Part shown: positions 1-64,000 of the stretch, piece after piece
How positions within the stretch are numbered: position 1 is the first letter of the stretch
Layout: each line of letters opens with the position of its first letter
NCBI GenBank assembly: GCA_905181965.1
Contig: CAJIZY010000009.1
Location: 186,001 to 250,000 of the forward strand
DNA: 64,000 bases
Reading direction: 5' to 3'
From: Akkermansiaceae bacterium
GTDB lineage: Bacteria > Verrucomicrobiota > Verrucomicrobiia > Verrucomicrobiales > Akkermansiaceae
Position numbers and translations under genes: made by a program
The notes under the pieces: model-generated
Seen by the model: only the letters and a program-made list of their open reading frames with translations
Told to the model about the DNA's origin: nothing
Databases searched by the model: none

Positions 1-138
1 ATTCACTTCGATAATATCTTCTCCTTTCACGATACCACTACCCACTAGCATGTCCTTGGAGACCTCGAACTTGTCCATCGGGAAAGGGTGTCCGTTGGGC
101 AATTCGAGGAAAAATTCAGAAGAGTAAAAGCAGCGCAT
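1..138 (-). CDS. Histone deacetylase family protein, N-terminal 46 residues (cut by window edge)
   Basis: The reverse strand opens with ATG at 138 and stays open to base 1. The 46 visible residues begin MRCFYSSEFFLELPNGHPFP and continue with MDKFEVSKDML. The pattern of short beta strand, LPxGHPFPMDKF and helix is the typical N-terminus of bacterial class II histone deacetylase-like / acetoin-utilisation (AcuC-type) zinc amidohydrolases. Members of that family deacetylate acetyl-lysine, acetylpolyamines or small amides. The zinc-binding DxH...D motif would lie beyond the window, so activity cannot be judged. The gene diverges from the secreted protein at 241. The family call is from pattern recognition of a short stretch. 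Confidence 0.72.
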   Translation of the reverse strand, partial: MRCFYSSEFFLELPNGHPFPMDKFEVSKDMLVGSGIVKGEDIIEVN

Positions 139-240
139 TTCGTTCTGGGGCTACTTTCACGCGACTAAGCCCCGCCTGCAAGCACAGACCACGATTGACT
201 CATCACTGAAAATATATGGAAATCCGCCAGCTCTCCCAAG

Positions 241-1041
241 GTGACGATCAAATTATTCATTACTTCAAGTTTATTGGCTTTTCCGCTCTTAGGGCAGAAC
301 GGACCAAAGATCACAGTGGTGCCTGCGCCAAAAAACCCCTTCAAACTCCAAAAAACTACCTCATACCCTTGGAGAAAATCGATTACGGCGACCGTATTTT
401 GGATCGGGGAAAAGCCGACGCAAAATAACCCGACCCCCAACAACAAGTCCTCATGGGATGTCAAATGGCAGAAAAACTATGGAGGTTTTGACAACCCTGA
501 CCCAAAGGCCCGTCTCGGATACCTTCCCCGCGGCTTAAATCCGGGGCAAAACCCTTTTTACGTCGCCCTCCCTTACAACGACTGCCTGAACCATCGCAGA
601 CACAAGCCGGAAGCTGCACGCGTGATCCCTTGGTGGAATCGGATCAATCGTAAACCTGGAGAATCCGCCTGCAAAGGCCGTTGGGTTCAAATTTATTGCG
701 CCAAAACCCGAAGAGTCTGTTACGCGCAGTGGGAAGATTGCGGCCCCTTCACCACTGACGATTGGCAATATGTTTTCGGTAACAAACGCCCCAAAAACAG
801 AAACAACCAAGGTGCAGGAATCGACCTATCCCCCGCTGTTAGAGACTACCTTGGCATAGGGAATAAGGCCATCGTACACTGGCGCTTCATCGAATATACC
901 AGAATTCCAAAAACTGGCCCTTGGACGAGGTATGGGAAAAACAATCCCTTCGTCAATCCTGCGGTCGACGATTCTCTCAAAGAGAGAGATCGTTACATGA
1001 AATATCTCCTGCAAAGATCGAAGAGGACGCCCAATAATTAG
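241..1041 (+). CDS. Secreted protein with a putative RlpA-like double-psi beta-barrel
   Basis: A GTG start gives a 266-residue protein with a cleavable signal (KLFITSSLLAFPLLGQN). The middle part is rich in Trp, Pro and Asn. Around residues 160-205 it has a Cys-containing block (GRWVQIYC, CYAQWEDCGPF) followed by GAGIDLSPAVRDYLGI. The order D-x-GPF ... IDLSxAxxxxLG resembles the double-psi beta-barrel of RlpA and expansin-like wall proteins. RlpA of some bacteria is a lytic transglycosylase acting on denuded glycans, but whether this protein has that activity is unknown. The four closely spaced Cys suggest disulfides in the periplasm. No close named family is recognised, so the fold is an inference. 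No clear ribosome binding site precedes the GTG. Confidence 0.6.
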   Translation: MTIKLFITSSLLAFPLLGQNGPKITVVPAPKNPFKLQKTTSYPWRKSITATVFWIGEKPTQNNPTPNNKSSWDVKWQKNYGGFDNPDPKARLGYLPRGLNPGQNPFYVALPYNDCLNHRRHKPEAARVIPWWNRINRKPGESACKGRWVQIYCAKTRRVCYAQWEDCGPFTTDDWQYVFGNKRPKNRNNQGAGIDLSPAVRDYLGIGNKAIVHWRFIEYTRIPKTGPWTRYGKNNPFVNPAVDDSLKERDRYMKYLLQRSKRTPNN

Positions 1042-1131
1042 CGCTAGAAAATCTCCTTCCTAAGCCTCACCAGAATCGCTCGACCAATACCTAGCCTGCC
1101 CCTGAGCTAACTAAACCACACGAACTCCCCT

Positions 1132-1161
1132 TTGACATTTCCAAATACAGGCCACTATAAA
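1132..1161 (+). promoter_or_regulatory. Sigma-70-type promoter for the DUF6268-like gene
   Basis: TTGACA at 1132-1137 and TATAAA at 1156-1161 are separated by 18 bases, close to consensus. Transcription would start about 7 bases downstream, at or just after the GTG used as start codon at 1165. The mRNA would therefore be leaderless or nearly so. The TTG of the -35 box is also an in-frame start codon, which could mislead a gene caller into choosing 1132. Confidence 0.6.
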
Positions 1162-1164
1162 CAC

Positions 1165-2049
1165 GTGAAAGTTCAAGTTTCCTCTATCCTTCTGGCCTCC
1201 ACCCTTTTTACAAACGCCAGAATTGACCCTGAGCCAGAAAATCGCTCACCGATGACGGCAATGCCCGGACGTTTCGGAGTCCTTTTCGGAGGGGCTTCAG
1301 AGAAAAGCGGAACCAGCAACTTCAACTGGGAGCAACTCACCCTTCAAGGTGGATTCGGTTTAAGAAAAGAGCTTAACGACGAGCTCAAACTCTTTTACGG
1401 AATAAACTACCGCTTTACTCGTATCGATGAAGGCGGTTTCTCCTCCGGAGCAGATTTATCTCATTTGCACGACCTCATCGTCCCCTTCTCGTTCATCTAC
1501 GATTCCTCAAACTCTCCTTGGTCTTTCTTTGCCCAGATCTCCGGTCAGCTCGCAACCGATTTTAGTGCTATCACCAGCGATGATTTCGATTACTCGGCCC
1601 GCCTTGGCGCACAATACAAATTCTCCAACACCTTTTCGCTTAACTTCGGAGCCGCACGAGTGCGGAATTTTGGCGACGCCATGGTTCTTCCAGCTCTTGG
1701 TTGCACGTGGCAACCCGCCAAAGACTGGTCCTTTACCCTTCTCGGCCCCCGAATCACGCTTTCCCACCAAATCAGCGATCAGCTTATCATTCGCGGTGGC
1801 GGATTCCCAACCGGGGGGCTCTGGAATATCGAGGATGATACTGGAAACTCAGTTGATTACGGATTCGCCAGCTACAATGCCGGGGTTGGCATCGATTTTA
1901 AATTAAGGCGCGGAATTTGGCTCACCGCTTGGGCTGGAGCAAACTTCGCTAACCAATTACGCGCCGAGAAAAACGGTGATACCCTTTTCGAAGAGGATCT
2001 TGATAAGGGCCTCTTCAGCTACCTAGGCATCAACCTTTACGAGTGGTAA
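1165..2049 (+). CDS. Outer-membrane beta-barrel protein, DUF6268-like
   Basis: The protein has 294 residues from the GTG at 1165, which directly starts a signal peptide (VKVQVSSILLASTLFTNA). The reading frame extends upstream to a TTG at 1132, but that TTG lies in a -35 box. The mature part shows alternating hydrophobic/polar strands with aromatic girdles (LKLFYGINYRF, WSFFAQISGQL, FSLNFGAARV, GIWLTAWAGANFA) and ends in LGINLYEW with a C-terminal aromatic residue, as expected for an outer-membrane barrel. The conserved order fits the DUF6268 outer-membrane barrel family. Its role is unknown, with passive transport or a structural role possible. It is followed by a hairpin terminator. Confidence 0.65.
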   Translation: MKVQVSSILLASTLFTNARIDPEPENRSPMTAMPGRFGVLFGGASEKSGTSNFNWEQLTLQGGFGLRKELNDELKLFYGINYRFTRIDEGGFSSGADLSHLHDLIVPFSFIYDSSNSPWSFFAQISGQLATDFSAITSDDFDYSARLGAQYKFSNTFSLNFGAARVRNFGDAMVLPALGCTWQPAKDWSFTLLGPRITLSHQISDQLIIRGGGFPTGGLWNIEDDTGNSVDYGFASYNAGVGIDFKLRRGIWLTAWAGANFANQLRAEKNGDTLFEEDLDKGLFSYLGINLYEW

Positions 2050-2069
2050 GCACCTCCCTCTAAAATAAG

Positions 2070-2099
2070 AAAAGGACGGCTCCAAAGAACCGCCCTTTT
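2070..2099 (+). terminator. Rho-independent terminator
   Basis: An imperfect hairpin (AAAAGGACGGCTC, loop, GAACCGCCCTTTT) starts about 20 bases after the stop of the barrel gene and ends in a T-run. Confidence 0.65.
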
Positions 2100-2260
2100 C
2101 ACACACACAATCGACAATGAGAGCAGAGCAACAAACAGAACCCTGCCCTATCTCAACTCCCATGCAGCTCGCATGCCAGTTCTTCTTTAATTATAAACCT
2201 GCTGGTAATGAATTTCATTCCGGCTCACAACTCCACCAGTTCATGACGCTTTCCCTCAAA

Positions 2261-3171
2261 ATGAAGACCATTTTTATTGCTCTTACCCTAATCGTCCCGG
2301 CTTACGCTCAAGGGCCGGGGGTTTCCATTTTCGAACAATCTCGTAATGGGATACGCGCCGAAGAAACAAGAATTAGAAAACAAGCTGAGAAACTCTTCCA
2401 AGACGGAAAATTGCTTGGCCTTGAGGCTATTGGGGAACTCATCAAGTCTCCTGCCCCAATTAAGCTGGAGCTTCCTGTTGCCCACAATAATACACTCACG
2501 CCCACTCAGGTTGCCGAGCGCGCTAAGGCGAGCGGATACCGAGTTGGCTGGGCTTACCTTTGCAACAACTGCGACAATTGGCATATCAATCTCGCAGGAG
2601 GATATGCCCTTACCGACGATGGAGTTCTAGGCACCTGCTCTCACGTCATTAATATGGATAATAAAAAAATGCGTAAAGGAGGACTCATCGCGGTTGACCA
2701 TTCAGGAAAGGAGGAGCCATTGCGCTATTGGTGGTCGGCATTTTAAAAATCGATGGCGCCCTCATCAAGATCGACACCAAAACGACCCATCTTCCACTCA
2801 ACGACCAGATTGCCCCTGGAGATTCTGCCTTTTGCCTGAGTCGCCCACTCAAACAGGGACAATACTTTTCTCAAGGCATGGTGAACCGTTTTTACTGGAA
2901 CAATGACAAGCGTGGAGACGATCCAAATTCTATTAAAGCTCTTGGTGCACTGAAACTCAATGTCAGCAGCCGCTGGGCCCCTGGATCCAGCGGTTCCGCC
3001 GTCCTAGACGCTTTTGGTAATGCTATCGGCCACGTCGCTACCATCAGCACGATGGACAATGGAGGCTCCCGCAAGGATAACGAAAAAGGAAATATTCTCA
3101 TCACTCTGCATTCCGCCACTCCAGCACGCGCCATGATGGCTCTTGCCCGGCTTTCTGAAGACCAAGACTAA
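2261..3171 (+). CDS. Secreted trypsin-like serine protease, split by a -1 frameshift
   Basis: The gene starts at ATG 2261 with a signal peptide (MKTIFIALTLIVPAYAQG). The first frame carries the catalytic His in LGTCSHVI, then ends at 2746. The second frame, open from before 2728 to 3171, carries the Asp in KIDGALIKID and the Ser in WAPGSSGSAVLDAFG. Adding one base near the AAA at 2707-2709 joins them into one 303-residue protein with His, Asp and Ser in chymotrypsin-fold order. The N-terminal helix (about residues 25-60) precedes a CNNC pair. It is probably a periplasmic or secreted endopeptidase. The stop lies 9 bases before pdxA, so co-transcription is likely. The frameshift may be a sequencing error. 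Confidence 0.75.
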
Positions 3172-3180
3172 AAGGCGCAC

Positions 3181-4107
3181 ATGCCAACCCCACTTGTCAT
3201 CACCCAAGGCGATCCGGCTGGAATTGGTCCAGAATTGGTGCTTAAACTACTCGCTAACCCACCCTGCCCAAATCTCAGAGTCATCGGTTGTGGCAATCAC
3301 CTGTCGCAAATCGCCTCCCAACTGCAGCTTCCCTTTGCAGACGATCATCTGATTGATCTACCCCTTCCCGAATCCATCAAAATCGGTGAAATCTCACCTG
3401 TGGCCGGAGAACATTCCTTCGCCTGCCTCGAGGCTGCCGTCGAAGGAGCTATGGACGGGGCTTTTAGCGGAGTCATCACCAACCCAATTCACAAGGAAGC
3501 ATGGTATCGCGCAGGGAAATTTTATCCCGGCCACACCGAATACCTCGTCGAAAAAACCTCTTCACCTGACCACGCTATGATGCTCACCTCAGATGAAATC
3601 ACGTGTTCTCTTGTCACCACCCATGTCTCTCTTGCCAGCGTTCCGGAACTTCTTGAGGAAAAGCGGATGCTTGAAGTTATCACTCTCACTCATAAGGCAA
3701 TAAGTACGATTAAGGGACAGCCTGCGCGCCTCGCCATGCCAGGACTAAACCCCCATGCCGGAGAGGGAGGACTTTTTGGCAGCGAGGAAATTGAACTCAT
3801 CATTCCTGTTCTTGAGAAAGCTCGCTCAAGGGGCATCAATATTATCGGCCCACTCTCGCCCGACACCGCCTTTCTTCCGGCCATCAGACAAAACATTGAC
3901 GCCTATATTTGCCTCTATCACGACCAAGGCCTCATCCCACTCAAAACCCTTGCTTTTGACCTAGGCGTGAATGTCACCCTGGGCCTCCCAATCGTCCGTA
4001 CCTCTGTCGATCACGGCACCGCTTTTGATATTGCTGGAAAAGGAATCGCCTCTGTCAGCTCGCTTATTGAAGCTACAAAGCTCGCCCAAAAACTTACCGC
4101 GTCATAA
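3181..4107 (+). CDS. pdxA: 4-hydroxythreonine-4-phosphate dehydrogenase
   Basis: A 308-residue cytosolic enzyme of vitamin B6 (pyridoxal phosphate) synthesis. It oxidises 4-phosphohydroxy-L-threonine with NAD(P)+, and the product feeds PdxJ. Family signatures are visible: VITQGDPAGIGPELVLK at the N-terminus, ITNPIHKEAWYRAG, PGHTEYL with a metal-binding His, AMPGLNPHAGEGGLFG, and CLYHDQGLIPLKTLAF followed by GLPIVRTSVDHGTAFDIAG. These carry the three metal-ligand histidines. Length and motif order are normal. The ATG at 3181 follows the protease stop after 9 bases. Confidence 0.95.
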   Translation: MPTPLVITQGDPAGIGPELVLKLLANPPCPNLRVIGCGNHLSQIASQLQLPFADDHLIDLPLPESIKIGEISPVAGEHSFACLEAAVEGAMDGAFSGVITNPIHKEAWYRAGKFYPGHTEYLVEKTSSPDHAMMLTSDEITCSLVTTHVSLASVPELLEEKRMLEVITLTHKAISTIKGQPARLAMPGLNPHAGEGGLFGSEEIELIIPVLEKARSRGINIIGPLSPDTAFLPAIRQNIDAYICLYHDQGLIPLKTLAFDLGVNVTLGLPIVRTSVDHGTAFDIAGKGIASVSSLIEATKLAQKLTAS

Positions 4108-4277
4108 CGTCGTGACAATGTGACCCCGACTGCGTCATTTTGTGATAAATAGTTGTTTCGAGAACAACGACTGAAAAAATCCCCCCCCGTAGTTAAGGGA
4201 TTCGAACTGATTTTAAAGGATTTGGTCTAAGTCCTGCCAGAAAAGATAGATGTAACCAAACACTCAAGACCAAACTA
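4108..4277. other. Intergenic leader upstream of the hsp20 pair
   Basis: A 170-base non-coding stretch. It holds a small hairpin (AGTTGTT/AACAAC, 4151-4168) that could end pdxA transcription, although no T-run follows, and a run of eight C at about 4184-4191. I see no CIRCE element (TTAGCACTC-N9-GAGTGCTAA) and no convincing heat-shock sigma promoter. Confidence 0.4.
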
Positions 4278-4667
4278 ATGAATCTGACCCATTATAATCC
4301 AAATCGCTTCTTCGGAAATATCGATGATTTCCTCAATCAAACTCTCCGCAGTTTCAGCCCATCACCCATTACCCCCGCCCCTGGAGCTTACCGCTACGAG
4401 GAAAAGGATTCCTATCGGCTTCGGCTAAATCTCCCTGGCTTTGCTCGTGAAGAAATCGCCATCTCTCTTGAAAATCAGATGCTGACCATCATCGCAAAAA
4501 GTGAGCGTGAAGATGCTTTTTTCTCCAGCTTCGAGCGCTCATACAACCTACCCAAAAATATCAACCCAAACGGTATCAACGCCAAACTTGAAAATGGCGT
4601 TCTCGATCTCGGTTTTAAAAAACTCACCACACAAGAACCAAGCGTTCGTAAAATCAAAATTTGCTAA
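4278..4667 (+). CDS. Small heat shock protein (Hsp20/alpha-crystallin)
   Basis: A 129-residue ATP-independent holdase. The alpha-crystallin domain spans about residues 38-128: YRLRLNLPGFAREEIAISLE is followed by the family's L-x-I element and, near the end, LENGVLDLGFKK, equivalent to the conserved A-x-x-x-n-G-V-L motif. The short N-terminal arm (NPNRFFGNIDDFLNQTLRSF) is typical of bacterial class A members. A second hsp20 follows after 25 bases and a terminator lies behind both, so the two form an operon. Confidence 0.9.
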   Translation: MNLTHYNPNRFFGNIDDFLNQTLRSFSPSPITPAPGAYRYEEKDSYRLRLNLPGFAREEIAISLENQMLTIIAKSEREDAFFSSFERSYNLPKNINPNGINAKLENGVLDLGFKKLTTQEPSVRKIKIC

Positions 4668-4692
4668 TTTGAAAAATTAAAAGAATAAGATC

Positions 4693-5028
4693 ATGAATAT
4701 AAAAATCCCAACCGAACGACCACATTTCAAAACTCGCGCCCACAAAGAGGGCTTCGACCTCGACATTTCCCTCCCCGGCGTCAAAAAAAAGGACCTTGAG
4801 GTGAATCTTGCCAGGCGGCTCCTTACGATCAACGGAAATCGCAGGGAGCTTGAAGGCAACTTTGAAAGACGTGAGCAGGAAGCTCTCCGCTTCGAGCTCA
4901 AAGTCGAAATCCATGAAGACGTCGATGACGAAAAGATCCAAGTCACCCATCGCGATGGCATCCTCACTCTCTCACTCCAAAAGCGACAAGAGCTCGCTCC
5001 ACGGAAAATCGACATCTTAGCCAACTAA
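4693..5028 (+). CDS. Second small heat shock protein (Hsp20)
   Basis: An 111-residue Hsp20 with a shorter N-terminal arm than its upstream neighbour. The alpha-crystallin domain starts almost at once (FDLDISLPGVKKKDLEVNLA) and carries LLTINGNR and the conserved HRDGILTLSLQK element near the C-terminus. The tandem arrangement of two diverged paralogs suggests hetero-oligomers, as known for paired bacterial Hsp20 proteins, but that is inference. Confidence 0.9.
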   Translation: MNIKIPTERPHFKTRAHKEGFDLDISLPGVKKKDLEVNLARRLLTINGNRRELEGNFERREQEALRFELKVEIHEDVDDEKIQVTHRDGILTLSLQKRQELAPRKIDILAN

Positions 5029-5056
5029 ATTCCTTAAGAGCATATTAAAAGTAATA

Positions 5057-5083
5057 GAGCCCCCGAAGGGAGGCTCCATCTTT
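5057..5083 (+). terminator. Terminator of the hsp20 operon
   Basis: GAGCCCCC-GAAG-GGAGGCTC forms a stable stem 28 bases after the second hsp20 stop, followed by CATCTTTC. The T-run is weak. Confidence 0.6.
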
Positions 5084-5174
5084 CATCTCGCAGCTAGAGA
5101 TTCCTACTGTCCCCCTATTTGCAAGCCGATTTTTGATTCTGCATTTGTCCATTCGCTCATTCCCAGCCCCATTC

Positions 5175-5947
5175 ATGCGCTTCGTCTCATGGAACGTCAA
5201 CGGGATCAGAGCCGCCATAAAAAGAACTTTACCGACTTCGTCCTTGAGCACGCTCCAGACATCCTTTGCCTGCAGGAAACCAAAGCCCGCTCCGAACAAG
5301 TCGAACTCCCACTGGATTTAGCTGGCTACAAAACCTACTGGAACTCCGCTGAAAAACCCGGCTACTCTGGCACCGCTATCTTCACCAAAACCGAACCACT
5401 CTCAGTTCGCCTCGGTATCGGCTCGGAAAAAAGCGCCGAGGGCGACAAGGAAGGTCGCGTCATCACCCTAGAATATTCCAGCTTTTTCCTCGTCACCGTT
5501 TACACTCCAAACGCAAAGAACGAACTTGCTCGCCTCCCTTACCGGATGGAGTGGGATATCGCCTTCCGCGAATACCTTCAGGGTCTCGAAGCCGAAGGAA
5601 AACCCGTCATAGCCTGCGGAGATCTAAACGTTGCGCACCAAGAAATCGATCTTGCCCGCCCCAAAACTAATCGTAAAAGCGCTGGATTTTCCGACGAAGA
5701 ACGGGCCGGTTTCACAGAACTGGTCAATGCTGGTTTCATTGACAGCTTCCGCTACTTCCACCCAGATCAAACCGACACCTACTCTTGGTGGAGCTACCGT
5801 GGAGGTGCGCGTGCCAACAACGTCGGGTGGCGTATCGACTACTGGATCACATCTCAGTCCCTCGCCCCTAAACTCAAATCCGCCTCAATCAACGATGACG
5901 TTCTCGGCTCAGACCACTGCCCCGTAACTCTTAGCATAGAGATCTAA
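5175..5947 (+). CDS. xthA: Exodeoxyribonuclease III, with a one-base frameshift
   Basis: An AP endonuclease and 3'-5' exonuclease of base excision repair. The true start is ATG 5175 (MRFVSWNVNGIRAA), which lies in a different frame from the body. Adding one A to the run AAAAA at 5219-5223 gives MRFVSWNVNGIRAAIKKNFT and joins the body, for a normal 257-residue enzyme. Conserved elements follow in order: ILCLQETKA (metal-binding Glu), GYSGTAIFTK, GDLNVAHQEIDLARP (catalytic Asp/Asn), DTYSWWSYRGGAR, WRIDYW, and LGSDHCPVTL (catalytic Asp-His). All catalytic residues are intact, so the break is more likely a sequence error than a dead gene. A caller would otherwise start at the internal ATG 5189 and lose the N-terminal metal-site Asn. 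Confidence 0.88.
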
Positions 5948-6074
5948 TCTGCTCTCCGTAACCACAACGCTAAATCAGACGCTAACCATATCCGCCACTC
6001 CATGTGTCCTAGTGAAAAAGCTCAGCTCTACCTTCCCAAGGAATACAAACCACACCGAAAAGCGGAGCTTTTCC

Positions 6075-6803
6075 CTACCTCATTTTCGCTAGAAACTCGA
6101 CGTTACCATCTGTCCCAGTGATCGACGAAGTGATAACCCCGCACCATTCTCGGCCTAGCTCTTCGATAATGAAAGTTCGGATCTTATCAACAGATTTTTG
6201 ATGGAGTTCCGGCTCTCTTACGATCCCACCTTTCCCCACTTCTTCTCTTGAAAGTTCAAACTGAGGTTTGATGAGAGGAATAATAAAACCACCTTCTTCA
6301 AGAATGGAAAAGGCGGCGGGCAACACCTTTGTGAGGGAAATGAACGACAAATCCATCACGACTAAATTCACCTTCTCCCCAATGTCTTCGACCTTGAGAT
6401 TACGGGCGTTGAAACGCTCCTTTGAAAAAACACGTTCATCACTTCGCAACTTCCATACCAATTGGTTGGTCCCCACATCAATCGCATGAACACGCGCTGC
6501 ACCTTTTTGGAGCAGGCAATCGGTAAAACCTCCCGTAGAGGCTCCTAGATCGGCACAGACCCAACCCGTAGGATCGATCCCAAATTCGCACAAGGCCCCT
6601 TCGATTTTGAAGCCCCCGCGACCGACATACCTTGGTTTTTCCTTAACCGACAAATCCGCATCTTCAGCAAGCTTTGTACTTGGTTTAGCGACACGCTCGG
6701 TTCCAGTCATGACTTCGCCGGCCATAATCAACCGTTTCGCCTGCTCACGGGAATCACACAGTCCCCGCGATACCAAAAGCGCATCTACCCTTTGCTTAGC
6801 CAT
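6075..6803 (-). CDS. tlyA: TlyA family rRNA methyltransferase / hemolysin A
   Basis: A 242-residue protein. The N-terminal S4 RNA-binding domain (about residues 1-65: QRVDALLVSRGLCDSREQAK) is followed by GRGGFKIEGAL and an FtsJ-like Rossmann methyltransferase domain. SAM-binding motif I is ADLGASTGGFTDCLLQ, and the catalytic lysine/aspartate pattern appears as VVMDLSFISL and LIKPQFE. Family members 2'-O-methylate cytidines in 16S and/or 23S rRNA. The ATG overlaps the last base of the upstream LOG gene's TGA (TGATG), indicating translational coupling. Confidence 0.92.
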   Translation of the reverse strand: MAKQRVDALLVSRGLCDSREQAKRLIMAGEVMTGTERVAKPSTKLAEDADLSVKEKPRYVGRGGFKIEGALCEFGIDPTGWVCADLGASTGGFTDCLLQKGAARVHAIDVGTNQLVWKLRSDERVFSKERFNARNLKVEDIGEKVNLVVMDLSFISLTKVLPAAFSILEEGGFIIPLIKPQFELSREEVGKGGIVREPELHQKSVDKIRTFIIEELGREWCGVITSSITGTDGNVEFLAKMR

Positions 6804-7915
6804 CAGTTTTCTACTTCGGCTTCATTGAGAGCATTAATAAATTCCCGCAGAAGCCCAAAATCGCGACGGCGATGGCGCAGGATAATTCTTGGCAAGTCGG
6901 CCAACTCAGATTCGCTCTGTTCCTCCTTTAAGGCAGATCCCTGCTCGATCTTGCCTGACTTAACTATTAGCGAAAACCGTTGATTCAGATCTTCCAAAGC
7001 GGCCTCCGATAGCGCGGTTTGCAAACGCACGACCAGACGGTCACCGACATATCGGTAGGAATGAAAGTTGGTATAGAATCCAGTAATCTCACGAATTGCT
7101 TCCTCAACATCATCCGTGACTTTAAAAAGTGAGAAATCAGATTCAGAAATTAAACCCAATCTCAAAAGGTGCTCTTCCACAAATTGCTTCCATGCCTTCC
7201 AATAGGTCCCGCCAGGAGCATCAAGACAAACAATGGGGTAAAGCTTCGCCTTACCAGTTTGAATCAAGGTTAAGGCTTCTAGGACCTCATCCTGAGTTCC
7301 GAGTCCGCCCGGCATCCCAACTCCGGCATCTGCTTCCTTCACGAAGGCCAACTTTCGGGTAAAAAAGTAATTATAGTCGATAAGCTTTGGATCTCCATAA
7401 ATGAACTCGTTTGCAGAAGCTTCAAAAGGAAGCGAGATATTGAGCCCAAAGCTATGCTCGGCAGTCGCCCCTTCATTACCGGCCGCCATAATTCCCGGCC
7501 CCGCGCCAGTAATTGTCATAAAACCTTCCTCAACCATCCGACGAGAAAACTCAACCGCGGTTTGATATTCCCTCTCCTCTGGCTTTGTCCGGGCCGAGCC
7601 AAAGAGTGCAACCTTACGATTCCCCCGGAAAGGGCCGAAGATTTCACTCGATTTCTTCATTTCCTTAAGAGCGCGGTTCGCCAATTTAAAGTCAGCCTGA
7701 TTAGAAGTGCCCCGAGCCATTCCTACGGCCGTGGAAATCATCTCGGCCAGCAAGCAAAAGTCATCTACTCCCTCCACTGATTTGGCAAGATCCAGAATCC
7801 GTGAATCGAGTTCTTTACTCCCAGTGGAATCAATAAAATTACAAGCTTGGTCGGGAACCATCCCGGCAGTGAGGTCGCGATACAGCGGCGGCTGCCTGCT
7901 ACGCTTTTTGGACAT
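6803..7915 (-). CDS. LOG family protein (TIGR00730 / cytokinin riboside phosphorylase-like)
   Basis: A 370-residue Rossmann-fold protein. Family signatures are VALFGSARTKPEE, TGAGPGIMAAGNEGA, and GMPGGLGTQDEVLEALTLIQ, the PGGxGTxxE motif that binds the nucleotide phosphate. LOG proteins hydrolyse nucleoside 5'-monophosphates to the base and ribose 5-phosphate. This one is longer than the roughly 190-residue minimal type: about 95 extra residues precede the domain, and an 80-residue tail has Arg/Lys-rich helices. It lies upstream of and overlaps tlyA. It diverges from the DAHP synthase gene. Confidence 0.88.
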   Translation of the reverse strand: MSKKRSRQPPLYRDLTAGMVPDQACNFIDSTGSKELDSRILDLAKSVEGVDDFCLLAEMISTAVGMARGTSNQADFKLANRALKEMKKSSEIFGPFRGNRKVALFGSARTKPEEREYQTAVEFSRRMVEEGFMTITGAGPGIMAAGNEGATAEHSFGLNISLPFEASANEFIYGDPKLIDYNYFFTRKLAFVKEADAGVGMPGGLGTQDEVLEALTLIQTGKAKLYPIVCLDAPGGTYWKAWKQFVEEHLLRLGLISESDFSLFKVTDDVEEAIREITGFYTNFHSYRYVGDRLVVRLQTALSEAALEDLNQRFSLIVKSGKIEQGSALKEEQSESELADLPRIILRHRRRDFGLLREFINALNEAEVEN

Positions 7916-7995
7916 AATGATTAATCTGGACCGAATCGCTCAATCTGACAAACCTCCACTCTTGAATTTTTCAAAAAACCTTAAACACTCCGCCC

Positions 7996-9057
7996 GTGGC
8001 TACCACTAACACAGACGACCTCCGCATTGACCGTATCGACCCGCTTATCTCGCCGGCTGTTCTTTCCTACCAACTTCCACTCAGCGAATCAGCAGCCCAG
8101 CTTGTTGCTTCCGCCCGCAAAGGAGCTGAGGCAATCCTGAAGGGTGAGGACGACCGACTACTCGTCGTAGTGGGCCCCTGTTCGATTCACGACCCTTCGG
8201 CAGCCATTGAATACGCCATGCGTCTAAAGGAAGCTGCTGCTCTCTATCAAAAAGACCTTCATATCATCATGCGTGTCTATTTTGAGAAACCCCGAACGAC
8301 CGTCGGCTGGAAAGGACTCATCAATGATCCTAACTTAAACGATTCATTCGACATAAACCGGGGTTTACGCACGGCCCGTGAACTACTCCTTCAACTCGCC
8401 GAAATGGGAGTTCCTGCTGGCACCGAGTTTCTTGATGCGATCTCTCCCCAGTATGTCGCCGACCTAATTGCTTGGGGAGCTATCGGAGCTCGCACTACCG
8501 AATCTCAAGTCCACCGTGAGCTCGCCTCCGGCCTTTCAATGCCGGTTGGTTTTAAAAACGGGACTGGCGGCTCAATCCAAATCGCACTTGACGCCATCGG
8601 AGCTTCCTCGAAGCCTCACCACTTTCTCTCTGTCACCAAGCAAGGCGTCTCAGCAATCGTCACCACCACCGGAAACGATGCTTGCCACCTCATCCTCCGC
8701 GGAGGCAAGAGCGGCCAAAATTACACCCGCGATGAAATCGATCCAGTTAGCTCCAAACTCCGCGAGATCGATCTACCCGAGCAACTGATGGTCGATTGTT
8801 CCCATGGCAATTCAAACAAAGACTACCGAAACCAACCTCGAGTGGCCGCAGATCTTTGCGAACAAATGGCAAACGGAGCCAAAGACATTGCTGCCGTTAT
8901 GATCGAATCCAACATCGTAGAAGGAAACCAGAAAATCTCCGACGATATGGTCTATGGTCAATCGGTCACCGATGCCTGCATTAACTGGCAAACCACCGAG
9001 GAGGTTCTCGAAGCTTTCGCTAAAGCGGTCCAAGCTCGCCGTTCGAAGAATGACTAA
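7996..9057 (+). CDS. 3-deoxy-7-phosphoheptulonate (DAHP) synthase, class I
   Basis: A 353-residue cytosolic enzyme that condenses phosphoenolpyruvate and erythrose 4-phosphate in the first step of the shikimate pathway. The GTG start is supported by the N-terminal match of the AroF/G/H type (IDPLISPAVL, then VVVGPCSIHDPSAAIEYA). Other signatures are RVYFEKPRTTVGWKGLINDP, AGTEFLDAISPQY, GARTTESQVHRE, VGFKNGTGG, and VDCSHGNSNKDY with a metal-binding His. The N-terminal regulatory region is the short AroFGH type, so feedback by an aromatic amino acid is likely, but its identity cannot be told. It overlaps the next gene by 8 bases. Confidence 0.95.
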   Translation: MATTNTDDLRIDRIDPLISPAVLSYQLPLSESAAQLVASARKGAEAILKGEDDRLLVVVGPCSIHDPSAAIEYAMRLKEAAALYQKDLHIIMRVYFEKPRTTVGWKGLINDPNLNDSFDINRGLRTARELLLQLAEMGVPAGTEFLDAISPQYVADLIAWGAIGARTTESQVHRELASGLSMPVGFKNGTGGSIQIALDAIGASSKPHHFLSVTKQGVSAIVTTTGNDACHLILRGGKSGQNYTRDEIDPVSSKLREIDLPEQLMVDCSHGNSNKDYRNQPRVAADLCEQMANGAKDIAAVMIESNIVEGNQKISDDMVYGQSVTDACINWQTTEEVLEAFAKAVQARRSKND

Positions 9058-9511
9058 GGACACCGTCATCTCCAACCTGCTCCGGCAGATGGAGGAAAAA
9101 ATCGCAATCACTAGATCAGCCTTCACTGAGACCAGCGAAAACGCGAACGGTGACGAGACCAAGCCAGAGGGAAAATACGACACGCGCGCCATCGAGGCAG
9201 CTTACCTTGCCGAAGCACAAGCCGCGCAATTAGTGATCGCTGAGGAATCTCTCGCCACCCTCAAGAGGTTCGCGCCCAGCCCCTTCGAAATGACAGAGGT
9301 GATCGGGTCCGGAGCCCTAGTCGAAGTCGATCAGGAGGGCGAAATTTGTTTCTATCTCCTCGCGCCAACCGGAGGTGGACTCATGACGGAATACCTCGGC
9401 TGTGACGTCACGGTGGTCACTCCAGATTCACGACTTTATCAGGGACTCATTGGAAAAAAGATGGGGGATGAATTAGAAAAAACCGCACTCATCATCACAG
9501 GAGTCGAGTAA
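9050..9511 (+). CDS. GreA/GreB-like transcription factor
   Basis: A 153-residue acidic protein beginning at ATG 9050 inside the end of the DAHP synthase gene. The N-terminal half looks like a helical hairpin (about residues 5-85, including KYDTRAIEAAYLAEAQAAQ). The C-terminal half is a small beta domain (VIGSGALVEVDQ, CFYLLAPTGGGL, PDSRLYQGLIGKKMGDEL), with the LigxkxGdel ending typical of GreA C-terminal FKBP-like domains. Canonical GreA stimulates transcript cleavage through acidic residues at the hairpin tip. Whether this member does so is unclear. It may instead be one of the Gre-factor homologues that bind the RNA polymerase secondary channel with other effects. An upstream ATG at 8954 is ruled out by the overlap. 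Confidence 0.7.
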   Translation: MTKDTVISNLLRQMEEKIAITRSAFTETSENANGDETKPEGKYDTRAIEAAYLAEAQAAQLVIAEESLATLKRFAPSPFEMTEVIGSGALVEVDQEGEICFYLLAPTGGGLMTEYLGCDVTVVTPDSRLYQGLIGKKMGDELEKTALIITGVE

Positions 9512-9610
9512 TACCCTAAATCACTCGTTTCCCCCGGTGTTTTTCAACTTGGCAAGATAGGGCTGAGTTCCTATCAGCTGGCAGTGCACTTTGATCAAAT
9601 CTTTGATCTT

Positions 9611-10633
9611 ATGAGAATCTTTAACCTTCGATGCAGAATCTTGCTGATTCTCTTTTTAGTAATCCTTCCGGCCTCCGCCGCGAAGGTCAGCTGGCAAATT
9701 AAAGAGTATCGTAACCACAAGTATGTTCCTCTCTCACAGGTCAAAGATTTTTACAGCCTGACCAGCATGACCAAGTCGGGAAGCAACATTATCCTGAAGA
9801 ACTCCGACGTAGAGCTCAAATTCCGAGCGGGAGGTCAGGAAGTCCTGATGAACAACGTGAAATTTATTTTCAGCCACGCTGTGATCTCTCTTGGTTCTTA
9901 CCATATTTCAGTCATGGACCTCAAGAAGGTGATTGATCCAGTCCTCCGGCCTTTCAAAATTAAGGCAGCGAAAGGTTTTGATACCGTAATCATCGACCCC
10001 GGACACGGTGGAAAAGATCCTGGTGCCGTCAATTCGCTGGGGACCGAGGCCGGTTACAATCTGAAGATTGCCAAACTTCTACAAGATAACCTCAAGAAAC
10101 GTGGCTTCAAAGTTGTCATGACTCGCAGCACCGACATTTTCCTAACCCTTCAGGAACGAGTCAAACGTGCCAATCTCTACAGGGACGCAATTTTTATAAG
10201 CATTCACTTCAATTCCGTAGGCTCACGTGCTCGCTCACAGGCGCGCGGAATTGAAACCTTCACTCTTTCTCCAGTCGGGGTTGCCCACTATGGGCGCGGA
10301 GCGCAAGCTTCGGATAATATCGAACGAATGGGAAATGCCCAAGACTCTGCAAATATCGCTCTCGCAACCGCTGTCCACTGGAGCAGTATCCAGCTTCTCG
10401 CCCGAGCTAAACTAGAAGTCCCCGATCGCGGGATTCGTCGGGCCCGTTACAGTGTTCTAACCGGCGTCAAACACCCTGCTATCCTCTTCGAAGGAGGCTT
10501 CATGAGCCACCCTAAGGAGAAATACTTAATTAACAACCCAACCTACCAACGCACTCTCGCTAAATCGATGTGCGAAGCTATCGTCTTCTACCGGAAGGCC
10601 ACAATGCAGAAGATTGGGACCACGAAGCGCTAA
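9611..10633 (+). CDS. N-acetylmuramoyl-L-alanine amidase (AmiC type, Amidase_3)
   Basis: A 340-residue exported zinc amidase that cuts the amide between MurNAc and the stem peptide. The start at ATG 9611 gives a good signal peptide (MRIFNLRCRILLILFLVILP, cleaved near ASA). Residues 25-115 form an N-terminal beta-rich region. The catalytic domain has VIIDPGHGGKDPGA (zinc His), TEAGYNLKIAKLL (zinc Glu), ISIHFNSVG (zinc His) and ILFEGGFMSHPKE (catalytic Glu). The upstream in-frame ATG at 9584 would put nine charged residues before the signal and is less likely. A terminator follows. Confidence 0.92.
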   Translation: MRIFNLRCRILLILFLVILPASAAKVSWQIKEYRNHKYVPLSQVKDFYSLTSMTKSGSNIILKNSDVELKFRAGGQEVLMNNVKFIFSHAVISLGSYHISVMDLKKVIDPVLRPFKIKAAKGFDTVIIDPGHGGKDPGAVNSLGTEAGYNLKIAKLLQDNLKKRGFKVVMTRSTDIFLTLQERVKRANLYRDAIFISIHFNSVGSRARSQARGIETFTLSPVGVAHYGRGAQASDNIERMGNAQDSANIALATAVHWSSIQLLARAKLEVPDRGIRRARYSVLTGVKHPAILFEGGFMSHPKEKYLINNPTYQRTLAKSMCEAIVFYRKATMQKIGTTKR

Positions 10634-10660
10634 TCGGCTTCACGCTCAAGATTGAAAAAG

Positions 10661-10686
10661 AAAGGGGCCGATCAACCCCTTTTTTA
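10661..10686 (+). terminator. Terminator after the amidase gene
   Basis: AAAGGGG-CCGATCAA-CCCC followed by TTTTTT, 28 bases after the stop. Confidence 0.85.
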
Positions 10687-10733
10687 TTTATCCGATTCCG
10701 TCGGGGACTACGATTTAACCGACAGCTTATTTT

Positions 10734-13700
10734 ATGAATGCTACACACACTTTTATTGCAATCATCGTTGCCACCGCTGGATCACTCGTCAGCGAAGGAT
10801 CGATCATCATTAACGAATTCATGGCGGGAAATGACACTACAGTTGCTCCCAATTCTGTCCCAGGACGTTTCGATGATTGGATTGAGCTTCATAATACAGG
10901 CGTCATCGCACAAGATATGGGAGGATGGCGTTTGACCAACAACTCAAATGGTTCCAATGCATGGATTTTTCCAGCCGAAACGATTGTCCCAGCGAACGGC
11001 TACCTAGTTGTCTTCGCATCCGGTGACAATACTCCCGACACCAAACGCAATCTTCATACTAATTTTAAACTAGCAAAGAGCGGAGAACACCTTGCCCTAA
11101 TGGCGCCCGATGAGTCAATAAGCTCAGAATTTGGACCAGCGGGTAGTTCGTATCCTAATCAATCGGATGATATTTCGTATGGAGTTCATCCAGTCACTGA
11201 TAGGATCGTCTTCTTCGAAAACCCAACTCCGGGCGCGAAAAATGACGCAGACGGCATCGCACGTGTTGCTCCACTCGAGATTTCTCCGACTCGTGGCCTT
11301 TATCAAAGCGCCCAGCAAATCTCTCTCTCAACTACGACTCCTAGTGCCACTATTTACTATACCACCGATGGATCATCTCCGCTGACGGAAACCGGTAATC
11401 CCAGTGCTAACGCAACCGCTTATACAAGCCCCATTCGTATAAGCAAAACCACAGTCATCCGTTCAGCTGCGACCGCAAATAAGTTTGCGCCCAGCCCTCG
11501 GGAAGCCCACACCTATCTCCTTCTTGATATCGATAATGCCAAGGCAAACGGAACTGATTCCAATGGGCTCAACAATCCGATTCTCCAGCAAACCCGTCCC
11601 CCGGGCTATGGCACGTTCCCATCGGGAGATTATAACATGGATACGCGAATCACTCGCTCAACCGCACCCTCGCCAGGCCACAACGGACTCACAATCGCAC
11701 AAGCAATGCTGCAAGGCTTTAAGGAGACACCTTCCATCTCTATCTCAATGCCTGCTACGGACTTCGTAAATCTCTACGCCAATTCCACGTCACAAGGACT
11801 GGAGCGATCCTGTTCCGCTGAATTTATTCCAGCTGAAAACGATTCACGACCTGCCTTCCAAGAACACTGCGGGCTCAAGGTTCAAGGTGGAGCCAGCCGT
11901 AATCCAAGCTCATCCCCTAAGCACTCACTTTCCTTCCGCTTTCGTACGGAATATGGCGCCGGTCGCCTTGGACAAGTTCTTTTCCCCGAAGTAGATGTCG
12001 ACAACTTCAATTCTATCGCTCTGCGCGCAGGCTATAACAATTCTTGGATTCATCGGGATTCTGGACAACGGAGCCGCGGCTCTATGATTCGAGACCAATG
12101 GATGCGTGAAAGCCTTCGCGATATGGGCAACCAAGATGCTGGTGCCGGATTCCTGGCTCACTTATTCGTGAACGGGCTTTACTGGGGGCTCCACAATGTT
12201 GCCGAACGACAAGATAACGCACATTATGCCAACTACGATGGAGGCGACAGTGATCTCATTGACGCTCGGAACGGGGGAACCTTTGTCGAAGGAAACTCCA
12301 CTGCTTGGAATGCCATGCGCTCGGTCGTCAACACTCGCAACTGGAAGAACATTCAACAAGTTCTCGACGTCGACAACTATATCGACTTCCAGATCATCCA
12401 AATTTTCGGAGGAAACCAAGATCTGAAATTTGACGGAAACTGGCGTGCTGCCGGAGGCGGCCCATATTCTACTCCAACCGAAATGCGCCCATGGAAGCTC
12501 TATTCTTGGGACGGGGAACGGGTTCTCGAGAACCCCTCTTCTAACTCAAATCCGCGTGATATTGTTCGTATTCAATCAAGCCTGCAAGCAATCCCAGAAT
12601 ATCGCCAACGATTTGCTGATCGCGCACACATGCATCTTACCGGAGAGGGAGCTCTTACGCCTGAAAAAACAAGGGCTCGTTGGGAAAAATATGCAGCAAC
12701 CATCGACAAGGCGGTCATTGCCGAAGCCGCCCGCTGGGGCGACCACCGCCGCTCCACGGCATACGATCGTGACGAATGGTTAACGGAACAAAATCGGCTC
12801 TACAATTCCTACTTCCCGGTTCGAACAAACAACGTCATTAGGCAACTCAAAAACTCTAATTTATACCCTACATTAGAATCTCCTAATTTTGCCATCAACG
12901 GACAAACATCCAGAGGCGGATTTTCAGGAGGCAACAATCAACTAACTCTCAACGGAGAGACTTATGACTTAGGAAATACTATGACGGAACAGATCCTCTC
13001 CGCTCAGACGGGACAATTTCTCCAAAAGCGATTCCAATTTTCTCCGGCGTGGCGACCGAATTAGTCTTTCCATTTGAGTCAGACCAATGGCGTTACCAAG
13101 CCTCCTCGGTTGCACTTTCCCCGAGCAATATTGTGAAAACAAATCCGGCATCGGGATACAACTCAAACGATTGGAAACACCCTCAATTTGACGATGGTTC
13201 TTGGGAAGAAGGGCAAGGTTTGATCGGAGGACGTACTGCCACTTCAATCAATGCCGCTCGCGCAAACACAATTCTAGATATTGGATCTTTCGGGGGCGGC
13301 TACCCCGCCGTCTACTTCCGTAAAAGTTTCGAGGTGATTGATGCTGCCGATGTGACCTCACTCACTTTCTCAACAATCATGGACGATGGACTGATTGTTT
13401 ATCTCAATGGGAAAGAAATGTTCCGAGAAAATATGAAAGCTGGAACTGTAACCTACAACGATTTTGCAATCCGTAGTTCTAACGAAAACGAGAGTTTTGA
13501 AACCGAAGTTTCAATAGCTCCAGGCGACCTTCTCGAGGGAACAAACACCCTCTCGATTGAACTTCATAATTCTAGCGCCAACAGTAGCGACTTAGGAATC
13601 GATGTCGCCCTTTCTCTTTCACGCCCAGCCGGAAAGCCCATCATCAATCTTCCAGAATCAGCGCTTATCACGGCGCGTTTAAAACTGGAAGATGAATGGT

Positions 13701-15769
13701 CTGCCACCGTTTCCGGAACCTTTCTCTTGGAACAACCAGCAGACGCTTCAAACCTCGTGATTAGTGAGATTAACTACCACCCGCGGGAAGCCACCCTCCT
13801 CGAGAAACGTGACGCTGCGCCCCTCGATCTAGAAAACAAGGATCTCTTTGAATTTATCGAACTCACCAACAACGGGACAACCGCAATTAATCTTGCCGAT
13901 CTCTCCTTTACGGAAGGAATCTCACTTTCGCTCTCCCCCTTCCCAATTGCTCCTGGCGAACGGGCACTCGTCGTGCGGGATCAAATCGCTTTTCTGGAGC
14001 GATATGGTCAGGATCTTTCCAGCCTGATCGCGGGAACTTTTGTTGGTGCCCTTGATAACAACGGTGAAATCCTCACCCTCCTCGATAGCGAGGGAAGCTT
14101 AATCAGCTCTTTTCGCTTCGATGATTCTGACTCCTGGCCAGCCCGCCCCGACGGTGACGGATCATCATTGGAGCTCCGTGACCTTACCGGCGACCTTTCT
14201 AATCCCGATAGCTGGGTTCCCAGCGCAGCCTTCCACGGTTCCCCGGGGGTTAACGGCCCCATTTCCGATCGAAGAGTGGTCATCAACGAAGTCAGATCAG
14301 CTGACCCCGGCTTGGACTTCATCGAACTTCACAACACCACTGCCTCCCCTCTCGAGATCGGAGGCTGGCTTCTTACCGACTCCAAGAGTGTTTACCGCTC
14401 ATACGAACTTCCCCAGAAAACACTTGGAGGACTCGGCTATTTTGTCATCGAGGAGAGCCAATATCATGCTCCCCCAGCAAATCCTATCACCAACTATACG
14501 GGAATCGCAGGATCCAGTCCAACCACTGTAAAAAGCAACGCTCACGGATTATCCACCGGAGATCTCATCACGATTGATGGATACAATGGCTTTTCCAAAT
14601 TTAATGATAGCTTCGAAGTGATCGTCATTGATCAAAACAGCTTTATGATCGACGCCACATTCCTCGATAACACTGCCATCAAAGGAAATTGGCAAACCGG
14701 CCGCCCCTTTGGCCTCAATAGCGGAGGAAATGGCGAAGACCTCTGGCTCGTTGAAACCAACAGCTCCGGTCAACCAATAAGCTTTGTCGACCAAGTTGAA
14801 TTCGCAGCGGCAGCTCCTGGAACCACCCTCGGACGTTGGCCTGATGGTCTAGGGGCTGATACGCTCTTCACGATGACAGCTCGCACACCCGAGGCTCCAA
14901 ATAGTGGGCCGGCCCTCGGGCCAGTTTTCATCTCCGAAATTCACTACGCTCCAACCGGTTCCGATTCGCACGAATTTGTCGAACTCACTAACACCGGAGA
15001 TACCGCGGTCTCGCTTGAATTCTGGAAACTCAGGGGTGGACTCGATTTTGACTTCAATTCTTCTCACCGCATCGCCGCAGGCGCATCAATCGTCATTGTC
15101 ACTTTTGATCCTCAAATTAATATCGCCCAAACTATTAATTTCCGAGACACCTTTAAAATCACGCCCTCAGTCACCCTAATCGGACCTGCAACCGACGGGC
15201 CGCTCAATAATTCGAACGGGAGAGTGCGACTTCAAAAAGGCCTCGACGACGATGGCACCGATCAGGTTACAACCGATGACGTTCACTATCAATCAACTCT
15301 TCCTTGGCCGGATGCTACTGGAGGCTCCTCGCTGACGCGCAATGGAGCAATTGACTACGGAAATTTCTCGAGCTCTTGGAATGCCGCAAACCCCACACCT
15401 GGAAAAATTCTTGAAACCGAAAGCTACCAAAACTGGGCCTCAAAGAATGGTGTTGGTATCGAAGACCTAGATCCAGACGGCGATGCCCTCTCAAACCTTC
15501 TCGAATTTTCGCTTGGTACTGATCCGAATTCTCATGATGAGCTCGCTTCCCTCGTCCAGATCGCCCCTGATGGAACGGTCAGCTTCACCAGACAGATCGA
15601 TCACAGTGGAGTAACTCTTGAGTTCCAGACGTCTACCGACCTCAAGACGTGGTCAACGAGAGAAACTCTCGTTAGCGCATTATCAGGATCGATCCAAACG
15701 AGGCAATTCAACTTAAACCTATCGGACACTAACAAGACGTTCTGGCGTCTTCGGGCTATTGCATTCTAG
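10734..15769 (+). CDS. Giant secreted CotH-kinase / lamin-tail / chitobiase-C protein, frameshifted
   Basis: Two overlapping frames (10734-13064 and 13049-15769) are one gene. Adding one base to the AAA at 12974-12976 turns the end of the first frame into DLGKYYDGTDPLRSDGTISP and continues into the second, giving 1678 residues. Order: signal peptide; lamin-tail domain (SIIINEFMAGND, about 24-165); chitobiase C-terminal-like module (ATIYYTTDGSSP, about 190-260); CotH spore-coat kinase-like region (about 340-720, with LKVQGGASRNPSSSPKHSL); second chitobiase-like module at the break; a beta-sandwich (DDGSWEEGQGLIGG, about 825-985); three more lamin-tail domains (starting near 1008, 1181 and 1397); C-terminal tail DPDGDALSNLLEFSLGTD. 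Probably exported and glycan- or surface-associated. CotH proteins phosphorylate secreted proteins in Bacillus, but the substrate here is unknown. Confidence 0.85.
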
Positions 15770-15959
15770 CAGAGTTTAAGCCGACCTACTAAAAAAACTT
15801 GTGGGCCACTTCCCGTCTGTTTAAGCCTGCTTATTTTCCACTTCAAATGACGAAGGATTAAAGGATTCCTGGGTCGTCGAAATCCCTCTAGCGAGGAGGT
15901 TAAGTAAAGCCACTCTTGCCAGATATGCATCCATGGTTTCAACTTCCCAGCATAACACT

Positions 15960-17003
15960 ATGAAATTTGGAATCATTGGAGCTGGAATGATCGGACATTT
16001 CCACGCCAAAGCAATTACCGCCATGACCGGGGGCACTCTCCACTCGGTTTTTGATCTTCGACAGGAAGCGGCAGATAAACTCGCTCACGAATATGGAGCT
16101 AGAGCTTTTTCCGACATCGCGGAATTCCTTGCTGAACCCGAACTGGAAATCGTGACCGTCGGCACCCCTAGCGGTGCTCATCTTGACCCGACCTTGGCAG
16201 CACTCAAGGCGGGGAAACACGCCATCGTCGAAAAGCCACTTGAGATTACCATCCCCCGAATTGACGAGTTGATGTCGGCCGCCGAAGAAAACAGCAAAAC
16301 CCTTGCCGCAGTCTTAAATCGACGATTCCACCCCGGAATGGACGCCTTCAAAAAAGCAGCCGACGAAGGCCGCTTCGGGACCCTCGCCTCGGCTTCAGCG
16401 TATATTAAGTGGCATCGTGACCAAGCTTACTACGATTCCGCCGGATGGCGCGGAACCTGGGCCCTCGACGGAGGCGGAGCCCTTATGAACCAATCCATTC
16501 ATACGGTCGACGCTCTCATCTACCTCGCCGGTTCCGTTAAAAGCGTTCAAGCTACAACAGTTTGCCTTGCTCATGAGCGGATCGAAGTCGAGGACCACTG
16601 CGTCGCCATTATTGAATTCCAGAATGGGGCGCGCGGAGTCATCGAAGCCTCAACCTGTACTTGGTCAAAGGATGGGCACCCTGCCCGGGTCCAACTCGCT
16701 GGAACCGACGGATCAGCCTTCCTTGCCGACGAAGCCTTTGAAATTTGGGACTTCCGCGAAGAGAAGCCTGAGGATGCCGAAATTAAAAGCACCCTTATGA
16801 AGGGACAGGAAGCCGGCCTTGGAGCAAATGATCCCACCGCCATCAACTTCTATCAGCACCAACGAAACTTCGAAGAAGTAGTCGCAGCCATTAACGAAGG
16901 CCGGCAGCCATCAACTTCAGCAACCGAAGCCCGAAAATCAGTTGAAGTCATTACCGCTATCTATGAGAGCGCTCAAAATGATGGAAAGAAAATCTTCCTT
17001 TAG
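15960..17003 (+). CDS. Gfo/Idh/MocA family NAD(P)-dependent oxidoreductase
   Basis: A 347-residue Rossmann-fold dehydrogenase starting at ATG 15960 (MKFGIIGAGMIGHFHAKAI, dinucleotide-binding GxGxxG). HAIVEKPLEITIPRIDEL contains the conserved EKP lysine. AVLNRRFHPGMDAFKKAADE and WALDGGGALMNQSIHTVDAL include the catalytic-face GGGxLxxQxxHxxD pattern of sugar and inositol dehydrogenases. Members oxidise or epimerise sugars, inositols or related cyclitols. The substrate cannot be read from sequence. There is no signal peptide, so it is cytosolic, next to secreted polysaccharide-binding proteins. An upstream in-frame ATG at 15933 is possible but would precede the Rossmann beta strand by 9 extra residues. 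Confidence 0.9.
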   Translation: MKFGIIGAGMIGHFHAKAITAMTGGTLHSVFDLRQEAADKLAHEYGARAFSDIAEFLAEPELEIVTVGTPSGAHLDPTLAALKAGKHAIVEKPLEITIPRIDELMSAAEENSKTLAAVLNRRFHPGMDAFKKAADEGRFGTLASASAYIKWHRDQAYYDSAGWRGTWALDGGGALMNQSIHTVDALIYLAGSVKSVQATTVCLAHERIEVEDHCVAIIEFQNGARGVIEASTCTWSKDGHPARVQLAGTDGSAFLADEAFEIWDFREEKPEDAEIKSTLMKGQEAGLGANDPTAINFYQHQRNFEEVVAAINEGRQPSTSATEARKSVEVITAIYESAQNDGKKIFL

Positions 17004-17127
17004 CTAATCGTTCATAGCTGTTGCCAAACCTAAGTTCTGACGCTTCAACATCAAGCGGAGCTCCGAAAAAACCTCCCTCCCCCCAAGATTCATCACGAGC
17101 TTAGACCAAAATCGTTTTTTTATTCCC

Positions 17128-19318
17128 ATGAGAGTGCTCATTCTAATTGTTTGTTCTTTAAGTATCTTACAGGCGCAGACTCATGGCTGTAACGTCTGAT
17201 CCTCAGGCAACTGAAGCTGCTTAAATTTTGCTAAAGCGTCTGCACGATCAGGCAGGAAAGGGAATCATGATCGGGCACCAAGATGCCACGGCTTATGGGG
17301 TGGGCTGGAGATCTGAAACTGGCAGAAGCGATATCAAGGAAGTTTGTGGGGATTATCCGGCAGTTTATGGCTGGGACCTTGGAGACATTCATCTTGATCA
17401 CAATCTCGACGGTGTCTCCTTCACTGAAATGAAACGCCTAATTCGCGAGGCGGATGCCCGTGGTGGTATCAATACGATTTCAATGCACCTCGATCATCCG
17501 GTAAGCGGGCGCAATGCTTGGGATAACACAAAGGTGGTTGGCCAAGTTCTCCCAGGAGGAACCGCCTCTAAGAAATTTCTAGCAACCTTAGATTTGATCG
17601 CTGCGTTTTTGGGCGATTTAAAGCGTGAAGATGGCAGCTGCATTCCTGTAATCCTGCGACCCTTTCATGAACACAGTGAACGATGGCCTTGGTGGGGCCG
17701 GAGCCACTGTGAAGATGGCGAATTTATAGCTCTATGGCGTATGACTGTGAATCACCTGCGGCTCACAAGACACCTTCACCATATTCTTTATGCCATCTCT
17801 CCTCAAGATATTGTCGATGAAGAAGACTACATGGAAGGCTATCCCGGTGATGATTACGTCGATATCTTTGGGCTCGATTATTACAAAATCTGGAAGCAGC
17901 GCGACGTGCGGCAAATGGGTAAAGTTCTTTCGATGGTCGCACAACTCGCTGAGTCCCATGGTAAAATTTCTGCTTTAACAGAAACTGGAATTGACAAAGT
18001 CCCTATTGCTAATTGGTGGACTGAGCGCCTCCTGCCAGCGCTCAACCACGACGAATGGTCCCGGAAAACAGCTTGGGCATTGTTGTGGCGTAACAAATCG
18101 CGCGGACATCATTTTGGCCCGCACAGCGGACATCCGAGCGCCCCTGATTTTACGAGATTTTATGATAGTGAACTTACGATCTTTGAAGCGCAGACCGCAA
18201 TGCAGGAAGTTAAGGCGGCACAAGAAGTCCTGATCAAAGATCAACACTGCCTGTCAAACGTTGCCAAGGTCGTGCAACGAGGAAAGGTCCTTTACCATAG
18301 GGCCGTAAATTCCAATTTCCCCGGGGATCGCCCCATCACGGATGAGACCTTATTTCCGATTTGGTCGATGACAAAACCGATCACCAGCGTTGCCGCGATG
18401 ATTTTGCATGAGCGCGGTTCTTTTCGACTAGATGATCCGGTTTCTAAAGTAATCCCACAACTTTCTCAGCTGAAAGTTCAAGATAAGAAAGGCCTCACCA
18501 AACCCATTAAGAGAGAGGTTACCTTCCGGGATCTTTTGCGACACACTTCGGGGATTTATGGTTACGACGGATCCTTTCATGAGGAGGGCACATGGAAAGA
18601 GATCATAGAACTGAAAGACCTTGCTGAAATGATTGATCTTCTGGTCAAACAACCCCTTAAGCATCATCCCGGAGAGCGTTATACCTACGGCATGAGCACT
18701 GCTATCCTTGGGAGAGCAATCGAAATAATATCCGGGCAAGACTTCGCATCTTTCCTCGAGAAGGAGATCTTTCAGCCTTTAGATATGGGAGACACCAGCT
18801 TTCATCTTAATGATGAAGATCGAGAAGAACGCTTTCAGCCGCTATTCGTTAAAGAGAAATCGAATTTTCGTCGAGGAACCAAAAGAGAGGATGAATTATA
18901 TTATCAGCCCGGAAGTGCTTTGGCTTTAGGGGGTGAAGGTTTGATTTCAAATCTTCGCGATTATGGCCGATTTTGCCAGATGTTGGTCGACCGAGGGCGG
19001 ACTCGTGATGGCAAAACAATCATCTCTAAAGAGACGCTATCACTTATGCTAAGCGACCAGATGGGAGAAATCCCCGGTTATGGTGGAGAGCGTTCTGCCA
19101 ATCATTTGGGTTTAGGGTTTTATGTCCTAGAAAACCCTGAACTAGGTGGCGATGGAGCGCCCAAAGGTATTTATGGGTGGAGTGGGTATCACACCACCCA
19201 CTTTTGGATTGATCCAGTCAACGAACTCTACGCCATTTTTATGACCCGTTTATATCCCACACCGGGCAAAAGTTTACAGATTTTCAGGAAAGCGGTTTAT
19301 CAAGGTTTCGGGCAATAA
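17128..19318 (+). CDS. GH26 beta-mannanase-like domain fused to a beta-lactamase-like serine hydrolase, broken 5' end
   Basis: The open frame 17228-19318 encodes 696 residues. The first 330 are GH26-like: GIMIGHQDATAYGVGW, DYPAVYGWDLGDI, ILRPFHEHSERWPWWG (candidate acid Glu), YPGDDYVDIFGLDYYK, ALTETGIDKVP (candidate nucleophile Glu). Residues about 365-690 are a class C beta-lactamase/esterase-like fold: WSMTKPIT (SxxK Ser-Lys), DLLRHTSGIYG, YTYGMSTAILGRAIE. The 5' end is damaged. A signal peptide opens at ATG 17128 (MRVLILIVCSLSILQAQTH) but runs into TGA at 17197. The mannanase frame upstream of 17228 hits TAA at 17222. Removing one G at 17185-17186 and shifting one T between two nearby T-runs gives QTHAVTSDPQATEAALNLL, a continuous secreted protein of about 729 residues. 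I infer one exported enzyme. Confidence 0.75.
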
Positions 19319-19512
19319 CTCCCACTTTTGATCTCAAAGGGGCTAACCGTAATGGATCATTGGCATTTCGACACGAGGAGCATGAACCACCTCGGCGAAC
19401 GCTACGCGGAGGAGAGGCACAAGGCGCAAACAAATGCCAATGGAAGCCAAAGTTGGGGCGAATAATCGCCTCTCTTGCGGTTCCCTACTTGCTGTTCAAA
19501 GCGATTCAACTT
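19319..19512. other. Gap after the GH26 fusion; no firm gene
   Basis: Holds a 36-codon reading frame from ATG 19352 (MDHWHFDTRSMNHLGERYAE ...) in the same frame as the upstream gene. It has no ribosome binding site and no recognised family. I do not call it. Confidence 0.3.
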
Positions 19513-19659
19513 TCACTTATCAAGAATCTCAGGAGTTGCTTGATCTGCCTTTTCTGTATCCTTCTGGTGACTCCAGCCCAACTCTAGCTTTAAAGTGACA
19601 CAGGAGACGTTGACAAAACACGAAGCAATAATCGGCAGCAAAAGAACAATCTTCATCAT
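19513..19659 (-). CDS. Small putative lipoprotein, 48 residues
   Basis: A short reverse-strand gene from ATG 19659 (a second ATG follows directly). MMKIVLLLPIIASCFVNVSC gives a hydrophobic signal with two candidate lipobox cysteines (IIASC and NVSC). The rest is a short charged tail (VTLKLELGWSHQKDTEKADQ ... EILDK). The N-terminal layout fits a tiny envelope lipoprotein. No family is recognised. It lies in the gap between the GH26 fusion and another small lipoprotein on the same strand, and the two may be co-regulated. Confidence 0.5.
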   Translation of the reverse strand: MMKIVLLLPIIASCFVNVSCVTLKLELGWSHQKDTEKADQATPEILDK

Positions 19660-19788
19660 TGGTAGGCAACTCGTAGAAAGCTCCTCCTACAAGCTTTTAT
19701 TTCATCATTCAAGACCGCAAAAAACGTGTCGAAGTTACCCTAGACACGTTTGAAAGCATTGGAAACCTCGCTGGTGGCAAGGCCAGCG

Positions 19789-19923
19789 TTACTTGTGCGA
19801 GTGATTCGAATGGTCTTTGCAACACTCGCCGCCCTCGCCACAGCAAGAGGCAGTCTTAGTGCAGCTACAGCTGGAGAAAAGGGCTAAGCTGGCGCACGTC
19901 ATGATAATAGATATAATTTTCAT
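19789..19923 (-). CDS. Small Cys/His-rich putative lipoprotein, 44 residues
   Basis: A reverse-strand frame from ATG 19923 to TAA 19789. The signal MKIISIIMTCASLALFSSC ends in a lipobox-like FSSC. The tail is packed with Cys and His: CSCTKTASCCGEGGECCKDH, then SNHSHK. The spacing CC-x4-CC plus terminal His suggests metal binding (copper, zinc or a heavy metal) at the outer face of a membrane, though that is inference. Too short for standard length cut-offs, but signal, lipobox and composition argue that it is real. Confidence 0.6.
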   Translation of the reverse strand: MKIISIIMTCASLALFSSCSCTKTASCCGEGGECCKDHSNHSHK

Positions 19924-20101
19924 ATACGCCTGAAGGAAACAAGCTACCGCAGGCCCTGACAAGAGCAATCTTCTAAATCACCATTTTTTAGTGACCGGAG
20001 GGCCAGCCAACCCAGATTTTTCAGCAAGCAAAACAATCGAGAGCGATTTGATTCTAACGAGAGCCAAGAGCGTCAGCTGGCTGACCACCTCATGTTTTTG
20101 A
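19924..20101. other. Short intergenic stretch
   Basis: 178 bases between the Cys-rich lipoprotein start and the end of the reverse-strand CotH gene. It holds one small palindrome (GTCAGCTGGCTGAC, about 20072-20085). Nothing else is seen. Confidence 0.3.
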
Positions 20102-23100
20102 TTATTGCGGTCCCTTTACCTGAATCCGGTAAAACCGCTCGGCAGAGATAGCGTTAACTGGACTAGCGGATCTAAATTTCATGGTGGCTGTCCCATCACC
20201 GTTATGATTAGTCGCGACGTGAGTCATTTCCTTTTCGTTCGTCCAACTCACCAAGTCACTACTCCCTTGTAGTGAATACTGAAGCCCGACAGCCGCAAGA
20301 TTGATCCTGAATGACACTGCAAAGAAGTCGCCCAATCCATTACTCGCTTCTCTCTCTAAACTCAAAGAAGGTAACGACCCACCAGATCTGTCGTCAGAGC
20401 CAAGCGCATATTCAAGAAATGCATTAAACCCGTCTCCGTCTTCATCTGCGGAAGCAATCCCAGTGAAGGGAACTGAATCATCCCCACCTGGATTACCATT
20501 GAGATCAACACTCGCACGCCAGCTTGTTGGCTGACTGTGATCTGGATTTGACGTGGCGTCGCTTAAAACGAGTGAAAAGCCTGAACCATCGGCAGCTGCC
20601 TCCGGCCAAGGGAGGTCACCGAGTGAGATGTCGAGCGATCGAGAAGCCACCTGCGTCCAACAACACGATCTGTTCACCCTCGTTTCTTAGAGACCCATCA
20701 AATTCGCCTGCAATATTTGCAGATCCATGGCGCAGTTCAAAACCAGCTCGGTTACTCACTAGGAGGACACGCTCTCCAGGAGCGAGAATGCGAGCTCTCA
20801 ACGGAAGAGCGTCGTCAAAGCCGGCAAAGTCGATACCATCAGAAAATGTGACTCCCTCCAAATTGATGGCCTGATTAGGATCTATATTTAGGAGCTCAAT
20901 GAATTCAAAATCTCCTCGACTATCGAACCCGGCACTCGTCTCGCCGGAGGAAGGGGAAGCTGGACGATAATGAATTTCTGAAATAACTAGATTCTCAACA
21001 GACGCGGGGACTGCACTCACTACGAAACCGGCTTGGCTTAGAGGGCTCCACTTAAACCCATCAAAGCTTCGGGCACGAACATCAACAGATTTATCCATTT
21101 CAATTGCAGAAGAGTAGACGAGTGCGTTCGCACTGACTGCATCACCACCTCCTCGGCTCGCGGATAGCAGACATGACCAAAGGGCATCGTTACTCCCTCG
21201 CCCTCGATTGAGTCCTTGGATCGCCAGAATGTTTTGACCTACCTTTAAAAGATTCCCTCTCCCTGATATCGTATAAGGAACATATTCGATTGCTTCGTCA
21301 TCATCGTGAGAACCCTCAGCAATTGAATCCCAAGCGAGAGTAGCAGGGGCATTAGAGTCCTTGGCGACTTCAGTGCCATTTATGAAGGCGACAAAGCTGT
21401 CATCGTAGCGCATTTTTAAAGTAAGGCTCTCCAATGAATCGAGTTCAGCTTGTGATGATATCGTAAAGGGGATTCGGATATAACAGCTTCCATTTTTTGA
21501 AGCCATCTGACTTTCGATATCCAAATTAAAGTAATCATCATAAAGGTTACTTGAACTTTTTTCGTAGCCGACCCCTTGATTCCCAGAAACCCAACTGGCA
21601 AGGTTTGGAGGAGAAGTAATATCAGTCCACTCCGCGAGTGATAAATTGCTACCTCCATTAGCAAGAGAAGGGACGAGCACTTCGCACGGGGCACTTTCCT
21701 CAACAAGTGCGATCGATGGACTTTTGCCGAGGCGGGGATCAGAACCGTCTAGGGTATAGTAAATCTTCGCACCCGGCCAACCATTTGGATCACCCATTGC
21801 GAGATCGAACCCTGATTGAACCTCTCCTCCATAATTATTGAAGACAGGTGGTCGTGCGTTTCCGTTGCTACCACGAGATTGGGTTTCCATCCAATCAAGC
21901 CTCGTCGTAAGCCAGTTTTTCATCCAATCAACCTCAGCTTGGTGAGTCCGCCGAGAAGCGAAACCGTCGGCATTTGGCCAGAGATATCTTCCCAGCGTAT
22001 TCCACTCTTCAAAATTTCTAGTCACAGCATTCGGGGTTCCCCGACTACCATCAAGTTCGGTATCGTGCCGATCAATCATACTCATCATGTTACTGGTTGA
22101 GAGTAAGCTCCGGCGTAAAAACCAAAACCGATCCCAGTAAGCCAAGGTGAATTCTTTGTCCGTAAAGAGGGTGTCATACCAGTAATAATCACTCCCCCCA
22201 ACTTGGGGGTAGTACCATCCGCGGGGGTTCTGCCCGTTAAGATAGTTAGCATTGCCAAGTCCTAAATTAAAATCCCAAACAGGAAGGGCGCGGATTTTCC
22301 CATTCCGTGATTTTGAAAAATAGGTGCTAATTCGGTAGCCATCGATATCCTTGAAAGCTTCCGTGTAGAGGTGCGAGTCAATGAAACTTAGGCGGTCGAT
22401 GTAAGCTTGATATCCCTCGTCAGGATCATCGAAAGAATCGCCATGGAGAGCAGTTTCCATTTGGTTCACATAGTTGCGAATATAGGAAAACTGAGCGCTA
22501 TTTGGACGCTCGGGTTCATGCATATCGAGCGGAACTCTCTCGATTGAAGTACTCCACGCTCTACTGTATGGCCCTTTGTCTTTCTTAAAGATATATCCGC
22601 CAGTGATCAGCTTTGGATCTACCGTTAAATCACCAAGCCGTTCGATATCGACCCTTCCTTTCCCTCGTTTGATTTTCTCCATTAAAACGTAGACCCCACG
22701 ATAATCATTGAGTGTCACTGTTCCACGATTTCGGTTCATGAAGACTTCAACATACTGGGTTCTAACCCCACCAAAGCTACCACCGGTCGTTCGGGCGGTC
22801 TCATAGACAATCGCATTACGCATGAGGGTTTTGTCAGAATACGGAGCGTAGAGAATCCAGTCAGAATCGGCTGCCATCCCTAAAACTGAGACTTTCTTAT
22901 CCTCGTCTTCATTATTCCATGTCTCCCATGCATATTGTTTTTTTGGGAATCCTGCGGAAGATTGCCCACGAATGTGCATTCCTCCTCTTCCTGTAAAATT
23001 CGGCTCAGGGTCATTGATCCGGGCGAGTCCAGTTAGCTCGTCGCGGTCGATTACCACTGTGTAAACAGGTTGGAAATTTCGACCGGAGCTATCGATATTA

Positions 23101-24593
23101 ACCCCGTTTGTATCGACCACCACGATAGGAAGGTTGGAAGTGAAATTTCTAATATTTGAAGCTAACTCGAGAAAAGTGCGGCTTTTCACATCACCTGGCA
23201 GTCGACCCGCTTCATAGACTCGTGCTCGGATTATCGTGGTGTCTGTAATATTAAAACGAGATGCGTAAACGCGCGATGTTGTGTTCGGAACTGAGCCGTC
23301 AGTCGTATATCTAACCACCGCGGTAGGCGAAGATGGAGGGAGAATCTCCAAGGTAGAAGAGCCTGAGAAGGCTCCACCGGCACGGTCAAATTTGACACTC
23401 TCAGCAGGTGGCCCATCAGCTTGCAAGCCAGAATTGATTGCCTCGGGAGTTGGGTTTTCCAAATAACCAACGGAACGGTTATTACCAAGCGCTCCGTAGG
23501 AAATATCTTGGACCTGCTCCAGATAGTTAAACTCCGAAACTACCGTTATCCCATCAGGTGCAATAAGAGCAAGGTATCCACCCTCTTTCGAAAGATTAAA
23601 GTTAGTGTGAAGCGAGGAATCAGGAGAACTCCGATCTTTCCCCGAGGCAAAGATGACAAAGTGATCAAAAGGTGACATGATCACCCTCGGAAGCCGCCAG
23701 AGAGTCTTTTGAGCGGGGTCATTGGTGAGATAATATCCGCTAAGGTTTTGATTTTGATCCTGCCCATTGTAGAGCTCAATCCAATCGGGATTATCGAGAT
23801 CTTCATCTTCAAGACTATCCTCGTTGTTGGCAACAAATTCGTTGATGACTAAACCAATCGGAGCTGGCGGCTCGGCAACTTCGAAATTCAAAGAAACATT
23901 ATCGATATCCAGATCCATAGACGCTCCTCCAGTTCGCCCAGCGATCTGCACCCGGAATTCTTCGAGCGATACATTCTGAAGAGCATACTGGTTGTAGACA
24001 ACCTGAGGATTCCCCTGCAATCCCCGCTCTGGAAAAATCGAGACATCGACGAATACGCCTCCGGTATCATTTCGATTCATCTTAATCTCTAGAGACCCCC
24101 ACTGAGAGGGTTGGAGATCATAGCTGGCATCACCACTTTCCACCCCATTGTAGTTGATAGTGGCATTGGTCCCATTAAAAGTCCGGAATCCTACACCAAT
24201 TGAGTTCGTGTATTGTCCTCTTTCTTCCTCATCACGCAGGCCGTCGGAGCCCCCTCTGACTGCCCCTGACTCCCCATGAGTAGAAGCATCTAGGAATGCC
24301 ACGCTCCAACCATCAGCTTCGATATCAGATGCCCTGAAATCCATTGAAAATTGGGCATCAGACCACCCCCTCGTATTTTCAGAGACGGGAAACGAAACGT
24401 AATTTCCTTGGCTTCCAACCCCGGCATCCAACAGGTGGTAATATCCATTCCTCACAGATCCTTCATCGCCCTCCCGGAATGACGCGGCGTCATACGCCCC
24501 TCCCCCGTTAAAATCTGTTAAGATGGCAGCTTTTGAAAAAAGACTAAAGAAAAACCAGAGAAGGAAGAAGAAATTGGAACGATTAGACAACAT
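20102..24593 (-). CDS. Second giant CotH / lamin-tail secreted protein, frameshifted near its end
   Basis: The main frame (24593-20616, 1325 residues) and a C-terminal frame (from about 20650 to 20102) belong to one gene. Dropping one base near 20631-20640 gives GGFSIADISLGDLPWPEA and a 1496-residue protein. Order: signal peptide (about 1-24); lectin/LamG-like sandwich (about 25-245, AILTDFNGGGAYDAASF); lamin-tail domain (GLVINEFVANNED, about 246-380); chitobiase-C-like module (about 405-470); CotH kinase-like domain (about 510-860: MHIRGQSSAGFPKKQYAW, MRNAIVYETA, GVYVLMEKIKRGKGRVDIER, FNLGLGNANY); chitobiase-C module (IYYTLDGSDPR, about 948); sandwich (about 985-1130); lamin-tail domain (NLVISEIHYRP, about 1200); tail DEDGDGFNAFLEYALGSD. 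It is a paralog of the gene at 10734 with a different N-terminal module. Probably surface-exposed and glycan-related. Confidence 0.85.
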
Positions 24594-25098
24594 GAAGAAT
24601 TAGGTTTTAGAACGATACACTAAAAGCGTGATCCAAGAGGAAAATGTGTCAAATAAAATTAGATCTCGTTTCCAACCGATGAGGGATTCACGGCCTTTGC
24701 TCGAGGAAGTGCCGAATCCAGTCGAACATTGTGAAAATTTTTCACCTCCTTCCTCGCAGGTGATTAGAACACCAATCTCCGGCATCCTGCCTTGGCTTAA
24801 AGGCACCAGGCTCCACCGATCTCAATGCTCCAAGCCCCGACCATCTAAGTCAGTCCTCGAAGTGTGACCAAAATCATGAACTTGGACGCAAGGCATCTCG
24901 CCATTACCGGAAAGAGCCGAAAGACATCAACCCAGACTTTTGAAGGACCCAATAACCCCAAGGGTCCGGCCCTCTCTAAATCACAGCAAATATTTATTTC
25001 ACCCGTATTAAAAACGAGGCGGAAGGCGTTAACCCCTGGTAGACATGAGTCTAGAAAAACCACCTAAACCCTATTTTTAAAGATGGGACAAAAAAACA
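24594..25098. other. 505-base gap without a supported gene
   Basis: No frame here has a plausible signal, start site or family. One perfect short hairpin (GGACCC ... GGGTCC, around 24942-24969) lacks a T-run. The promoter of the reverse-strand CotH gene should lie between about 24594 and 24700, but I see no convincing boxes. Confidence 0.3.
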
Positions 25099-26432
25099 TT
25101 AACGCCCCGGTCTGCGCCCACCACCACGAGCGGCACTTTCAATCACCTCAGCTTGAGCCTCTTCCGAGAGCCCACTATTGGGAAGCCAAGCTTTCGCTGC
25201 CTCAGCATCGGTTTGCACCCATGAACGGCCAACCGATTGAAGTGTTTCATTACGAGCCCCCTCATCAGAAATCGAAGCAGCCCACTCAGCCGCCACAACA
25301 GGATCTTCTCGATCAAGGGTCCGGGCAAACGAGCTTACGGCAGCGTCACGGCTCGCTGACTCTTCCATCGTTGTTAAATACTGTCCGGCAGCCTCTGCGT
25401 CTTGCCGTGTCCATTGCTCAATCGACTGTCGCATTGCACTTGCTTGCGTGGCCTCAGGGAGCTCTTCAGCCCAACTGACAGCTGCTGCTGGATCTTTACG
25501 AGAGAGCTCTTCTGAAACTTCACGAACAGCGCGTTCAGCATATTCTTGGTCGGCATGAGACTTTACCCATTCGGCAGCAGCTTCAGGGTCACTCTGAGCA
25601 AAATTCTCCGCGACTCGATCGAACGCCGAAGATTTGATACTGCCATCCGGAAGAGATTCAGCCCAAGCCGTCGCCTGTGGCATTCCTTGCTGCATCTGAG
25701 CACGCGCAATTGCTTCCATCTGACGATCAGTTGCATAGCCTCTCCAGCGGTCCTCTCCCCCGTCTCCACCCTCTGCCCGTCGAGCCTCATCCATTTCCAA
25801 AACAAACTCTGTTGCCAACTGAGGGTCGACCGAAGCCATCCCGCTTACAACTCCTTGAACCAACATTCCTTTTTCAAACCCAGCTTCAAGACCTTCTAAA
25901 TGAGCCCGTGCCGCAGTTGGATCAGAGCTTGCCCATCCCTTCATCGCAGAAATTGAAGCGAACCCCCGTCGGCGACCATCGCCACCAAGCTCTTCAACTG
26001 CCGTGAGAGCCGCTTCCCCATCGAGCTTTCCCCAGGCCTCCAGAAAAAACGCCATTTGCTCGCCATTCTCACCACCATTTTTCGCTTTTCTAGCAATGCC
26101 TCGAAAACCTCTCGTGCGTTCTCTGCCTTCAATGTGAGAAGAAGATCTGCAAACAACTTATTGGCTACCAAAGCATCCGTCTCACGTTCGTATTGTGCCA
26201 ATGTTACTCCCTGTGATAAGCCATTAGTCTTGGCACTTTGAGAGCCCCCTTCTTTTCCACCTTCAGATGAAGAAGATCTCACCTGACTAGAACGATTTTG
26301 ACTAGAACGATTCTTGCCACCTCCATCAGATGTCTTTGCTTCAGAACCATTCGGTTCATCATTCCTTCCGAGGTAAAAGGCACCTACTGCAACGAAAACC
26401 CATACAACATTGAGAATGATAATTTTATTCAT
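25099..26432 (-). CDS. Membrane-anchored helical-repeat protein (verrucomicrobial DPxAAxxWA repeats), frameshifted
   Basis: ATG 26432 starts a membrane anchor (MNKIIILNVVWVFVAVGAFY), then a low-complexity Ser/Gly/Asn/Arg linker (about residues 30-80), then helices. The first frame ends at 25941. Adding one base to the five-base homopolymer at 26078-26082 gives EKRKNGGENGEQMAFFLEAW and joins the second frame, for 444 residues. The second part contains about eight roughly 28-35-residue helical repeats with a DPxAAxxWA core: SDPEAAAEWVKSHAD, KDPAAAVSWAEELPEA, EDPVVAAEWAASIS, TDAEAAKAWLPN. These look like TPR/HEAT-type solenoids. Such proteins are common in Verrucomicrobiota, and their role is probably protein-protein interaction at the envelope. 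The C-terminus is GGGRRPGR. Confidence 0.7.
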
Positions 26433-26702
26433 GATAGCTTTTTCAACAGGGGTTAAACCGACAACACTCACACAAGTTGCATGTAAATGTCATTTAGTTT
26501 CGAAGGATATAACGAAAGACCAACGATTTAATTGTTCCAAAACAAAATTTGAAGCTCTTTTGATATCCCTCCCCAAGCTTATTCTCACCTCTTATGCCGA
26601 AACTCTCCTAACAACTGACAACCTAGCCATTCAGAAATCCCTAATTGACGGCACTTATTTGTTAGAAGTAGACTACTCGCCGATCTCACAAGAAATATCT
26701 CG

Positions 26703-28994
26703 ATGCGCCACAAACAAACAACCTTTTTATTAGCGATCTCCATAGCGATTTCGACTCCTCTCTCCGCACAAGAAATCGATACTGACGGAGACGGAATTCT
26801 AGACGGAGCCGAAACAAACACCGGAACTTATATCGATGCCAACGATACTGCAGATCCAAATAATCCAGATACGGATGGAGACGGCTTCAATGACGGGCTT
26901 GAGGCTCTTTTAAGCACATCGGACCCTACGAAACCCGCATCCAAACCTCTCAGGACGGGGCTCTTAGATATTTTAGCCTATTGGGATTTTAATGAGGCAT
27001 CAGAACCAACCCAAACAAATGACCTAATTAAAGGATTCGAAGGCACTTTAATGGGGACCACTTCTTACACTGCTGATGGTGGAGGACGGAGTGGCGCAGC
27101 CGGGGACAAAGCGATTGATATGGGCAGCATTGAGAAAAATGGAACTGGCATCACAGTGGAAGCAGGAGGAATTTTTAATATCGCTGCACGACAAGACCAG
27201 TTCGCAATTTCCTTCTGGCAGAATCTTAGTGCCGTAACCGCTAGCTCATCTTTCCGAGCCCTCTCGCCAAGCACTACTGGGAATCAAAGAGGAATCGGCG
27301 TTCATGCAACCTGGGTTAATAGTAATGTCTACTTCGATACGGCAGGATGCTGCAATACAACATCACAAAGAATCAACGGAGATGGCTCAAGCATCACGAC
27401 TCTTGGGCAATGGAGGCACATCGTCTTCCAAAAAAATGGAACCCTAAAAGAAGTCTGGGTTGATGGTCTTCTCATCCTATCAGGTAACAATACTAGCGTT
27501 CTTCCCTCAGACTTCAGTCAACTGCTCATTGGAACCGACAATGAAGGGGGGAATATCAGCGGTCAAATTGATGACTTTGCTGTTTTTGCAGATAGTTTGA
27601 GCTCGGACGAAATCGCTAAATTAGCGGCAGGAAACGACCCTCGCTCCCTGGTCCCCGCCAATGATGATTCCGATTTCGATGGGATTCCCGACGCCTACGA
27701 AACAGCAAACGGACTCAATCCAGCTATCAATGATGCCAACCAAGATCTTGATAATGACGGCATGTCAAATATCGATGAATTCGTAGCGGGTACTGATCCA
27801 GATAATGACGACTCCGATAACGATGGACTAAAAGATGGGGTCGAGAGTGGCACCGGAATCTTTGTCGGTATCAATAACACCGGAACTGATCCACTCAACA
27901 ATGATAGTGACGGTGATTCACTCCTTGATGGAGTTGAAAATCCAAATCTTCCCTTTCGTGATTCTAATCAGCCAGGCACTGATCCGAACTCAGCTGACAG
28001 CGACAATGATGGCTACAGTGATTCAAGCGAGTTACAGTTTAATACAGATCCAACTTCAGCCCAAAGCTTTCCAGAGACTCAGGAACTCCTCGTCTACTAT
28101 GACTTCAATGGACAAGCTACCGACCAAATGGGAAATGCTCCCGACGCCTCGCTCCTTGTTGATGCCACGATTACTACTGAAGCCCAAGGCGCCTCGGGAA
28201 CTGTGGGAGATGAGTCCCTCGACCTCGCCTTTCCTGGCGATGGCTCCATGGCAATGGTAGACATTGGACAACACTTCGACAAAATTAATGCGACCAATGC
28301 CGTCGCTGTAAGCTTCTGGCAATTCAATACTGGCGCAACTCAGAGTAGCGCTTTCTGGTTGATTGCCCCAAGTGCAACGAATAACACCCGAGGTTTCCAA
28401 GCACACACACCGTGGAGTAACGGAACAGTCTACGTCGATGTTGCAGGATGTTGTGACCCGGGCCGCCTGACGGTGGCTGGCGTTGTGATTGAAAACCAGT
28501 GGCAACACTTCGTCTTTCAACGAACAATCTCTGGCGATCTTGAGATCTGGGTCGATGGCATTAAAGTCGCTCAGAAGCAAAATATCCCTGATCTCCTGCC
28601 ACTCGACGGTAGCTTCACGATCGGCGGTGAGCCCAATACCACAAATAGCCTCTCAGGTCGCATCGACGACCTAGCTGTTTACTCTGACGCTCTCAAAGAG
28701 GAGCAAATCACGGCTCTAGCAGGCGGAGTAACTCCAATTGAATTGTTTGGGGGTGGGTCCACCAAACTTGCAATCACTGCGATTTCTTATGAATCAGATA
28801 CTGATCAGGCCTCTCTGACTTGGAACTCACGAAGCAAAGCTAACTACTCCATCGACATCTCAGAAACTCTTGGATTTGATGAATGGGAAGAAGTGATCGA
28901 TGACATACCCAGTCAGGGCGACACCACCACTGTGCAACTCCCAGCACTCGCACAAAGAAACAAACTTTTCTTCAGAGTAAGGGAAGTTCAATAG
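26703..28994 (+). CDS. Secreted LamG / thrombospondin type-3 repeat protein
   Basis: 763 residues with signal peptide (HKQTTFLLAISIAISTPLSA). Calcium-binding thrombospondin type-3 repeats occur at about residues 24-75 (DTDGDGILDGAE, DTDGDGFNDGLEALLSTSDP) and 320-455 (DSDFDGIPDAYE, DLDNDGMSNIDEF, DSDNDGLKDGVE, DSDGDSLLDGVE, DSDNDGYSDSSE). They separate two concanavalin-like LamG domains at about 80-310 and 460-675. The two LamG domains are internal duplicates: each has AISFWQ or AVSFWQ, RGIGVHATW or RGFQAHTPW, an AGCC motif, and WRHIVFQ or WQHFVFQ. The last 80 residues form a beta-rich tail (LTWNSRSKANYSIDIS). A calcium-stabilised carbohydrate-binding surface or matrix protein is likely. Confidence 0.85.
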   Translation: MRHKQTTFLLAISIAISTPLSAQEIDTDGDGILDGAETNTGTYIDANDTADPNNPDTDGDGFNDGLEALLSTSDPTKPASKPLRTGLLDILAYWDFNEASEPTQTNDLIKGFEGTLMGTTSYTADGGGRSGAAGDKAIDMGSIEKNGTGITVEAGGIFNIAARQDQFAISFWQNLSAVTASSSFRALSPSTTGNQRGIGVHATWVNSNVYFDTAGCCNTTSQRINGDGSSITTLGQWRHIVFQKNGTLKEVWVDGLLILSGNNTSVLPSDFSQLLIGTDNEGGNISGQIDDFAVFADSLSSDEIAKLAAGNDPRSLVPANDDSDFDGIPDAYETANGLNPAINDANQDLDNDGMSNIDEFVAGTDPDNDDSDNDGLKDGVESGTGIFVGINNTGTDPLNNDSDGDSLLDGVENPNLPFRDSNQPGTDPNSADSDNDGYSDSSELQFNTDPTSAQSFPETQELLVYYDFNGQATDQMGNAPDASLLVDATITTEAQGASGTVGDESLDLAFPGDGSMAMVDIGQHFDKINATNAVAVSFWQFNTGATQSSAFWLIAPSATNNTRGFQAHTPWSNGTVYVDVAGCCDPGRLTVAGVVIENQWQHFVFQRTISGDLEIWVDGIKVAQKQNIPDLLPLDGSFTIGGEPNTTNSLSGRIDDLAVYSDALKEEQITALAGGVTPIELFGGGSTKLAITAISYESDTDQASLTWNSRSKANYSIDISETLGFDEWEEVIDDIPSQGDTTTVQLPALAQRNKLFFRVREVQ

Positions 28995-29099
28995 TTTCAT
29001 TTTTTACCTTCGGATCAAATGTAGCTCGAAGCTTTATCATCTTCCAATATTACCATCCCACTCTTTTATAAAGCCAGATTTCATGCATAACTCGCCCAC

Positions 29100-30592
29100 A
29101 TGAAATTTCTACAATTTGGAACATCAGATCGTGCTTCCAGATTTTCTTCCACTCTTATCGCCTTATCAGCACTGGCTCTCGCGTCGCCAGCAGTTTCAGC
29201 GGGTGCCCATGCTAAAGAAACAGCATCGCCCCATAACATTCTCTTTATCGCGATTGATGACTTAAACGATTGGGTGGGAGTCTTAGGCGGCCATCCGCAG
29301 GCAGTCACCCCCAACATGGACAAACTAGCCGAGCGCGGTTTATTGTTTACCAATGCGCACTGCAGCGCACCTGGATGTAACGCATCACGAACTAGCCTAC
29401 TAATGGGGCTCCGACCATCCACCACTGGCATCTACCAAAATGCTCACGACTGGCGGACAACGTCGCTCGTCAATTCGGCCGTGCATCTTCCACAACACTT
29501 CAAAAACCAAGGCTTCAAAACACTGGGCGCAGGCAAGCTCTTCCATGCACACACTTTTTTTGACCCAAAGTATCTTTCTGGCTTTAGTGACGCCAAAGCT
29601 TGGGACGCTTACTTCCCCTCATTGACGCAGCAAATGCCAGCTGAAGCGGTGCCCGAAAAATGGCCTGTTAACAGTAGCAAAGAGTTCTATGGAGGGCATT
29701 TCGATTGGGCTCCACTACAAATCAAAACCTCGGAAATGGCTGATGCGAAAGTTGTCGCGTGGGCCAAAAAACAACTCGGCAAAACCCATGACAAACCGCT
29801 ATTCCTTTCAGTTGGTATCTACCGCCCTCACGTTCCTTGGTATGCACCACAAAAATACTTTGAACGCTTCCCCATAGAATCGATTCAATTGCCCAAACGC
29901 CTTGATCGGGACATTGAAGACTTACCAAAAGCGGCTCGAAAAATGACCAAGAATAAATGGCACCAATGGATAGTCGCTAACAATCAGTGGAAAGGAGCTG
30001 TTCAAGGATACCTTGCATCACTTTCTTTCGCAGATGACATGGTCGGAGAGCTTCTGACCGCCTTAGATGAAGGACCACTTGCGGACAACACTATCATCAT
30101 TCTTTGGGGCGATCACGGATACCATCTTGGCGAAAAACAGCACTGGGAAAAATTTTCGCTGTGGGAAAATACAACGCATGTCCCACTTATGGTAGTATCT
30201 CCCAAACACACCCGACCAAAAACAAGATGTGACATGCCTGTCAGTCTTCTCGACCTCTTTCCAAGCTTGGTTGAAATCTGTGATCTAAAAGATCCACCAC
30301 AAACCTTAGAAGGAAAGAGCTTCCTCAATCTCCTCAAAAATCCGGGATCGGAACCAGAAAGGGTTGCTATCACTACCCAGCCCACAATCACGGCGTTCGC
30401 ACCAAGGATTGGCGCTACATCCGCTACGCCGATGGCAGCGAAGAGCTTTACGATCATAAAAACGATCCTCACGAATGGACAAATCAAGCAACAGATAATC
30501 GGTATGCTGAAATCAAGAGACATTTAGCAAGTCTGATTCCCGCCTCGAATAAAGACCCTCTGCTCCCAGCCAAAAAGTCCGACACCAATTAA
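29100..30592 (+). CDS. Sulfatase (iduronate-2-sulfatase-like, S1 family), frameshifted near the C-terminus
   Basis: A secreted sulfatase, 497 residues once restored. The signal peptide is within residues 1-38. ILFIAIDDLNDWVGVLGGHP carries the calcium-binding Asp pair typical of iduronate-sulfatase-like enzymes. The active-site motif is CNASRTSLLMG, whose Cys is converted to formylglycine by a sulfatase-modifying enzyme. GKLFHAHTFF, FLSVGIYRPHVPWYAPQKYF and ILWGDHGYHLGE complete the site. The first frame runs to 30527 with a non-family tail. Adding one base near 30375-30383 restores HNHGVRTKDWRYIRYADGSE and ELYDHKNDPHEWTN, ending at TAA 30592. It likely removes sulfate from marine or host glycans. 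Confidence 0.88.
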
Positions 30593-31044
30593 GCTAACTT
30601 TTTTAGCATTCCCCGATTCATCCTAACTCCTAAGCCTTTCCCTCCCCCCTAAGAGGAAAGAAATATACTGATGGATAAAGTGACCTTCGCCACTTCCATT
30701 GGCCACTAGGCTCCGAAGTTAATTTTCTTTTGCTGCTAAAAGTGACCACATGAATGCGTTGCCGTCTATTGCTCTTGCCGCTATCTGGGGTGGGAAAGCC
30801 GAAATGAAAAAGCCCTTCTTTTTTTAAGAAAATCTCTTCCCTATCTTTTCTTAGAAAAATCCTGAGAGATGACTCCTGCAGAAAAAAATTAAATTATTAA
30901 AGATAGCTAGGGTTCACGATCTTATCTTTCAAGTTGTTGGAGCGAATCAAGTGTATTAGTCTCCACACTTTATTGGGGCACGCCTCCTTTATTACCCACC
31001 GAATCCACCCAACAACAGATTCCCACAGATTTATTTATCTCAGA
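30593..31044. other. 452-base gap, nothing firm
   Basis: A small stem (GCTAA-TTAGC, about 30593-30610) could end sulfatase transcription. A 25-codon frame at 30750-30827 (MNALPSIALAAIWGGKAEMK ...) has no support. Otherwise AT-rich leader sequence of the next gene. Confidence 0.3.
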
Positions 31045-32766
31045 ATGGCTTTTGAAAAACATCAAATCACCCGCCGAGAAAGCTTCGCTAAGCTAGGATT
31101 TGGGCTCCCCGCTTTTTCATTGGGGTTGTCCGGGTGCCATAACGCCAAAAGCTCACCGAAAGAACTGGCTGCAGATTTCGCAGTGATTGGTGGTGGTCTT
31201 GGGGGATGCGCTGCAGCCTTATCAGCACTCCAATCTGGACTGACAGTCATCATGACCGAAGAGACTAACTGGATTGGTGGTCAATTAACCTCTCAGGGCG
31301 TTCCCCCGGATGAACATCAGTGGATCGAAAGCTTCGGTTGCACGCAAACATATCGCGATTTGAGAAACGCAATTCGCAGCCATTACAAAAAGAATTATCA
31401 ACTCACTGCAGATGCCCGTGGCAATAAAACCCTAAACCCTGGCAGCGGCTCGGTTTCCCGTCTTTGTCATGCTCCCCGGGTAGCCCTAGCGTGTATTGAG
31501 GAAAAGTTGGAACCCTTCATCTCCACTGGCAAATTGACGCTCCTCAAACAAACGATTCCGGCAGCAGTCGAAGCCGATAATGATGAAGTTAAATCAGTCG
31601 AGGTGTTGAATCTTGAGAGCAATACCCACTTGATTTTGCGTGGCCGCTTTTTTGCCGATGCCACAGAGTTAGGTGATCTTTTACCGCTAGCCAAATGCGA
31701 ACATGTGGCAGGCGCAGAAGGGAAAAGTTCCACTGGTGAGTTGCACATGCCAGGGAAAGCCTCGAGATCTAATCAACAGGCCTTCACCATGTGTTTCGCT
31801 ATTGATCACAACGAAGGTGAAAACCACATCATCGATCAACCTCGTGAATATGAATTCTGGAAAAACTTCATACCCGAAATCACCCCACCTTGGCCGGGAC
31901 GCCTCCTAAACTTCAACTACACCCATCCCTCTAGTGGCCGTTCTAAACGATTAGGCTTCAATCCAACCGGTCCGCACCAGACAGGTATTATTAACCTTTG
32001 GACCTATCGAAGAATTTTAGCTGCTAAAAATTTTCTACCTGAAAGCGACTTAAAGGACATCAGCCTAATCAATTGGCCGCAGAACGATTATTTACTGGGA
32101 AATTTGGTCGATGTGACTCGCGAGGAACAAAAACACCACATAGCCCGAGCGAAACAATTAAGCCTTTCGCTGCTCTATTGGCTGCAAACAGAAGCTCCAC
32201 GCGATGATGGTGGTCAAGGCTGGCCAGGTTTGCGTTTAAGGAATGACATCATGGGGACCAGTGACGGACTTGCTAAGTATCCCTACGTTCGAGAATCCCG
32301 CCGCATCAAAGCCCTGAAAACTATCTTAGAGCAGCATTGTGGCGTGAAAAATCGAATGCAAATTAAGGGCCTAAATGACGCCAAGGGACTGAGAGCTAAG
32401 AGTTATCCAGACTCAGTTGGGATTGGACATTATCAAATTGATCTGCACCCCAGCTCTGGAGGTGAAAACTACATCGATTTCGCAACCCTTCCATTTGAAA
32501 TACCTCTCGGCGCGCTCATCCCTCGCCGCCTCAAGAACCTCATTCCAGCGTCGAAAAATATCGGGACAACTCATCTAACCAACGGCTGCTACCGACTCCA
32601 TCCAGTCGAATGGAATATCGGAGAAGTTGCCGGCATTCTTGTGAGTGAATCCATCGCCAAATCCACCGATCCTGAGCATTTCTATACAAATAAAAAACGA
32701 CTTAACGAATTCCAAGACACCCTCCTCAAGCGAGGGATTGAAATCCGGTGGCCAAAAACCTTTTAA
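31045..32766 (+). CDS. Exported FAD-dependent oxidoreductase (FAD_oxidored family)
   Basis: 573 residues from ATG 31045. The N-terminus TRRESFAKLGFGLPAFSLGL followed by SGC combines a twin-arginine motif with a lipobox, so the folded flavoprotein is probably exported by Tat and lipid-anchored. FAD binding: DFAVIGGGLGGCAAALSALQ (GxGxxG) and EETNWIGGQLTSQGVP. The body has FFADATELGDLLPLAKCEHV, PYVRESRRIKALKTILEQ, and the C-terminal NIGTTHLTNGCYRLHPVEW, LG-type elements of the PF12831 family. The substrate is unknown. In planctomycetes and verrucomicrobia, genes of this family often lie near sulfatases, as here. An upstream start at 30934 would add 37 residues without family similarity and hide the export signal. 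Confidence 0.85.
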   Translation: MAFEKHQITRRESFAKLGFGLPAFSLGLSGCHNAKSSPKELAADFAVIGGGLGGCAAALSALQSGLTVIMTEETNWIGGQLTSQGVPPDEHQWIESFGCTQTYRDLRNAIRSHYKKNYQLTADARGNKTLNPGSGSVSRLCHAPRVALACIEEKLEPFISTGKLTLLKQTIPAAVEADNDEVKSVEVLNLESNTHLILRGRFFADATELGDLLPLAKCEHVAGAEGKSSTGELHMPGKASRSNQQAFTMCFAIDHNEGENHIIDQPREYEFWKNFIPEITPPWPGRLLNFNYTHPSSGRSKRLGFNPTGPHQTGIINLWTYRRILAAKNFLPESDLKDISLINWPQNDYLLGNLVDVTREEQKHHIARAKQLSLSLLYWLQTEAPRDDGGQGWPGLRLRNDIMGTSDGLAKYPYVRESRRIKALKTILEQHCGVKNRMQIKGLNDAKGLRAKSYPDSVGIGHYQIDLHPSSGGENYIDFATLPFEIPLGALIPRRLKNLIPASKNIGTTHLTNGCYRLHPVEWNIGEVAGILVSESIAKSTDPEHFYTNKKRLNEFQDTLLKRGIEIRWPKTF

Positions 32767-32786
32767 CAAAGTTTTAAGCGGTATTT

Positions 32787-33353
32787 ATGCCTAATAAAAA
32801 GGTCTCCTCAACTATTTCTCAGGACTTTTTAGTCGTGAAACTTTTAATGGCAACTTTCGTTATCGGCGTCTTCTTCAACCTTTATCTCTTTGCTGTTCAT
32901 CCACCATGGATGGAGCAAATACACTCGTTCTTTGAAAGCGATCGTCCTGAACACCGTAAAAGTAAGTGGCAAACAAAAGATGAGGTTTTTCGGTTTTTCC
33001 TAGCTATCAGTATCGCCAACGCGTGCATGTCCGCGCTCTTATGGTCTCTCGGTTACAAGGTCTGCAAATTTATGGTTAAACGGCCTCTCAAAAAAGCAGG
33101 GTTCGGATCTGCCGCGCTTGCTCGAGCCGGTTCTTGGGTATTCCTAATCCCTTTCTCGGGTCCTGCAGCCATTTTTGGACTCTTCATGTGCCTAGGGGCG
33201 GTCACATCAGCGAGAGCACAAGAGCACCCATGGGTCCTCTTGAATTTACTCAGCCCTATCGCAACAATAGCGGTCCTAATATTTTTATTCCCCCGAACAA
33301 AGGACGTCGAGAAGGCATTTGATATCATAAGCCCTCCGGAGGAAGATCAATAA
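32787..33353 (+). CDS. Membrane protein of unknown function
   Basis: 188 residues with four hydrophobic segments (about 18-38 LLMATFVIGVFFNLYLFAV, 72-90, 113-135 VFLIPFSGPAAIFGLFMCLG and 148-168), joined by a polar loop after the first. No family is recognised. It starts 20 bases after the FAD oxidoreductase stop on the same strand and could be co-transcribed. Confidence 0.6.
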   Translation: MPNKKVSSTISQDFLVVKLLMATFVIGVFFNLYLFAVHPPWMEQIHSFFESDRPEHRKSKWQTKDEVFRFFLAISIANACMSALLWSLGYKVCKFMVKRPLKKAGFGSAALARAGSWVFLIPFSGPAAIFGLFMCLGAVTSARAQEHPWVLLNLLSPIATIAVLIFLFPRTKDVEKAFDIISPPEEDQ

Positions 33354-33461
33354 AGACACCCTCTTTATCTGCTGCTTTTCTTCTGATTTTTCATCGTACT
33401 TTTATAAGACAGAGCAACTTGGATTGATAAATCACCATCTGAAGGGCGATATGAAAAAGCC

Positions 33462-34463
33462 CTATTTCTTCGTGCTATTCGTACTCGTTCCCTGCCCTCC
33501 CGTAATTGGTGACCAGTGAGCCGCCCTAAATCTCCATCCCCCATTTTCTTTCGCGAACACCAAAGTGGCACGGGTCATATAGTGATCCACAGCAGGTCGC
33601 CCCTTCATTTTTTCAGCTCCTTCTGCGTAGAACATTGCCACCGCGACTTTTCCCGCCTTAACAGGAACTACGGTGATGTGCTTTGGTTGTATTGAATTAC
33701 TTTCAATTGCAGGAAGATTCTTTTCGAGCTCAGCTGTCACATGATTAAGAAGGCCACCACTTGACCAAAACTGATACGAACCATTCTCTGAGTTGATTGG
33801 GCTCCAATGTTTCTTATTATTCACCAAATCATACATCTTAAGAACGGTAGCCGTAACTTCTTCAATATCCTTATCCTCTTGGGAGGATCCATGATTTTCA
33901 GCCACCAGCACCAACTTTAATGCCTCTTTATCTGAGCCAACATGAGTGATTGTTTTCCCTCCTGTTTTTCGCTCCCACTTAAAATTGGCCGAGTAGTTAT
34001 ACGTCTTTCCTTTAAGTGTTTCAGTATGCTCCCGTTTTTCCTCATTCGTCCCAAATTTCACAATATCAATGAGAGTTGAAAACGGCTCACCTTGGTCAAA
34101 ACCTGAATAAGAAGAGAAAATTTTCTCCCTTTTGGAGTCGTAAGTTACAAACCCAGATCCAGTACTGAGAATTCTCCCATCTTTCGTCGTCCATTGGTGG
34201 GTTTCTAAGATCTTTGTATGGTCGCTACTCAGCTGACAAGTAATGGAGATATCGTAGGCCACCCCAACTGGGATGCCTGGAAAAAGATCAGTCGTTTTTG
34301 CACTCCCCGTCCAAGTGCTTAAGTCATTATTAGCCTGTCTAAAATTAACGTATTTTTGCCAAACCTTTCCACCAGATTCTGCAAAGCCATTCCCTCCAGT
34401 AATAATTGTTACCGCCGTAAATACATGGAAACCTTTTCTCCCAAACAACTTAAAAATATTCAT
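33462..34463 (-). CDS. Secreted protein with a C-terminal NTF2-like region
   Basis: 333 residues. The N-terminus (KLFGRKGFHVFTAVTIITGG) looks like a signal peptide ending near GFAES. Residues about 40-200 are beta-rich and resemble lipocalin-type or DUF1579-like barrels (WTTKDGRILSTGSGFVTYD). Residues about 205-325 begin with EEVTATVLKMYDLVNNKKHW and end with FAKENGGWRFRAAHWSPITG, a SnoaL/DUF4440-like cone. The assignment of both folds is inference. It converges with the membrane protein gene. Confidence 0.55.
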   Translation of the reverse strand: MNIFKLFGRKGFHVFTAVTIITGGNGFAESGGKVWQKYVNFRQANNDLSTWTGSAKTTDLFPGIPVGVAYDISITCQLSSDHTKILETHQWTTKDGRILSTGSGFVTYDSKREKIFSSYSGFDQGEPFSTLIDIVKFGTNEEKREHTETLKGKTYNYSANFKWERKTGGKTITHVGSDKEALKLVLVAENHGSSQEDKDIEEVTATVLKMYDLVNNKKHWSPINSENGSYQFWSSGGLLNHVTAELEKNLPAIESNSIQPKHITVVPVKAGKVAVAMFYAEGAEKMKGRPAVDHYMTRATLVFAKENGGWRFRAAHWSPITGGQGTSTNSTKK

Positions 34464-34645
34464 CTCAATTGACTAAGCGTAAAAAAGAAAAAAAACATAT
34501 CATCTAATTATGTTTTTTATTGTGAACGAAGTAGATCGCATAGACTCATTGAGACATTCCCTTCGTAGACGTCTCCAAACCCAATCCAATCTGGTCCCAA
34601 AGCGAAATCAAACCCCACCCCAGTAAAAGCAATAATCTAATCCTT

Positions 34646-35335
34646 ATGATAAGTTCTTTTCTAAAAACCTTTCGACAGATCAAAGACACCAAAATTCTGA
34701 GGGCTTTAATTATTTCCACCATACTTACGCTCACCTCGATCATGCTAGCTCTCGTTCTAGGTGCGACACTGCTTGATTCGATTATGGATAATTTCTCAAA
34801 GACTCTGGCGTCCTGGTTTGGGGAGGGAGAAGGATGGTTCCGGGGTGTAATCCAATTTATGGGAGGATCTACTATCTTAATTTTAAGCTACTTTTTATTT
34901 GCTGGAATTCATGGTGCCTTCGTGGGGATCTTCATCGATGATATCTTAGACGTAATTCATCAACGGTATTACCCTGATGTTCAGTGGAATAAGCCTCCTC
35001 CATTTCTAACTTCATGCCTTTTCTCAGCTCGCATCTTTTTGATGACGATCTTCCTAAATATAATAGCCTCGCCTTTATTGCTAGTTGGTTGGTTTATTCC
35101 CCCGCTCGGCCTAGCTTTACAGATCTTTCTTAATGGCTATTTGCTAGGCAAAGAATATGGGCAACTTGTGGAACTCCGCTTTCCCAAGAGACACTCCCTT
35201 ACACCAATACCAAAATATTTTTCTAACGGAAATATTGCCGCAATCATTTGGATTATCCCAATCGTTAATTTAATTGCCCCGATCCTTCTCGCCGGCTCAG
35301 TTCTTCATAGCCGGATGAAACTTAAAACCCAGTAA
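34646..35335 (+). CDS. EI24 / CysZ-like integral membrane protein
   Basis: 229 residues with four to five long hydrophobic segments (IISTILTLTSIMLALVLG, STILILSYFLFAGIHGAFVG, IFLMTIFLNIIASPLLLVGW, IIWIIPIVNLIAPILLAG) and the conserved NGYLLGKEYGQLVELRFPKR, matching the NGxLLGREYxxL(V)ALR signature of the EI24 domain. CysZ of this family carries sulfate in enterobacteria. With a sulfatase and glycan-sulfate genes nearby a sulfate role is attractive, but the context is not specific. Confidence 0.75.
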   Translation: MISSFLKTFRQIKDTKILRALIISTILTLTSIMLALVLGATLLDSIMDNFSKTLASWFGEGEGWFRGVIQFMGGSTILILSYFLFAGIHGAFVGIFIDDILDVIHQRYYPDVQWNKPPPFLTSCLFSARIFLMTIFLNIIASPLLLVGWFIPPLGLALQIFLNGYLLGKEYGQLVELRFPKRHSLTPIPKYFSNGNIAAIIWIIPIVNLIAPILLAGSVLHSRMKLKTQ

Positions 35336-35625
35336 AGACTACCTCTCTACTCAAGGACCCGCGTTGACTCTCTTCCAGTAAAAGTAAATCCCGAGAGGTT
35401 AAATGATTTTTTCAAATACCGATTTCACCATCCATGTGGATTAAAGCCCGTAGAGTGAAGATGATATGACACTTCGATTCCTAGATTGTAGATCATTTCA
35501 GGTCAGCAGAAGAACGCATGCAGGCCAGCCTCAATCGGAGAAGTCGCTTGACTTCACACGACACATTGTAACCTTCAAGGTCCTGCAGTAAACGTTACTG
35601 CTTCAACCATATTCGGATCTGCAGC
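35336..35625. other. Intergenic, possible diverged repeat tail
   Basis: About 290 bases without a gene. CTTCCAGTAAAAGTAAATCC at about 35375-35394 resembles the terminal motif of the dispersed repeat found at 39-45.7 kb (TTTCCAGCCAAAAGnAATTTCC), but the match is weak. Confidence 0.3.
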
Positions 35626-36239
35626 ATGATCGTGAAAAAATCAAAGCGCCTCATTGCCTTCCTTAAGACAACTGCGATCGGCGGACTTTTATTTTTGTTA
35701 CCACTAATTGTGTTGGGTGCACTTGTTGGGCAAATTGCTCCGATCGTCGTGGCGGTTTCATCGTTCCTAAACAAATACGTTCCAGTAAAAACAGCCAGTG
35801 GGGTTGCTCTTCTCGTTGGACTATCCATCGCCATCATCCTACTGCTCTGCTTCGCCGCTGGGGTGTTTGCCCGCTGGTCACTCGGGAGAAAAATCTCAAT
35901 CGCTTTCGAGGCGTTCGGTACCGCACGCTACTCAGTTCTCAAAGATCAGATGGCCGATACCATTGGGGGAGATGAGACAAAGCCACAAATGAAGCCCGTG
36001 CTCGTACCTTCGATGAATATTACCGTATCGCCTTCGAGACAGAACGTGATGAAAAACAAGGCTTGGCCACGATCTACCTGCCCGGTTCGCCTGATCCATG
36101 GTCGGGCAAAGTAGTGATCCTAAAACTCGATCGTGTCACCCGTTTGGATGCAGACTTTGGCGATGCTGCTGCAAGCTGCGAACAAGTGGGCCGAGGATCG
36201 ATTGCGACGATCAGCAAGCTAACTCTAAACTGTAGATAA
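35626..36239 (+). CDS. DUF502 family membrane protein, frameshifted
   Basis: The first frame (from ATG 35626) carries two transmembrane segments (TTAIGGLLFLLPLIVLGAL, about 14-35; and GVALLVGLSIAIILLLCFAA, about 59-80) and a soluble domain, then goes off-family at PVLVPSMN. Adding one T to the TT at 36009-36010 restores FDEYYRIAFETERDEKQGLA followed by TIYLPGSPDPWSGKV, to TAA 36239. The restored 204-residue protein has the DUF502 layout (two TM helices, then a beta domain with the LPGSPDPxxG signature). Function unknown. The next gene starts 8 bases later. Confidence 0.78.
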
Positions 36240-36247
36240 ACTAAAAT

Positions 36248-36628
36248 ATGAAAATAAAAACTGGATGTGTAGGCTTTCATATCACTTTCAGGGTTCCAAA
36301 TGACGATGTAGCGCAGATGGAAACCTTTTTTGAAAAGCACGAAGATTTTATGCGTGAGACACATCACATTGAAGGAACCGTGGAACCAGTCGTTCTCTGC
36401 TACGCAGTGATGAGAACTCCTGAATTCAGCAACCCCCTCGAGCCCGATCTTGGAGAAACAGGACATACCCTCTATGGGATAACAGAAATATACAACGGGC
36501 CAGAAGGCGCTCAAATGCATATGCAATTAGGACAGCAGAGGAATGAATTATTTGGAGAGCTGATCAATCTAACTTCAAAATACTGTGTAGGCGGTATTTT
36601 GGGGGCTCCAGTGATGCGATCTATGTAA
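36248..36628 (+). CDS. Conserved protein, possible dimeric alpha/beta-barrel
   Basis: 126 residues, soluble, no signal. The N-terminal strand and long helix (VGFHITFRVPNDDVAQMETF) followed by MRETHHIEGTVEPVVLCYAV, HTLYGITEIYNGPEGAQMHM and a final GGILGAPVMRS suggest a ferredoxin-like dimeric barrel of the antibiotic-biosynthesis-monooxygenase type. The fold is inferred from pattern only. It starts 8 bases after the DUF502 gene and may be in the same transcript. Confidence 0.55.
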   Translation: MKIKTGCVGFHITFRVPNDDVAQMETFFEKHEDFMRETHHIEGTVEPVVLCYAVMRTPEFSNPLEPDLGETGHTLYGITEIYNGPEGAQMHMQLGQQRNELFGELINLTSKYCVGGILGAPVMRSM

Positions 36629-36840
36629 GCCCCATTAAAAATACGACCCTCCGTTTTATTTCAACGCTCAATTGATTCATGCGATAGCTGAAAGAAGTGA
36701 GGGGGTTACTTCCTCTAAACACTGCTCCATAATTGACAAAACAGAGACTCCAAATCTCTGGGAGGTTTTCCCGTAAGCGAGATAAGGGGTTTTTTGAATA
36801 AGCTGGCAGAAGTTTCTAGCCTAGACTAATGGAAGGGTTC

Positions 36841-36900
36841 TTGGCGCATGCCTTATATAAGGCGGTGAGAGATCTTTTGGTCCTAATATGGGTTCTACTC
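36841..36900 (+). repeat. Dispersed repeat, copy 1 (5' half only)
   Basis: CTTATATAAGGCGGTGAGAG at 36852, then TTTTGGTCCTAATATGGGTT, matches the 5' half of the full copies at 40981 and 42211. It ends inside the stop codon region of the reverse-strand sialidase-like gene. The 3' half is missing. Confidence 0.6.
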
Positions 36901-38640
36901 CCAAAATAATTTGTCGAATCTCATGGCGTAGAGCTCTGCATTGCCTTCGAGTTCAAACCGGACCGTGACGGGAGTAGCCACGTATTTTTCGAGCTTGAAG
37001 CCATCGGACCATTGGACGATCTCTCTGGTCTTAAAACCACCAGTAATCGGTTCGCTCTTTTTGATTATTTTGCCGTTGGGATCGAGTAACGAGACGGTGA
37101 TGCTACCGGAAGAGACGTCGCAACTAATTTTCATTTCATCGCCGGCCAGACAGATCTTGTGGGGCAGGATATGCCCCTTGGCTTTGGGGTCGACGAGTTT
37201 ATAGCCAGCCTCAAGCCTCTCGATCCGGTCATCGCTGATCTTAAAAAGCTTGGCATTTTTTACAGCCTTCACAAAAGGCGGCTTCTGCTGCATCCGATAG
37301 ACATGCCTCGGAGGTAGGACAAACTCATCGGAATCAGGACCAATCCTTACCAAGTTCTTGCCGACCGGGGAGTCTTTAGCGAAGGCATACTTACCGGCTT
37401 TTTTGTCGTCCGGTTGCAGCAGCCAGGCCATGTTGAATCGCGCTATCCCGCCTTCAATAGAACGAACGTAAATGAATCCTTCACTAGGCGTCCCTTTTCT
37501 GCCCTGGGTGATCCACGAATAGTTGCCGGGACCTTCCTTGATCAAACGATTGACGGGCCATGTTTTACCGCCATCAAAACTAGCCCATACGTTGACGTTT
37601 GCCCGATTCTGTTTCTCCGGCAAACTCGGATCGGGCGAACTGAACAGAAGAATATCGCAGTCGTCACGGTCGAGCCTCAGCAGCCCGGCCTTGCAGCCGT
37701 AAATATCAGGCGGTCCATCAAACAACTCATCGTCTTCGTGAAGATCACGCCAGGTCTCTCCACTGTCGTCGCTATAGGCGATCCAGCGGTTCCCCTTCCT
37801 CGCACTCGTTCGGGTATTAATGTATATTGTCCCATCGTTAAGCTCGACCAAACCGCATTCACCGGTTCCCTTCAACGGAAAGGGTTCGCTTGAGTGCCAT
37901 GTCTTTCCATGGTCGTCGCTGTAAACCGCGTTGGAATAAGAGTTTTGATCTCCACCCTGTTTGCGATAATCCGGCATTACATGAGAGGCGGCCAGAAGAC
38001 GCCCCTTATGCTGACCGTGCTTAATGGTGATACCGGGGCCGTGCGCCGGGTTGGGGCTTGGAAAAAAACCTCTGGAGTCTTTATGCAAGACGATCTTTTC
38101 AAGTTTCCAGGTTTTGCCGTGATCCCGGCTCTTATACATAAACGGCGCAGGGTGGAGGGATGTCATGAAAACCATGATCTCGCCAGTATTCTCATCAACC
38201 ACGCTAGTGCCTAGCGTAGCATAGGCAAAATGCTTATCATTACCCCATCCTTCCCCATCGTATGGCCCGATACCCAGAGATTCCCAATCCATTTCGATCG
38301 ATTTACCGATCTGCTGGCGCTCCGACCAGGTCGCTCCTCCGTCTTCTGATCGCCTAAGAAAAATCTCATGGATATCTTTTCCTCCACCGCGGCCAAACAT
38401 TAGGACTGTGCCATTCATGGCGACTGAAAGGGTGCCATGTAGACCGAGACCACCTTTATCCCACTGCTCAAAAAACGGCTCAGAACTGCCGATGACCGAG
38501 AAAACATTTAGGCCAGTACGAGACTTGGTCGAGTCAGGCGTCTCCTCAGTCCTCACTATTCCGGTGACTGCAACCCAAATAGCGGCACAGGCAACAGACC
38601 TTCCTAATATAGGGAACTCACCTCTCTTTGATCCTCTCAT
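36895..38640 (-). CDS. Sialidase-like BNR/Asp-box protein
   Basis: 581 residues with a signal-like N-terminus (about residues 13-30). Five Asp-boxes define a six-bladed propeller: SEDGGATW, SRDHGKTW, SDDHGKTW, SDDSGETW and SFDGGKTW. The region around LRRSEDGGATWSERQQIG and the RIP-like start fit exo-alpha-sialidase (GH33) relatives. Residues about 470-581 form an added beta-sandwich (SSGSITVSLLDPNGKII and PVTVRFELEGNAELYAMRFD) that also occurs at the end of the protein at 39096. The substrate may be sialic acid or another acidic sugar. I cannot confirm the Arg triad. The gene is bounded on both sides by copies of the dispersed repeat. Confidence 0.82.
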   Translation of the reverse strand: MRGSKRGEFPILGRSVACAAIWVAVTGIVRTEETPDSTKSRTGLNVFSVIGSSEPFFEQWDKGGLGLHGTLSVAMNGTVLMFGRGGGKDIHEIFLRRSEDGGATWSERQQIGKSIEMDWESLGIGPYDGEGWGNDKHFAYATLGTSVVDENTGEIMVFMTSLHPAPFMYKSRDHGKTWKLEKIVLHKDSRGFFPSPNPAHGPGITIKHGQHKGRLLAASHVMPDYRKQGGDQNSYSNAVYSDDHGKTWHSSEPFPLKGTGECGLVELNDGTIYINTRTSARKGNRWIAYSDDSGETWRDLHEDDELFDGPPDIYGCKAGLLRLDRDDCDILLFSSPDPSLPEKQNRANVNVWASFDGGKTWPVNRLIKEGPGNYSWITQGRKGTPSEGFIYVRSIEGGIARFNMAWLLQPDDKKAGKYAFAKDSPVGKNLVRIGPDSDEFVLPPRHVYRMQQKPPFVKAVKNAKLFKISDDRIERLEAGYKLVDPKAKGHILPHKICLAGDEMKISCDVSSGSITVSLLDPNGKIIKKSEPITGGFKTREIVQWSDGFKLEKYVATPVTVRFELEGNAELYAMRFDKLFWE

Positions 38641-38890
38641 GGCTTTCCTTATTCGTAATTCATTAGAAATGAAACATAGTCTGAAATACCCAGACCTAGG
38701 AAGCGAGATGACAATACTCGAAAATTGACAGGTTCAGATGTCGAGACCAATCAGCATCAAACTCATTTGATTACTTTCACACCAAACGCAACCAGCCCAA
38801 CTCGGCACTTCCGTGTAAAGACGAACTAGAGTCTAGCCTTTGGGAAGCCTTAAACCTTTGAGAGCAAAAGGTTTTGTCAGGTATTAGACT

Positions 38891-39087
38891 CTACCCATCC
38901 TACCGGGGGAACACCTGCCGCACGCTCGATATAATATGGTAAAGGAGATTTTCGGGTCTTTAAGATGGGTGTAACTCCGATTGGGGTTTAATTCGATTTT
39001 TAGGGCGTGAACACTTATCTTAGGCTCTATATTCCAGTCGCAAGTGCGACGCCAACTCCTTCCCGCCAAAAGTAATTTCCTAGCAGT
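38891..39087 (+). repeat. Dispersed repeat, copy 2 (full length, with insertion)
   Basis: Begins ACCGGGGGAACACCTGCCGC (38912 onward), contains CTCGATATAATATGG, AGATGGGTGTAACTCCGATT and GCGACGCCAACTCC, and ends TCCCGCCAAAAGTAATTTCC-TAGCAGT. It is about 30-40 bases longer than copies 3 and 4, owing to extra sequence in the middle. It abuts the start codon of the next gene (ATG 39096). Confidence 0.7.
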
Positions 39088-39095
39088 CAAATGAA

Positions 39096-40694
39096 ATGAG
39101 ACGATTCATACCCGTAAGAACCCACTTTCTTTTGGTTTCGCTGGTCTTGCTTGGACACATAATCCTACTAGCGGATGACAACACAGGGAAGGAGCTAGCC
39201 CGGCAACCCATCGCTTTTAAAGCACCCACTTTGGATTCGAAACCGCTTAAAATTGGTTCACGCAGAGAGCTGTTCGTCGACAACTACATCTTGGGATCCC
39301 TGCGCGGCAGCGCTAAGAGACGACTGTTTGCGATGACTCCCGCGACCAATAAGACCACGGATGTCGCCATGACTCATGATGCCGATTGGGAGGGGCCTTG
39401 GTGTCGGTATGCAAAGTATATTCAGGACAACGGCGTCATCAAAGCCTGGTATATGGGCCACCACTCCTACGGGTGGAACAAAAAAATGAAAATTGCGGGT
39501 GGCCGTCTCTGTTACGCGATCAGCAAGGATGGCCGCACCTTCGAAAAACCCAATCTTGGGATCTACGACTGGATTGGCTCAAAGCAAAACAACGTCCTTT
39601 TTGACGATACCACTTTTAAAGCCAAAGATAGCGGAGACTGGATCGCTACCCATCAATTCAACCCATTCATAGACACGAATCCGGCAGCACCGGCCGCGGC
39701 AAGATACAAAGGATTTAGTGGGCAAGGGCACCATTGCGGGAAGACTGGTCTCTATGCCTACCAATCCATTGACGGCATTCACTGGGAAATAGCGAGCGAC
39801 GGGCCGATCGTTAGCAATGACTATTCTTTGGACTCCTGCAACCAAGGGTTTTGGGATGCGGAACGAAAACGCTACGCCGTCTATTTCCGTCATCTACGTA
39901 ACGAATCAGGCGAATCAGGAATCAAGGCTCCAGGCTGGAAACGCGATATCCTTGTGACCTTCTCCAAAGACTTCATGAACTGGACCGAGCCGCAGTGGCT
40001 CATCTATCATCGGGACGACGGGCGGCCAAGTACCGAGCTAGAGCACCTCTACACCAACGAGGTGAAACCATACAAACGCGCACCACATATTTACCTCGGC
40101 TTCCCGGCGCAGTTCAATGGATCGGTCGACCCCATGCTAATGGCGAGCCGCGACGGCCTCCACTTCTATCGCTGGATGGAACATCCCGTCATTCCAAAAT
40201 CGGCACCTGCTGACCGCCACAAAATCCGCTCCAACCATCTTTGGCAGGAGATGGTAGAACTCCCAGAAGAACCAGATAAACTCTCCATGTATGCAAGTGA
40301 GAACTTAGGTATAAAAGGCCCACACGAGGACGGTAGCTTCCCTCGGGTTCGCCGATTTACAATCCGCAAGGACGGTTTTGTCTCTGTACGCGCTACGGCG
40401 GAACTAGGAGAGCTCGTCACCAAACCGTTGATTTTCACTGGCAAAAAATTGACCGTGAATTACAACGCCCAACTCGGGGAAGCCGGCGAAATTCGTATTG
40501 AGGTTCTAGATGGCAAAAAACAACCGATCTCAAGTTTCGCGTTAAAAGACTGCAACCCGCTCTCCGACGATGATATAGACGCTGTCGTCACATGGAAAGG
40601 TGGAGAGGACTTAAGTAATCTCGCAGGCAAGCCGATCCATCTGCGTTTCGTCCTGAATCAGGCCGATCTATTTTCGTTTCGGTTTACGGAATAG
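39096..40694 (+). CDS. Secreted glycoside-hydrolase-like beta-propeller protein
   Basis: 532 residues with signal peptide (THFLLVSLVLLGHIILLA). The body (about 50-420) shows propeller-type strands, each ending in short WxxxxDG or SxDGxxF turns (YAISKDGRTFEKPNLGIYDW, AYQSIDGIHWEIASDGPIVS, TFSKDFMNWTEPQWLIY, MASRDGLHFYRWMEHPVIPK). This pattern is shared with five-bladed GH43/GH32-type and related planctomycete proteins. The C-terminal 100 residues are a beta-sandwich (GEIRIEVLDGKKQPISSFAL, GKPIHLRFVLNQADLFSFRF). The active acids cannot be assigned. It probably acts on extracellular glycan together with the divergently oriented sialidase-like protein. Confidence 0.65.
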   Translation: MRRFIPVRTHFLLVSLVLLGHIILLADDNTGKELARQPIAFKAPTLDSKPLKIGSRRELFVDNYILGSLRGSAKRRLFAMTPATNKTTDVAMTHDADWEGPWCRYAKYIQDNGVIKAWYMGHHSYGWNKKMKIAGGRLCYAISKDGRTFEKPNLGIYDWIGSKQNNVLFDDTTFKAKDSGDWIATHQFNPFIDTNPAAPAAARYKGFSGQGHHCGKTGLYAYQSIDGIHWEIASDGPIVSNDYSLDSCNQGFWDAERKRYAVYFRHLRNESGESGIKAPGWKRDILVTFSKDFMNWTEPQWLIYHRDDGRPSTELEHLYTNEVKPYKRAPHIYLGFPAQFNGSVDPMLMASRDGLHFYRWMEHPVIPKSAPADRHKIRSNHLWQEMVELPEEPDKLSMYASENLGIKGPHEDGSFPRVRRFTIRKDGFVSVRATAELGELVTKPLIFTGKKLTVNYNAQLGEAGEIRIEVLDGKKQPISSFALKDCNPLSDDDIDAVVTWKGGEDLSNLAGKPIHLRFVLNQADLFSFRFTE

Positions 40695-40980
40695 GCGAAG
40701 AGCAAATTTTCGAAGGCCAAAAGCTAACCCGAGAGTGGTGAGACCGGAAAACCCAGGAGAAGACAGAGTAGAGTCGACCAAAGCACCTCAAGCACCTTTC
40801 CCCAACCTACTGAGTTAAATTTGTGGCTGATAGCTGCTCATTGGTCCTGTCGTGACGAAAAGGCGGGGCGGTGGTTTTACTCGCCTAGAAATCCCTTTGA
40901 ACCAACCTAAAGAACTTCTTTTGCTTAGTTTCGTTGGGCTTCTTGAACTCCTCCACGACTCCCCCGCCATCTTAAGACCA
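40695..40980. other. Intergenic between a propeller protein and repeat copy 3
   Basis: No supported gene in these 286 bases. Both ends are near repeat-family sequence. A Met-less frame in the following repeat is a shadow. Confidence 0.3.
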
Positions 40981-41149
40981 CCCACCCACCGGGGGAAAAC
41001 GCAGTGCGCGTTCCATGTAATGCGGCGGCAGATTTTTGTGACTGAATTGTCCCCCTCTCTCTACTATGGGTGTGACTTCGATTGGGTTGTTATCTTTTGG
41101 TCCAAATGCGACTTCAACCCTTTCCAGCCAAAAGGAAATTGCTGGCAGT
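40981..41149 (+). repeat. Dispersed repeat, copy 3 (full length)
   Basis: 169 bases from CCACCGGGGGAAAACGC (40987 onward) to GCTGGCAGT. It contains CTATGGGTGTGACTTCGATT, a self-complementary pair CTTTTGG (41094-41100) and CCAAAAG (41128-41134) around GCGACTTCAACCCTTTCCAG, and the terminal motif. Aligns over its whole length with the copy at 42211. It sits 34 bases upstream of the next gene. Confidence 0.75.
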
Positions 41150-41183
41150 AGCCCGGAACATTAGGTTAACCTAATCTAATAAT

Positions 41184-42035
41184 ATGAAACTACCTAGATA
41201 TTGGGCAAAGGGGTCGGCGGGAAAGGTAATGGAGGACTTCGCCTGCTGGGGATGGTCAGATATAAGCGTAGAGGAGGCACAGGAAAGAGGTGAGCAACGA
41301 GCTGCTTCTGTGGCAAAGATTATCCGTAGCGGCCTACGACCGGACCACTATCTATACGGTGATCGTCCGATGCGAGAGAAGATTATCGAGGAATGGGAGA
41401 GAGAAGATGCAACGACCTATGCCGCCGTTACTCTGAATGCCTACGGTTGTCAGATCCTTAATACGGCGAGTGTCATGTTTGTTGACGTAGATCTTCCCAT
41501 GATACCAGCTTGGGATACGATCAAACACAAACTGGCAGGGATTTTAGGAAATAAAGATCCCTCTCCTAGAGAACGCCAGGAGTCCGAGGCTCTTGCCAAG
41601 ATCGAGGAAATGATCAGGATTGATCGGCAATGCGGCATTCGGGCCTATCGAACAGCTGCTGGACTCCGATACTTGTTTACCCATGCTCACGCCGACCCAA
41701 CTGCCGAGAGCACGCTCCGTGCGATGGAAGAACTTGGCGCGGATCCACTCTATATGCGGCTGTGCAAGATTCAGGAATGCTTCCGGGCACGGCTTAATCC
41801 GAAGCCATGGCGTTGCGGAATAAAACCCCTGCGGATCACTTACCCATGGGAGGATGAGACGGCGGAGCAAAGTGCGCTCCATTGGATTGCCGCCCATGAA
41901 AAGAAGGCGCAGGAATATGCGACATGTTCGCTTATAGGCCAATTCGGATCCAAGACCATGGACACGGAAATTGCCCGCGTAGTAGAGTTTCATGACAGCG
42001 CGACTAAAGCGGAGTCAGGGCTGACACTTGCGTGA
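41184..42035 (+). CDS. Conserved protein of unknown function with primase-like motifs
   Basis: 283 residues, no signal, soluble. It starts MKLPRYWAKGS, followed by ACWGWSDISVEEAQERGEQR, AAVTLNAYGCQILNTASVMF then VDVDLP, GIRAYRTAAGLRYLFTHAHA, ADPLYMRLCKIQECFRARLN then PKPWRCG, and QEYATCSLIGQFGS. The hydrophobic-DxD motif (MFVDVDL) followed by a T-x-x-G-hhhh-T-H motif resembles the catalytic motifs of archaeo-eukaryotic primase folds, but the link is tentative. The same set of motifs occurs in uncharacterised proteins of several phyla as I recall. The gene is isolated between two full copies of the dispersed repeat, unlike its carbohydrate-active neighbours. Confidence 0.6.
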   Translation: MKLPRYWAKGSAGKVMEDFACWGWSDISVEEAQERGEQRAASVAKIIRSGLRPDHYLYGDRPMREKIIEEWEREDATTYAAVTLNAYGCQILNTASVMFVDVDLPMIPAWDTIKHKLAGILGNKDPSPRERQESEALAKIEEMIRIDRQCGIRAYRTAAGLRYLFTHAHADPTAESTLRAMEELGADPLYMRLCKIQECFRARLNPKPWRCGIKPLRITYPWEDETAEQSALHWIAAHEKKAQEYATCSLIGQFGSKTMDTEIARVVEFHDSATKAESGLTLA

Positions 42036-42210
42036 ACAGGCACAATGCGGAATGGAGTGATAAGTGATAAGACATACATGGTTTGAGAGATCCGACACCT
42101 TGCTCGGCCCCATGCTGGCGAGATCGTGGTCTCAGCTTTATTTGAGCACAAGGTTTCGCTGTGGCACACTTCCAGCGGAAATTAGGTTCCAGAGTTTGAG
42201 ACGGTTCGCC

Positions 42211-42369
42211 CCCACCCACACCACTGGGGGAAAACGCGGCGGACGCTCCATATAATAAGGTGGGAGATTTTTTGGTCCCTAATATGGGTGTGACTTAGAT
42301 TGGTTTGTTATCCTTTGGCCCAAATGCGACTTCAAAGCCTTTCCCGCCAAAAGGAAATCCCCTAGCAGT
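42211..42369 (+). repeat. Dispersed repeat, copy 4 (full length)
   Basis: 159 bases. ACTGGGGGAAAACGCGGCGG, then GCTCCATATAATAAGG, TAATATGGGTGTGACTTAGA, and the self-complementary pair TCCTTTGGC (42311) and GCCAAAAGGA (42346), ending CCCTAGCAGT. It differs from copy 3 by scattered substitutions and small indels, so the copies are not recent duplicates. Confidence 0.75.
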
Positions 42370-42465
42370 GATCTGAGATCGTGGTAAACTTCGACATGTA
42401 GGCAAATGTGACGGTAAATGAAATGTGTTTAAGGATAGAACCGCAGGTTTTATAAAGGGAATATT

Positions 42466-44145
42466 ATGAGAAAAATTATTACAGCAGCGGCATTTTTTTT
42501 ATTTGTTGTCATTTCACAGATTTCGGTCGCCCAGCAGATCGATGTTGGCACTCTTCTTGAGGAGATGGTAGATCGTTCAAAGCTCGCTGAGTTCCCAGAA
42601 CCTGTATTTCAGTGTAAACAGTTCAGCAGCTACAACAGAGAGACTATCGCGGTCGGCGAGGAAGGCTGGTTCGCAAATGCCGACTCGTCATTTTTTGAAG
42701 GCTATGAGGATGTTGACGGAAGACGTGAATGGATCATGATGGATGTCGATGGCCCCGGTTCAGTGGTCAGATGGTGGCTTACGCAGCAGAAGTTTGACGG
42801 TACGGTCAGGATATATCTTGATGGCTCAGATGTAGCGATCTTTGCTGCAACTTCTGACAAGATCGTTGGCGGAGACGCGATCACAGGGAGGCCTCTCAGC
42901 AATGTTGTCGGCTGGAACGGTCGAAATCTTTATATGCCGATCCCATTCAACAAACATTGTAAAATAACTTACGACGGCCCAAATGCGAACGTTACCGGTA
43001 AGTTCCCTGACTGCCATTACTACAACATTAATTACATCAAGTATTCAGCTGGAACGGATGTTAAGACCCTTACAAAGAACGATCTTACAAAACATTCAGC
43101 TCTGATCGATCAGGTGCAGGAAAAGCTTTTAAAGCCTGAAGAGAACAAGCTTGCAGTATCGAGAAAAGCAGCTGGGGGAAAAAAGACGCTTAAAAGTGGT
43201 AAGAGCCTTACTAAAAAGATCAAAGGTGCTGGTGCGATCAGTTCGCTCGAACTGAAAATTGACTCGGACGATATTGCAACCGCGATGCGCACTACCGTAA
43301 TCAGCATCAGCTTTGACGGCAAAGAACGTGTACTCTCTACGGTCGGTGAATTCTTTGGATGTGGACCTGGCCTGAATCCTTTTAAGGGTTGGTGGCGACA
43401 GGTGCAAAGTGATGGCTGGATGAAGTGCTGGTGGCCGATGCCGTTTAAGAAGAACGCTACGGTTAAGATCATCAACTATGGTGATGCTGACGTTTCTGTC
43501 GAACTTGGTCAGATCGGCATCAGCGACTGGAAATGGACCGACACGACGATGTACTTCAACACCACCTGGCGAAGTGAGAATAACATGAAAACCACCGAAC
43601 CTTTTGACTGGAATTTCGTGACTGTCGAGGGCAAGGGCGTTTATGTGGGCGATACACTGGCACTTTTCAATGAAGCGATTCAGCCTCATCCGAGGGGCAC
43701 CGGTACATGGTGGGGCGAAGGCGACGAAAAGATATTCGTTGATAAAGAAGCTTTCCCGTCAACCATTGGTACTGGCACAGAAGATTACTACGGATATTCA
43801 TGGGGCGTTGGAGGCACCTTTAGTGCACCTTTCCATTCGATGCCTCGCGGTGACGCAAACGGTAATTATACTCTGCCAAACCATACGACCAATACCAGAG
43901 TAAGGTCACTCGACAAGATACCATTTAATACGCACCTCAAGTTAGACATGGAAGTTCTACATTGGCAGAAGATCGCAGTTCTGGATTATGCTGTCACCAC
44001 CCACTTCTATGCTGTTGGCACTGCGGAGGCAAACGGTGACCTTACACCTGAAAAGGTTCAGGTTAAGCTCGGTGATCCCAAGGTTGCTGCTGCTGAAGCT
44101 GAAGCTAAGGCCAAGGCGGCAAAGGAAGCGTTAGAGTCGAAATAA
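42466..44145 (+). CDS. DUF2961 (GH172) family secreted glycoside hydrolase
   Basis: 559 residues with signal peptide (KIITAAAFFLFVVISQISVA). The double jelly-roll family is recognised by SSYNRETIAVGEEGWFANAD, MMDVDGPGSVVRWWLTQQKF, FGCGPGLNPFKGWWRQVQSD, WWGEGDEKIFVD and PSTIGTGTEDYYGYSWGVGG. The last two hold the candidate catalytic Glu residues of GH172, whose studied members act on fructofuranosides and arabinofuranosides. The C-terminus ends in an Ala/Lys/Glu helix (AAAEAEAKAKAAKEALESK). A purine-rich AAAGGGA lies 9 bases before the ATG, one of few apparent ribosome binding sites in the window, so the gene may have a different origin from its neighbours. Bounded by repeats on both sides. 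Confidence 0.88.
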   Translation: MRKIITAAAFFLFVVISQISVAQQIDVGTLLEEMVDRSKLAEFPEPVFQCKQFSSYNRETIAVGEEGWFANADSSFFEGYEDVDGRREWIMMDVDGPGSVVRWWLTQQKFDGTVRIYLDGSDVAIFAATSDKIVGGDAITGRPLSNVVGWNGRNLYMPIPFNKHCKITYDGPNANVTGKFPDCHYYNINYIKYSAGTDVKTLTKNDLTKHSALIDQVQEKLLKPEENKLAVSRKAAGGKKTLKSGKSLTKKIKGAGAISSLELKIDSDDIATAMRTTVISISFDGKERVLSTVGEFFGCGPGLNPFKGWWRQVQSDGWMKCWWPMPFKKNATVKIINYGDADVSVELGQIGISDWKWTDTTMYFNTTWRSENNMKTTEPFDWNFVTVEGKGVYVGDTLALFNEAIQPHPRGTGTWWGEGDEKIFVDKEAFPSTIGTGTEDYYGYSWGVGGTFSAPFHSMPRGDANGNYTLPNHTTNTRVRSLDKIPFNTHLKLDMEVLHWQKIAVLDYAVTTHFYAVGTAEANGDLTPEKVQVKLGDPKVAAAEAEAKAKAAKEALESK

Positions 44146-44221
44146 CCCCCTTTCTCCCCCATGTATTCCGCCCAACCCGGGTTTCCGCGACCTTTCCAGC
44201 CAAAAGCAATTTCCTAACAGT
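44146..44221 (+). repeat. Dispersed repeat, copy 5 (3' part, fused to DUF1080-like coding remnant)
   Basis: Starts directly after the DUF2961 stop codon. CCCCCTTTCTCCCCCATG is shared with copy 6 at 45650, and the end is TTTCCAGCCAAAAGCAATTT-CCTAACAGT. The reverse strand reads GKVAETRVGRNTWGRKG, a degenerate match to GKVAETGDWRNPWGRKGG at 45.7 kb. Confidence 0.6.
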
Positions 44222-44224
44222 AAT

Positions 44225-44368
44225 CCCGAACGCCCTCCGGGAGTGGATCACTTCACCGGAACGGACTTGGTCACCAACCACGTCGAACAACACTGGTGCC
44301 CCTCATTCACCAGCGCTGATCTGGTCGGCGGAAAGCCATTCCGGTTTAAAGAGGACGAAAGGAAATAG
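44225..44368 (+). pseudogene. Gene remnant (C-terminal fragment)
   Basis: An open stretch with no start codon, ending at TAG 44368. It reads PGVDHFTGTDLVTNHVEQHW, then CPSFTSADLVGGKPFRFKED. The composition is protein-like, but the family is not identified. It sits just behind the truncated repeat copy 5, which suggests a gene whose front was lost by rearrangement at the repeat. Confidence 0.4.
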
Positions 44369-44378
44369 ACCCGAAAAA

Positions 44379-45299
44379 TTACTTTGCGCAGAGTTTCTTC
44401 ATTGCTTCACCCATAGCTTCACCAATCAGATAATAAGTCTCGGCATTGCCATTCCAATGGTAACCTTGACGGGACGGCGATTCTTCGGCCGGACGAAAAA
44501 ACCCGGCGGTCTGGACACAGTCGACATTGCCTTTGAATTCGGGGTAGGTCTCGGGAGCGGCCTGAGCTTTGCGAATCAGAAGACGACGGTCAACTTTCTG
44601 CTTCACTCCGCCAAACCCGCTGTCTGCAATCACGAAAGGAAGATTTTTGACGCCGAGATCCTTTCTCACGTCCCGAACAAAATTGGAGAGATTTTTCTCA
44701 TACTCAAGTGTCGCAGGCATTCCGCAACCGTCGTTCCACCCCTGGTGCCAACCAAAGCCCACCACCTCATGACCCCGCCCTTCTAATTCCGGAAAGTTTT
44801 CTCCAAGCTTACCTAAAACGTCTTTCACATGCCCAATCATCTCCTTGTAATAGGGACCGGGATCCCCACCCGAACTTGGTGGACGAAAATCTTTTTGAAG
44901 GCTCTTTCCGCCCCAGGCAGTCTTAAGGAGGAGAACCGGTTCTTTGATCGCGTCACCCATGACATGCCCAAAGGCATACTCGGGACCGATCGCACTTGGT
45001 CTTGCTCCAAAACCTGGCGCCAGCTTCCCCTTACGCCCAAGGTACCAAATAAACACGTCATCTCGGGCGCTCCATTTTCCATCCTTATCCTTAAGATGTT
45101 TGTGCTTTTTCGAATTCTCCACCAAATGGCTAAGGCTTCCCTTTCCTCCGTTACGCTTGGGATCACCTTCGATCTTTCCCGCACCCTCCATGTTTGATTG
45201 TCCGGCAAGAATAAATACCTTCACGGAGCCCTGCGGAGGACACGCAAAAAGACCCAAAATTCCGACAAGAAAGACAAAAAGAATGCAAAGGGTGTTCCT
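44379..45299 (-). CDS. Sialate O-acetylesterase-like SASA (DUF303) protein
   Basis: 306 residues from ATG 45299, giving the signal MRNTLCILFVFLVGILGLFA (in-frame upstream ATGs exist at 45323 and 45341). SGNH/SASA motifs: VFILAGQSNMEGAG (block I, catalytic Ser), LLLKTAWGGKSL (Gly block), VVGFGWHQGWNDGC and a C-terminal GYHWNGNAETYYLIG (catalytic His). Family members deacetylate sialic acids or act on other acetylated glycans. Exported. Next to the GH172 and sialidase-like genes in a glycan-use context. Confidence 0.85.
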   Translation of the reverse strand, partial: RNTLCILFVFLVGILGLFACPPQGSVKVFILAGQSNMEGAGKIEGDPKRNGGKGSLSHLVENSKKHKHLKDKDGKWSARDDVFIWYLGRKGKLAPGFGARPSAIGPEYAFGHVMGDAIKEPVLLLKTAWGGKSLQKDFRPPSSGGDPGPYYKEMIGHVKDVLGKLGENFPELEGRGHEVVGFGWHQGWNDGCGMPATLEYEKNLSNFVRDVRKDLGVKNLPFVIADSGFGGVKQKVDRRLLIRKAQAAPETYPEFKGNVDCVQTAGFFRPAEESPSRQGYHWNGNAETYYLIGEAMGEAMKKLCAK

Positions 45300-45395
45300 C
45301 ATGATAAATCCTTTACGTTCACTCATGAGGAAAGCTTCCATGGATCATGTTTGCTTTAGCGTTTCCCTCTCGCGCTCTGATTAGCAGGTAAATAA

Positions 45396-45716
45396 CTACC
45401 CATTTTTCAAGAAGAGATCCTTATACTCCACCACCATCCCTTTGTCGTGGAGTTGCAGACCGATGAATCCTTTGCGAAGTTGCCTCCCCTCCAACTTGTC
45501 GGTGAATTCGGATGAAAGTTTTCCATTGATGAAAAACTGAAAGTGATTCCCCTTCGCCACGATCCGACAGGCATTCCAGTCGCCCTTGTTGATCTCCTTC
45601 ATCTGCACCGCATTCTCGATCTTGCGATGATGTCCCTTGCCTTTCTCATCACCCCCCTTTCTCCCCCATGGGTTCCGCCAATCTCCGGTTTCCGCGACCT
45701 TTCCACCAAAAGTAAA
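45396..45716 (-). pseudogene. DUF1080 (3-keto-disaccharide hydrolase domain) C-terminal fragment
   Basis: A reverse-strand open stretch without an N-terminus: an in-frame TAA at 45719 lies directly before it. It reads GKVAETGDWRNPWGRKGGDE, then VQMKEINKGDWNACRIVAKG, NHFQFFINGKLSSEFTDKLE, and ends QLHDKGMVVEYKDLFLKNG. This is the last part of a LamG-like DUF1080 domain. The full domain is about 200 residues, so roughly half is missing. The truncation point coincides with the dispersed repeat copy 6. A GTG at 45608 could start a 70-residue product, but it would not fold as the family does. Confidence 0.7.
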
Positions 45717-45727
45717 TTACTAACAGT
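45650..45727 (+). repeat. Dispersed repeat, copy 6 (3' part)
   Basis: About 78 bases. CCCCCCTTTCTCCCCCATGG leads, then CCGGTTTCCGCGACCTTTCC, and the terminal AAAAGTAAATTACTAACAGT. Nearly identical in layout to copy 5. Its 5' part is coding sequence of the DUF1080 fragment in reverse. Confidence 0.65.
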
Positions 45728-45875
45728 CACCGAGTAATTAGCCCCCTTCCGGAGCTATTTTAGGTGTTACCGGTCCTGTTGTCCTGCGACTTCTCTGGTA
45801 TCATGTTCAAAGCGATTTGAGCAAGCTCACCCAGAGAACCTTTAGGGAAGAATAGGGGCTCAGATGCTTCTTGCT

Positions 45876-46499
45876 TCATCCACCATTCAACGATTTACGC
45901 CCTTCAGTATGAAGAGCTTCGGGCAAAAACGTAGAACCTCTCTTCTCCATTAAACGGCTCTCTATTTCTTTTTGGTTAGGCTCCTTTTCTCCTAGATGGG
46001 TATCCTTGAGATAGGACCTGTATGACGATTTAAGAGCAGTTTCTTTTTGATCAGGAATGCACAGACGCATGAACGGAACAAATCCGAGGTTTTTTCGGTC
46101 GCTACCGTCTGTCTTCTTTGCCCAGGCCCCTAATCTGAAGTCCACACCAACCTGTGAAAGGTTCTCTTCAATCTCCTCACGGGAACAAAGGGCCTCCTCA
46201 ATGATTTTCTTATCAGCAACATTCCAGATTTCGTATGCCTCATCAATGCAGCCCTTGGGTTTAAGTTTTCCAATAGCCCCTCCAAGAGTTGCCATCAACG
46301 CAAGGACATCTGGCGATGGAGTATTCTTCTTTAAATTTAACCGGGCCTCAATCTGATTGGTGAACCAGCCTAGTTGAATGAAGAAGTCTTGTTCTGCAAA
46401 GGTGCTCGTATCGCCTAGCCAAGCCTTATCCTCTGCTTCAACAGCACTCCTAAATAGGGCCGCGATATCCTTTGCTTCCATTTTTGATCTCTCCGGCAT
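45876..46499 (-). CDS. Hypothetical protein
   Basis: 207 residues (or 201 from the second ATG at 46481), soluble and helical, no signal or known motif. Sequence character: AKDIAALFRSAVEAEDKAWL, FFIQLGWFTNQIEARLNL, and a tail with many charged residues. It lies between the repeat region and the tRNA-Ser gene. I do not recognise the family. Strong coding-like periodicity and the lack of a competing frame argue that it is real. Confidence 0.5.
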   Translation of the reverse strand: MPERSKMEAKDIAALFRSAVEAEDKAWLGDTSTFAEQDFFIQLGWFTNQIEARLNLKKNTPSPDVLALMATLGGAIGKLKPKGCIDEAYEIWNVADKKIIEEALCSREEIEENLSQVGVDFRLGAWAKKTDGSDRKNLGFVPFMRLCIPDQKETALKSSYRSYLKDTHLGEKEPNQKEIESRLMEKRGSTFLPEALHTEGRKSLNGG

Positions 46500-46582
46500 T
46501 CACAGAGCCATACAACCGACAGCTTATGAAACCTCTTCAAACCTTACCTTAAGGTGTATCACTCACCCACCTTTCCAAAACG

Positions 46583-46615
46583 AAAGCCCTCCAACTCTTT
46601 GAGAAGGAGGGCTTT
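46583..46615 (-). terminator. Terminator of the tRNA-Ser gene
   Basis: A perfect 10-bp inverted repeat AAAGCCCTCC / GGAGGGCTTT with a 13-base loop, just downstream of the tRNA 3' end on the reverse strand. T-rich sequence follows. Confidence 0.8.
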
Positions 46616-46621
46616 AAAAGA

Positions 46622-46712
46622 TGGCGGACCGGGAGGGATTCGAACCCTCGATACGCTTTTGACGTATACTCCCTTAGCAGGGGAGCGCTTTCAACCACTC
46701 AGCCACCGGTCC
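46622..46712 (-). tRNA. tRNA-Ser (anticodon GCU)
   Basis: The reverse strand gives a 91-base tRNA including an encoded CCA end. The acceptor stem GGACCGG pairs with the 3' CCGGTCC. The D-arm is GGCTGAGTGGTTGAAAGC. The anticodon loop is CTGCTAA, with anticodon GCT (reads AGC/AGU serine codons). A long variable arm (TATACGTC ... GCGTA) is typical of type II tRNA-Ser, and the T-arm is GAGGGTTCGAATCCCTC. Confidence 0.96.
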
Positions 46713-46734
46713 TGTGCTCAGTTGAACGGGCGGG

Positions 46735-46763
46735 ATATGAACACCTCAATTGACCTTCGTCAA
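46735..46763 (-). promoter_or_regulatory. Putative tRNA-Ser promoter
   Basis: On the reverse strand, TTGACG (46763-46758) and TCATAT (46740-46735) are 17 bases apart. The expected start would be about 15 bases before the tRNA 5' end. Confidence 0.45.
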
Positions 46764-46800
46764 TGGTAACAGCATCCAATTCTAAACTTTTTTTGAGGCA

Positions 46801-46833
46801 CAAAAAAAGGCGGCTCAACAAGAGCCACCTTTC
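46801..46833 (-). terminator. Terminator after the coiled-coil gene
   Basis: Reverse strand AAAGGTGGCTC-TTGTT-GAGCCGCC followed by TTTTTTT, 25 bases beyond the stop of the 46858-47658 gene. Confidence 0.85.
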
Positions 46834-46857
46834 GAAAATTTCGGAGTAATTTCCGCG

Positions 46858-47658
46858 CTAGTTTGAGCTTACGCTTTCGAGAATAACTTGATCTCCAGCT
46901 TGGAGAGCAACGCCATTTCGAAGGCTGCCTGGCTCAACATCAGCAACAGCCGTGTTAGGCTCAAGCTTCGAGATAAGAAGCCTGCCAAGAAGCCGTCCGT
47001 CGCGTTGGATCAGGAGTTTTGAGTCACCGGTAAGACCGGATTTCTCACCTGCTCCAATCACTACGAAATTCCAATCATTATCAACTGCGACGATTGTCGC
47101 TTGGAAAGTATTCCCTTCGACACGCTTGATACTCTGGTTGATCTTTTCAACGATCCTACTGCTCTCAGCGAGATTCTTTGCAATATCTTCCTCAAGGCGT
47201 TTCTTGACGAGACTTGCATCCTCCTCTTCACCGACAAGCCTCTTTTGGTTGGCTTCCATGTCTTTCACAACACGGGGAACTTCCTCCAGTTCGATCCCAG
47301 GAAACCTCCCGCGGAGCGCTTCCATAGAAGCATCGATTTTCTTCTTCTCAGCCGCAGCAACTTCGAGGTCACCACTCACTGAATCAAGAGTGTCTGCGAA
47401 CTCACCCGCCTGGGATTTCGCTAATTCTAACTCAGCCTTCGCCTTGGACTTCTCCTCTAAGGCGAGTTCTTTCGCTTGAGTAGCAGCATCCTTATTGCCT
47501 TCCTCTCTCTCGATGTTAGCACTCAGAGTTTTGTTTTCACTTTCCAAAATTATCCGTTCCTTGGTCTTTTCCACATATTTTTCTTTGGCATTCCAGCCGA
47601 AGAAACCAGACACAGCGATAGCGACGATTGCGAGGGAGTAAGTAAGAGTTTCTTTCAT
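46858..47658 (-). CDS. Membrane-anchored coiled-coil protein with MreC/FlgT-C-like beta domain (second of a pair)
   Basis: 266 residues. An N-terminal anchor (TLTYSLAIVAIAVSGFFGW) is followed by a coiled coil over about residues 28-185 (many heptads, e.g. NIEREEGNKDAATQAKELAL). The C-terminal beta domain (about 188-262) has the pattern ATIVAVDNDWNFVVIGAGEK, SGLTGDSKLLIQRDGRLLGR, VADVEPGSLRN and QAGDQVILES. That layout (hydrophobic strands, G-V/L-x-x-G-D, GD-x-V) resembles FlgT C-terminal or MreC-type domains. It is a paralog of the gene at 47709, which lies upstream on the same strand with the same plan. The pair probably forms a cell-envelope complex. Confidence 0.65.
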   Translation of the reverse strand: MKETLTYSLAIVAIAVSGFFGWNAKEKYVEKTKERIILESENKTLSANIEREEGNKDAATQAKELALEEKSKAKAELELAKSQAGEFADTLDSVSGDLEVAAAEKKKIDASMEALRGRFPGIELEEVPRVVKDMEANQKRLVGEEEDASLVKKRLEEDIAKNLAESSRIVEKINQSIKRVEGNTFQATIVAVDNDWNFVVIGAGEKSGLTGDSKLLIQRDGRLLGRLLISKLEPNTAVADVEPGSLRNGVALQAGDQVILESVSSN

Positions 47659-47708
47659 AAGATACTAGGTTCGTAGGTAAAATGTGTTTTTGACTGTGTT
47701 TGTTAAAT

Positions 47709-48494
47709 CTAGTTCCCGTTTGTTGCAGATTCGACTGGAATCACGACATCTCCCGGCGCAACATCGACACCTTCTTGGAGGGAACTTTGAATGACATCTG
47801 CCGTAGCTAAGTTGGCGGAGACTGCCTTCACATTGAGTTCAGCGATTTTCTCCCCCGCGCGGATGACAGCAACCCGAGAGCCCCCGATCACACCAGATCG
47901 TATTCCCGCAGCAAGAGTGACGATTCCAAGGCGACGATCAATGGATCGGATCGTGGTCTTCATAGTCGGAAAAGACTGGCCGGAAGTGATCTGGCTCTGC
48001 TTGGTCTTCGCAGCAACAAGAACCTGACCGGTGCTTGTCTTTTCACCGCGGAGACGCTCGATATCCGTATTCAAAGTTGCAACCTGTCCCTTAAGCTCAG
48101 CAATAGAGGCCTGAAGACGCTCGATCTTTGGAGCAAGTTCCTCAAGGTCACCAAGTTCTTTCAACTTCTCTTGAGCATCAGCGACCTCATTCTTAGTCGA
48201 ATTAAGCTCCTTTTGCCTGGTAAGGATTTCAGCTTCAACAGCACTATTAGCCGTAGTCTGCTTCTCAACCTCGCTACGAAGGCCATCACGTTCTTCGATT
48301 GCCTCTGTTTTCGTAGCTTCGAGCTCGGTGATTTCGTCACGATAACGCATAAAGGTCTCCGTATTTATGCCCTTGCGGTCACTTTCTGCATTAACTTTTC
48401 CAACTTGTATTTCGAACTCCCCTTTATTCTTGTGGGCCACGAAAGCCGAGAACGCGAGGACGATTGCTGTTAGGGTGCCTAAAGTATTTACCAT
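47709..48494 (-). CDS. Membrane-anchored coiled-coil protein with MreC/FlgT-C-like beta domain (first of a pair)
   Basis: 261 residues from ATG 48494 (MVNTLGTLTAIVLAFSAFVA, N-terminal anchor). The open frame continues upstream to 48623, but the extra residues look non-coding and overlap a promoter. Coiled coil over about 40-175 (ELEATKTEAIEERDGLRSEV). The C-terminal domain has TTIRSIDRRLGIVTLAAGIR, SGVIGGSRVAVIRAGEKIAE and EGVDVAPGDVVIPVE. Same order and spacing as its neighbour at 46858. The intergenic space is 50 bases, so the two are one operon. Confidence 0.65.
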   Translation of the reverse strand: MVNTLGTLTAIVLAFSAFVAHKNKGEFEIQVGKVNAESDRKGINTETFMRYRDEITELEATKTEAIEERDGLRSEVEKQTTANSAVEAEILTRQKELNSTKNEVADAQEKLKELGDLEELAPKIERLQASIAELKGQVATLNTDIERLRGEKTSTGQVLVAAKTKQSQITSGQSFPTMKTTIRSIDRRLGIVTLAAGIRSGVIGGSRVAVIRAGEKIAELNVKAVSANLATADVIQSSLQEGVDVAPGDVVIPVESATNGN

Positions 48495-48525
48495 GGGATG
48501 TTTGTCGTAAGGAGGTGTTGGAATT

Positions 48526-48555
48526 AAGCTATCGGTGTTGGCAGGCATCCGGCAA
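48526..48555 (-). promoter_or_regulatory. Promoter of the coiled-coil gene pair
   Basis: Reverse strand TTGCCG (48555-48550), an 18-base spacer and TAGCTT (48531-48526). The start site would be about 25 bases before ATG 48494. The same TAGCTT -10 box occurs upstream of rplM. Confidence 0.5.
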
Positions 48556-48651
48556 TCAGAAAATTCACCGAAAAATGAATTATTCTTAATAACCGGTCGA
48601 CTTTTACACTCTATCGCTTGCATCTGCGGTGGAAGAGGACAATTTGCCGGC

Positions 48652-50340
48652 GTGTCGAGCGTCCTGCGTGTTATTGGTTATTTAAAAAGATATCCCCTTC
48701 TCGGGGGATCTCAGTTCCTGTGCGCCTCTATAATGGCAGCCTCAGTTATCGTATTCCCGCTCGTCACCAAGCACATCACCGGGGAAATTATTCCGAATCG
48801 ACAATTTGATGTCTTTCTCCCCTGGGTCTTGGTCGGCCTCCTGAGCTTTTTTATCAAAGATGCTCTAAATTGTGCCCGAATCATCTTGAACAACCACTTT
48901 GAACAACGGGTGATTTTTGACATCCGCTCTGACCTCTACCGCAAGATTCAAAGACTCCCATTGCGATGGTTCGATAGCCGCCGCACCGGGGACATCATGA
49001 CTCGCGTGGTTGAAGACGTAACCGCGATGGAGCGAATTCTAATCGATGGAATTGAGTTAGGTCTTATTTCGATCATTCAGATCCTCGCGGTTGGAATCAC
49101 GATGTATTGGTTGGACCCCACGGTTGCATTATGGGCCACTCTTCCGATTCCCTTCCTAGCGATGGGGGCGTGGATTTACACTCGAAAGGCCCGAGGAAGA
49201 TACAAGGCGCAGCGAGATGCTTCTTCCGATCTAAACGCAGTGTTACACGATAATATTGCTGGGATTCGCCAGATTAAGGCCTACGCCGCGGAAAAAGATG
49301 AACACGAGCATTTCAATGGGCTTTCAGGCGCGCTTCGCAAAGCCACCCTGCGGATCATGAAATGGTGGGCTTTTTACAATCCGAGCATGTCGTTCTTTAA
49401 TAGCACGGGATACGTCCTAGTTCTCGGGTTTGGAGGATATGCGGTGATGCAAGGTACCATGCAATTTGATGAACTCCTGACGTTTTTTTTACTTCTTTCT
49501 CTGTTCTATGAGCCAGTCAGCAAGCTCCACCAACTCAATCAGATGGCTTTGTCTTCTCGTGCCGCCGCCGACCGTGTTTTTGAAATCTTAGACTCCGATG
49601 ATGAACCAGACGCCGCGAGCGGAGACCCTCTCCCCCGCCCCGTCAGAGGCGCGGTCGAGTTCAACAACGTCAGTTTTTCTTACGATAAAGGCCAGCCAAC
49701 ACTCGACGAAGTCTCCCTCATTGCCGAGCCCGGACAAACGATCGCTTTGGCCGGCTCCACCGGCGCAGGAAAGTCAACGATCGTCAACCTGCTTTGCCGA
49801 TTTTACGAATACGACAACGGCTCTGTTCTGATTGATGGAAAAGAACTAAACACCCTGGCAAAGGGGTCATTGCGAGACGCCATCGGCTACGTGACTCAGG
49901 AAGCTTTTCTTTTCAACGGAACGGTGCGCGAAAACCTCTCGCTAGCAGATCGCCACGCTAATGATGACGCCATTTGGAAAGCTCTTGAAGCTGCCAATGA
50001 TAGCTTTATTGACTCCTTGCCGCAAGGCTATGACACACTGGTTGGCGAGAGAGGCTTAAAACTCTCAGGCGGAGAAAAGCAGCGCCTGGCGATTGCACGA
50101 GTGCTGTTAAAAAATCCAATTCTTCTTCTCGATGAAGCGACGGCTTCAGTCGACAGCATTATGAATGCAATCGATAACGTTTCGACCGGACATACGACAA
50201 TACTCATTGCCCACCGACTCTCGACCATCGCCGGCGCTGATCACGTTCTGCAAAAAGGACGTGTCATTGAGGAGGGACCCTACGACGTGCTCATCAATCA
50301 AGGCGGAAAATTTGCGGAGTTGGCTAACACTATTAAATAG
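48652..50340 (+). CDS. ABC-type exporter (MsbA-like, fused TM and ATPase domains)
   Basis: 562 residues from GTG 48652 (VSSVLRVIGYLKRYPLLGG); earlier in-frame starts are not family-like. The TM region (about 1-320) has six helices and the coupling-loop motif YRKIQRLPLRWFDSRRTGDI. The ATPase has Walker A GSTGAGKST, Q-loop YVTQEAFLFNGTVRENLSLA, signature LSGGEKQRLAIARVLLKNP, Walker B ILLLDEATASVD and H-loop IAHRLST. Substrates of this family include lipid A, lipids and peptides. Notable: after the D-loop about five residues usual in the family (SVDSxxExxI) are missing (SVDSIMNAIDNVSTGHTT). It diverges from the coiled-coil pair. Confidence 0.9.
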   Translation: MSSVLRVIGYLKRYPLLGGSQFLCASIMAASVIVFPLVTKHITGEIIPNRQFDVFLPWVLVGLLSFFIKDALNCARIILNNHFEQRVIFDIRSDLYRKIQRLPLRWFDSRRTGDIMTRVVEDVTAMERILIDGIELGLISIIQILAVGITMYWLDPTVALWATLPIPFLAMGAWIYTRKARGRYKAQRDASSDLNAVLHDNIAGIRQIKAYAAEKDEHEHFNGLSGALRKATLRIMKWWAFYNPSMSFFNSTGYVLVLGFGGYAVMQGTMQFDELLTFFLLLSLFYEPVSKLHQLNQMALSSRAAADRVFEILDSDDEPDAASGDPLPRPVRGAVEFNNVSFSYDKGQPTLDEVSLIAEPGQTIALAGSTGAGKSTIVNLLCRFYEYDNGSVLIDGKELNTLAKGSLRDAIGYVTQEAFLFNGTVRENLSLADRHANDDAIWKALEAANDSFIDSLPQGYDTLVGERGLKLSGGEKQRLAIARVLLKNPILLLDEATASVDSIMNAIDNVSTGHTTILIAHRLSTIAGADHVLQKGRVIEEGPYDVLINQGGKFAELANTIK

Positions 50341-50807
50341 TCTTAACTCCCTGATTATCATTATTTCTAAACTATTTTTTTAGAAATTTTGGGCAATCCA
50401 CGCTCAAAATTGAAGGTTTTTTTATTCATCCGTAGACAAAACCGCCCCTCCAGCTACGTTTTTTGGGAAGTTATAACAATAACGCCGATTTTTCATCCCT
50501 TGGGAGAGCAACCGGCTTTGTGCGAAGCGGCTCCGGATTGGTCTCTGGAGCCGCTTTTATTATTTCGAGCGCCACTTATCCTCATTCACTTCACAAAAGA
50601 GCCACCGCCTTGACAATCCTGCGATGAGAAGACCTCCCTCGCAGCCTTCTCAGGGAAAAAGAAAGATATTAGAAGGAGTCACGTTTCTATCAACGTGATC
50701 AACGATTGAATTGGCAGGATCCTCAATCCTCTTTGCCGCTTTTTCAATCCTGACAAAGAATCACCCGCGTGACGCCTCAATTGACACGGCTATTTACCAC
50801 CTTCCCG
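50341..50807. other. Intergenic with two hairpins between the exporter and the PSCyt operon
   Basis: The first hairpin (TTTCTAAA / TTTTAGAAA, about 50366-50391) directly follows the exporter gene. The second is described separately at 50527. No gene is supported in these 467 bases. Confidence 0.5.
50527..50559 (+). terminator. Hairpin terminator or attenuator
   Basis: GCGGCTCC (50527-50534) and GGAGCCGC (50547-50554) form a perfect 8-bp stem with a 12-base loop, followed by TTTTATTATTT. It is about 190 bases past the exporter stop. It may end that transcript or a small RNA. Confidence 0.75.
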
Positions 50808-53324
50808 ATGATCTCATTACTCAAAAAATCGCGCTCCGTTTTCTCAAGAAAAGTCCTCGCTTTGACCGTCCTTAGTATCGCAAGCGGGCATACTGCCGTT
50901 GATTTCAATCGCGATATCCGCCCCATCCTTTCCGACAAGTGCTTTCACTGCCACGGCCCGGACGAAAAGACCCGAGAAGCTGAACTGCGCCTCGACACCT
51001 ATAAAGGAGCGACCGAAGGGGGAGAATTTGAGATCCCGATCGAGCCTGGCAAACCCAATGAATCGGAAGTTATCGCGAGAATTCTTAATCAGGACCCAAA
51101 GGAGATTATGCCCCCTCCTGAAACCCACAAAAAAATCTCCCCGAAGGAACTTGAGCTCCTGAAGCAGTGGATCAAAGAGGGCGCGAGATATGATGATCCC
51201 TGGACTTATAAAAACCCGCTCAAGCACCCCGCTCCGGTGGTTCAGACAAAAGATTGGCCCGTCAACTTTATCGACTATTTCATTCTCTCCCAACTTGAAA
51301 AGGTCGCCCTTTCGCCATCTCCCGATACTGATCCCGTAACCCTTCTTCGCCGACTAAACTTTGACCTGACCGGTCTTCCGCCCACCCCCGCTGATCGCGA
51401 TCGCTTTCTAAGCTCTTTTAAAACTAATCCCCAAATTGCCATCGAGGCCGAAGTCGATCGTCTCCTCAAATCTCCTCACTTTGGAGAGCGGCTCGCAAGC
51501 TACTGGCTCGACCTAGTCCGCTACGCCGACACCGTTGGTTACCACGGTGATCAGGATCACAATATCTCGCCTTATCGCGACTATGTCATTCGTGCTTTTA
51601 ACGAAAACATGCCATTTGATCGCTTCACCCGAGAGCAACTGGCTGGCGACCTCTTCCCACACCCGACCCAGCAACAACTTGTCGCAACTGGCTACAATCG
51701 ACTCCTTCAAACCACCCACGAAGGCGGGCTACAACAGGCAGAATACCGCGCCATTTATCAAGCCGACCGTGTCCGCAATGTCTCTGCCGTCTGGATGGGA
51801 GCCACCGTGGGCTGCGCGCAATGCCACGATCACAAATACGATCCCTTCACCGCCAGGGACTTCCATACACTGGGAGCCTTCTTTGCCGACATCGACGACG
51901 AGCAACACTTTAAGTCTGGAACTAACTCTCTTCCGACCCGTCGCCCCCCTGAAATCTTAGTGCTAACTTCCAGCCAAGAAGCCGAAATCGCCTCGCTAAA
52001 CAAAAAGCTTAACGACCTTTCAAAAGGTAGCCGAAACGAAATTGCTCGCCTTATCAAAGAATCTGCTGACCGAGCTTCTCTTGCCAAGAAAGCGAAAAGC
52101 CCTAAAGAGAAGCAAAAATGGCTTGATGGCCTCAAACGAACGAATGACGCACTCGCGAAGCTCATCTCCGGCGACGAGCTCACCCAATGGAAAACTACTG
52201 AAGAACGTCGTGCAGAAATCTCATCCTCTGGGAAACTCACGATGATAACTAAGGCACTCAAGGCACCTCGTATTTCGCGAATTTTACCGCGAGGGAATTG
52301 GCTCGATGAATCCGGGGAAATTGTTCAACCTGCTGTTCCCCACTTCCTACCTAAAATCAAAAAAGAAGGGCGTCAGACCCGCCTTGATCTTGCGAACTGG
52401 ATTACTGATCCTCAAAACGGAACCGGCGGACTTACGGCCCGCGTTACCTCAAATCGCCTCTTCTATCTCTTTTTTGGAACCGGCCTTTCCCGCTCTCTCG
52501 GTGACTTTGGAGGACAGGGCCAACCACCATCAATCCCCAAACTTCTCGACCGGCTCGCCGTCGAGTTTTACGAATCTAATTGGGACATCAAGAAGATGGT
52601 TAAGGCCCTCGTAACCTCGCGAGCCTACCGCCAATCTTCACTCGTTCCCTCAAACCTGCGCGAGCGCGATCCCTACAATGAACTTTTTGCCCGACAAGCC
52701 CGCTTTCGCCTCCCTGCCGAAATGGTCCGAGACAACGCTCTCTCACTCTCCGGACTCCTCGTCACCGAGCTTGGTGGGGCCTCCGTTAAACCCTATCAAC
52801 CTAGTGGATACTATCGCCACCTCAACTTCCCAGTCCGAAAATACAAACAAGACACCGACGCAAAAATCTACCGTCGCAGTCTTTACATCCACTGGCAGCG
52901 GCAGTTCCTGCACCCCATGCTCAAGGCATTCGACGCTCCCAGCCGAGAAGAATGCACCGCCGAACGTCCCAAATCAAATACCCCAGTGGCGGCACTCAAC
53001 CTCTTGAACGACCCCACCTTTGTCGAAGCCGCGCGCGTTTTTGCTGAGCGGATTCTCAAGGAATCCAAACCAGATAATCTTGCGCGTCTCCACCATGCCT
53101 TTGATCTTGCTCTCAATCGAAAACCAACGACCGAAGAACGTGACACCATCGGACAACTCCTCACCTACGCCGAGGCTGACTTCAAAAAGAATCCAAATTC
53201 GGCAACTGCCATTGTCAACATTGGCCAAACCAAACCCGAAAATCTCGATGCCATTGCTCTCGCTAGCTGGACCACTGTCTCACGCGCCATTCTTAATCTT
53301 AGCGAAACAACGACCCGCAACTAA
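50808..53324 (+). CDS. PSCyt1-DUF1549-DUF1553 protein (planctomycete-type cytochrome c, secreted)
   Basis: 838 residues from ATG 50808, with signal peptide (VFSRKVLALTVLSIASGHTA). Order: cytochrome c-like domain (PF07635, CxxCH heme site CFHCHGPDEKTREAELRLDT, then EIMPPPETHKKISPKELELL); PSCyt2/DUF1549 domain (FIDYFILSQLEKVALSPSPD to about residue 370, with CAQCHDHKYDPFTARDF, a second CxxCH); PSD1/DUF1553 domain in the C-terminal half (ARVTSNRLFYLFFGTGLSRS, RQFLHPMLKAFDAPSREECT, NTPVAALNLLNDPTFVEAAR). These secreted hemoproteins mark the planctomycete-verrucomicrobial lineage and are encoded with DUF1501 partners, as here. The function is not established, although a role in glycan oxidation has been proposed. 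First gene of a three-gene unit. Confidence 0.92.
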   Translation: MISLLKKSRSVFSRKVLALTVLSIASGHTAVDFNRDIRPILSDKCFHCHGPDEKTREAELRLDTYKGATEGGEFEIPIEPGKPNESEVIARILNQDPKEIMPPPETHKKISPKELELLKQWIKEGARYDDPWTYKNPLKHPAPVVQTKDWPVNFIDYFILSQLEKVALSPSPDTDPVTLLRRLNFDLTGLPPTPADRDRFLSSFKTNPQIAIEAEVDRLLKSPHFGERLASYWLDLVRYADTVGYHGDQDHNISPYRDYVIRAFNENMPFDRFTREQLAGDLFPHPTQQQLVATGYNRLLQTTHEGGLQQAEYRAIYQADRVRNVSAVWMGATVGCAQCHDHKYDPFTARDFHTLGAFFADIDDEQHFKSGTNSLPTRRPPEILVLTSSQEAEIASLNKKLNDLSKGSRNEIARLIKESADRASLAKKAKSPKEKQKWLDGLKRTNDALAKLISGDELTQWKTTEERRAEISSSGKLTMITKALKAPRISRILPRGNWLDESGEIVQPAVPHFLPKIKKEGRQTRLDLANWITDPQNGTGGLTARVTSNRLFYLFFGTGLSRSLGDFGGQGQPPSIPKLLDRLAVEFYESNWDIKKMVKALVTSRAYRQSSLVPSNLRERDPYNELFARQARFRLPAEMVRDNALSLSGLLVTELGGASVKPYQPSGYYRHLNFPVRKYKQDTDAKIYRRSLYIHWQRQFLHPMLKAFDAPSREECTAERPKSNTPVAALNLLNDPTFVEAARVFAERILKESKPDNLARLHHAFDLALNRKPTTEERDTIGQLLTYAEADFKKNPNSATAIVNIGQTKPENLDAIALASWTTVSRAILNLSETTTRN

Positions 53325-53392
53325 ACCCCAAAGAAGCAAACAAAATCAGCCCGGGGCATGCCCTGCATTTTGACTCCCAACCCTCTATTCCA

Positions 53393-54808
53393 GTGAACGC
53401 CACAAACTTCATCAATCGTCGAACTTTCCTCAACAACACTGGACTTTCCTTCGGCTCCGCAGCCCTCCTTTCTCAGCTCACTCGCGCAGAGGGTCTCGTT
53501 GGAAAATACCCCGGCTTATCCGGCTTCCCGCACCACACGGCCAAAGCAAAACGCGTCATCTTTCTCTGTATGGCAGGTGGACCATCTCATCTCGAGACTT
53601 TCGACTACAAACCACAACTCGATAAGCTGAACGGGAAGGCCATGCCGGAATCCTTCACCAAGGGCCAACCCATCGCACAACTCCAAGGACAAGCTCTTAA
53701 GGTTCAAGGCCACCTCACCAAATTTAAAAAACACGGGAATTCGGGCCAATACATATCCGACTTCCTTCCCTACCACCAGAAGATGGCAGACAACATCACC
53801 GTCATCCGATCCATGGTCACCGAGCAAATCAACCACGATCCCGCTCATACCTTTATGAATACAGGCACCGCCATCAGCGGTCGCCCTTCGATGGGCTCCT
53901 GGATCAACTACGGCCTTGGGTCTGAGTCCGAAAACCTTCCCGGCTTTGTAGTTCTTACTTCCGTCGGGGGACGTAACCCCCAACCCATCGCCTCCCGCCA
54001 GTGGGGATCTGGCTTCCTCCCCTCTCGATTTCAGGGGGTCGAATTCAATTCCACCGGAGACCCTGTTCACTACGTGACAAATCCGAATGGCGTGGATCGA
54101 CAGCATCAGAACGCGCTCATCAAAACTATTCAGAAGCTCGACTCCCAGCGTAACGAACTCGTCGACGACCCTGAGATCGCAACCCGTATCAGCGCGTACG
54201 AAATGGCCTTCAAAATGCAGGCCTCAGTCCCTGAACTCACCGACCTCTCCGGCGAATCTCAAAAGACTCTAGACATGTACGGTGCCAAGCCCGGGGACGG
54301 GTCGTATGCCTCCAACTGCCTTCTGGCTCGGCGACTTATCGAAAAAGGAACCCGCTTCGTTCAACTTTACCATCGCGGTTGGGACCACCACGGCGGACTT
54401 GAAAAATACATGGGGATCTGTAGCAAGCTCACTGATCAACCCACTTGGGCTCTCCTCACTGACCTCAAACAGCGCGGCTTATTAGAGGATACTCTTGTCG
54501 TCTGGGGCGGAGAATTCGGCCGCACCCCGATGTTCCAAGGTAAGGGAGGAGCTGGACGCGACCACCACATCAAAGGCTTCTCAATGTGGATGGCAGGAGG
54601 TGGAGTTAAGCCAGGCATGAGCTACGGCGAAACCGACGAGCTTGGTTACAACGCCGCCAAAGATATAGTTCACGTTCGCGACTTTCATGCCACCCTTCTC
54701 CACTTATTAGGAATCGACCACCATCGATTCTCAACGAAATTCCAAGGCCTCGACATGCGACTCACCGGCGTTGAACCCGCAAAAGTAATCAAAGAAATTC
54801 TCGCCTAA
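53393..54808 (+). CDS. DUF1501 domain protein, secreted (Tat-type signal)
   Basis: 471 residues from a GTG start. NRRTFLNNTGLSFGSAALLS is a twin-arginine-like signal. The DUF1501 fold is related to the alkaline phosphatase superfamily: VIFLCMAGGPSHLETFDYKP, NGKAMPESFTKGQPIAQLQG, and the metal-site region LEDTLVVWGGEFGRTPMFQG then KGGAGRDHHIKGFSMWMAGG, ending HLLGIDHHRFSTKFQGLDMR. DUF1501 proteins are nearly always encoded next to PSCyt proteins, and the two are thought to act on the same substrate. The gene begins 68 bases after the PSCyt stop and ends one base before the esterase start. Confidence 0.92.
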   Translation: MNATNFINRRTFLNNTGLSFGSAALLSQLTRAEGLVGKYPGLSGFPHHTAKAKRVIFLCMAGGPSHLETFDYKPQLDKLNGKAMPESFTKGQPIAQLQGQALKVQGHLTKFKKHGNSGQYISDFLPYHQKMADNITVIRSMVTEQINHDPAHTFMNTGTAISGRPSMGSWINYGLGSESENLPGFVVLTSVGGRNPQPIASRQWGSGFLPSRFQGVEFNSTGDPVHYVTNPNGVDRQHQNALIKTIQKLDSQRNELVDDPEIATRISAYEMAFKMQASVPELTDLSGESQKTLDMYGAKPGDGSYASNCLLARRLIEKGTRFVQLYHRGWDHHGGLEKYMGICSKLTDQPTWALLTDLKQRGLLEDTLVVWGGEFGRTPMFQGKGGAGRDHHIKGFSMWMAGGGVKPGMSYGETDELGYNAAKDIVHVRDFHATLLHLLGIDHHRFSTKFQGLDMRLTGVEPAKVIKEILA

Positions 54809-54809
54809 A

Positions 54810-56423
54810 ATGACCCCCTTCATCTTCACAATCAGCGCCACTTTTCTTTGTCTTTCGGCCCTAGCAGCTGAGCCCGTCCGCGTCTTTCTTTTCGCCGGAC
54901 AATCAAACATGGAGGGTGCCGACACCGATCCGAAACTCGTCGAAACTTTTCCTCCCTTTCACAACGCACTGAGACCTCTGGAAAACGTGCGTTATTCCTA
55001 TCAGACCGGAGCAGATCACAAATCAAAAGGTTGGACCAATCTCCGTGTTGTCGGGAACAACTTTGGACCAGAAATCACCTTTGCCAGGGCCTTCCGTCAA
55101 CAAAGCAAGCACCCGCTAGCCCTCATCAAAGATGCTTGGGGCGGGACAACCCTGGTCAACGACTGGGCACCCAACGGAGGCAACGAGAAAAGCCGTAAGC
55201 TTTACCAGCGCTTTATCACACAGGTTCGCGACCGTTTGGCCGATCTCAAAAAACAAGGCCTGACCTACAAAATCGAAGCTCTCATGTGGCACCAAGGAGA
55301 GAACGACATGTTCCACCCCATAGGAAAGCAACACTACGAAAAAAACCTACGCAACTTTATCGCCAAGATCCGTGAAGATCTTTCTACCCCTGGGCTCAAG
55401 GTCTTCGTCGGGGAAATTAGCACCAAAGGGATTTGGGGTATGGACAACCGCGCCAACGTCACCCTTATCCGCAACGCCCAGATGGCTGTCGTAGAATCTG
55501 ACCCCAAGGTCTTTTTCGTCCCGACATCTCATCTATCGTTTAAAATCGGACGCCCCGTCGGCCTGCATTATCACTTCGGCACCCTCGGCCAGCTTCAACA
55601 CGGCGAAGCATACGCTGCCACCTACTTCGATCAAAACCGTATCTCAAACCGGCAAGGGCTTCGTATGCCCAAAGCAAAAAAAATAAAACTCTTCATCCTC
55701 GGAGGACAACGCAACATGGAGGGAGAAGGATCATGGGTCACGGACATCAAAAACACCCCTCTCGCAAAACCACAAAAGGCTCTTTACCAATACAACCTTG
55801 GAAAGGTCACAATCTCAAATGCTTGGGAACATTTATCACCCATCAAGCACCTCGAAGACTTCGGCCCTGAGCTAAGCTTCGGGCAACAATTAATTCCCAG
55901 CATGGAAGATGGCGAAATCCTCGCAATCTATAAATTCACCGACAGCGGATCGCAATCACTCGATTGGCTTCCCGAAGGATCCAAGGAATCTTACCGCGAC
56001 CGCTATCAAGATTGGATAACCGGAATCAAAAAGTGCCGTGACGATCTCACACAACAGGGCTACCAATGCGAAATCCCAGCCATCTTTTGGCACTGTGGAG
56101 AAAACGACCGCGCCCTGAATTGGATGGCGCAAAAATACACCGACCGCTTTCAAACTTTTATGAATGCAACCCGTAAAGATCTCAAACTTCCCGATCTCAA
56201 TTGGATACTCACCGAGCAACCGATACTTACAGCAGAAATTACCGGTGATGAAAAACTATACGACCTAAACTCTGATCTTGAAGCCTTGGACGCCCGCGAC
56301 CCGAATTTTATATTTGTCAAAACATCGGACCTCCCGCACACCACTGTGCTCTTTGGCTCCAAAGGAATCATCGCACTCGGCAACCGCATGGCCAAAGCTT
56401 GGACAGAGATAACACTCGAATAG
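54810..56423 (+). CDS. Double-SASA (DUF303) esterase with one inactive-looking domain
   Basis: 537 residues, signal peptide to about residue 20 (FIFTISATFLCLSALAA). Two SASA/SGNH domains in tandem. Domain 1 (about 22-280): RVFLFAGQSNMEGADTD with catalytic Ser, ALIKDAWGGTTLVN, LMWHQGENDMF, and a terminal LHYHFGTLGQLQHGEAYA. Domain 2 (about 290-535): LFILGGQRNMEGEGSW, in which Arg replaces the nucleophile Ser, then IFWHCGENDRALNWMAQ and LFGSKGIIALGNRMAKAW without the family His. Domain 1 should be an active acetylesterase and domain 2 probably a binding or structural copy. The single-base spacing after DUF1501 implies one transcript and translational coupling. Confidence 0.88.
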   Translation: MTPFIFTISATFLCLSALAAEPVRVFLFAGQSNMEGADTDPKLVETFPPFHNALRPLENVRYSYQTGADHKSKGWTNLRVVGNNFGPEITFARAFRQQSKHPLALIKDAWGGTTLVNDWAPNGGNEKSRKLYQRFITQVRDRLADLKKQGLTYKIEALMWHQGENDMFHPIGKQHYEKNLRNFIAKIREDLSTPGLKVFVGEISTKGIWGMDNRANVTLIRNAQMAVVESDPKVFFVPTSHLSFKIGRPVGLHYHFGTLGQLQHGEAYAATYFDQNRISNRQGLRMPKAKKIKLFILGGQRNMEGEGSWVTDIKNTPLAKPQKALYQYNLGKVTISNAWEHLSPIKHLEDFGPELSFGQQLIPSMEDGEILAIYKFTDSGSQSLDWLPEGSKESYRDRYQDWITGIKKCRDDLTQQGYQCEIPAIFWHCGENDRALNWMAQKYTDRFQTFMNATRKDLKLPDLNWILTEQPILTAEITGDEKLYDLNSDLEALDARDPNFIFVKTSDLPHTTVLFGSKGIIALGNRMAKAWTEITLE

Positions 56424-56465
56424 ATCTCGGTTCCCACTCCTTTCCCTAAAGCTAGCCCGTCGACC

Positions 56466-57869
56466 TTAAAGGCGTTTTAAAAAGGCATGAATTGCACCCG
56501 CTTCCAGCGAACGGGCACTCCCTGTTTTTGATGCTAGAAAGATTCCCATTACCCGGCCCTTGCGGTCAACAACAGGCCCGCCCCGAAACTCCCGGCTTGC
56601 ATCAAGAGCCAACTTTGAGGTTGGTTGATTCTTCCAAGACTCCATCGGTGAGAGAACCGTGCAAGGAATCACATCCGCGACATTCTTATCCTTAGCTGCC
56701 AATCCAAAAAGTTTGAGGGTAAGTCCTGATTTAAGGTCTTCACGATCTCCGATTGGCAACAACTCATGCACTCGACACGCAATTTTTAAAGCGGCGATAT
56801 CGTTCCCCTCCGAAATACCAAGCACCTTTGCTTTGAAGCTCTGTCCGTCTTCCAGAGTCACCCTAACTGGCAACATCTTACCATCTTGACCTAAAAGAAT
56901 CCGCTTGCAGGTCACTACATGTCCTCCCTCTTTAAAAAAGAACCCGCTCTCCTGACCATTCGCAGTTGAGATCCGAACACAGGCCGGAGCAACATTTCTG
57001 GTGAGAGCAGCCCCCTCCAAAGATTTGTAATCTTCATGACTCAGCTTAGGCTTCACCTCTCGTAATTCATTAGCACGATCGACCTCATCCAGTCTTTTCC
57101 AAAAATTAACTGCTGATCCAAGATACCCTTCGCTTTCCAGTTGGTTTGCCAGTTTCGCTCCAACTCGAAAGCGCCCTGATTCACTCCCAGCCTTTCGGTA
57201 GAAATCGTAAGACAACTCAAGCTCATCAGCATCAGCAGCATGAGCAGCGAGGGTCAACCATCGATCAATGTTCGTGGCCCGATCTCGAATAAATTGAATT
57301 CGGGCGCCATCATATTTTAAGAGAGGCCGGTCAACCCAAGAGGTTTCTTTCACAACCTTAATCAATACCGATGCCAGAATAATGAGAGCTTCGTCCTCCT
57401 TTGAAAATTGCAGATCTCCAAGCATCTTTTCATAGTCCGAAACCTCCTCTAACCATTCTTTCGAAGACTTCTCCTGAGCCCACTGGGATTCTCTCCGCAA
57501 TTCCTTAGCATCACGAAAGGCGGCTGATGCGGCTAACTTGTTAACCTTCCCATGAATATTTGGTTTGAGCCATTGTCGGGCATTTTGGTCAAACTGCTTG
57601 GCCTTAGCCTCCCGGACTTCGGCCATCTTACGACTTTCATTAACATTATACTCTTTGGTGAATAGTCGCTTCACACTGCGATGCATTTTTTTTCCGAGAG
57701 TAACCGTGCGGGCATCTCCTTTAGCAATCAAGGCATCCAACTCCCCCAACACAAGTTTGGCATTCTCAAGCGTCGGTTCTTCGAGTCGCTCCACAGCCCC
57801 CCCTAGCTCCGAAGCCAATAGGGCGGGAACTATAAACAAGGGCAGAATGATTAACGCTAAGCACTTCAT
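56466..57869 (-). CDS. Exported trypsin-fold protein lacking catalytic His and Ser (pseudo-protease)
   Basis: 467 residues from ATG 57869 (KCLALIILPLFIVPALLASE, signal). Residues about 25-280 are alpha-helical and charged. The C-terminal 185 residues have the trypsin/DegP-like layout (RISTANGQESGFFFKEGGHV, VTCKRILLG, LEDGQSFKAKVLGISEGNDI, LPIGDREDLKSGLTLKLFGL, SREFRGGPVVDRKGRVMGIF). At the His position (normally VTNxHV) there is VTCKRI, and at the Ser position (normally GxSGGPVxD) there is FRGGPVVD. The Asp (GNDIAALKI) remains. It is therefore probably a non-catalytic binding or regulatory protein. A longer frame upstream to 58175 crosses argC and is not supported. Confidence 0.72.
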   Translation of the reverse strand: MKCLALIILPLFIVPALLASELGGAVERLEEPTLENAKLVLGELDALIAKGDARTVTLGKKMHRSVKRLFTKEYNVNESRKMAEVREAKAKQFDQNARQWLKPNIHGKVNKLAASAAFRDAKELRRESQWAQEKSSKEWLEEVSDYEKMLGDLQFSKEDEALIILASVLIKVVKETSWVDRPLLKYDGARIQFIRDRATNIDRWLTLAAHAADADELELSYDFYRKAGSESGRFRVGAKLANQLESEGYLGSAVNFWKRLDEVDRANELREVKPKLSHEDYKSLEGAALTRNVAPACVRISTANGQESGFFFKEGGHVVTCKRILLGQDGKMLPVRVTLEDGQSFKAKVLGISEGNDIAALKIACRVHELLPIGDREDLKSGLTLKLFGLAAKDKNVADVIPCTVLSPMESWKNQPTSKLALDASREFRGGPVVDRKGRVMGIFLASKTGSARSLEAGAIHAFLKRL

Positions 57870-57975
57870 TTTGGCGGCGACAAAGATGTGTACGCAAAAC
57901 CCCAATTTTTCAAGAGTGGGAATTCCTCTCTTTTCGCGCTTGCCCCGCGCGAAGCTCCAGCGCAAAACCTTCCTG

Positions 57976-59016
57976 ATGTCTGAAGTTACCAAAATTGCGA
58001 TCATTGGAGCGAGCGGGTATACTGGCTTGGAGCTTCTGCGCCTCGTTTTTTGCCACCCAAAAGCCGAGGTTGTCGCCATCACTTCCCGCGCGAACGCTGG
58101 AAAAAAAGTGACCGAAGTCTTCCCTCGGTTCGAAAGCCATCCCGGCACCGAGATTTGTTTCATCGAGCCTGACATGGAATCCGTCGCGGCAACTGGTGCC
58201 GAGGTTGCCTTCCTGGCCCTTCCTCACGGAACAGCCGCTCCTTTCGCGCGCGACCTTTTGGGTCTCGGAATGAAAGTGATCGATTTGAGTGCTGATTTCC
58301 GGCTCGATGACCCCGCGGTCTATCAAGATTTCTACGACCACCCACACCCCGCTCCCGAGCTACTCGACGAGGCCGTCTTTGGACTTCCTGAGGTCTACGA
58401 GTCCGAGATTAAAGCGGCTCGGCTCATTGCATCACCTGGATGTTACCCCACCTCGATCATGCTTCCCCTCATCCCCCTCTTGAGAGAGGGGCTTGTCGAG
58501 CACTCATCGATTAATGTTTCATCGATGAGTGGTGTCAGTGGTGCTGGACGCAAGGCAGACCTCTCTCTCATCTTTGCCGAGGTCAATGAGAGTATTCGTT
58601 CATATGGCCTTCCGCGCCACCGGCACCTTTCCGAGATTGAGCAAGAACTTGGAAAAGCTGCTGGAGAAAAAGTCACGATCTCTTTCGTCCCTCATCTCGT
58701 TCCCGTTACGGCCGGAATCTGCACTACGATTTTTGCGAAATTGACCGGTGACTTTGATCGCGTTGATGAAGTCCTTAGGAACGCTTACCGGAACGCCCCA
58801 TTTGTCCGCCTCCGTGGAGCCGGCATCTCGCCCGACACCAAACATGTCACTGGCTCAAACTACCTAGACATCGGCTGGCACCATGATTCTCGCACCGGAC
58901 GAGTGATCGTCCAAAGTGCCGAAGATAATCTTGGGAAGGGTGCCGCTGGCCAAGCGATCCAAAGTTTTAATCTTATGGTTGGAAATATTGTAACTGACGG
59001 ATTGCAAAACCTGTAG
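57976..59016 (+). CDS. argC: N-acetyl-gamma-glutamyl-phosphate reductase
   Basis: 346 residues; third step of arginine synthesis, NADPH-dependent. Nucleotide-binding start KIAIIGASGYTGLELLRLV; substrate site FLALPHGTAAPFARDLL; catalytic Cys in LIASPGCYPTSIMLPLIPL; VSSMSGVSGAGRKADLSL; SYGLPRHRHLSEIEQEL with the conserved RHRHxxEIEQ; FVPHLVPVTAGICTTIFA. The ATG at 57976 is chosen because the family begins about seven residues before the Rossmann motif, while the open frame back to 57565 overlaps the divergent pseudo-protease gene. argJ follows after 23 bases. Confidence 0.95.
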   Translation: MSEVTKIAIIGASGYTGLELLRLVFCHPKAEVVAITSRANAGKKVTEVFPRFESHPGTEICFIEPDMESVAATGAEVAFLALPHGTAAPFARDLLGLGMKVIDLSADFRLDDPAVYQDFYDHPHPAPELLDEAVFGLPEVYESEIKAARLIASPGCYPTSIMLPLIPLLREGLVEHSSINVSSMSGVSGAGRKADLSLIFAEVNESIRSYGLPRHRHLSEIEQELGKAAGEKVTISFVPHLVPVTAGICTTIFAKLTGDFDRVDEVLRNAYRNAPFVRLRGAGISPDTKHVTGSNYLDIGWHHDSRTGRVIVQSAEDNLGKGAAGQAIQSFNLMVGNIVTDGLQNL

Positions 59017-59039
59017 CCCAAGTTAACCTTCCTCCCCCC

Positions 59040-60293
59040 ATGGATCTTCCCTACACTCGGATCAAAGGTGGCGTTTGTGCGGCCCGAGATTTTCTTGGAA
59101 GCGCAATCTCTTGTGGCATCAAGGATCCAAAGTCGGACCGCCTTGATCTTTCCCTGATTTACTCGAAAAAGGAATGCTTGAGTGCTGGGATGTTCACCCA
59201 AAACCGAGTAAAGGCTGCCCCAGTCCGGGTTTCCCAAAGCCACCTCCGTGCCGAAAGCTTGAGGGCCATTATTACAAATAGCGGGAATGCCAACGCCTGT
59301 ACGGGACCCACTGGCATGCAAGACGCTAAAAACATGGCTAAAGAAACCTCCAAACTCCTCGAACTAAGACAACGGGAAGTGGGGGTTTGCTCCACCGGAG
59401 TAATCGGGCTGCCAATGCCGATGATACGGATTGAACCAAAATACGAAGAACTGGTGGCTGGACTAGGATCCAAGAACGGTAACGATGTCGCCCGCTCCAT
59501 TATAACCAGCGACACTCACGAAAAGGAGTTTGCGATTTCATTCGAGCTTCACGGTAAGCGCGTCCGTATTGGCGGCTGCGCTAAAGGCGCCGGTATGATC
59601 AACCCGAACATGGCGACCATGCTCTGCTTCGTCACCACCGATGCCAACATCGGGAAAAGTTGTCTGAAGGAAGCAATCGAAAACAGCGTTGAGAATACCT
59701 TCAATCGTATCACGATCGATGGAGATACTTCCACCAATGATTCTGTGATCGTTCTTGCCAATGGCGCCGCCGAAAATAAGACGATTCGCCGTGGAACCAA
59801 AGAATGCCGTGACTTCAGTCACGCCCTAGAATTTGTGATGAATAAACTCGCTAAGGCCATCGTCCGCGATGGAGAACGCGTCACTAAGTTTGTTACGCTT
59901 GAAGTGAAAAGCGCTCGGAATGCATCCGACGCTAAAAAGGTAGCTCAGACGGTTGCCAATTCATCTTTGGTCAAATCATCATGGAATGGCGAAGACCCAA
60001 ACTGGGGCCGCATCATTCATGCTGTTGGTTATTCCGGCGCCAGCATTCGCGAGGAGTTCGTTGATATTTATTATGAATCCAAGGCCGCCTGTAAGGGTGG
60101 CTTACAGGCCAAGACAAACCCCGAGGTTCTTCGAAACATCGTTAGTAAACCAGAATTTAAGATCACCATTGATCTTGGTATTGGGAAGGCAAATCACCGG
60201 ATCTACTCCTCTGACCTTTCGCCGGAATACGTCGATTTTAATCGCTCAGAATATGCCTACTGGAAACAGGCAAAAAAAGACGGCTTAGTTTAA
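59040..60293 (+). CDS. argJ: Bifunctional glutamate N-acetyltransferase / amino-acid N-acetyltransferase
   Basis: 417 residues, cytosolic. ArgJ transfers acetyl from acetylornithine to glutamate and, in bifunctional forms, from acetyl-CoA. The zymogen cleaves itself before the Thr in [18 protein letters not shown] (MA|TML). Other marks: [91 protein letters not shown] and the C-terminal SEYAYWK. The start at 59040 is 23 bases after argC. Its stop overlaps the end of the convergent PLP enzyme gene by 4 bases. Presence of argJ implies an acetyl-cycle arginine route. Confidence 0.95.
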
Positions 60294-61828
60294 GCAAGGT
60301 CAAGAGCACGGGCCAGGGCCCCGATGATAAGATCCCCCTCCTCATTCCCAACGGATAATCTGAGTAGATTCGGAGAAACTCCGCAGGCCTCGGCCCAATC
60401 AAGTTCAAAGTAGTGTGCTAACATTGTATAAGGACTAGCCAAGGTAAATTCAGTTCCTAGGTTTGGCCCCTTACAAAGCTCTAAGGCATCGTAAACCTTC
60501 GGCATCTTGCGCGGCTGCTTTAGAGTAAACGAAACCAGGCCGCCATAGCCACCATTCTCCCTACGAATTAGACGGTATTCATGGGGAGTATTAAATTTTG
60601 GGTACCAAACTCGGCCGACCGCAGGATGCTCGTGGAGATAGTCCGCAACCAGTTCACCGTTTTGATTCGATTTCTCAACCCGCTGGCGGTAGCTCCTGAT
60701 ATTCGAACTCAAAACTCGGCAATCCCCACTATAAAGTCGTGATCCCCCTTCGGTGTCTTCGCTTAGAAACGAGCGGAATTCACTCGCCCAAGGAGAATCA
60801 GTATTCAGCGTAAGCATTCCACCCATGACATCGCCCATTCCTGAAATCCACTTCGTCAAACTCGTAGTCACCAAATCCGCATATTTCAAAACCTCTAAAT
60901 TTATAGAGCTAGCGATTGTGTCATCCACCACTAAAGGCACGCCACCCTGACGACAAGCTTCTGAAATCCGCGGAAGATTGATCGTTCTTAACAGCGGGTT
61001 ACTTGGCACTTCACAAAAAACCGCGGCAAATTCACCCTCTTGGATTCTTCGGACCGCGGCATCAAGATCCTCTGTATCGGCATCATAAAGAAAAACGACA
61101 CCGTTTCCAAAACGCTGCTGGACCTTCAAAGCATCAACGTAAGGAAACTCCAACTGAAGAGTCTTTTTACTCGGAAAAAGATTCATCACTGCTCGATAAG
61201 CCGCAAAAACACCGGACATGCCGCTCTCATATAAATAGTGATCATCTAAAGCCGCTCCGGAAAACTCCGACAACTGCTGTTTCAACATCACGACTGATCC
61301 ACCCTCGGAATCCCGCTCCTTGAGAAGATCCTCGGCCCGGCGACTGCTAATGATCTCGCCCGTGAACCTCCAATATTCCATTGCCACACCAATCGCAGTC
61401 TCTGGGACAATCAAAGCTTGCATTCCCTCATCGTAGCTCGCGATTCGAGTTGCCACTGCTAACTTCCTTTCGACGTAACGCTGGGCTCCCTGAGCGGCTC
61501 TTTTATGAGGGAAAACGATGGCTCGCTTCCCTGTCTCTGCGATCTCTTCGGTCGCCTTCGCAAAAACCCGTTTCACCAGCGGATGTAGAAAAAATCGGGG
61601 ATATCCCGCTTCTAGCTTTTTCATCACACGGTCCCGGCCTTCCTCGTAGCCAACCACGGAATCCCACGTCGGAAGGGAAACCGAACAAGCATGAGTTGTA
61701 TCTGGAATCGGCCGACCAGTCGACTGGCCATCCCAGAGTGGATTTTTGAGGAGATCCCGCACGGCGCGATTTCTGACGCCTTCGAGGGCGTTTCGCAAGC
61801 CCTCCTTTCCTGATAATTGCGTTGACAC
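60290..61828 (-). CDS. PLP-dependent trans-sulfuration enzyme (cystathionine gamma-synthase-like, long type)
   Basis: 512 residues from a GTG at 61828. The fold type I aminotransferase-like domain (about 170-512) shows LYESGMSGVFAAYRAVMNLF, FCEVPSNPLLRTINLPRISE, VPLVVDDTIASSINLEVLKY (Asp that binds the PLP nitrogen) and the PLP lysine in LVTTSLTKWISGMGDVMGGM, followed by the C-terminal YGGLVSFTL and TEFTLASPYTMLAHYFELDW. The roughly 170-residue N-terminal extension (VSLPTWDSVVGYEEGRDRVM) resembles the long fungal cystathionine gamma-synthase Str2. The probable reaction joins an activated homoserine ester with cysteine, but gamma-lyase or sulfhydrylase activity cannot be excluded. Convergent with argJ. 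Its start overlaps the rplM promoter. Confidence 0.82.
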   Translation of the reverse strand: MSTQLSGKEGLRNALEGVRNRAVRDLLKNPLWDGQSTGRPIPDTTHACSVSLPTWDSVVGYEEGRDRVMKKLEAGYPRFFLHPLVKRVFAKATEEIAETGKRAIVFPHKRAAQGAQRYVERKLAVATRIASYDEGMQALIVPETAIGVAMEYWRFTGEIISSRRAEDLLKERDSEGGSVVMLKQQLSEFSGAALDDHYLYESGMSGVFAAYRAVMNLFPSKKTLQLEFPYVDALKVQQRFGNGVVFLYDADTEDLDAAVRRIQEGEFAAVFCEVPSNPLLRTINLPRISEACRQGGVPLVVDDTIASSINLEVLKYADLVTTSLTKWISGMGDVMGGMLTLNTDSPWASEFRSFLSEDTEGGSRLYSGDCRVLSSNIRSYRQRVEKSNQNGELVADYLHEHPAVGRVWYPKFNTPHEYRLIRRENGGYGGLVSFTLKQPRKMPKVYDALELCKGPNLGTEFTLASPYTMLAHYFELDWAEACGVSPNLLRLSVGNEEGDLIIGALARALDLA

Positions 61829-61850
61829 CCTAGTCCGCCCCTCCTAGCTT
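61822..61850 (+). promoter_or_regulatory. Promoter of rplM-rpsI
   Basis: TTGACA (61822-61827), a 17-base spacer and TAGCTT (61845-61850). The expected start is near 61857, about 50 bases before the rplM ATG, which leaves a leader. The -35 box overlaps the divergent GTG start of the PLP enzyme. Confidence 0.65.
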
Positions 61851-61908
61851 GCGCGCCCCTTACAGCACGCTGGATTCCCCAGCGGGCCCAACGGAACCCA
61901 GTAAAACA

Positions 61909-62337
61909 ATGAAAACGTTTTCAGCAAAACCAGCTGACGTCGAACGTTCATGGCACATTATTGATGCCAAGGACCAGATCGTCGGAAAAGTCGCCGTGGA
62001 GGCAGCCCGTCTCCTTCGCGGAAAGCATAAGGCGATTTTTACGCCTCACATCGATACCGGTGACTTTGTCGTCATCATCAACGCCGAGCACGCCAAATTC
62101 AGTGGCAGCAAGGAGCAGCATAAGATCTACGCCCGTCACTCCGGTTACGTCGGCGGCCAGACAATTGAGACTCCAAACAAGGTGCGCCAGCGTCGTCCTG
62201 AGCTCATCCTCGAATGGGCTGTCAAGGGCATGGTCCCAAAGAACAAACTTGGTTCCGCCCAAATGAAGAAGCTCAAGGTTTACGCAGGGGAAGAACACCC
62301 CCACGAAGCCCAGGAGCCACAGTCCGTCACTCTCTAA
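61909..62337 (+). CDS. rplM: 50S ribosomal protein L13
   Basis: 142 residues from ATG 61909; an in-frame upstream start at 61849 lies at the promoter's -10 box and is not used. L13 signatures: SWHIIDAKDQIVGKVAVEAA, LLRGKHKAIFTPHIDTGDFV, VVIINAEHAKFSGSKEQHKI, YARHSGYVGG and AVKGMVPKNKLGSAQMKKLK then VYAGEEHPHEAQ. It binds 23S rRNA early in 50S assembly. rpsI follows after 28 bases, the usual bacterial rplM-rpsI pair. Confidence 0.97.
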   Translation: MKTFSAKPADVERSWHIIDAKDQIVGKVAVEAARLLRGKHKAIFTPHIDTGDFVVIINAEHAKFSGSKEQHKIYARHSGYVGGQTIETPNKVRQRRPELILEWAVKGMVPKNKLGSAQMKKLKVYAGEEHPHEAQEPQSVTL

Positions 62338-62365
62338 ACCTTTATTCATTCATAAATAAAATACC

Positions 62366-62755
62366 ATGAGCGAAACTTTTACTGCAACAGGCCGTCGCAA
62401 GACCGCCGTTGCCCGCGTCTGGCTGACTGCCGGAACCGGAAGTATCACCATCAATAACGAGCCCTTCGAGGACGTTCTCACCACCCTCACCTTGCAGGGG
62501 CAACTCCTCGAACCTCTTCAGGTCACAAACCTCAAAAACAAGTTCGACGTTAAGGCTGTTTCACGCAGCGGCGGACTTCACGGACAAGCCGATGCCATCA
62601 AATTGGCGATAGCCCGAGCTCTGATTCTTCACGACCCTGAGCTGCGACCAGCCCTCAAAGCCGCCGGCCTTCTTCGCCGCGACCCACGAGCCAAGGAGCG
62701 TAAAAAGCCCGGGCAGCCCGGCGCCCGCAAGCGTTTCCAGTTTTCGAAGCGCTAG
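62366..62755 (+). CDS. rpsI: 30S ribosomal protein S9
   Basis: 129 residues. The start TATGRRKTAVARVWLTAGTG and the C-terminal RDPRAKERKKPGQPGARKRF, ending QFSKR, are diagnostic of S9, whose last Arg contacts the P-site tRNA. SRSGGLHGQADAIKLAIARA is also canonical. Followed by a terminator, so the operon has two genes. Confidence 0.97.
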   Translation: MSETFTATGRRKTAVARVWLTAGTGSITINNEPFEDVLTTLTLQGQLLEPLQVTNLKNKFDVKAVSRSGGLHGQADAIKLAIARALILHDPELRPALKAAGLLRRDPRAKERKKPGQPGARKRFQFSKR

Positions 62756-62782
62756 GCCGCTTCAACGAAACCAACCTCTCAG

Positions 62783-62813
62783 AAAGCCGCTTCCTAAGGG
62801 ATGCGGCTTTTTT
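62783..62813 (+). terminator. Terminator of rplM-rpsI
   Basis: AAAGCCGC-(12-base loop)-GCGGCTTTTTT, 28 bases after the rpsI stop. Confidence 0.88.
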
Positions 62814-62886
62814 GCGGCCTAGCCCGTCTTAAAAGGTGGGGAAAGAATCCGAAAAAAATTAGATTGGAGACGCCTCTCCATAGAAT

Positions 62887-63748
62887 TCAAAGAGCCCGGG
62901 CTGCCTTAATCGTATTCTTCATAAGCATCGCAATTGTCATCGGCCCAACTCCACCCGGAACCGGAGTGATTGCTCCAGTCTTCTCAAAGACATCATTGTA
63001 ATCGACATCTCCACAAAGACGGTAGCCGCGTTTTGCAACCGGATCTTCAACGCGATTGATGCCGACGTCGATAATCGTTGCTCCCTGCTTCACAAAGTCC
63101 TTTTTGATGAACTCGGGGATGCCGACGGCAGCCACAATAATATCCGCACGCCGACAAACCGCAGCTAGATCCTTAGTCCTTGAATGGGCAACCGTCACGG
63201 TGGCGTCACTTCCCCTTGCCATCAGTAAAAGCGCCATTGGTTTACCCACAATCATGCTTCGCCCCACAACTACCGCATCGGCACCAGAGGTTTCGACACC
63301 ACTCGCTTCGAGAAGCCTCATACAACCCGCCGGAGTGCAGGGCACAAAGCCGGAAGAATCTTCCAGCGCCAACTTAGCGACATTCTCAGGATGGAATCCA
63401 TCCACATCTTTAGCCGGATCAATTGTGCGGACGATTTCCTCCTCATCGATCTGCGATGGTGGCGGCGATTGCACCAAAATTCCGTGAATGGAAGCATCAT
63501 TCAGTTGATCAATCACCGCCAGCAAATTCGCCTCAGAGGTCTGCACATCCAACTTATGTTCCACCGAATGCATGCCTACCTCAACGGTTTGCTTGCCCTT
63601 GGAGCGCACATAGACTTGGCTGGCCGGATCTTCGCCCACCAAAACCACCGCAAGACCCGGCACAATGCCATGGTCTTGCTTCAAGCGCGCGGGAACACTC
63701 CGCGAGGACTTCCTCCGCTACCTTTTTTCCATCAATGATCGCTGCCAT
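62887..63748 (-). CDS. folD: Bifunctional methylenetetrahydrofolate dehydrogenase / cyclohydrolase, frameshifted at N-terminus
   Basis: One-carbon folate enzyme. The start is ATG 63748 ([16 protein letters not shown]). After about 17 residues the frame changes. Dropping one base near 63698-63702 links it to [20 protein letters not shown], then [14 protein letters not shown] (active-site Tyr/Lys pattern) and [51 protein letters not shown] (NADP site) and [20 protein letters not shown] then [15 protein letters not shown]. The restored enzyme has 286 residues, normal for FolD. All catalytic residues are present, so the frameshift is probably a sequence error in an essential gene. It overlaps the upstream acyltransferase end by 17 bases. 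Confidence 0.9.
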
Positions 63749-64000
63749 GGTTCTCTTCGCGGTCCGTGATATCTTGAAGTAGGCATTTCTCAAGCCTAAG
63801 CCGCTCTTTCTCGAATTCCTCGTTATCGAGTTGGCGCAGCACTGTTATCGGTTCCTCCAGAGTGATCCTGACCTTGCTGAAAGGTTTGGGGATCCGAAAA
63901 AGATCCCAGGTCTTCAGAGTCCAGCACGAGAGATAATCAATCCTCATAGCTACCATTGGGAGTCCGGTTGTTTGGGCAATTTTAATCACACCGGGCTGAA
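63732..64000 (-). CDS. Lysophospholipid acyltransferase (DUF374-like), C-terminal fragment cut by window edge
   Basis: 89 codons are visible. QPGVIKIAQTTGLPMVAMRI then DYLSCWTLKTWDLFRIPKPF and SKVRITLEEPITVLRQLDNE match the C-terminal part of DUF374/PlsC-type proteins (PGVxKLAQxTGLPIVPV, SWDRFxIPKPFSRV). The N-terminal HX4D box lies beyond the window. Family members acylate lysophospholipids or lipid A precursors at the inner membrane. The stop overlaps the folD start. Confidence 0.75.
   Translation of the reverse strand, partial: QPGVIKIAQTTGLPMVAMRIDYLSCWTLKTWDLFRIPKPFSKVRITLEEPITVLRQLDNEEFEKERLRLEKCLLQDITDREENHGSDH

Follow-up and report, generated by a model that had tools for sequence, protein, structure and literature searches.

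Background

In chromosomal integron arrays, single genes are parted by repeats of approximately 60–150 bases that lie in one orientation, and the attC sites carry the end motifs RYYYAAC ... GTTRRRY. Papers on sedentary integrons (PMC5371416 and PMC11023631) reportedly mention both orientation and the leading strand. MITEs, ERIC, Correia and similar sequences are non-coding and multi-copy, with sub-types that share their ends, and the SINE-type elements of eukaryotes have a shared 3′ tail and a short iterated 3′ end. The repeats of REP/REPIN-RAYT systems are small, intergenic and non-autonomous, as described in PMC3116915.

The window analysed here is a stretch of 64,000 nucleotides from a marine genus of Verrucomicrobiales, relatives of which are titled Akkermansiaceae. 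An initial annotation had described a ladder of six + strand copies of one ~160-base repeat within it, and had read the ladder as a dedicated gene-collection system. We propose, with moderate confidence, that the ladder consists of interspersed repeats that are non-autonomous and polar with respect to replication, and that genes are exchanged at their cores in a cassette-like arrangement that would need no dedicated gene-capture integrase.

Results and discussion

The repeat ladder and its genes

Analysis of the window by nhmmer and sequence comparison revealed the ladder to be real, as all six + strand copies (c1–c6) were found at or near the positions first given for them (Table 1). The single unit of ~160 bases did not hold for all six; there were instead two sub-types and one truncated copy, with c2, c3 and c4 belonging to type I and c5 and c6, of 75–76 bases, to type II. 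Approximately the last 40 bases are common to the two types. Allowing at most 3 mismatches, the pattern CCTTTCCNGCCAAAAGNAATTTCCTAGCAGT matched the window 3 times compared to 0 in 100 shuffles, and the pairwise E values were 7e-31 for c3/c4 and 8e-21 for c5/c6, which excludes chance for the window copies. Complete copies had a sharp 3′ end of the core directly after CCAAAAGNAAWTTCCTAGCAGT; the TAGCAGT end was missing from c1, which overlaps the end of the sialidase gene.

The claimed joints of c2 with a downstream ATG and of c5 with an upstream stop codon were both confirmed, and the four singly placed genes (581, 532, 283 and 559 aa) were all open, as had been stated. Neither the 532 aa gene nor the 283 aa gene had a match in Pfam, NCBIfam or the PDB sequences; homologs of the former were present in G020, G015 and G014, with a distant one in G038. 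The stretch 44222–44365 had no Pfam match. The initial annotation had recognised no integrase nearby, but an apparent C-terminal remnant of a tyrosine recombinase lies left of c1. Its translation resembles the C-terminus SMIKKTEASKLWEIHP of the tyrosine recombinase encoded at L028:9847–11064, the gene that precedes a type I repeat in L028, and left flanks of type I copies were 69–72% alike over 122–174 nt.

Table 1. Repeat copies, genes and tRNA of the island in the window
Feature	Position	Strand	Description or evidence
Tyrosine recombinase remnant, C-terminus and stop	36726..36776	+	Left of c1; translation SIIDKTETPNLWEVFP followed by a stop
c1	36838–36905	+	Type I, 5′ part alone; model 22–90 of 164; nhmmer
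BNR sialidase-like, 581 aa	36895..38640	-	PF13088, 8.3e-23
c2	38891–39087	+	Full type I, 197 bases; model 1–163
532 aa gene	39096..40694	+	ATG 8 bases past the end of c2
c3	40978–41149	+	Full type I, 172 bases
283 aa gene, family unassigned	41184..42035	+	DNA homology to G038 spans 40964 to 41959
c4	42212–42369	+	Full type I, 158 bases
DUF2961 (GH172), 559 aa	42466..44145	+	PF11175, 9.7e-63
c5	44146–44221	+	Type II; model 1–73 of 73; begins directly after the GH172 stop
Open stretch without start codon, probably a gene fragment	44222..44368	+	Directly 3′ of c5; sequence
SASA carbohydrate esterase, 320 aa	44379..45341	-	PF03629, 1.5e-23
3-keto-disaccharide hydrolase (DUF1080), C-terminal fragment	45396..45650	-	Cut at c6; PF06439 positions 114–187, 2.1e-13
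c6	45653–45727	+	Type II; model 1–73 of 73
tRNA-Ser(GCT)	46622..46712	-	ARAGORN; 3′ end faces the ladder

The tRNA-Ser was the one match above the gathering score in an Rfam search over 33–50 kb. It anchors a variable island in relatives, with repeats 3′ of the same tRNA in L062, L064 and L065. A tRNA-targeting integrative element would be marked by an integrase and a duplicated tRNA 3′ end; the tRNA-Ser 3′ end was duplicated in G038 (L063, 8558–8699) and the integrase remnant adjoins c1, and G000 had no match to the integrase at E 1e-5. Further repeat families, besides that of the ladder, were present in the islands. Individual rungs had orthologs: c1, truncated likewise, in L068 (G038) and L069 (G020); c2 in G020 (L062, 7121–7340), with a type III-like copy there instead in G015 (L025); and the c3 unit in L063 of G038, where it is joined to the left half of a type II repeat that lies before it.

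Ends, tails and fold of the repeat

The 3′ end of the family was read by eye as TTCCTAGCAGT, and the left end, CAACCCCC..., and right end, ...TAGCAGT, were by eye not inverted repeats of each other. CAGT formed the next four bases past the repeat end in 26 of 215 copies and was found within 7 nt of the end in 35 copies compared to 3 in a control stretch, a few ends being misplaced by the pattern used. Both ends were complete in 172 of the 270 short copies, and the short types mostly kept a fixed 5′ end. The 3′ end alone was present in 76 copies and the 5′ end alone in 14; this excess was considered as a possible LINE-like 5′ truncation, but may be a detection bias as the left half is less conserved. 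By eye, several left joints looked like short-homology joints or cut genes, and the same gene start was joined at points ~20 nt apart in G018 compared to G005/G009.

No consensus pairs were found in 57 aligned copies of mixed type. Folded by type, the top strand gave 0 for types II, III and IV, −2.3 for type I (a value reached in 0 of 30 column shuffles) and −2.2 for type V (11 of 30), and the bottom strand, without a shuffle control, −9.9 for type I (12 rows) and −11.7 for type V (6 rows). The repeat had no match in Rfam, and a coding origin was ruled out by eye as the types differ in frame; the repeats are non-coding and apparently non-autonomous sequences of 75–80 bases, or ~160–200 in type I. 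The family is like REP/REPIN-RAYT repeats in being small, intergenic and non-autonomous, but has no consensus hairpin and no inverted doublets (in 168 of 181 neighbouring pairs, both copies shared a strand).

Distribution of the repeat family

Absence of the repeat elsewhere in the genome, raised in the initial annotation, proved false, with at least 22 matches in the genome to which the window belongs, an assembly that is 61.6% complete. Matches were present in 20 of 27 same-genus genomes, 16 of which had at least 22–91 (repeat-rich) and the other 11 of which had 0–3 (repeat-poor); these counts are lower bounds, as 150 candidates were scored per genome. At least 104 stretches of the wider genome contigs carried the repeat, among the matches listed, and no viral contigs did. 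A few repeat-bearing contigs were labelled non-Verrucomicrobial, probably through binning errors. No description of the repeat family was found in the part of the literature that was covered, with subscription journals and preprints outside its scope.

Copies also flanked single genes elsewhere, as the initial annotation had asked: in 181 intervals between neighbouring copies, taken from loci picked for having copies, one ORF of at least 100 aa was encoded in 83, none in 36 and two or more in 62. A random placement inside genes was mostly refuted, since just 27 of 338 copies lay inside an ORF of at least 150 aa; the repeats are mostly intergenic.

Orientation and replication polarity

Among 59 loci of at least 8 kb, 42 had most of their copies on the C-rich strand. 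Where |skew| exceeded 0.03 this was so in 28 of 36 loci and the opposite in 8, one of which has 5 copies, and 97 of 118 copies agreed; the loci are not independent, five pieces coming from one G015 contig. The coding strand adds 0.004 to the skew, and the replication part alone agreed in 27 of 35 loci (8 against), as did the intergenic skew in 42 of 55. The repeats leaned to the coding-rich strand too (37 of 59 loci and 128 of 203 copies). Repeat orientation thus tends to follow replication polarity, the repeat as written lying on the C-rich strand. The shared strand of the ladder copies tends to go with GC skew and is thus not necessarily a sign of array order; after these results it was no longer taken to prove an array. 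Co-orientation with genes was weak, the left neighbour being on the same strand in 164 of 264 cases and the right in 148 of 262.

Gene turnover at the repeats

Conserved synteny without turnover was not what relatives displayed, as the syntenic tRNA-Ser island had different gene sets in G000, G020, G038, G014 and G015. The 39096 gene begins after type I in the window and in G020 but after a type III-like copy in G015. What precedes a second gene start is type I in L028, a partial III-like copy in L032 and type IV in L094, and before a third lies type III (L079), type IV (L029) or no recognisable copy (L024). Repeat copies mark junctions between different DNA, at which genes were gained, lost or exchanged. 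Misjoins at repeats are possible in MAG assemblies.

In two comparisons of close genomes, G009 with G005 and G018 with G002, the presence or absence of gene units coincided exactly with the repeat core. The first was a difference of 2140 bp that holds two genes and has a direct 13–14-base AATTTCCTAGCAGT at both ends; the two repeats of its own are inverted relative to the site, and its right end has 14 bases of repeat and no more. G002, G005 and G018 all lack this piece at the site, so that an insertion in G009 is favoured. The second was a 2.3 kb difference made up of a 186 aa gene, a type II repeat and a 476 aa sulfatase, and the one repeat that G002 has there resembles a hybrid between the two in G018. 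The right-hand repeat of G005 was placed as in G018, which favours a loss in G002. As two-gene stretches of 2.1–2.3 kb were present or absent between cores, exchange at the core adds or removes genes. A 6.66-kb difference between L042 and L152 ended off the core, at a 9-base repeat on the left edge of a copy.

Empty flanks in relatives, looked for among 347 copies with usable flanks, were not found as a clean repeat-only empty site. Both flanks were collinear elsewhere with the repeat in place for 22 copies, a larger segment for 11, a smaller segment for 3, another arrangement for 3 and an apparently empty site for 3, in classes that overlap; the 3 'empty' cases represent 2 sites (one met twice), neither clean, and the variability of the islands limits the power of this comparison. 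No target duplication for the repeat itself was seen among copies with collinear flanks in another genome.

These results bear on the possibility that the copies are MITE-like debris, passive repeats spread by an extinct or rare transposase into islands whose turnover does not depend on them, with junctions produced as the hypervariable DNA underwent ordinary recombination, either illegitimate or homologous. The many short copies complete at both ends, the other repeat families in the islands and hybrids joined inside CCGCCAAA are all consistent with it, and the family resembles MITEs, ERIC and Correia in being non-coding and multi-copy with sub-types that share ends. It differs from them in having no terminal inverted repeats, in the lack of any observed target duplication around the repeat, and in its iterated 3′ end, its replication tendency and the cassette-sized exchange at its core. 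No clean empty site was found among copies with collinear flanks, and a generic MITE leaves the CAGT iteration and the replication tendency unexplained. We regard this explanation as possible, if somewhat unlikely.

Candidate partner enzymes

Four recombinase or polymerase families were tested and none tracked the repeat, so that neither a co-occurring recombinase nor the dedicated gene-collection system proposed in the initial annotation was borne out. The integron integrase (TIGR02249) was not found above cut-off in the window's own genome. Seven of the 27 same-genus genomes had one above cut-off, among them the repeat-rich G003, G022 and G040, and 13 of the 16 repeat-rich genomes had none; it was rejected as a partner. 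The Y1 transposase (PF01797), present in 14 of 27 genomes, was among repeat-rich genomes found just in G006, G021, G022 and G040, and at E 1e-6 it was missing from the other 12, the window's own included, which sets the family apart from REP/REPIN-RAYT and IS200/IS605. A search of the assemblies for reverse transcriptase (PF00078), which would miss a helper encoded outside them, revealed it in 9 of 27 genomes and in 4 of the 16 repeat-rich ones, with no match in the remaining 12, and the repeat lay near 2 of 19 reverse transcriptase loci. Y1 transposase and reverse transcriptase were both rejected, as they do not track the repeat.

The island tyrosine integrase was at first a candidate for the missing enzyme, since type I repeats lie behind the intact integrase gene in G015, two C-terminal pieces in G015 and two in G038; at one of the G015 pieces, type I lies at ~220 bases and is partial. 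Counting any match at E 1e-5, it occurred in 8 of the 16 genomes rich in the repeat and in 3 of the 11 poor in it, but not in G000, and close copies were present just in G015, G040 and, as pieces, G038. Type I was absent within 216 bases downstream of the G040 integrase, and there was no repeat at the N-terminal piece in G038 (L194). With intact close homologs in two genomes, this integrase was rejected as a general partner.

A degraded integron (CALIN), in which attC sites remain after loss of the integrase, would account for a one-strand repeat ladder between genes, and integron integrases do occur in the genus. The family is also like chromosomal integrons in that single genes lie between one-orientation repeats and neighbours are swapped at the repeat 3′ end. 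It has, however, no associated integrase, as the poor match between integrase and repeat-rich genomes indicates, and no consensus pairs in the 57 aligned copies; the copies end in TAGCAGT rather than GTTRRRY (by eye), which upholds the claim that integron att motifs are absent. Furthermore, unlike in chromosomal integrons, the copies are scattered over many contigs, genes are not overwhelmingly oriented array-wise, left joints vary and CAGT is iterated. A degraded integron is therefore extremely improbable.

A true cassette system unlike integrons is the other possibility, in which a recombinase would move circular gene units, each a gene with its 3′ repeat, at the core AATTTCCTAGCAGT. The direct core duplication around the 2140-bp difference, the hybrid-looking repeat at the G002 site, the upstream repeat swapped at its 3′ end and the prevalence of one-ORF intervals and of neighbouring copies on one strand argue for such a system. 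Against it, the tested enzyme families do not track the repeat, the 2140-bp unit has just 14 repeat bases at its right end, gene orientation is nearly mixed, repeat orientation tends to follow skew, left joints vary and some cut genes, and the same gene start is joined at points ~20 nt apart in G018 and G005/G009. We consider it unlikely. The claim that gene units were shuffled through the repeat stood as far as the differing gene sets of five genomes and the two core-bounded differences carry it; the dedicated capture system did not.

A proposed model for the ladder

Under the preferred reading, interspersed repeats whose cores exchange genes, a new copy would arise by 3′-anchored copying or by insertion at exposed lagging-strand ends. 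We infer this because the 3′ end is fixed, CAGT is iterated and left ends are joined at short homology. Transposition of the repeat itself stays a proposal, as a clean repeat-only insertion was absent among the surveyed copies. Once several copies lay in one island, exchange between them could delete, insert or re-pair the genes between them, and the outcome would resemble a cassette array and make a dedicated gene-capture integrase unnecessary.

More speculatively, the family may represent a new form of bacterial repeat mobility, in which different 5′ heads on one shared 3′ tail are copied onto lagging-strand 3′ ends off a single-stranded template whose end is fixed, the ~14-base core then serving to exchange single genes into and out of islands via a putative enzyme. 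Copying of this kind would account both for the constant 3′ end and for the CAGT iterations. SINE-type elements likewise have different 5′ heads on one 3′ tail, a fixed 3′ end and short tandem 3′ units, but 12 of 16 repeat-rich genomes had no reverse transcriptase match and the short types mostly have a fixed 5′ end. We think this form of mobility distinctly unlikely.

The family poses the question of what activity might copy or recombine a repeat that is non-palindromic and replication-polar and is unaccompanied by the tested recombinase families. Its 22-base core is a ready marker with which to map gene turnover in these genomes, and the repeats would explain the exchange of single genes, for glycan degradation and other functions, without integrons in uncultured marine Verrucomicrobiales.

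The repeat family and its sub-types

All six copies of the repeat that the initial annotation had placed on the + strand were present (Table), and a chance origin is excluded. The claim that they form one family held for approximately the last 40 bases, which are common to types I and II and end near CCAAAAGNAAWTTCCTA(G/A)CAGT; beyond this the copies fell into two sub-types, type I (c2, c3 and c4; 158–197 bases) and type II (c5 and c6; 75–76 bases), and c1 was only the 5′ part of type I. Conservation ceased abruptly past the CAGT of this shared 3′ end (the core), and the left end of the short types was CAACCCCC. CAGT was found immediately 3′ of the end in 26 of 215 copies, with up to three further units in tandem, and longer terminal pieces were repeated within 30 bases of the end in 30 of the 215 copies, whereas either of two control stretches gave 11. 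No consensus fold was found for 57 copies of mixed type; folds of the individual types were weak on the top strand, and those of the bottom strand lacked a shuffle control. An Rfam search of one repeat stretch gave no match.

Features located in the window and in sequence stretches (L) from relatives
Feature	Sequence	Position	Remarks
Repeat copies c1–c6	window	36838-36905, 38891-39087, 40978-41149, 42212-42369, 44146-44221, 45653-45727	+ strand
Single ORF	window	17228-19318	both GH26 and beta-lactamase-family domains
Variant with the family's middle part and another 3′ end	L027; L063; L193	from ~7790 and 15482; near 5300; ~1795-1845	3′ end like AAACCACTTCTAGTGACACAAAGCCGGCCTCTAGCACGCAT
Separate short repeat family, CCCGGTGGTTTACCTTTGGCCAC...GTAGTTGTCGGG	L062; L097; L148; L027	5386-5451; 7778-7846; 5398-5465; 10216-10281 and 13835-13899	immediately precedes a type II repeat in L062 and L097
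tRNA-like 3′ end upstream of tyrosine recombinase	L176; L177 (G015 and G040)	~1385-1457; ~1484-1544	opposite strand; by eye
Decayed second tRNA-Ser 3′ end and downstream flank	L063 (G038:C133)	8558-8699	direct orientation, ~3.8 kb from the other
CAGT end of repeat 4 bases from tRNA-Ser(GGA) 3′ end	L043 (G015:C7)	4177-4337	faces the tRNA as in the window island

Distribution and placement

The repeat family is genus-wide, non-coding and mostly intergenic, with a sharp 3′ end and iterated CAGT. The search proposed in the initial annotation revealed many copies both in the window's own genome (2.64 Mb, 61.6% complete; the window lies within contig C9) and in relatives. With c3 as the query, which detected mainly type I, copies were found in 14 of 38 genomes (its own and 13 of 23 others of the genus) and in none of 14 other genomes of the order. 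A sequence model built from 57 copies, with 150 candidates scored per genome so that match counts are lower bounds, matched the window's own genome at least 22 times; 16 of 27 genomes had at least 22–91 matches and 11 had 0–3. An exact scan for the core matched at least 104 stretches, including Luteolibacter- and Prosthecobacter-titled records carrying a related variant (type V), and HMMs of five types identified 338 distinct copies on the sequences examined. Most copy-bearing relatives were MAGs of marine origin with Akkermansiaceae or Verrucomicrobiales in their titles. Contigs assigned to Deltaproteobacteria, Halioglobus, Myxococcota and Microbacteriaceae bins (L083, L115, L150 and L158) also carried copies and are possibly mis-binned Verrucomicrobiales DNA. 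The viral contigs searched contained no copies, and no description of the family was found in the portions of the literature covered, PMC3116915 included.

For the most part the copies were not placed at random inside genes; 27 of the 338 fell within an ORF of at least 150 aa. The single genes between copies recurred elsewhere in part: at loci chosen because copies were present, exactly one ORF of at least 100 aa lay in 83 of 181 intervals between neighbouring copies, none in 36 and more in 62. Neighbouring copies were on one strand in 168 of 181 pairs, and the genes adjoining the repeat showed weak co-orientation.

Repeat orientation is a replication-linked tendency. The repeat was on the C-rich strand in 74 of 105 loci of at least 5 kb (overlapping loci kept) and in 42 of 59 loci of at least 8 kb (28 of 36 where |skew|>0.03), the loci in these polarity counts not being independent and eight clear-skew loci opposing the trend. 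The coding-rich strand was also preferred (37 of the 59 loci of at least 8 kb); the coding share of the skew was only 0.004, and the replication part by itself agreed in 35 of 49 loci (27 of 35 where clear). The one-strand ladder thus fits a replication bias and is by itself no proof of a captured array.

Candidate recombinases

The four enzyme families examined, tyrosine recombinase, integron integrase, Y1 and reverse transcriptase, did not track the repeat, and most of the repeat-rich genomes had no intact or near copy of the tyrosine recombinase. A type I repeat lay 3′ of the intact tyrosine recombinase gene of G015 and likewise 3′ of C-terminal pieces of such a gene in both G015 and G038, and a C-terminal remnant lay to the left of c1; the G040 homolog (60% identical) had no type I repeat in the 216 bases downstream that were examined. 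This enzyme looks like a tRNA-targeting island integrase, a reading drawn from the tRNA-like sequence seen by eye just upstream of both intact genes (G015 and G040). A genuine non-integron cassette recombinase is possible, if doubtful.

Of 27 genomes of the genus, 7 (G001, G003, G010, G013, G019, G022 and G040) had an integron integrase scoring above its curated cut-off, four of them being poor in the repeat; true integrons may occur in this genus.

Gene turnover at the repeats

Genes are turned over with joints at the repeat core. The tRNA-Ser(GCT) adjoining the ladder was syntenic in relatives, and the islands beside it differed in genes, which argues against conserved synteny without turnover. 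In G020 a single type II copy separated the 532-aa gene from the tRNA region, and the 283-aa, GH172 and SASA genes were missing; in G038 a type II/type I fusion preceded the 283-aa gene; G014 and G015 had other gene content. No copy was found in the stretches examined on the ladder side of tRNA-Ser in G003, G022 and G017. The second, decayed tRNA-Ser 3′ end in G038 is a probable mark of an earlier tRNA-targeted integration.

At three gene starts the preceding repeat type differed, or the repeat was missing, between genomes, with the switch at the repeat end. Genes were truncated at repeat left ends (L065 versus L024, L129 versus L041), and the DUF1080 fragment in the window was cut at c6. Beside a gene whose product was judged by eye to be HU-like, where G005 has the repeat next to the HU side, G009 carried 2140 extra bases with 13–14 bases of AATTTCCTAGCAGT at both ends; this piece contained two genes, one for an ankyrin and one of 260 aa, with their own repeats in the other orientation. 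The piece was missing at the same site in G002 and G018 as well as G005, which favours an insertion in G009. G018 had two one-gene units (186 aa and a 476-aa sulfatase) where G002 had a single hybrid-looking repeat; the right-hand repeat was common to G005 and G018, which favours a loss in G002. Smaller differences started at short stretches common to the repeat (GGCCCCG, CCGCGACC and CATGTATT, by eye).

Two observations count against this picture. L042 and L152 differ by 6.66 kb, and the difference ends where a copy has its left edge. No clean repeat-only empty site was found among 347 copies examined; for 22 of them another genome had the repeat in place, and for 11 it had a larger segment there. 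For the mode of multiplication of the repeat and its recombining agent, which we infer, a passive MITE-like family ranks second and is unlikely, slightly less so than a dedicated cassette recombinase. We judge it most likely, with about even confidence, that these are non-autonomous polar repeats and that genes are exchanged by their cores.
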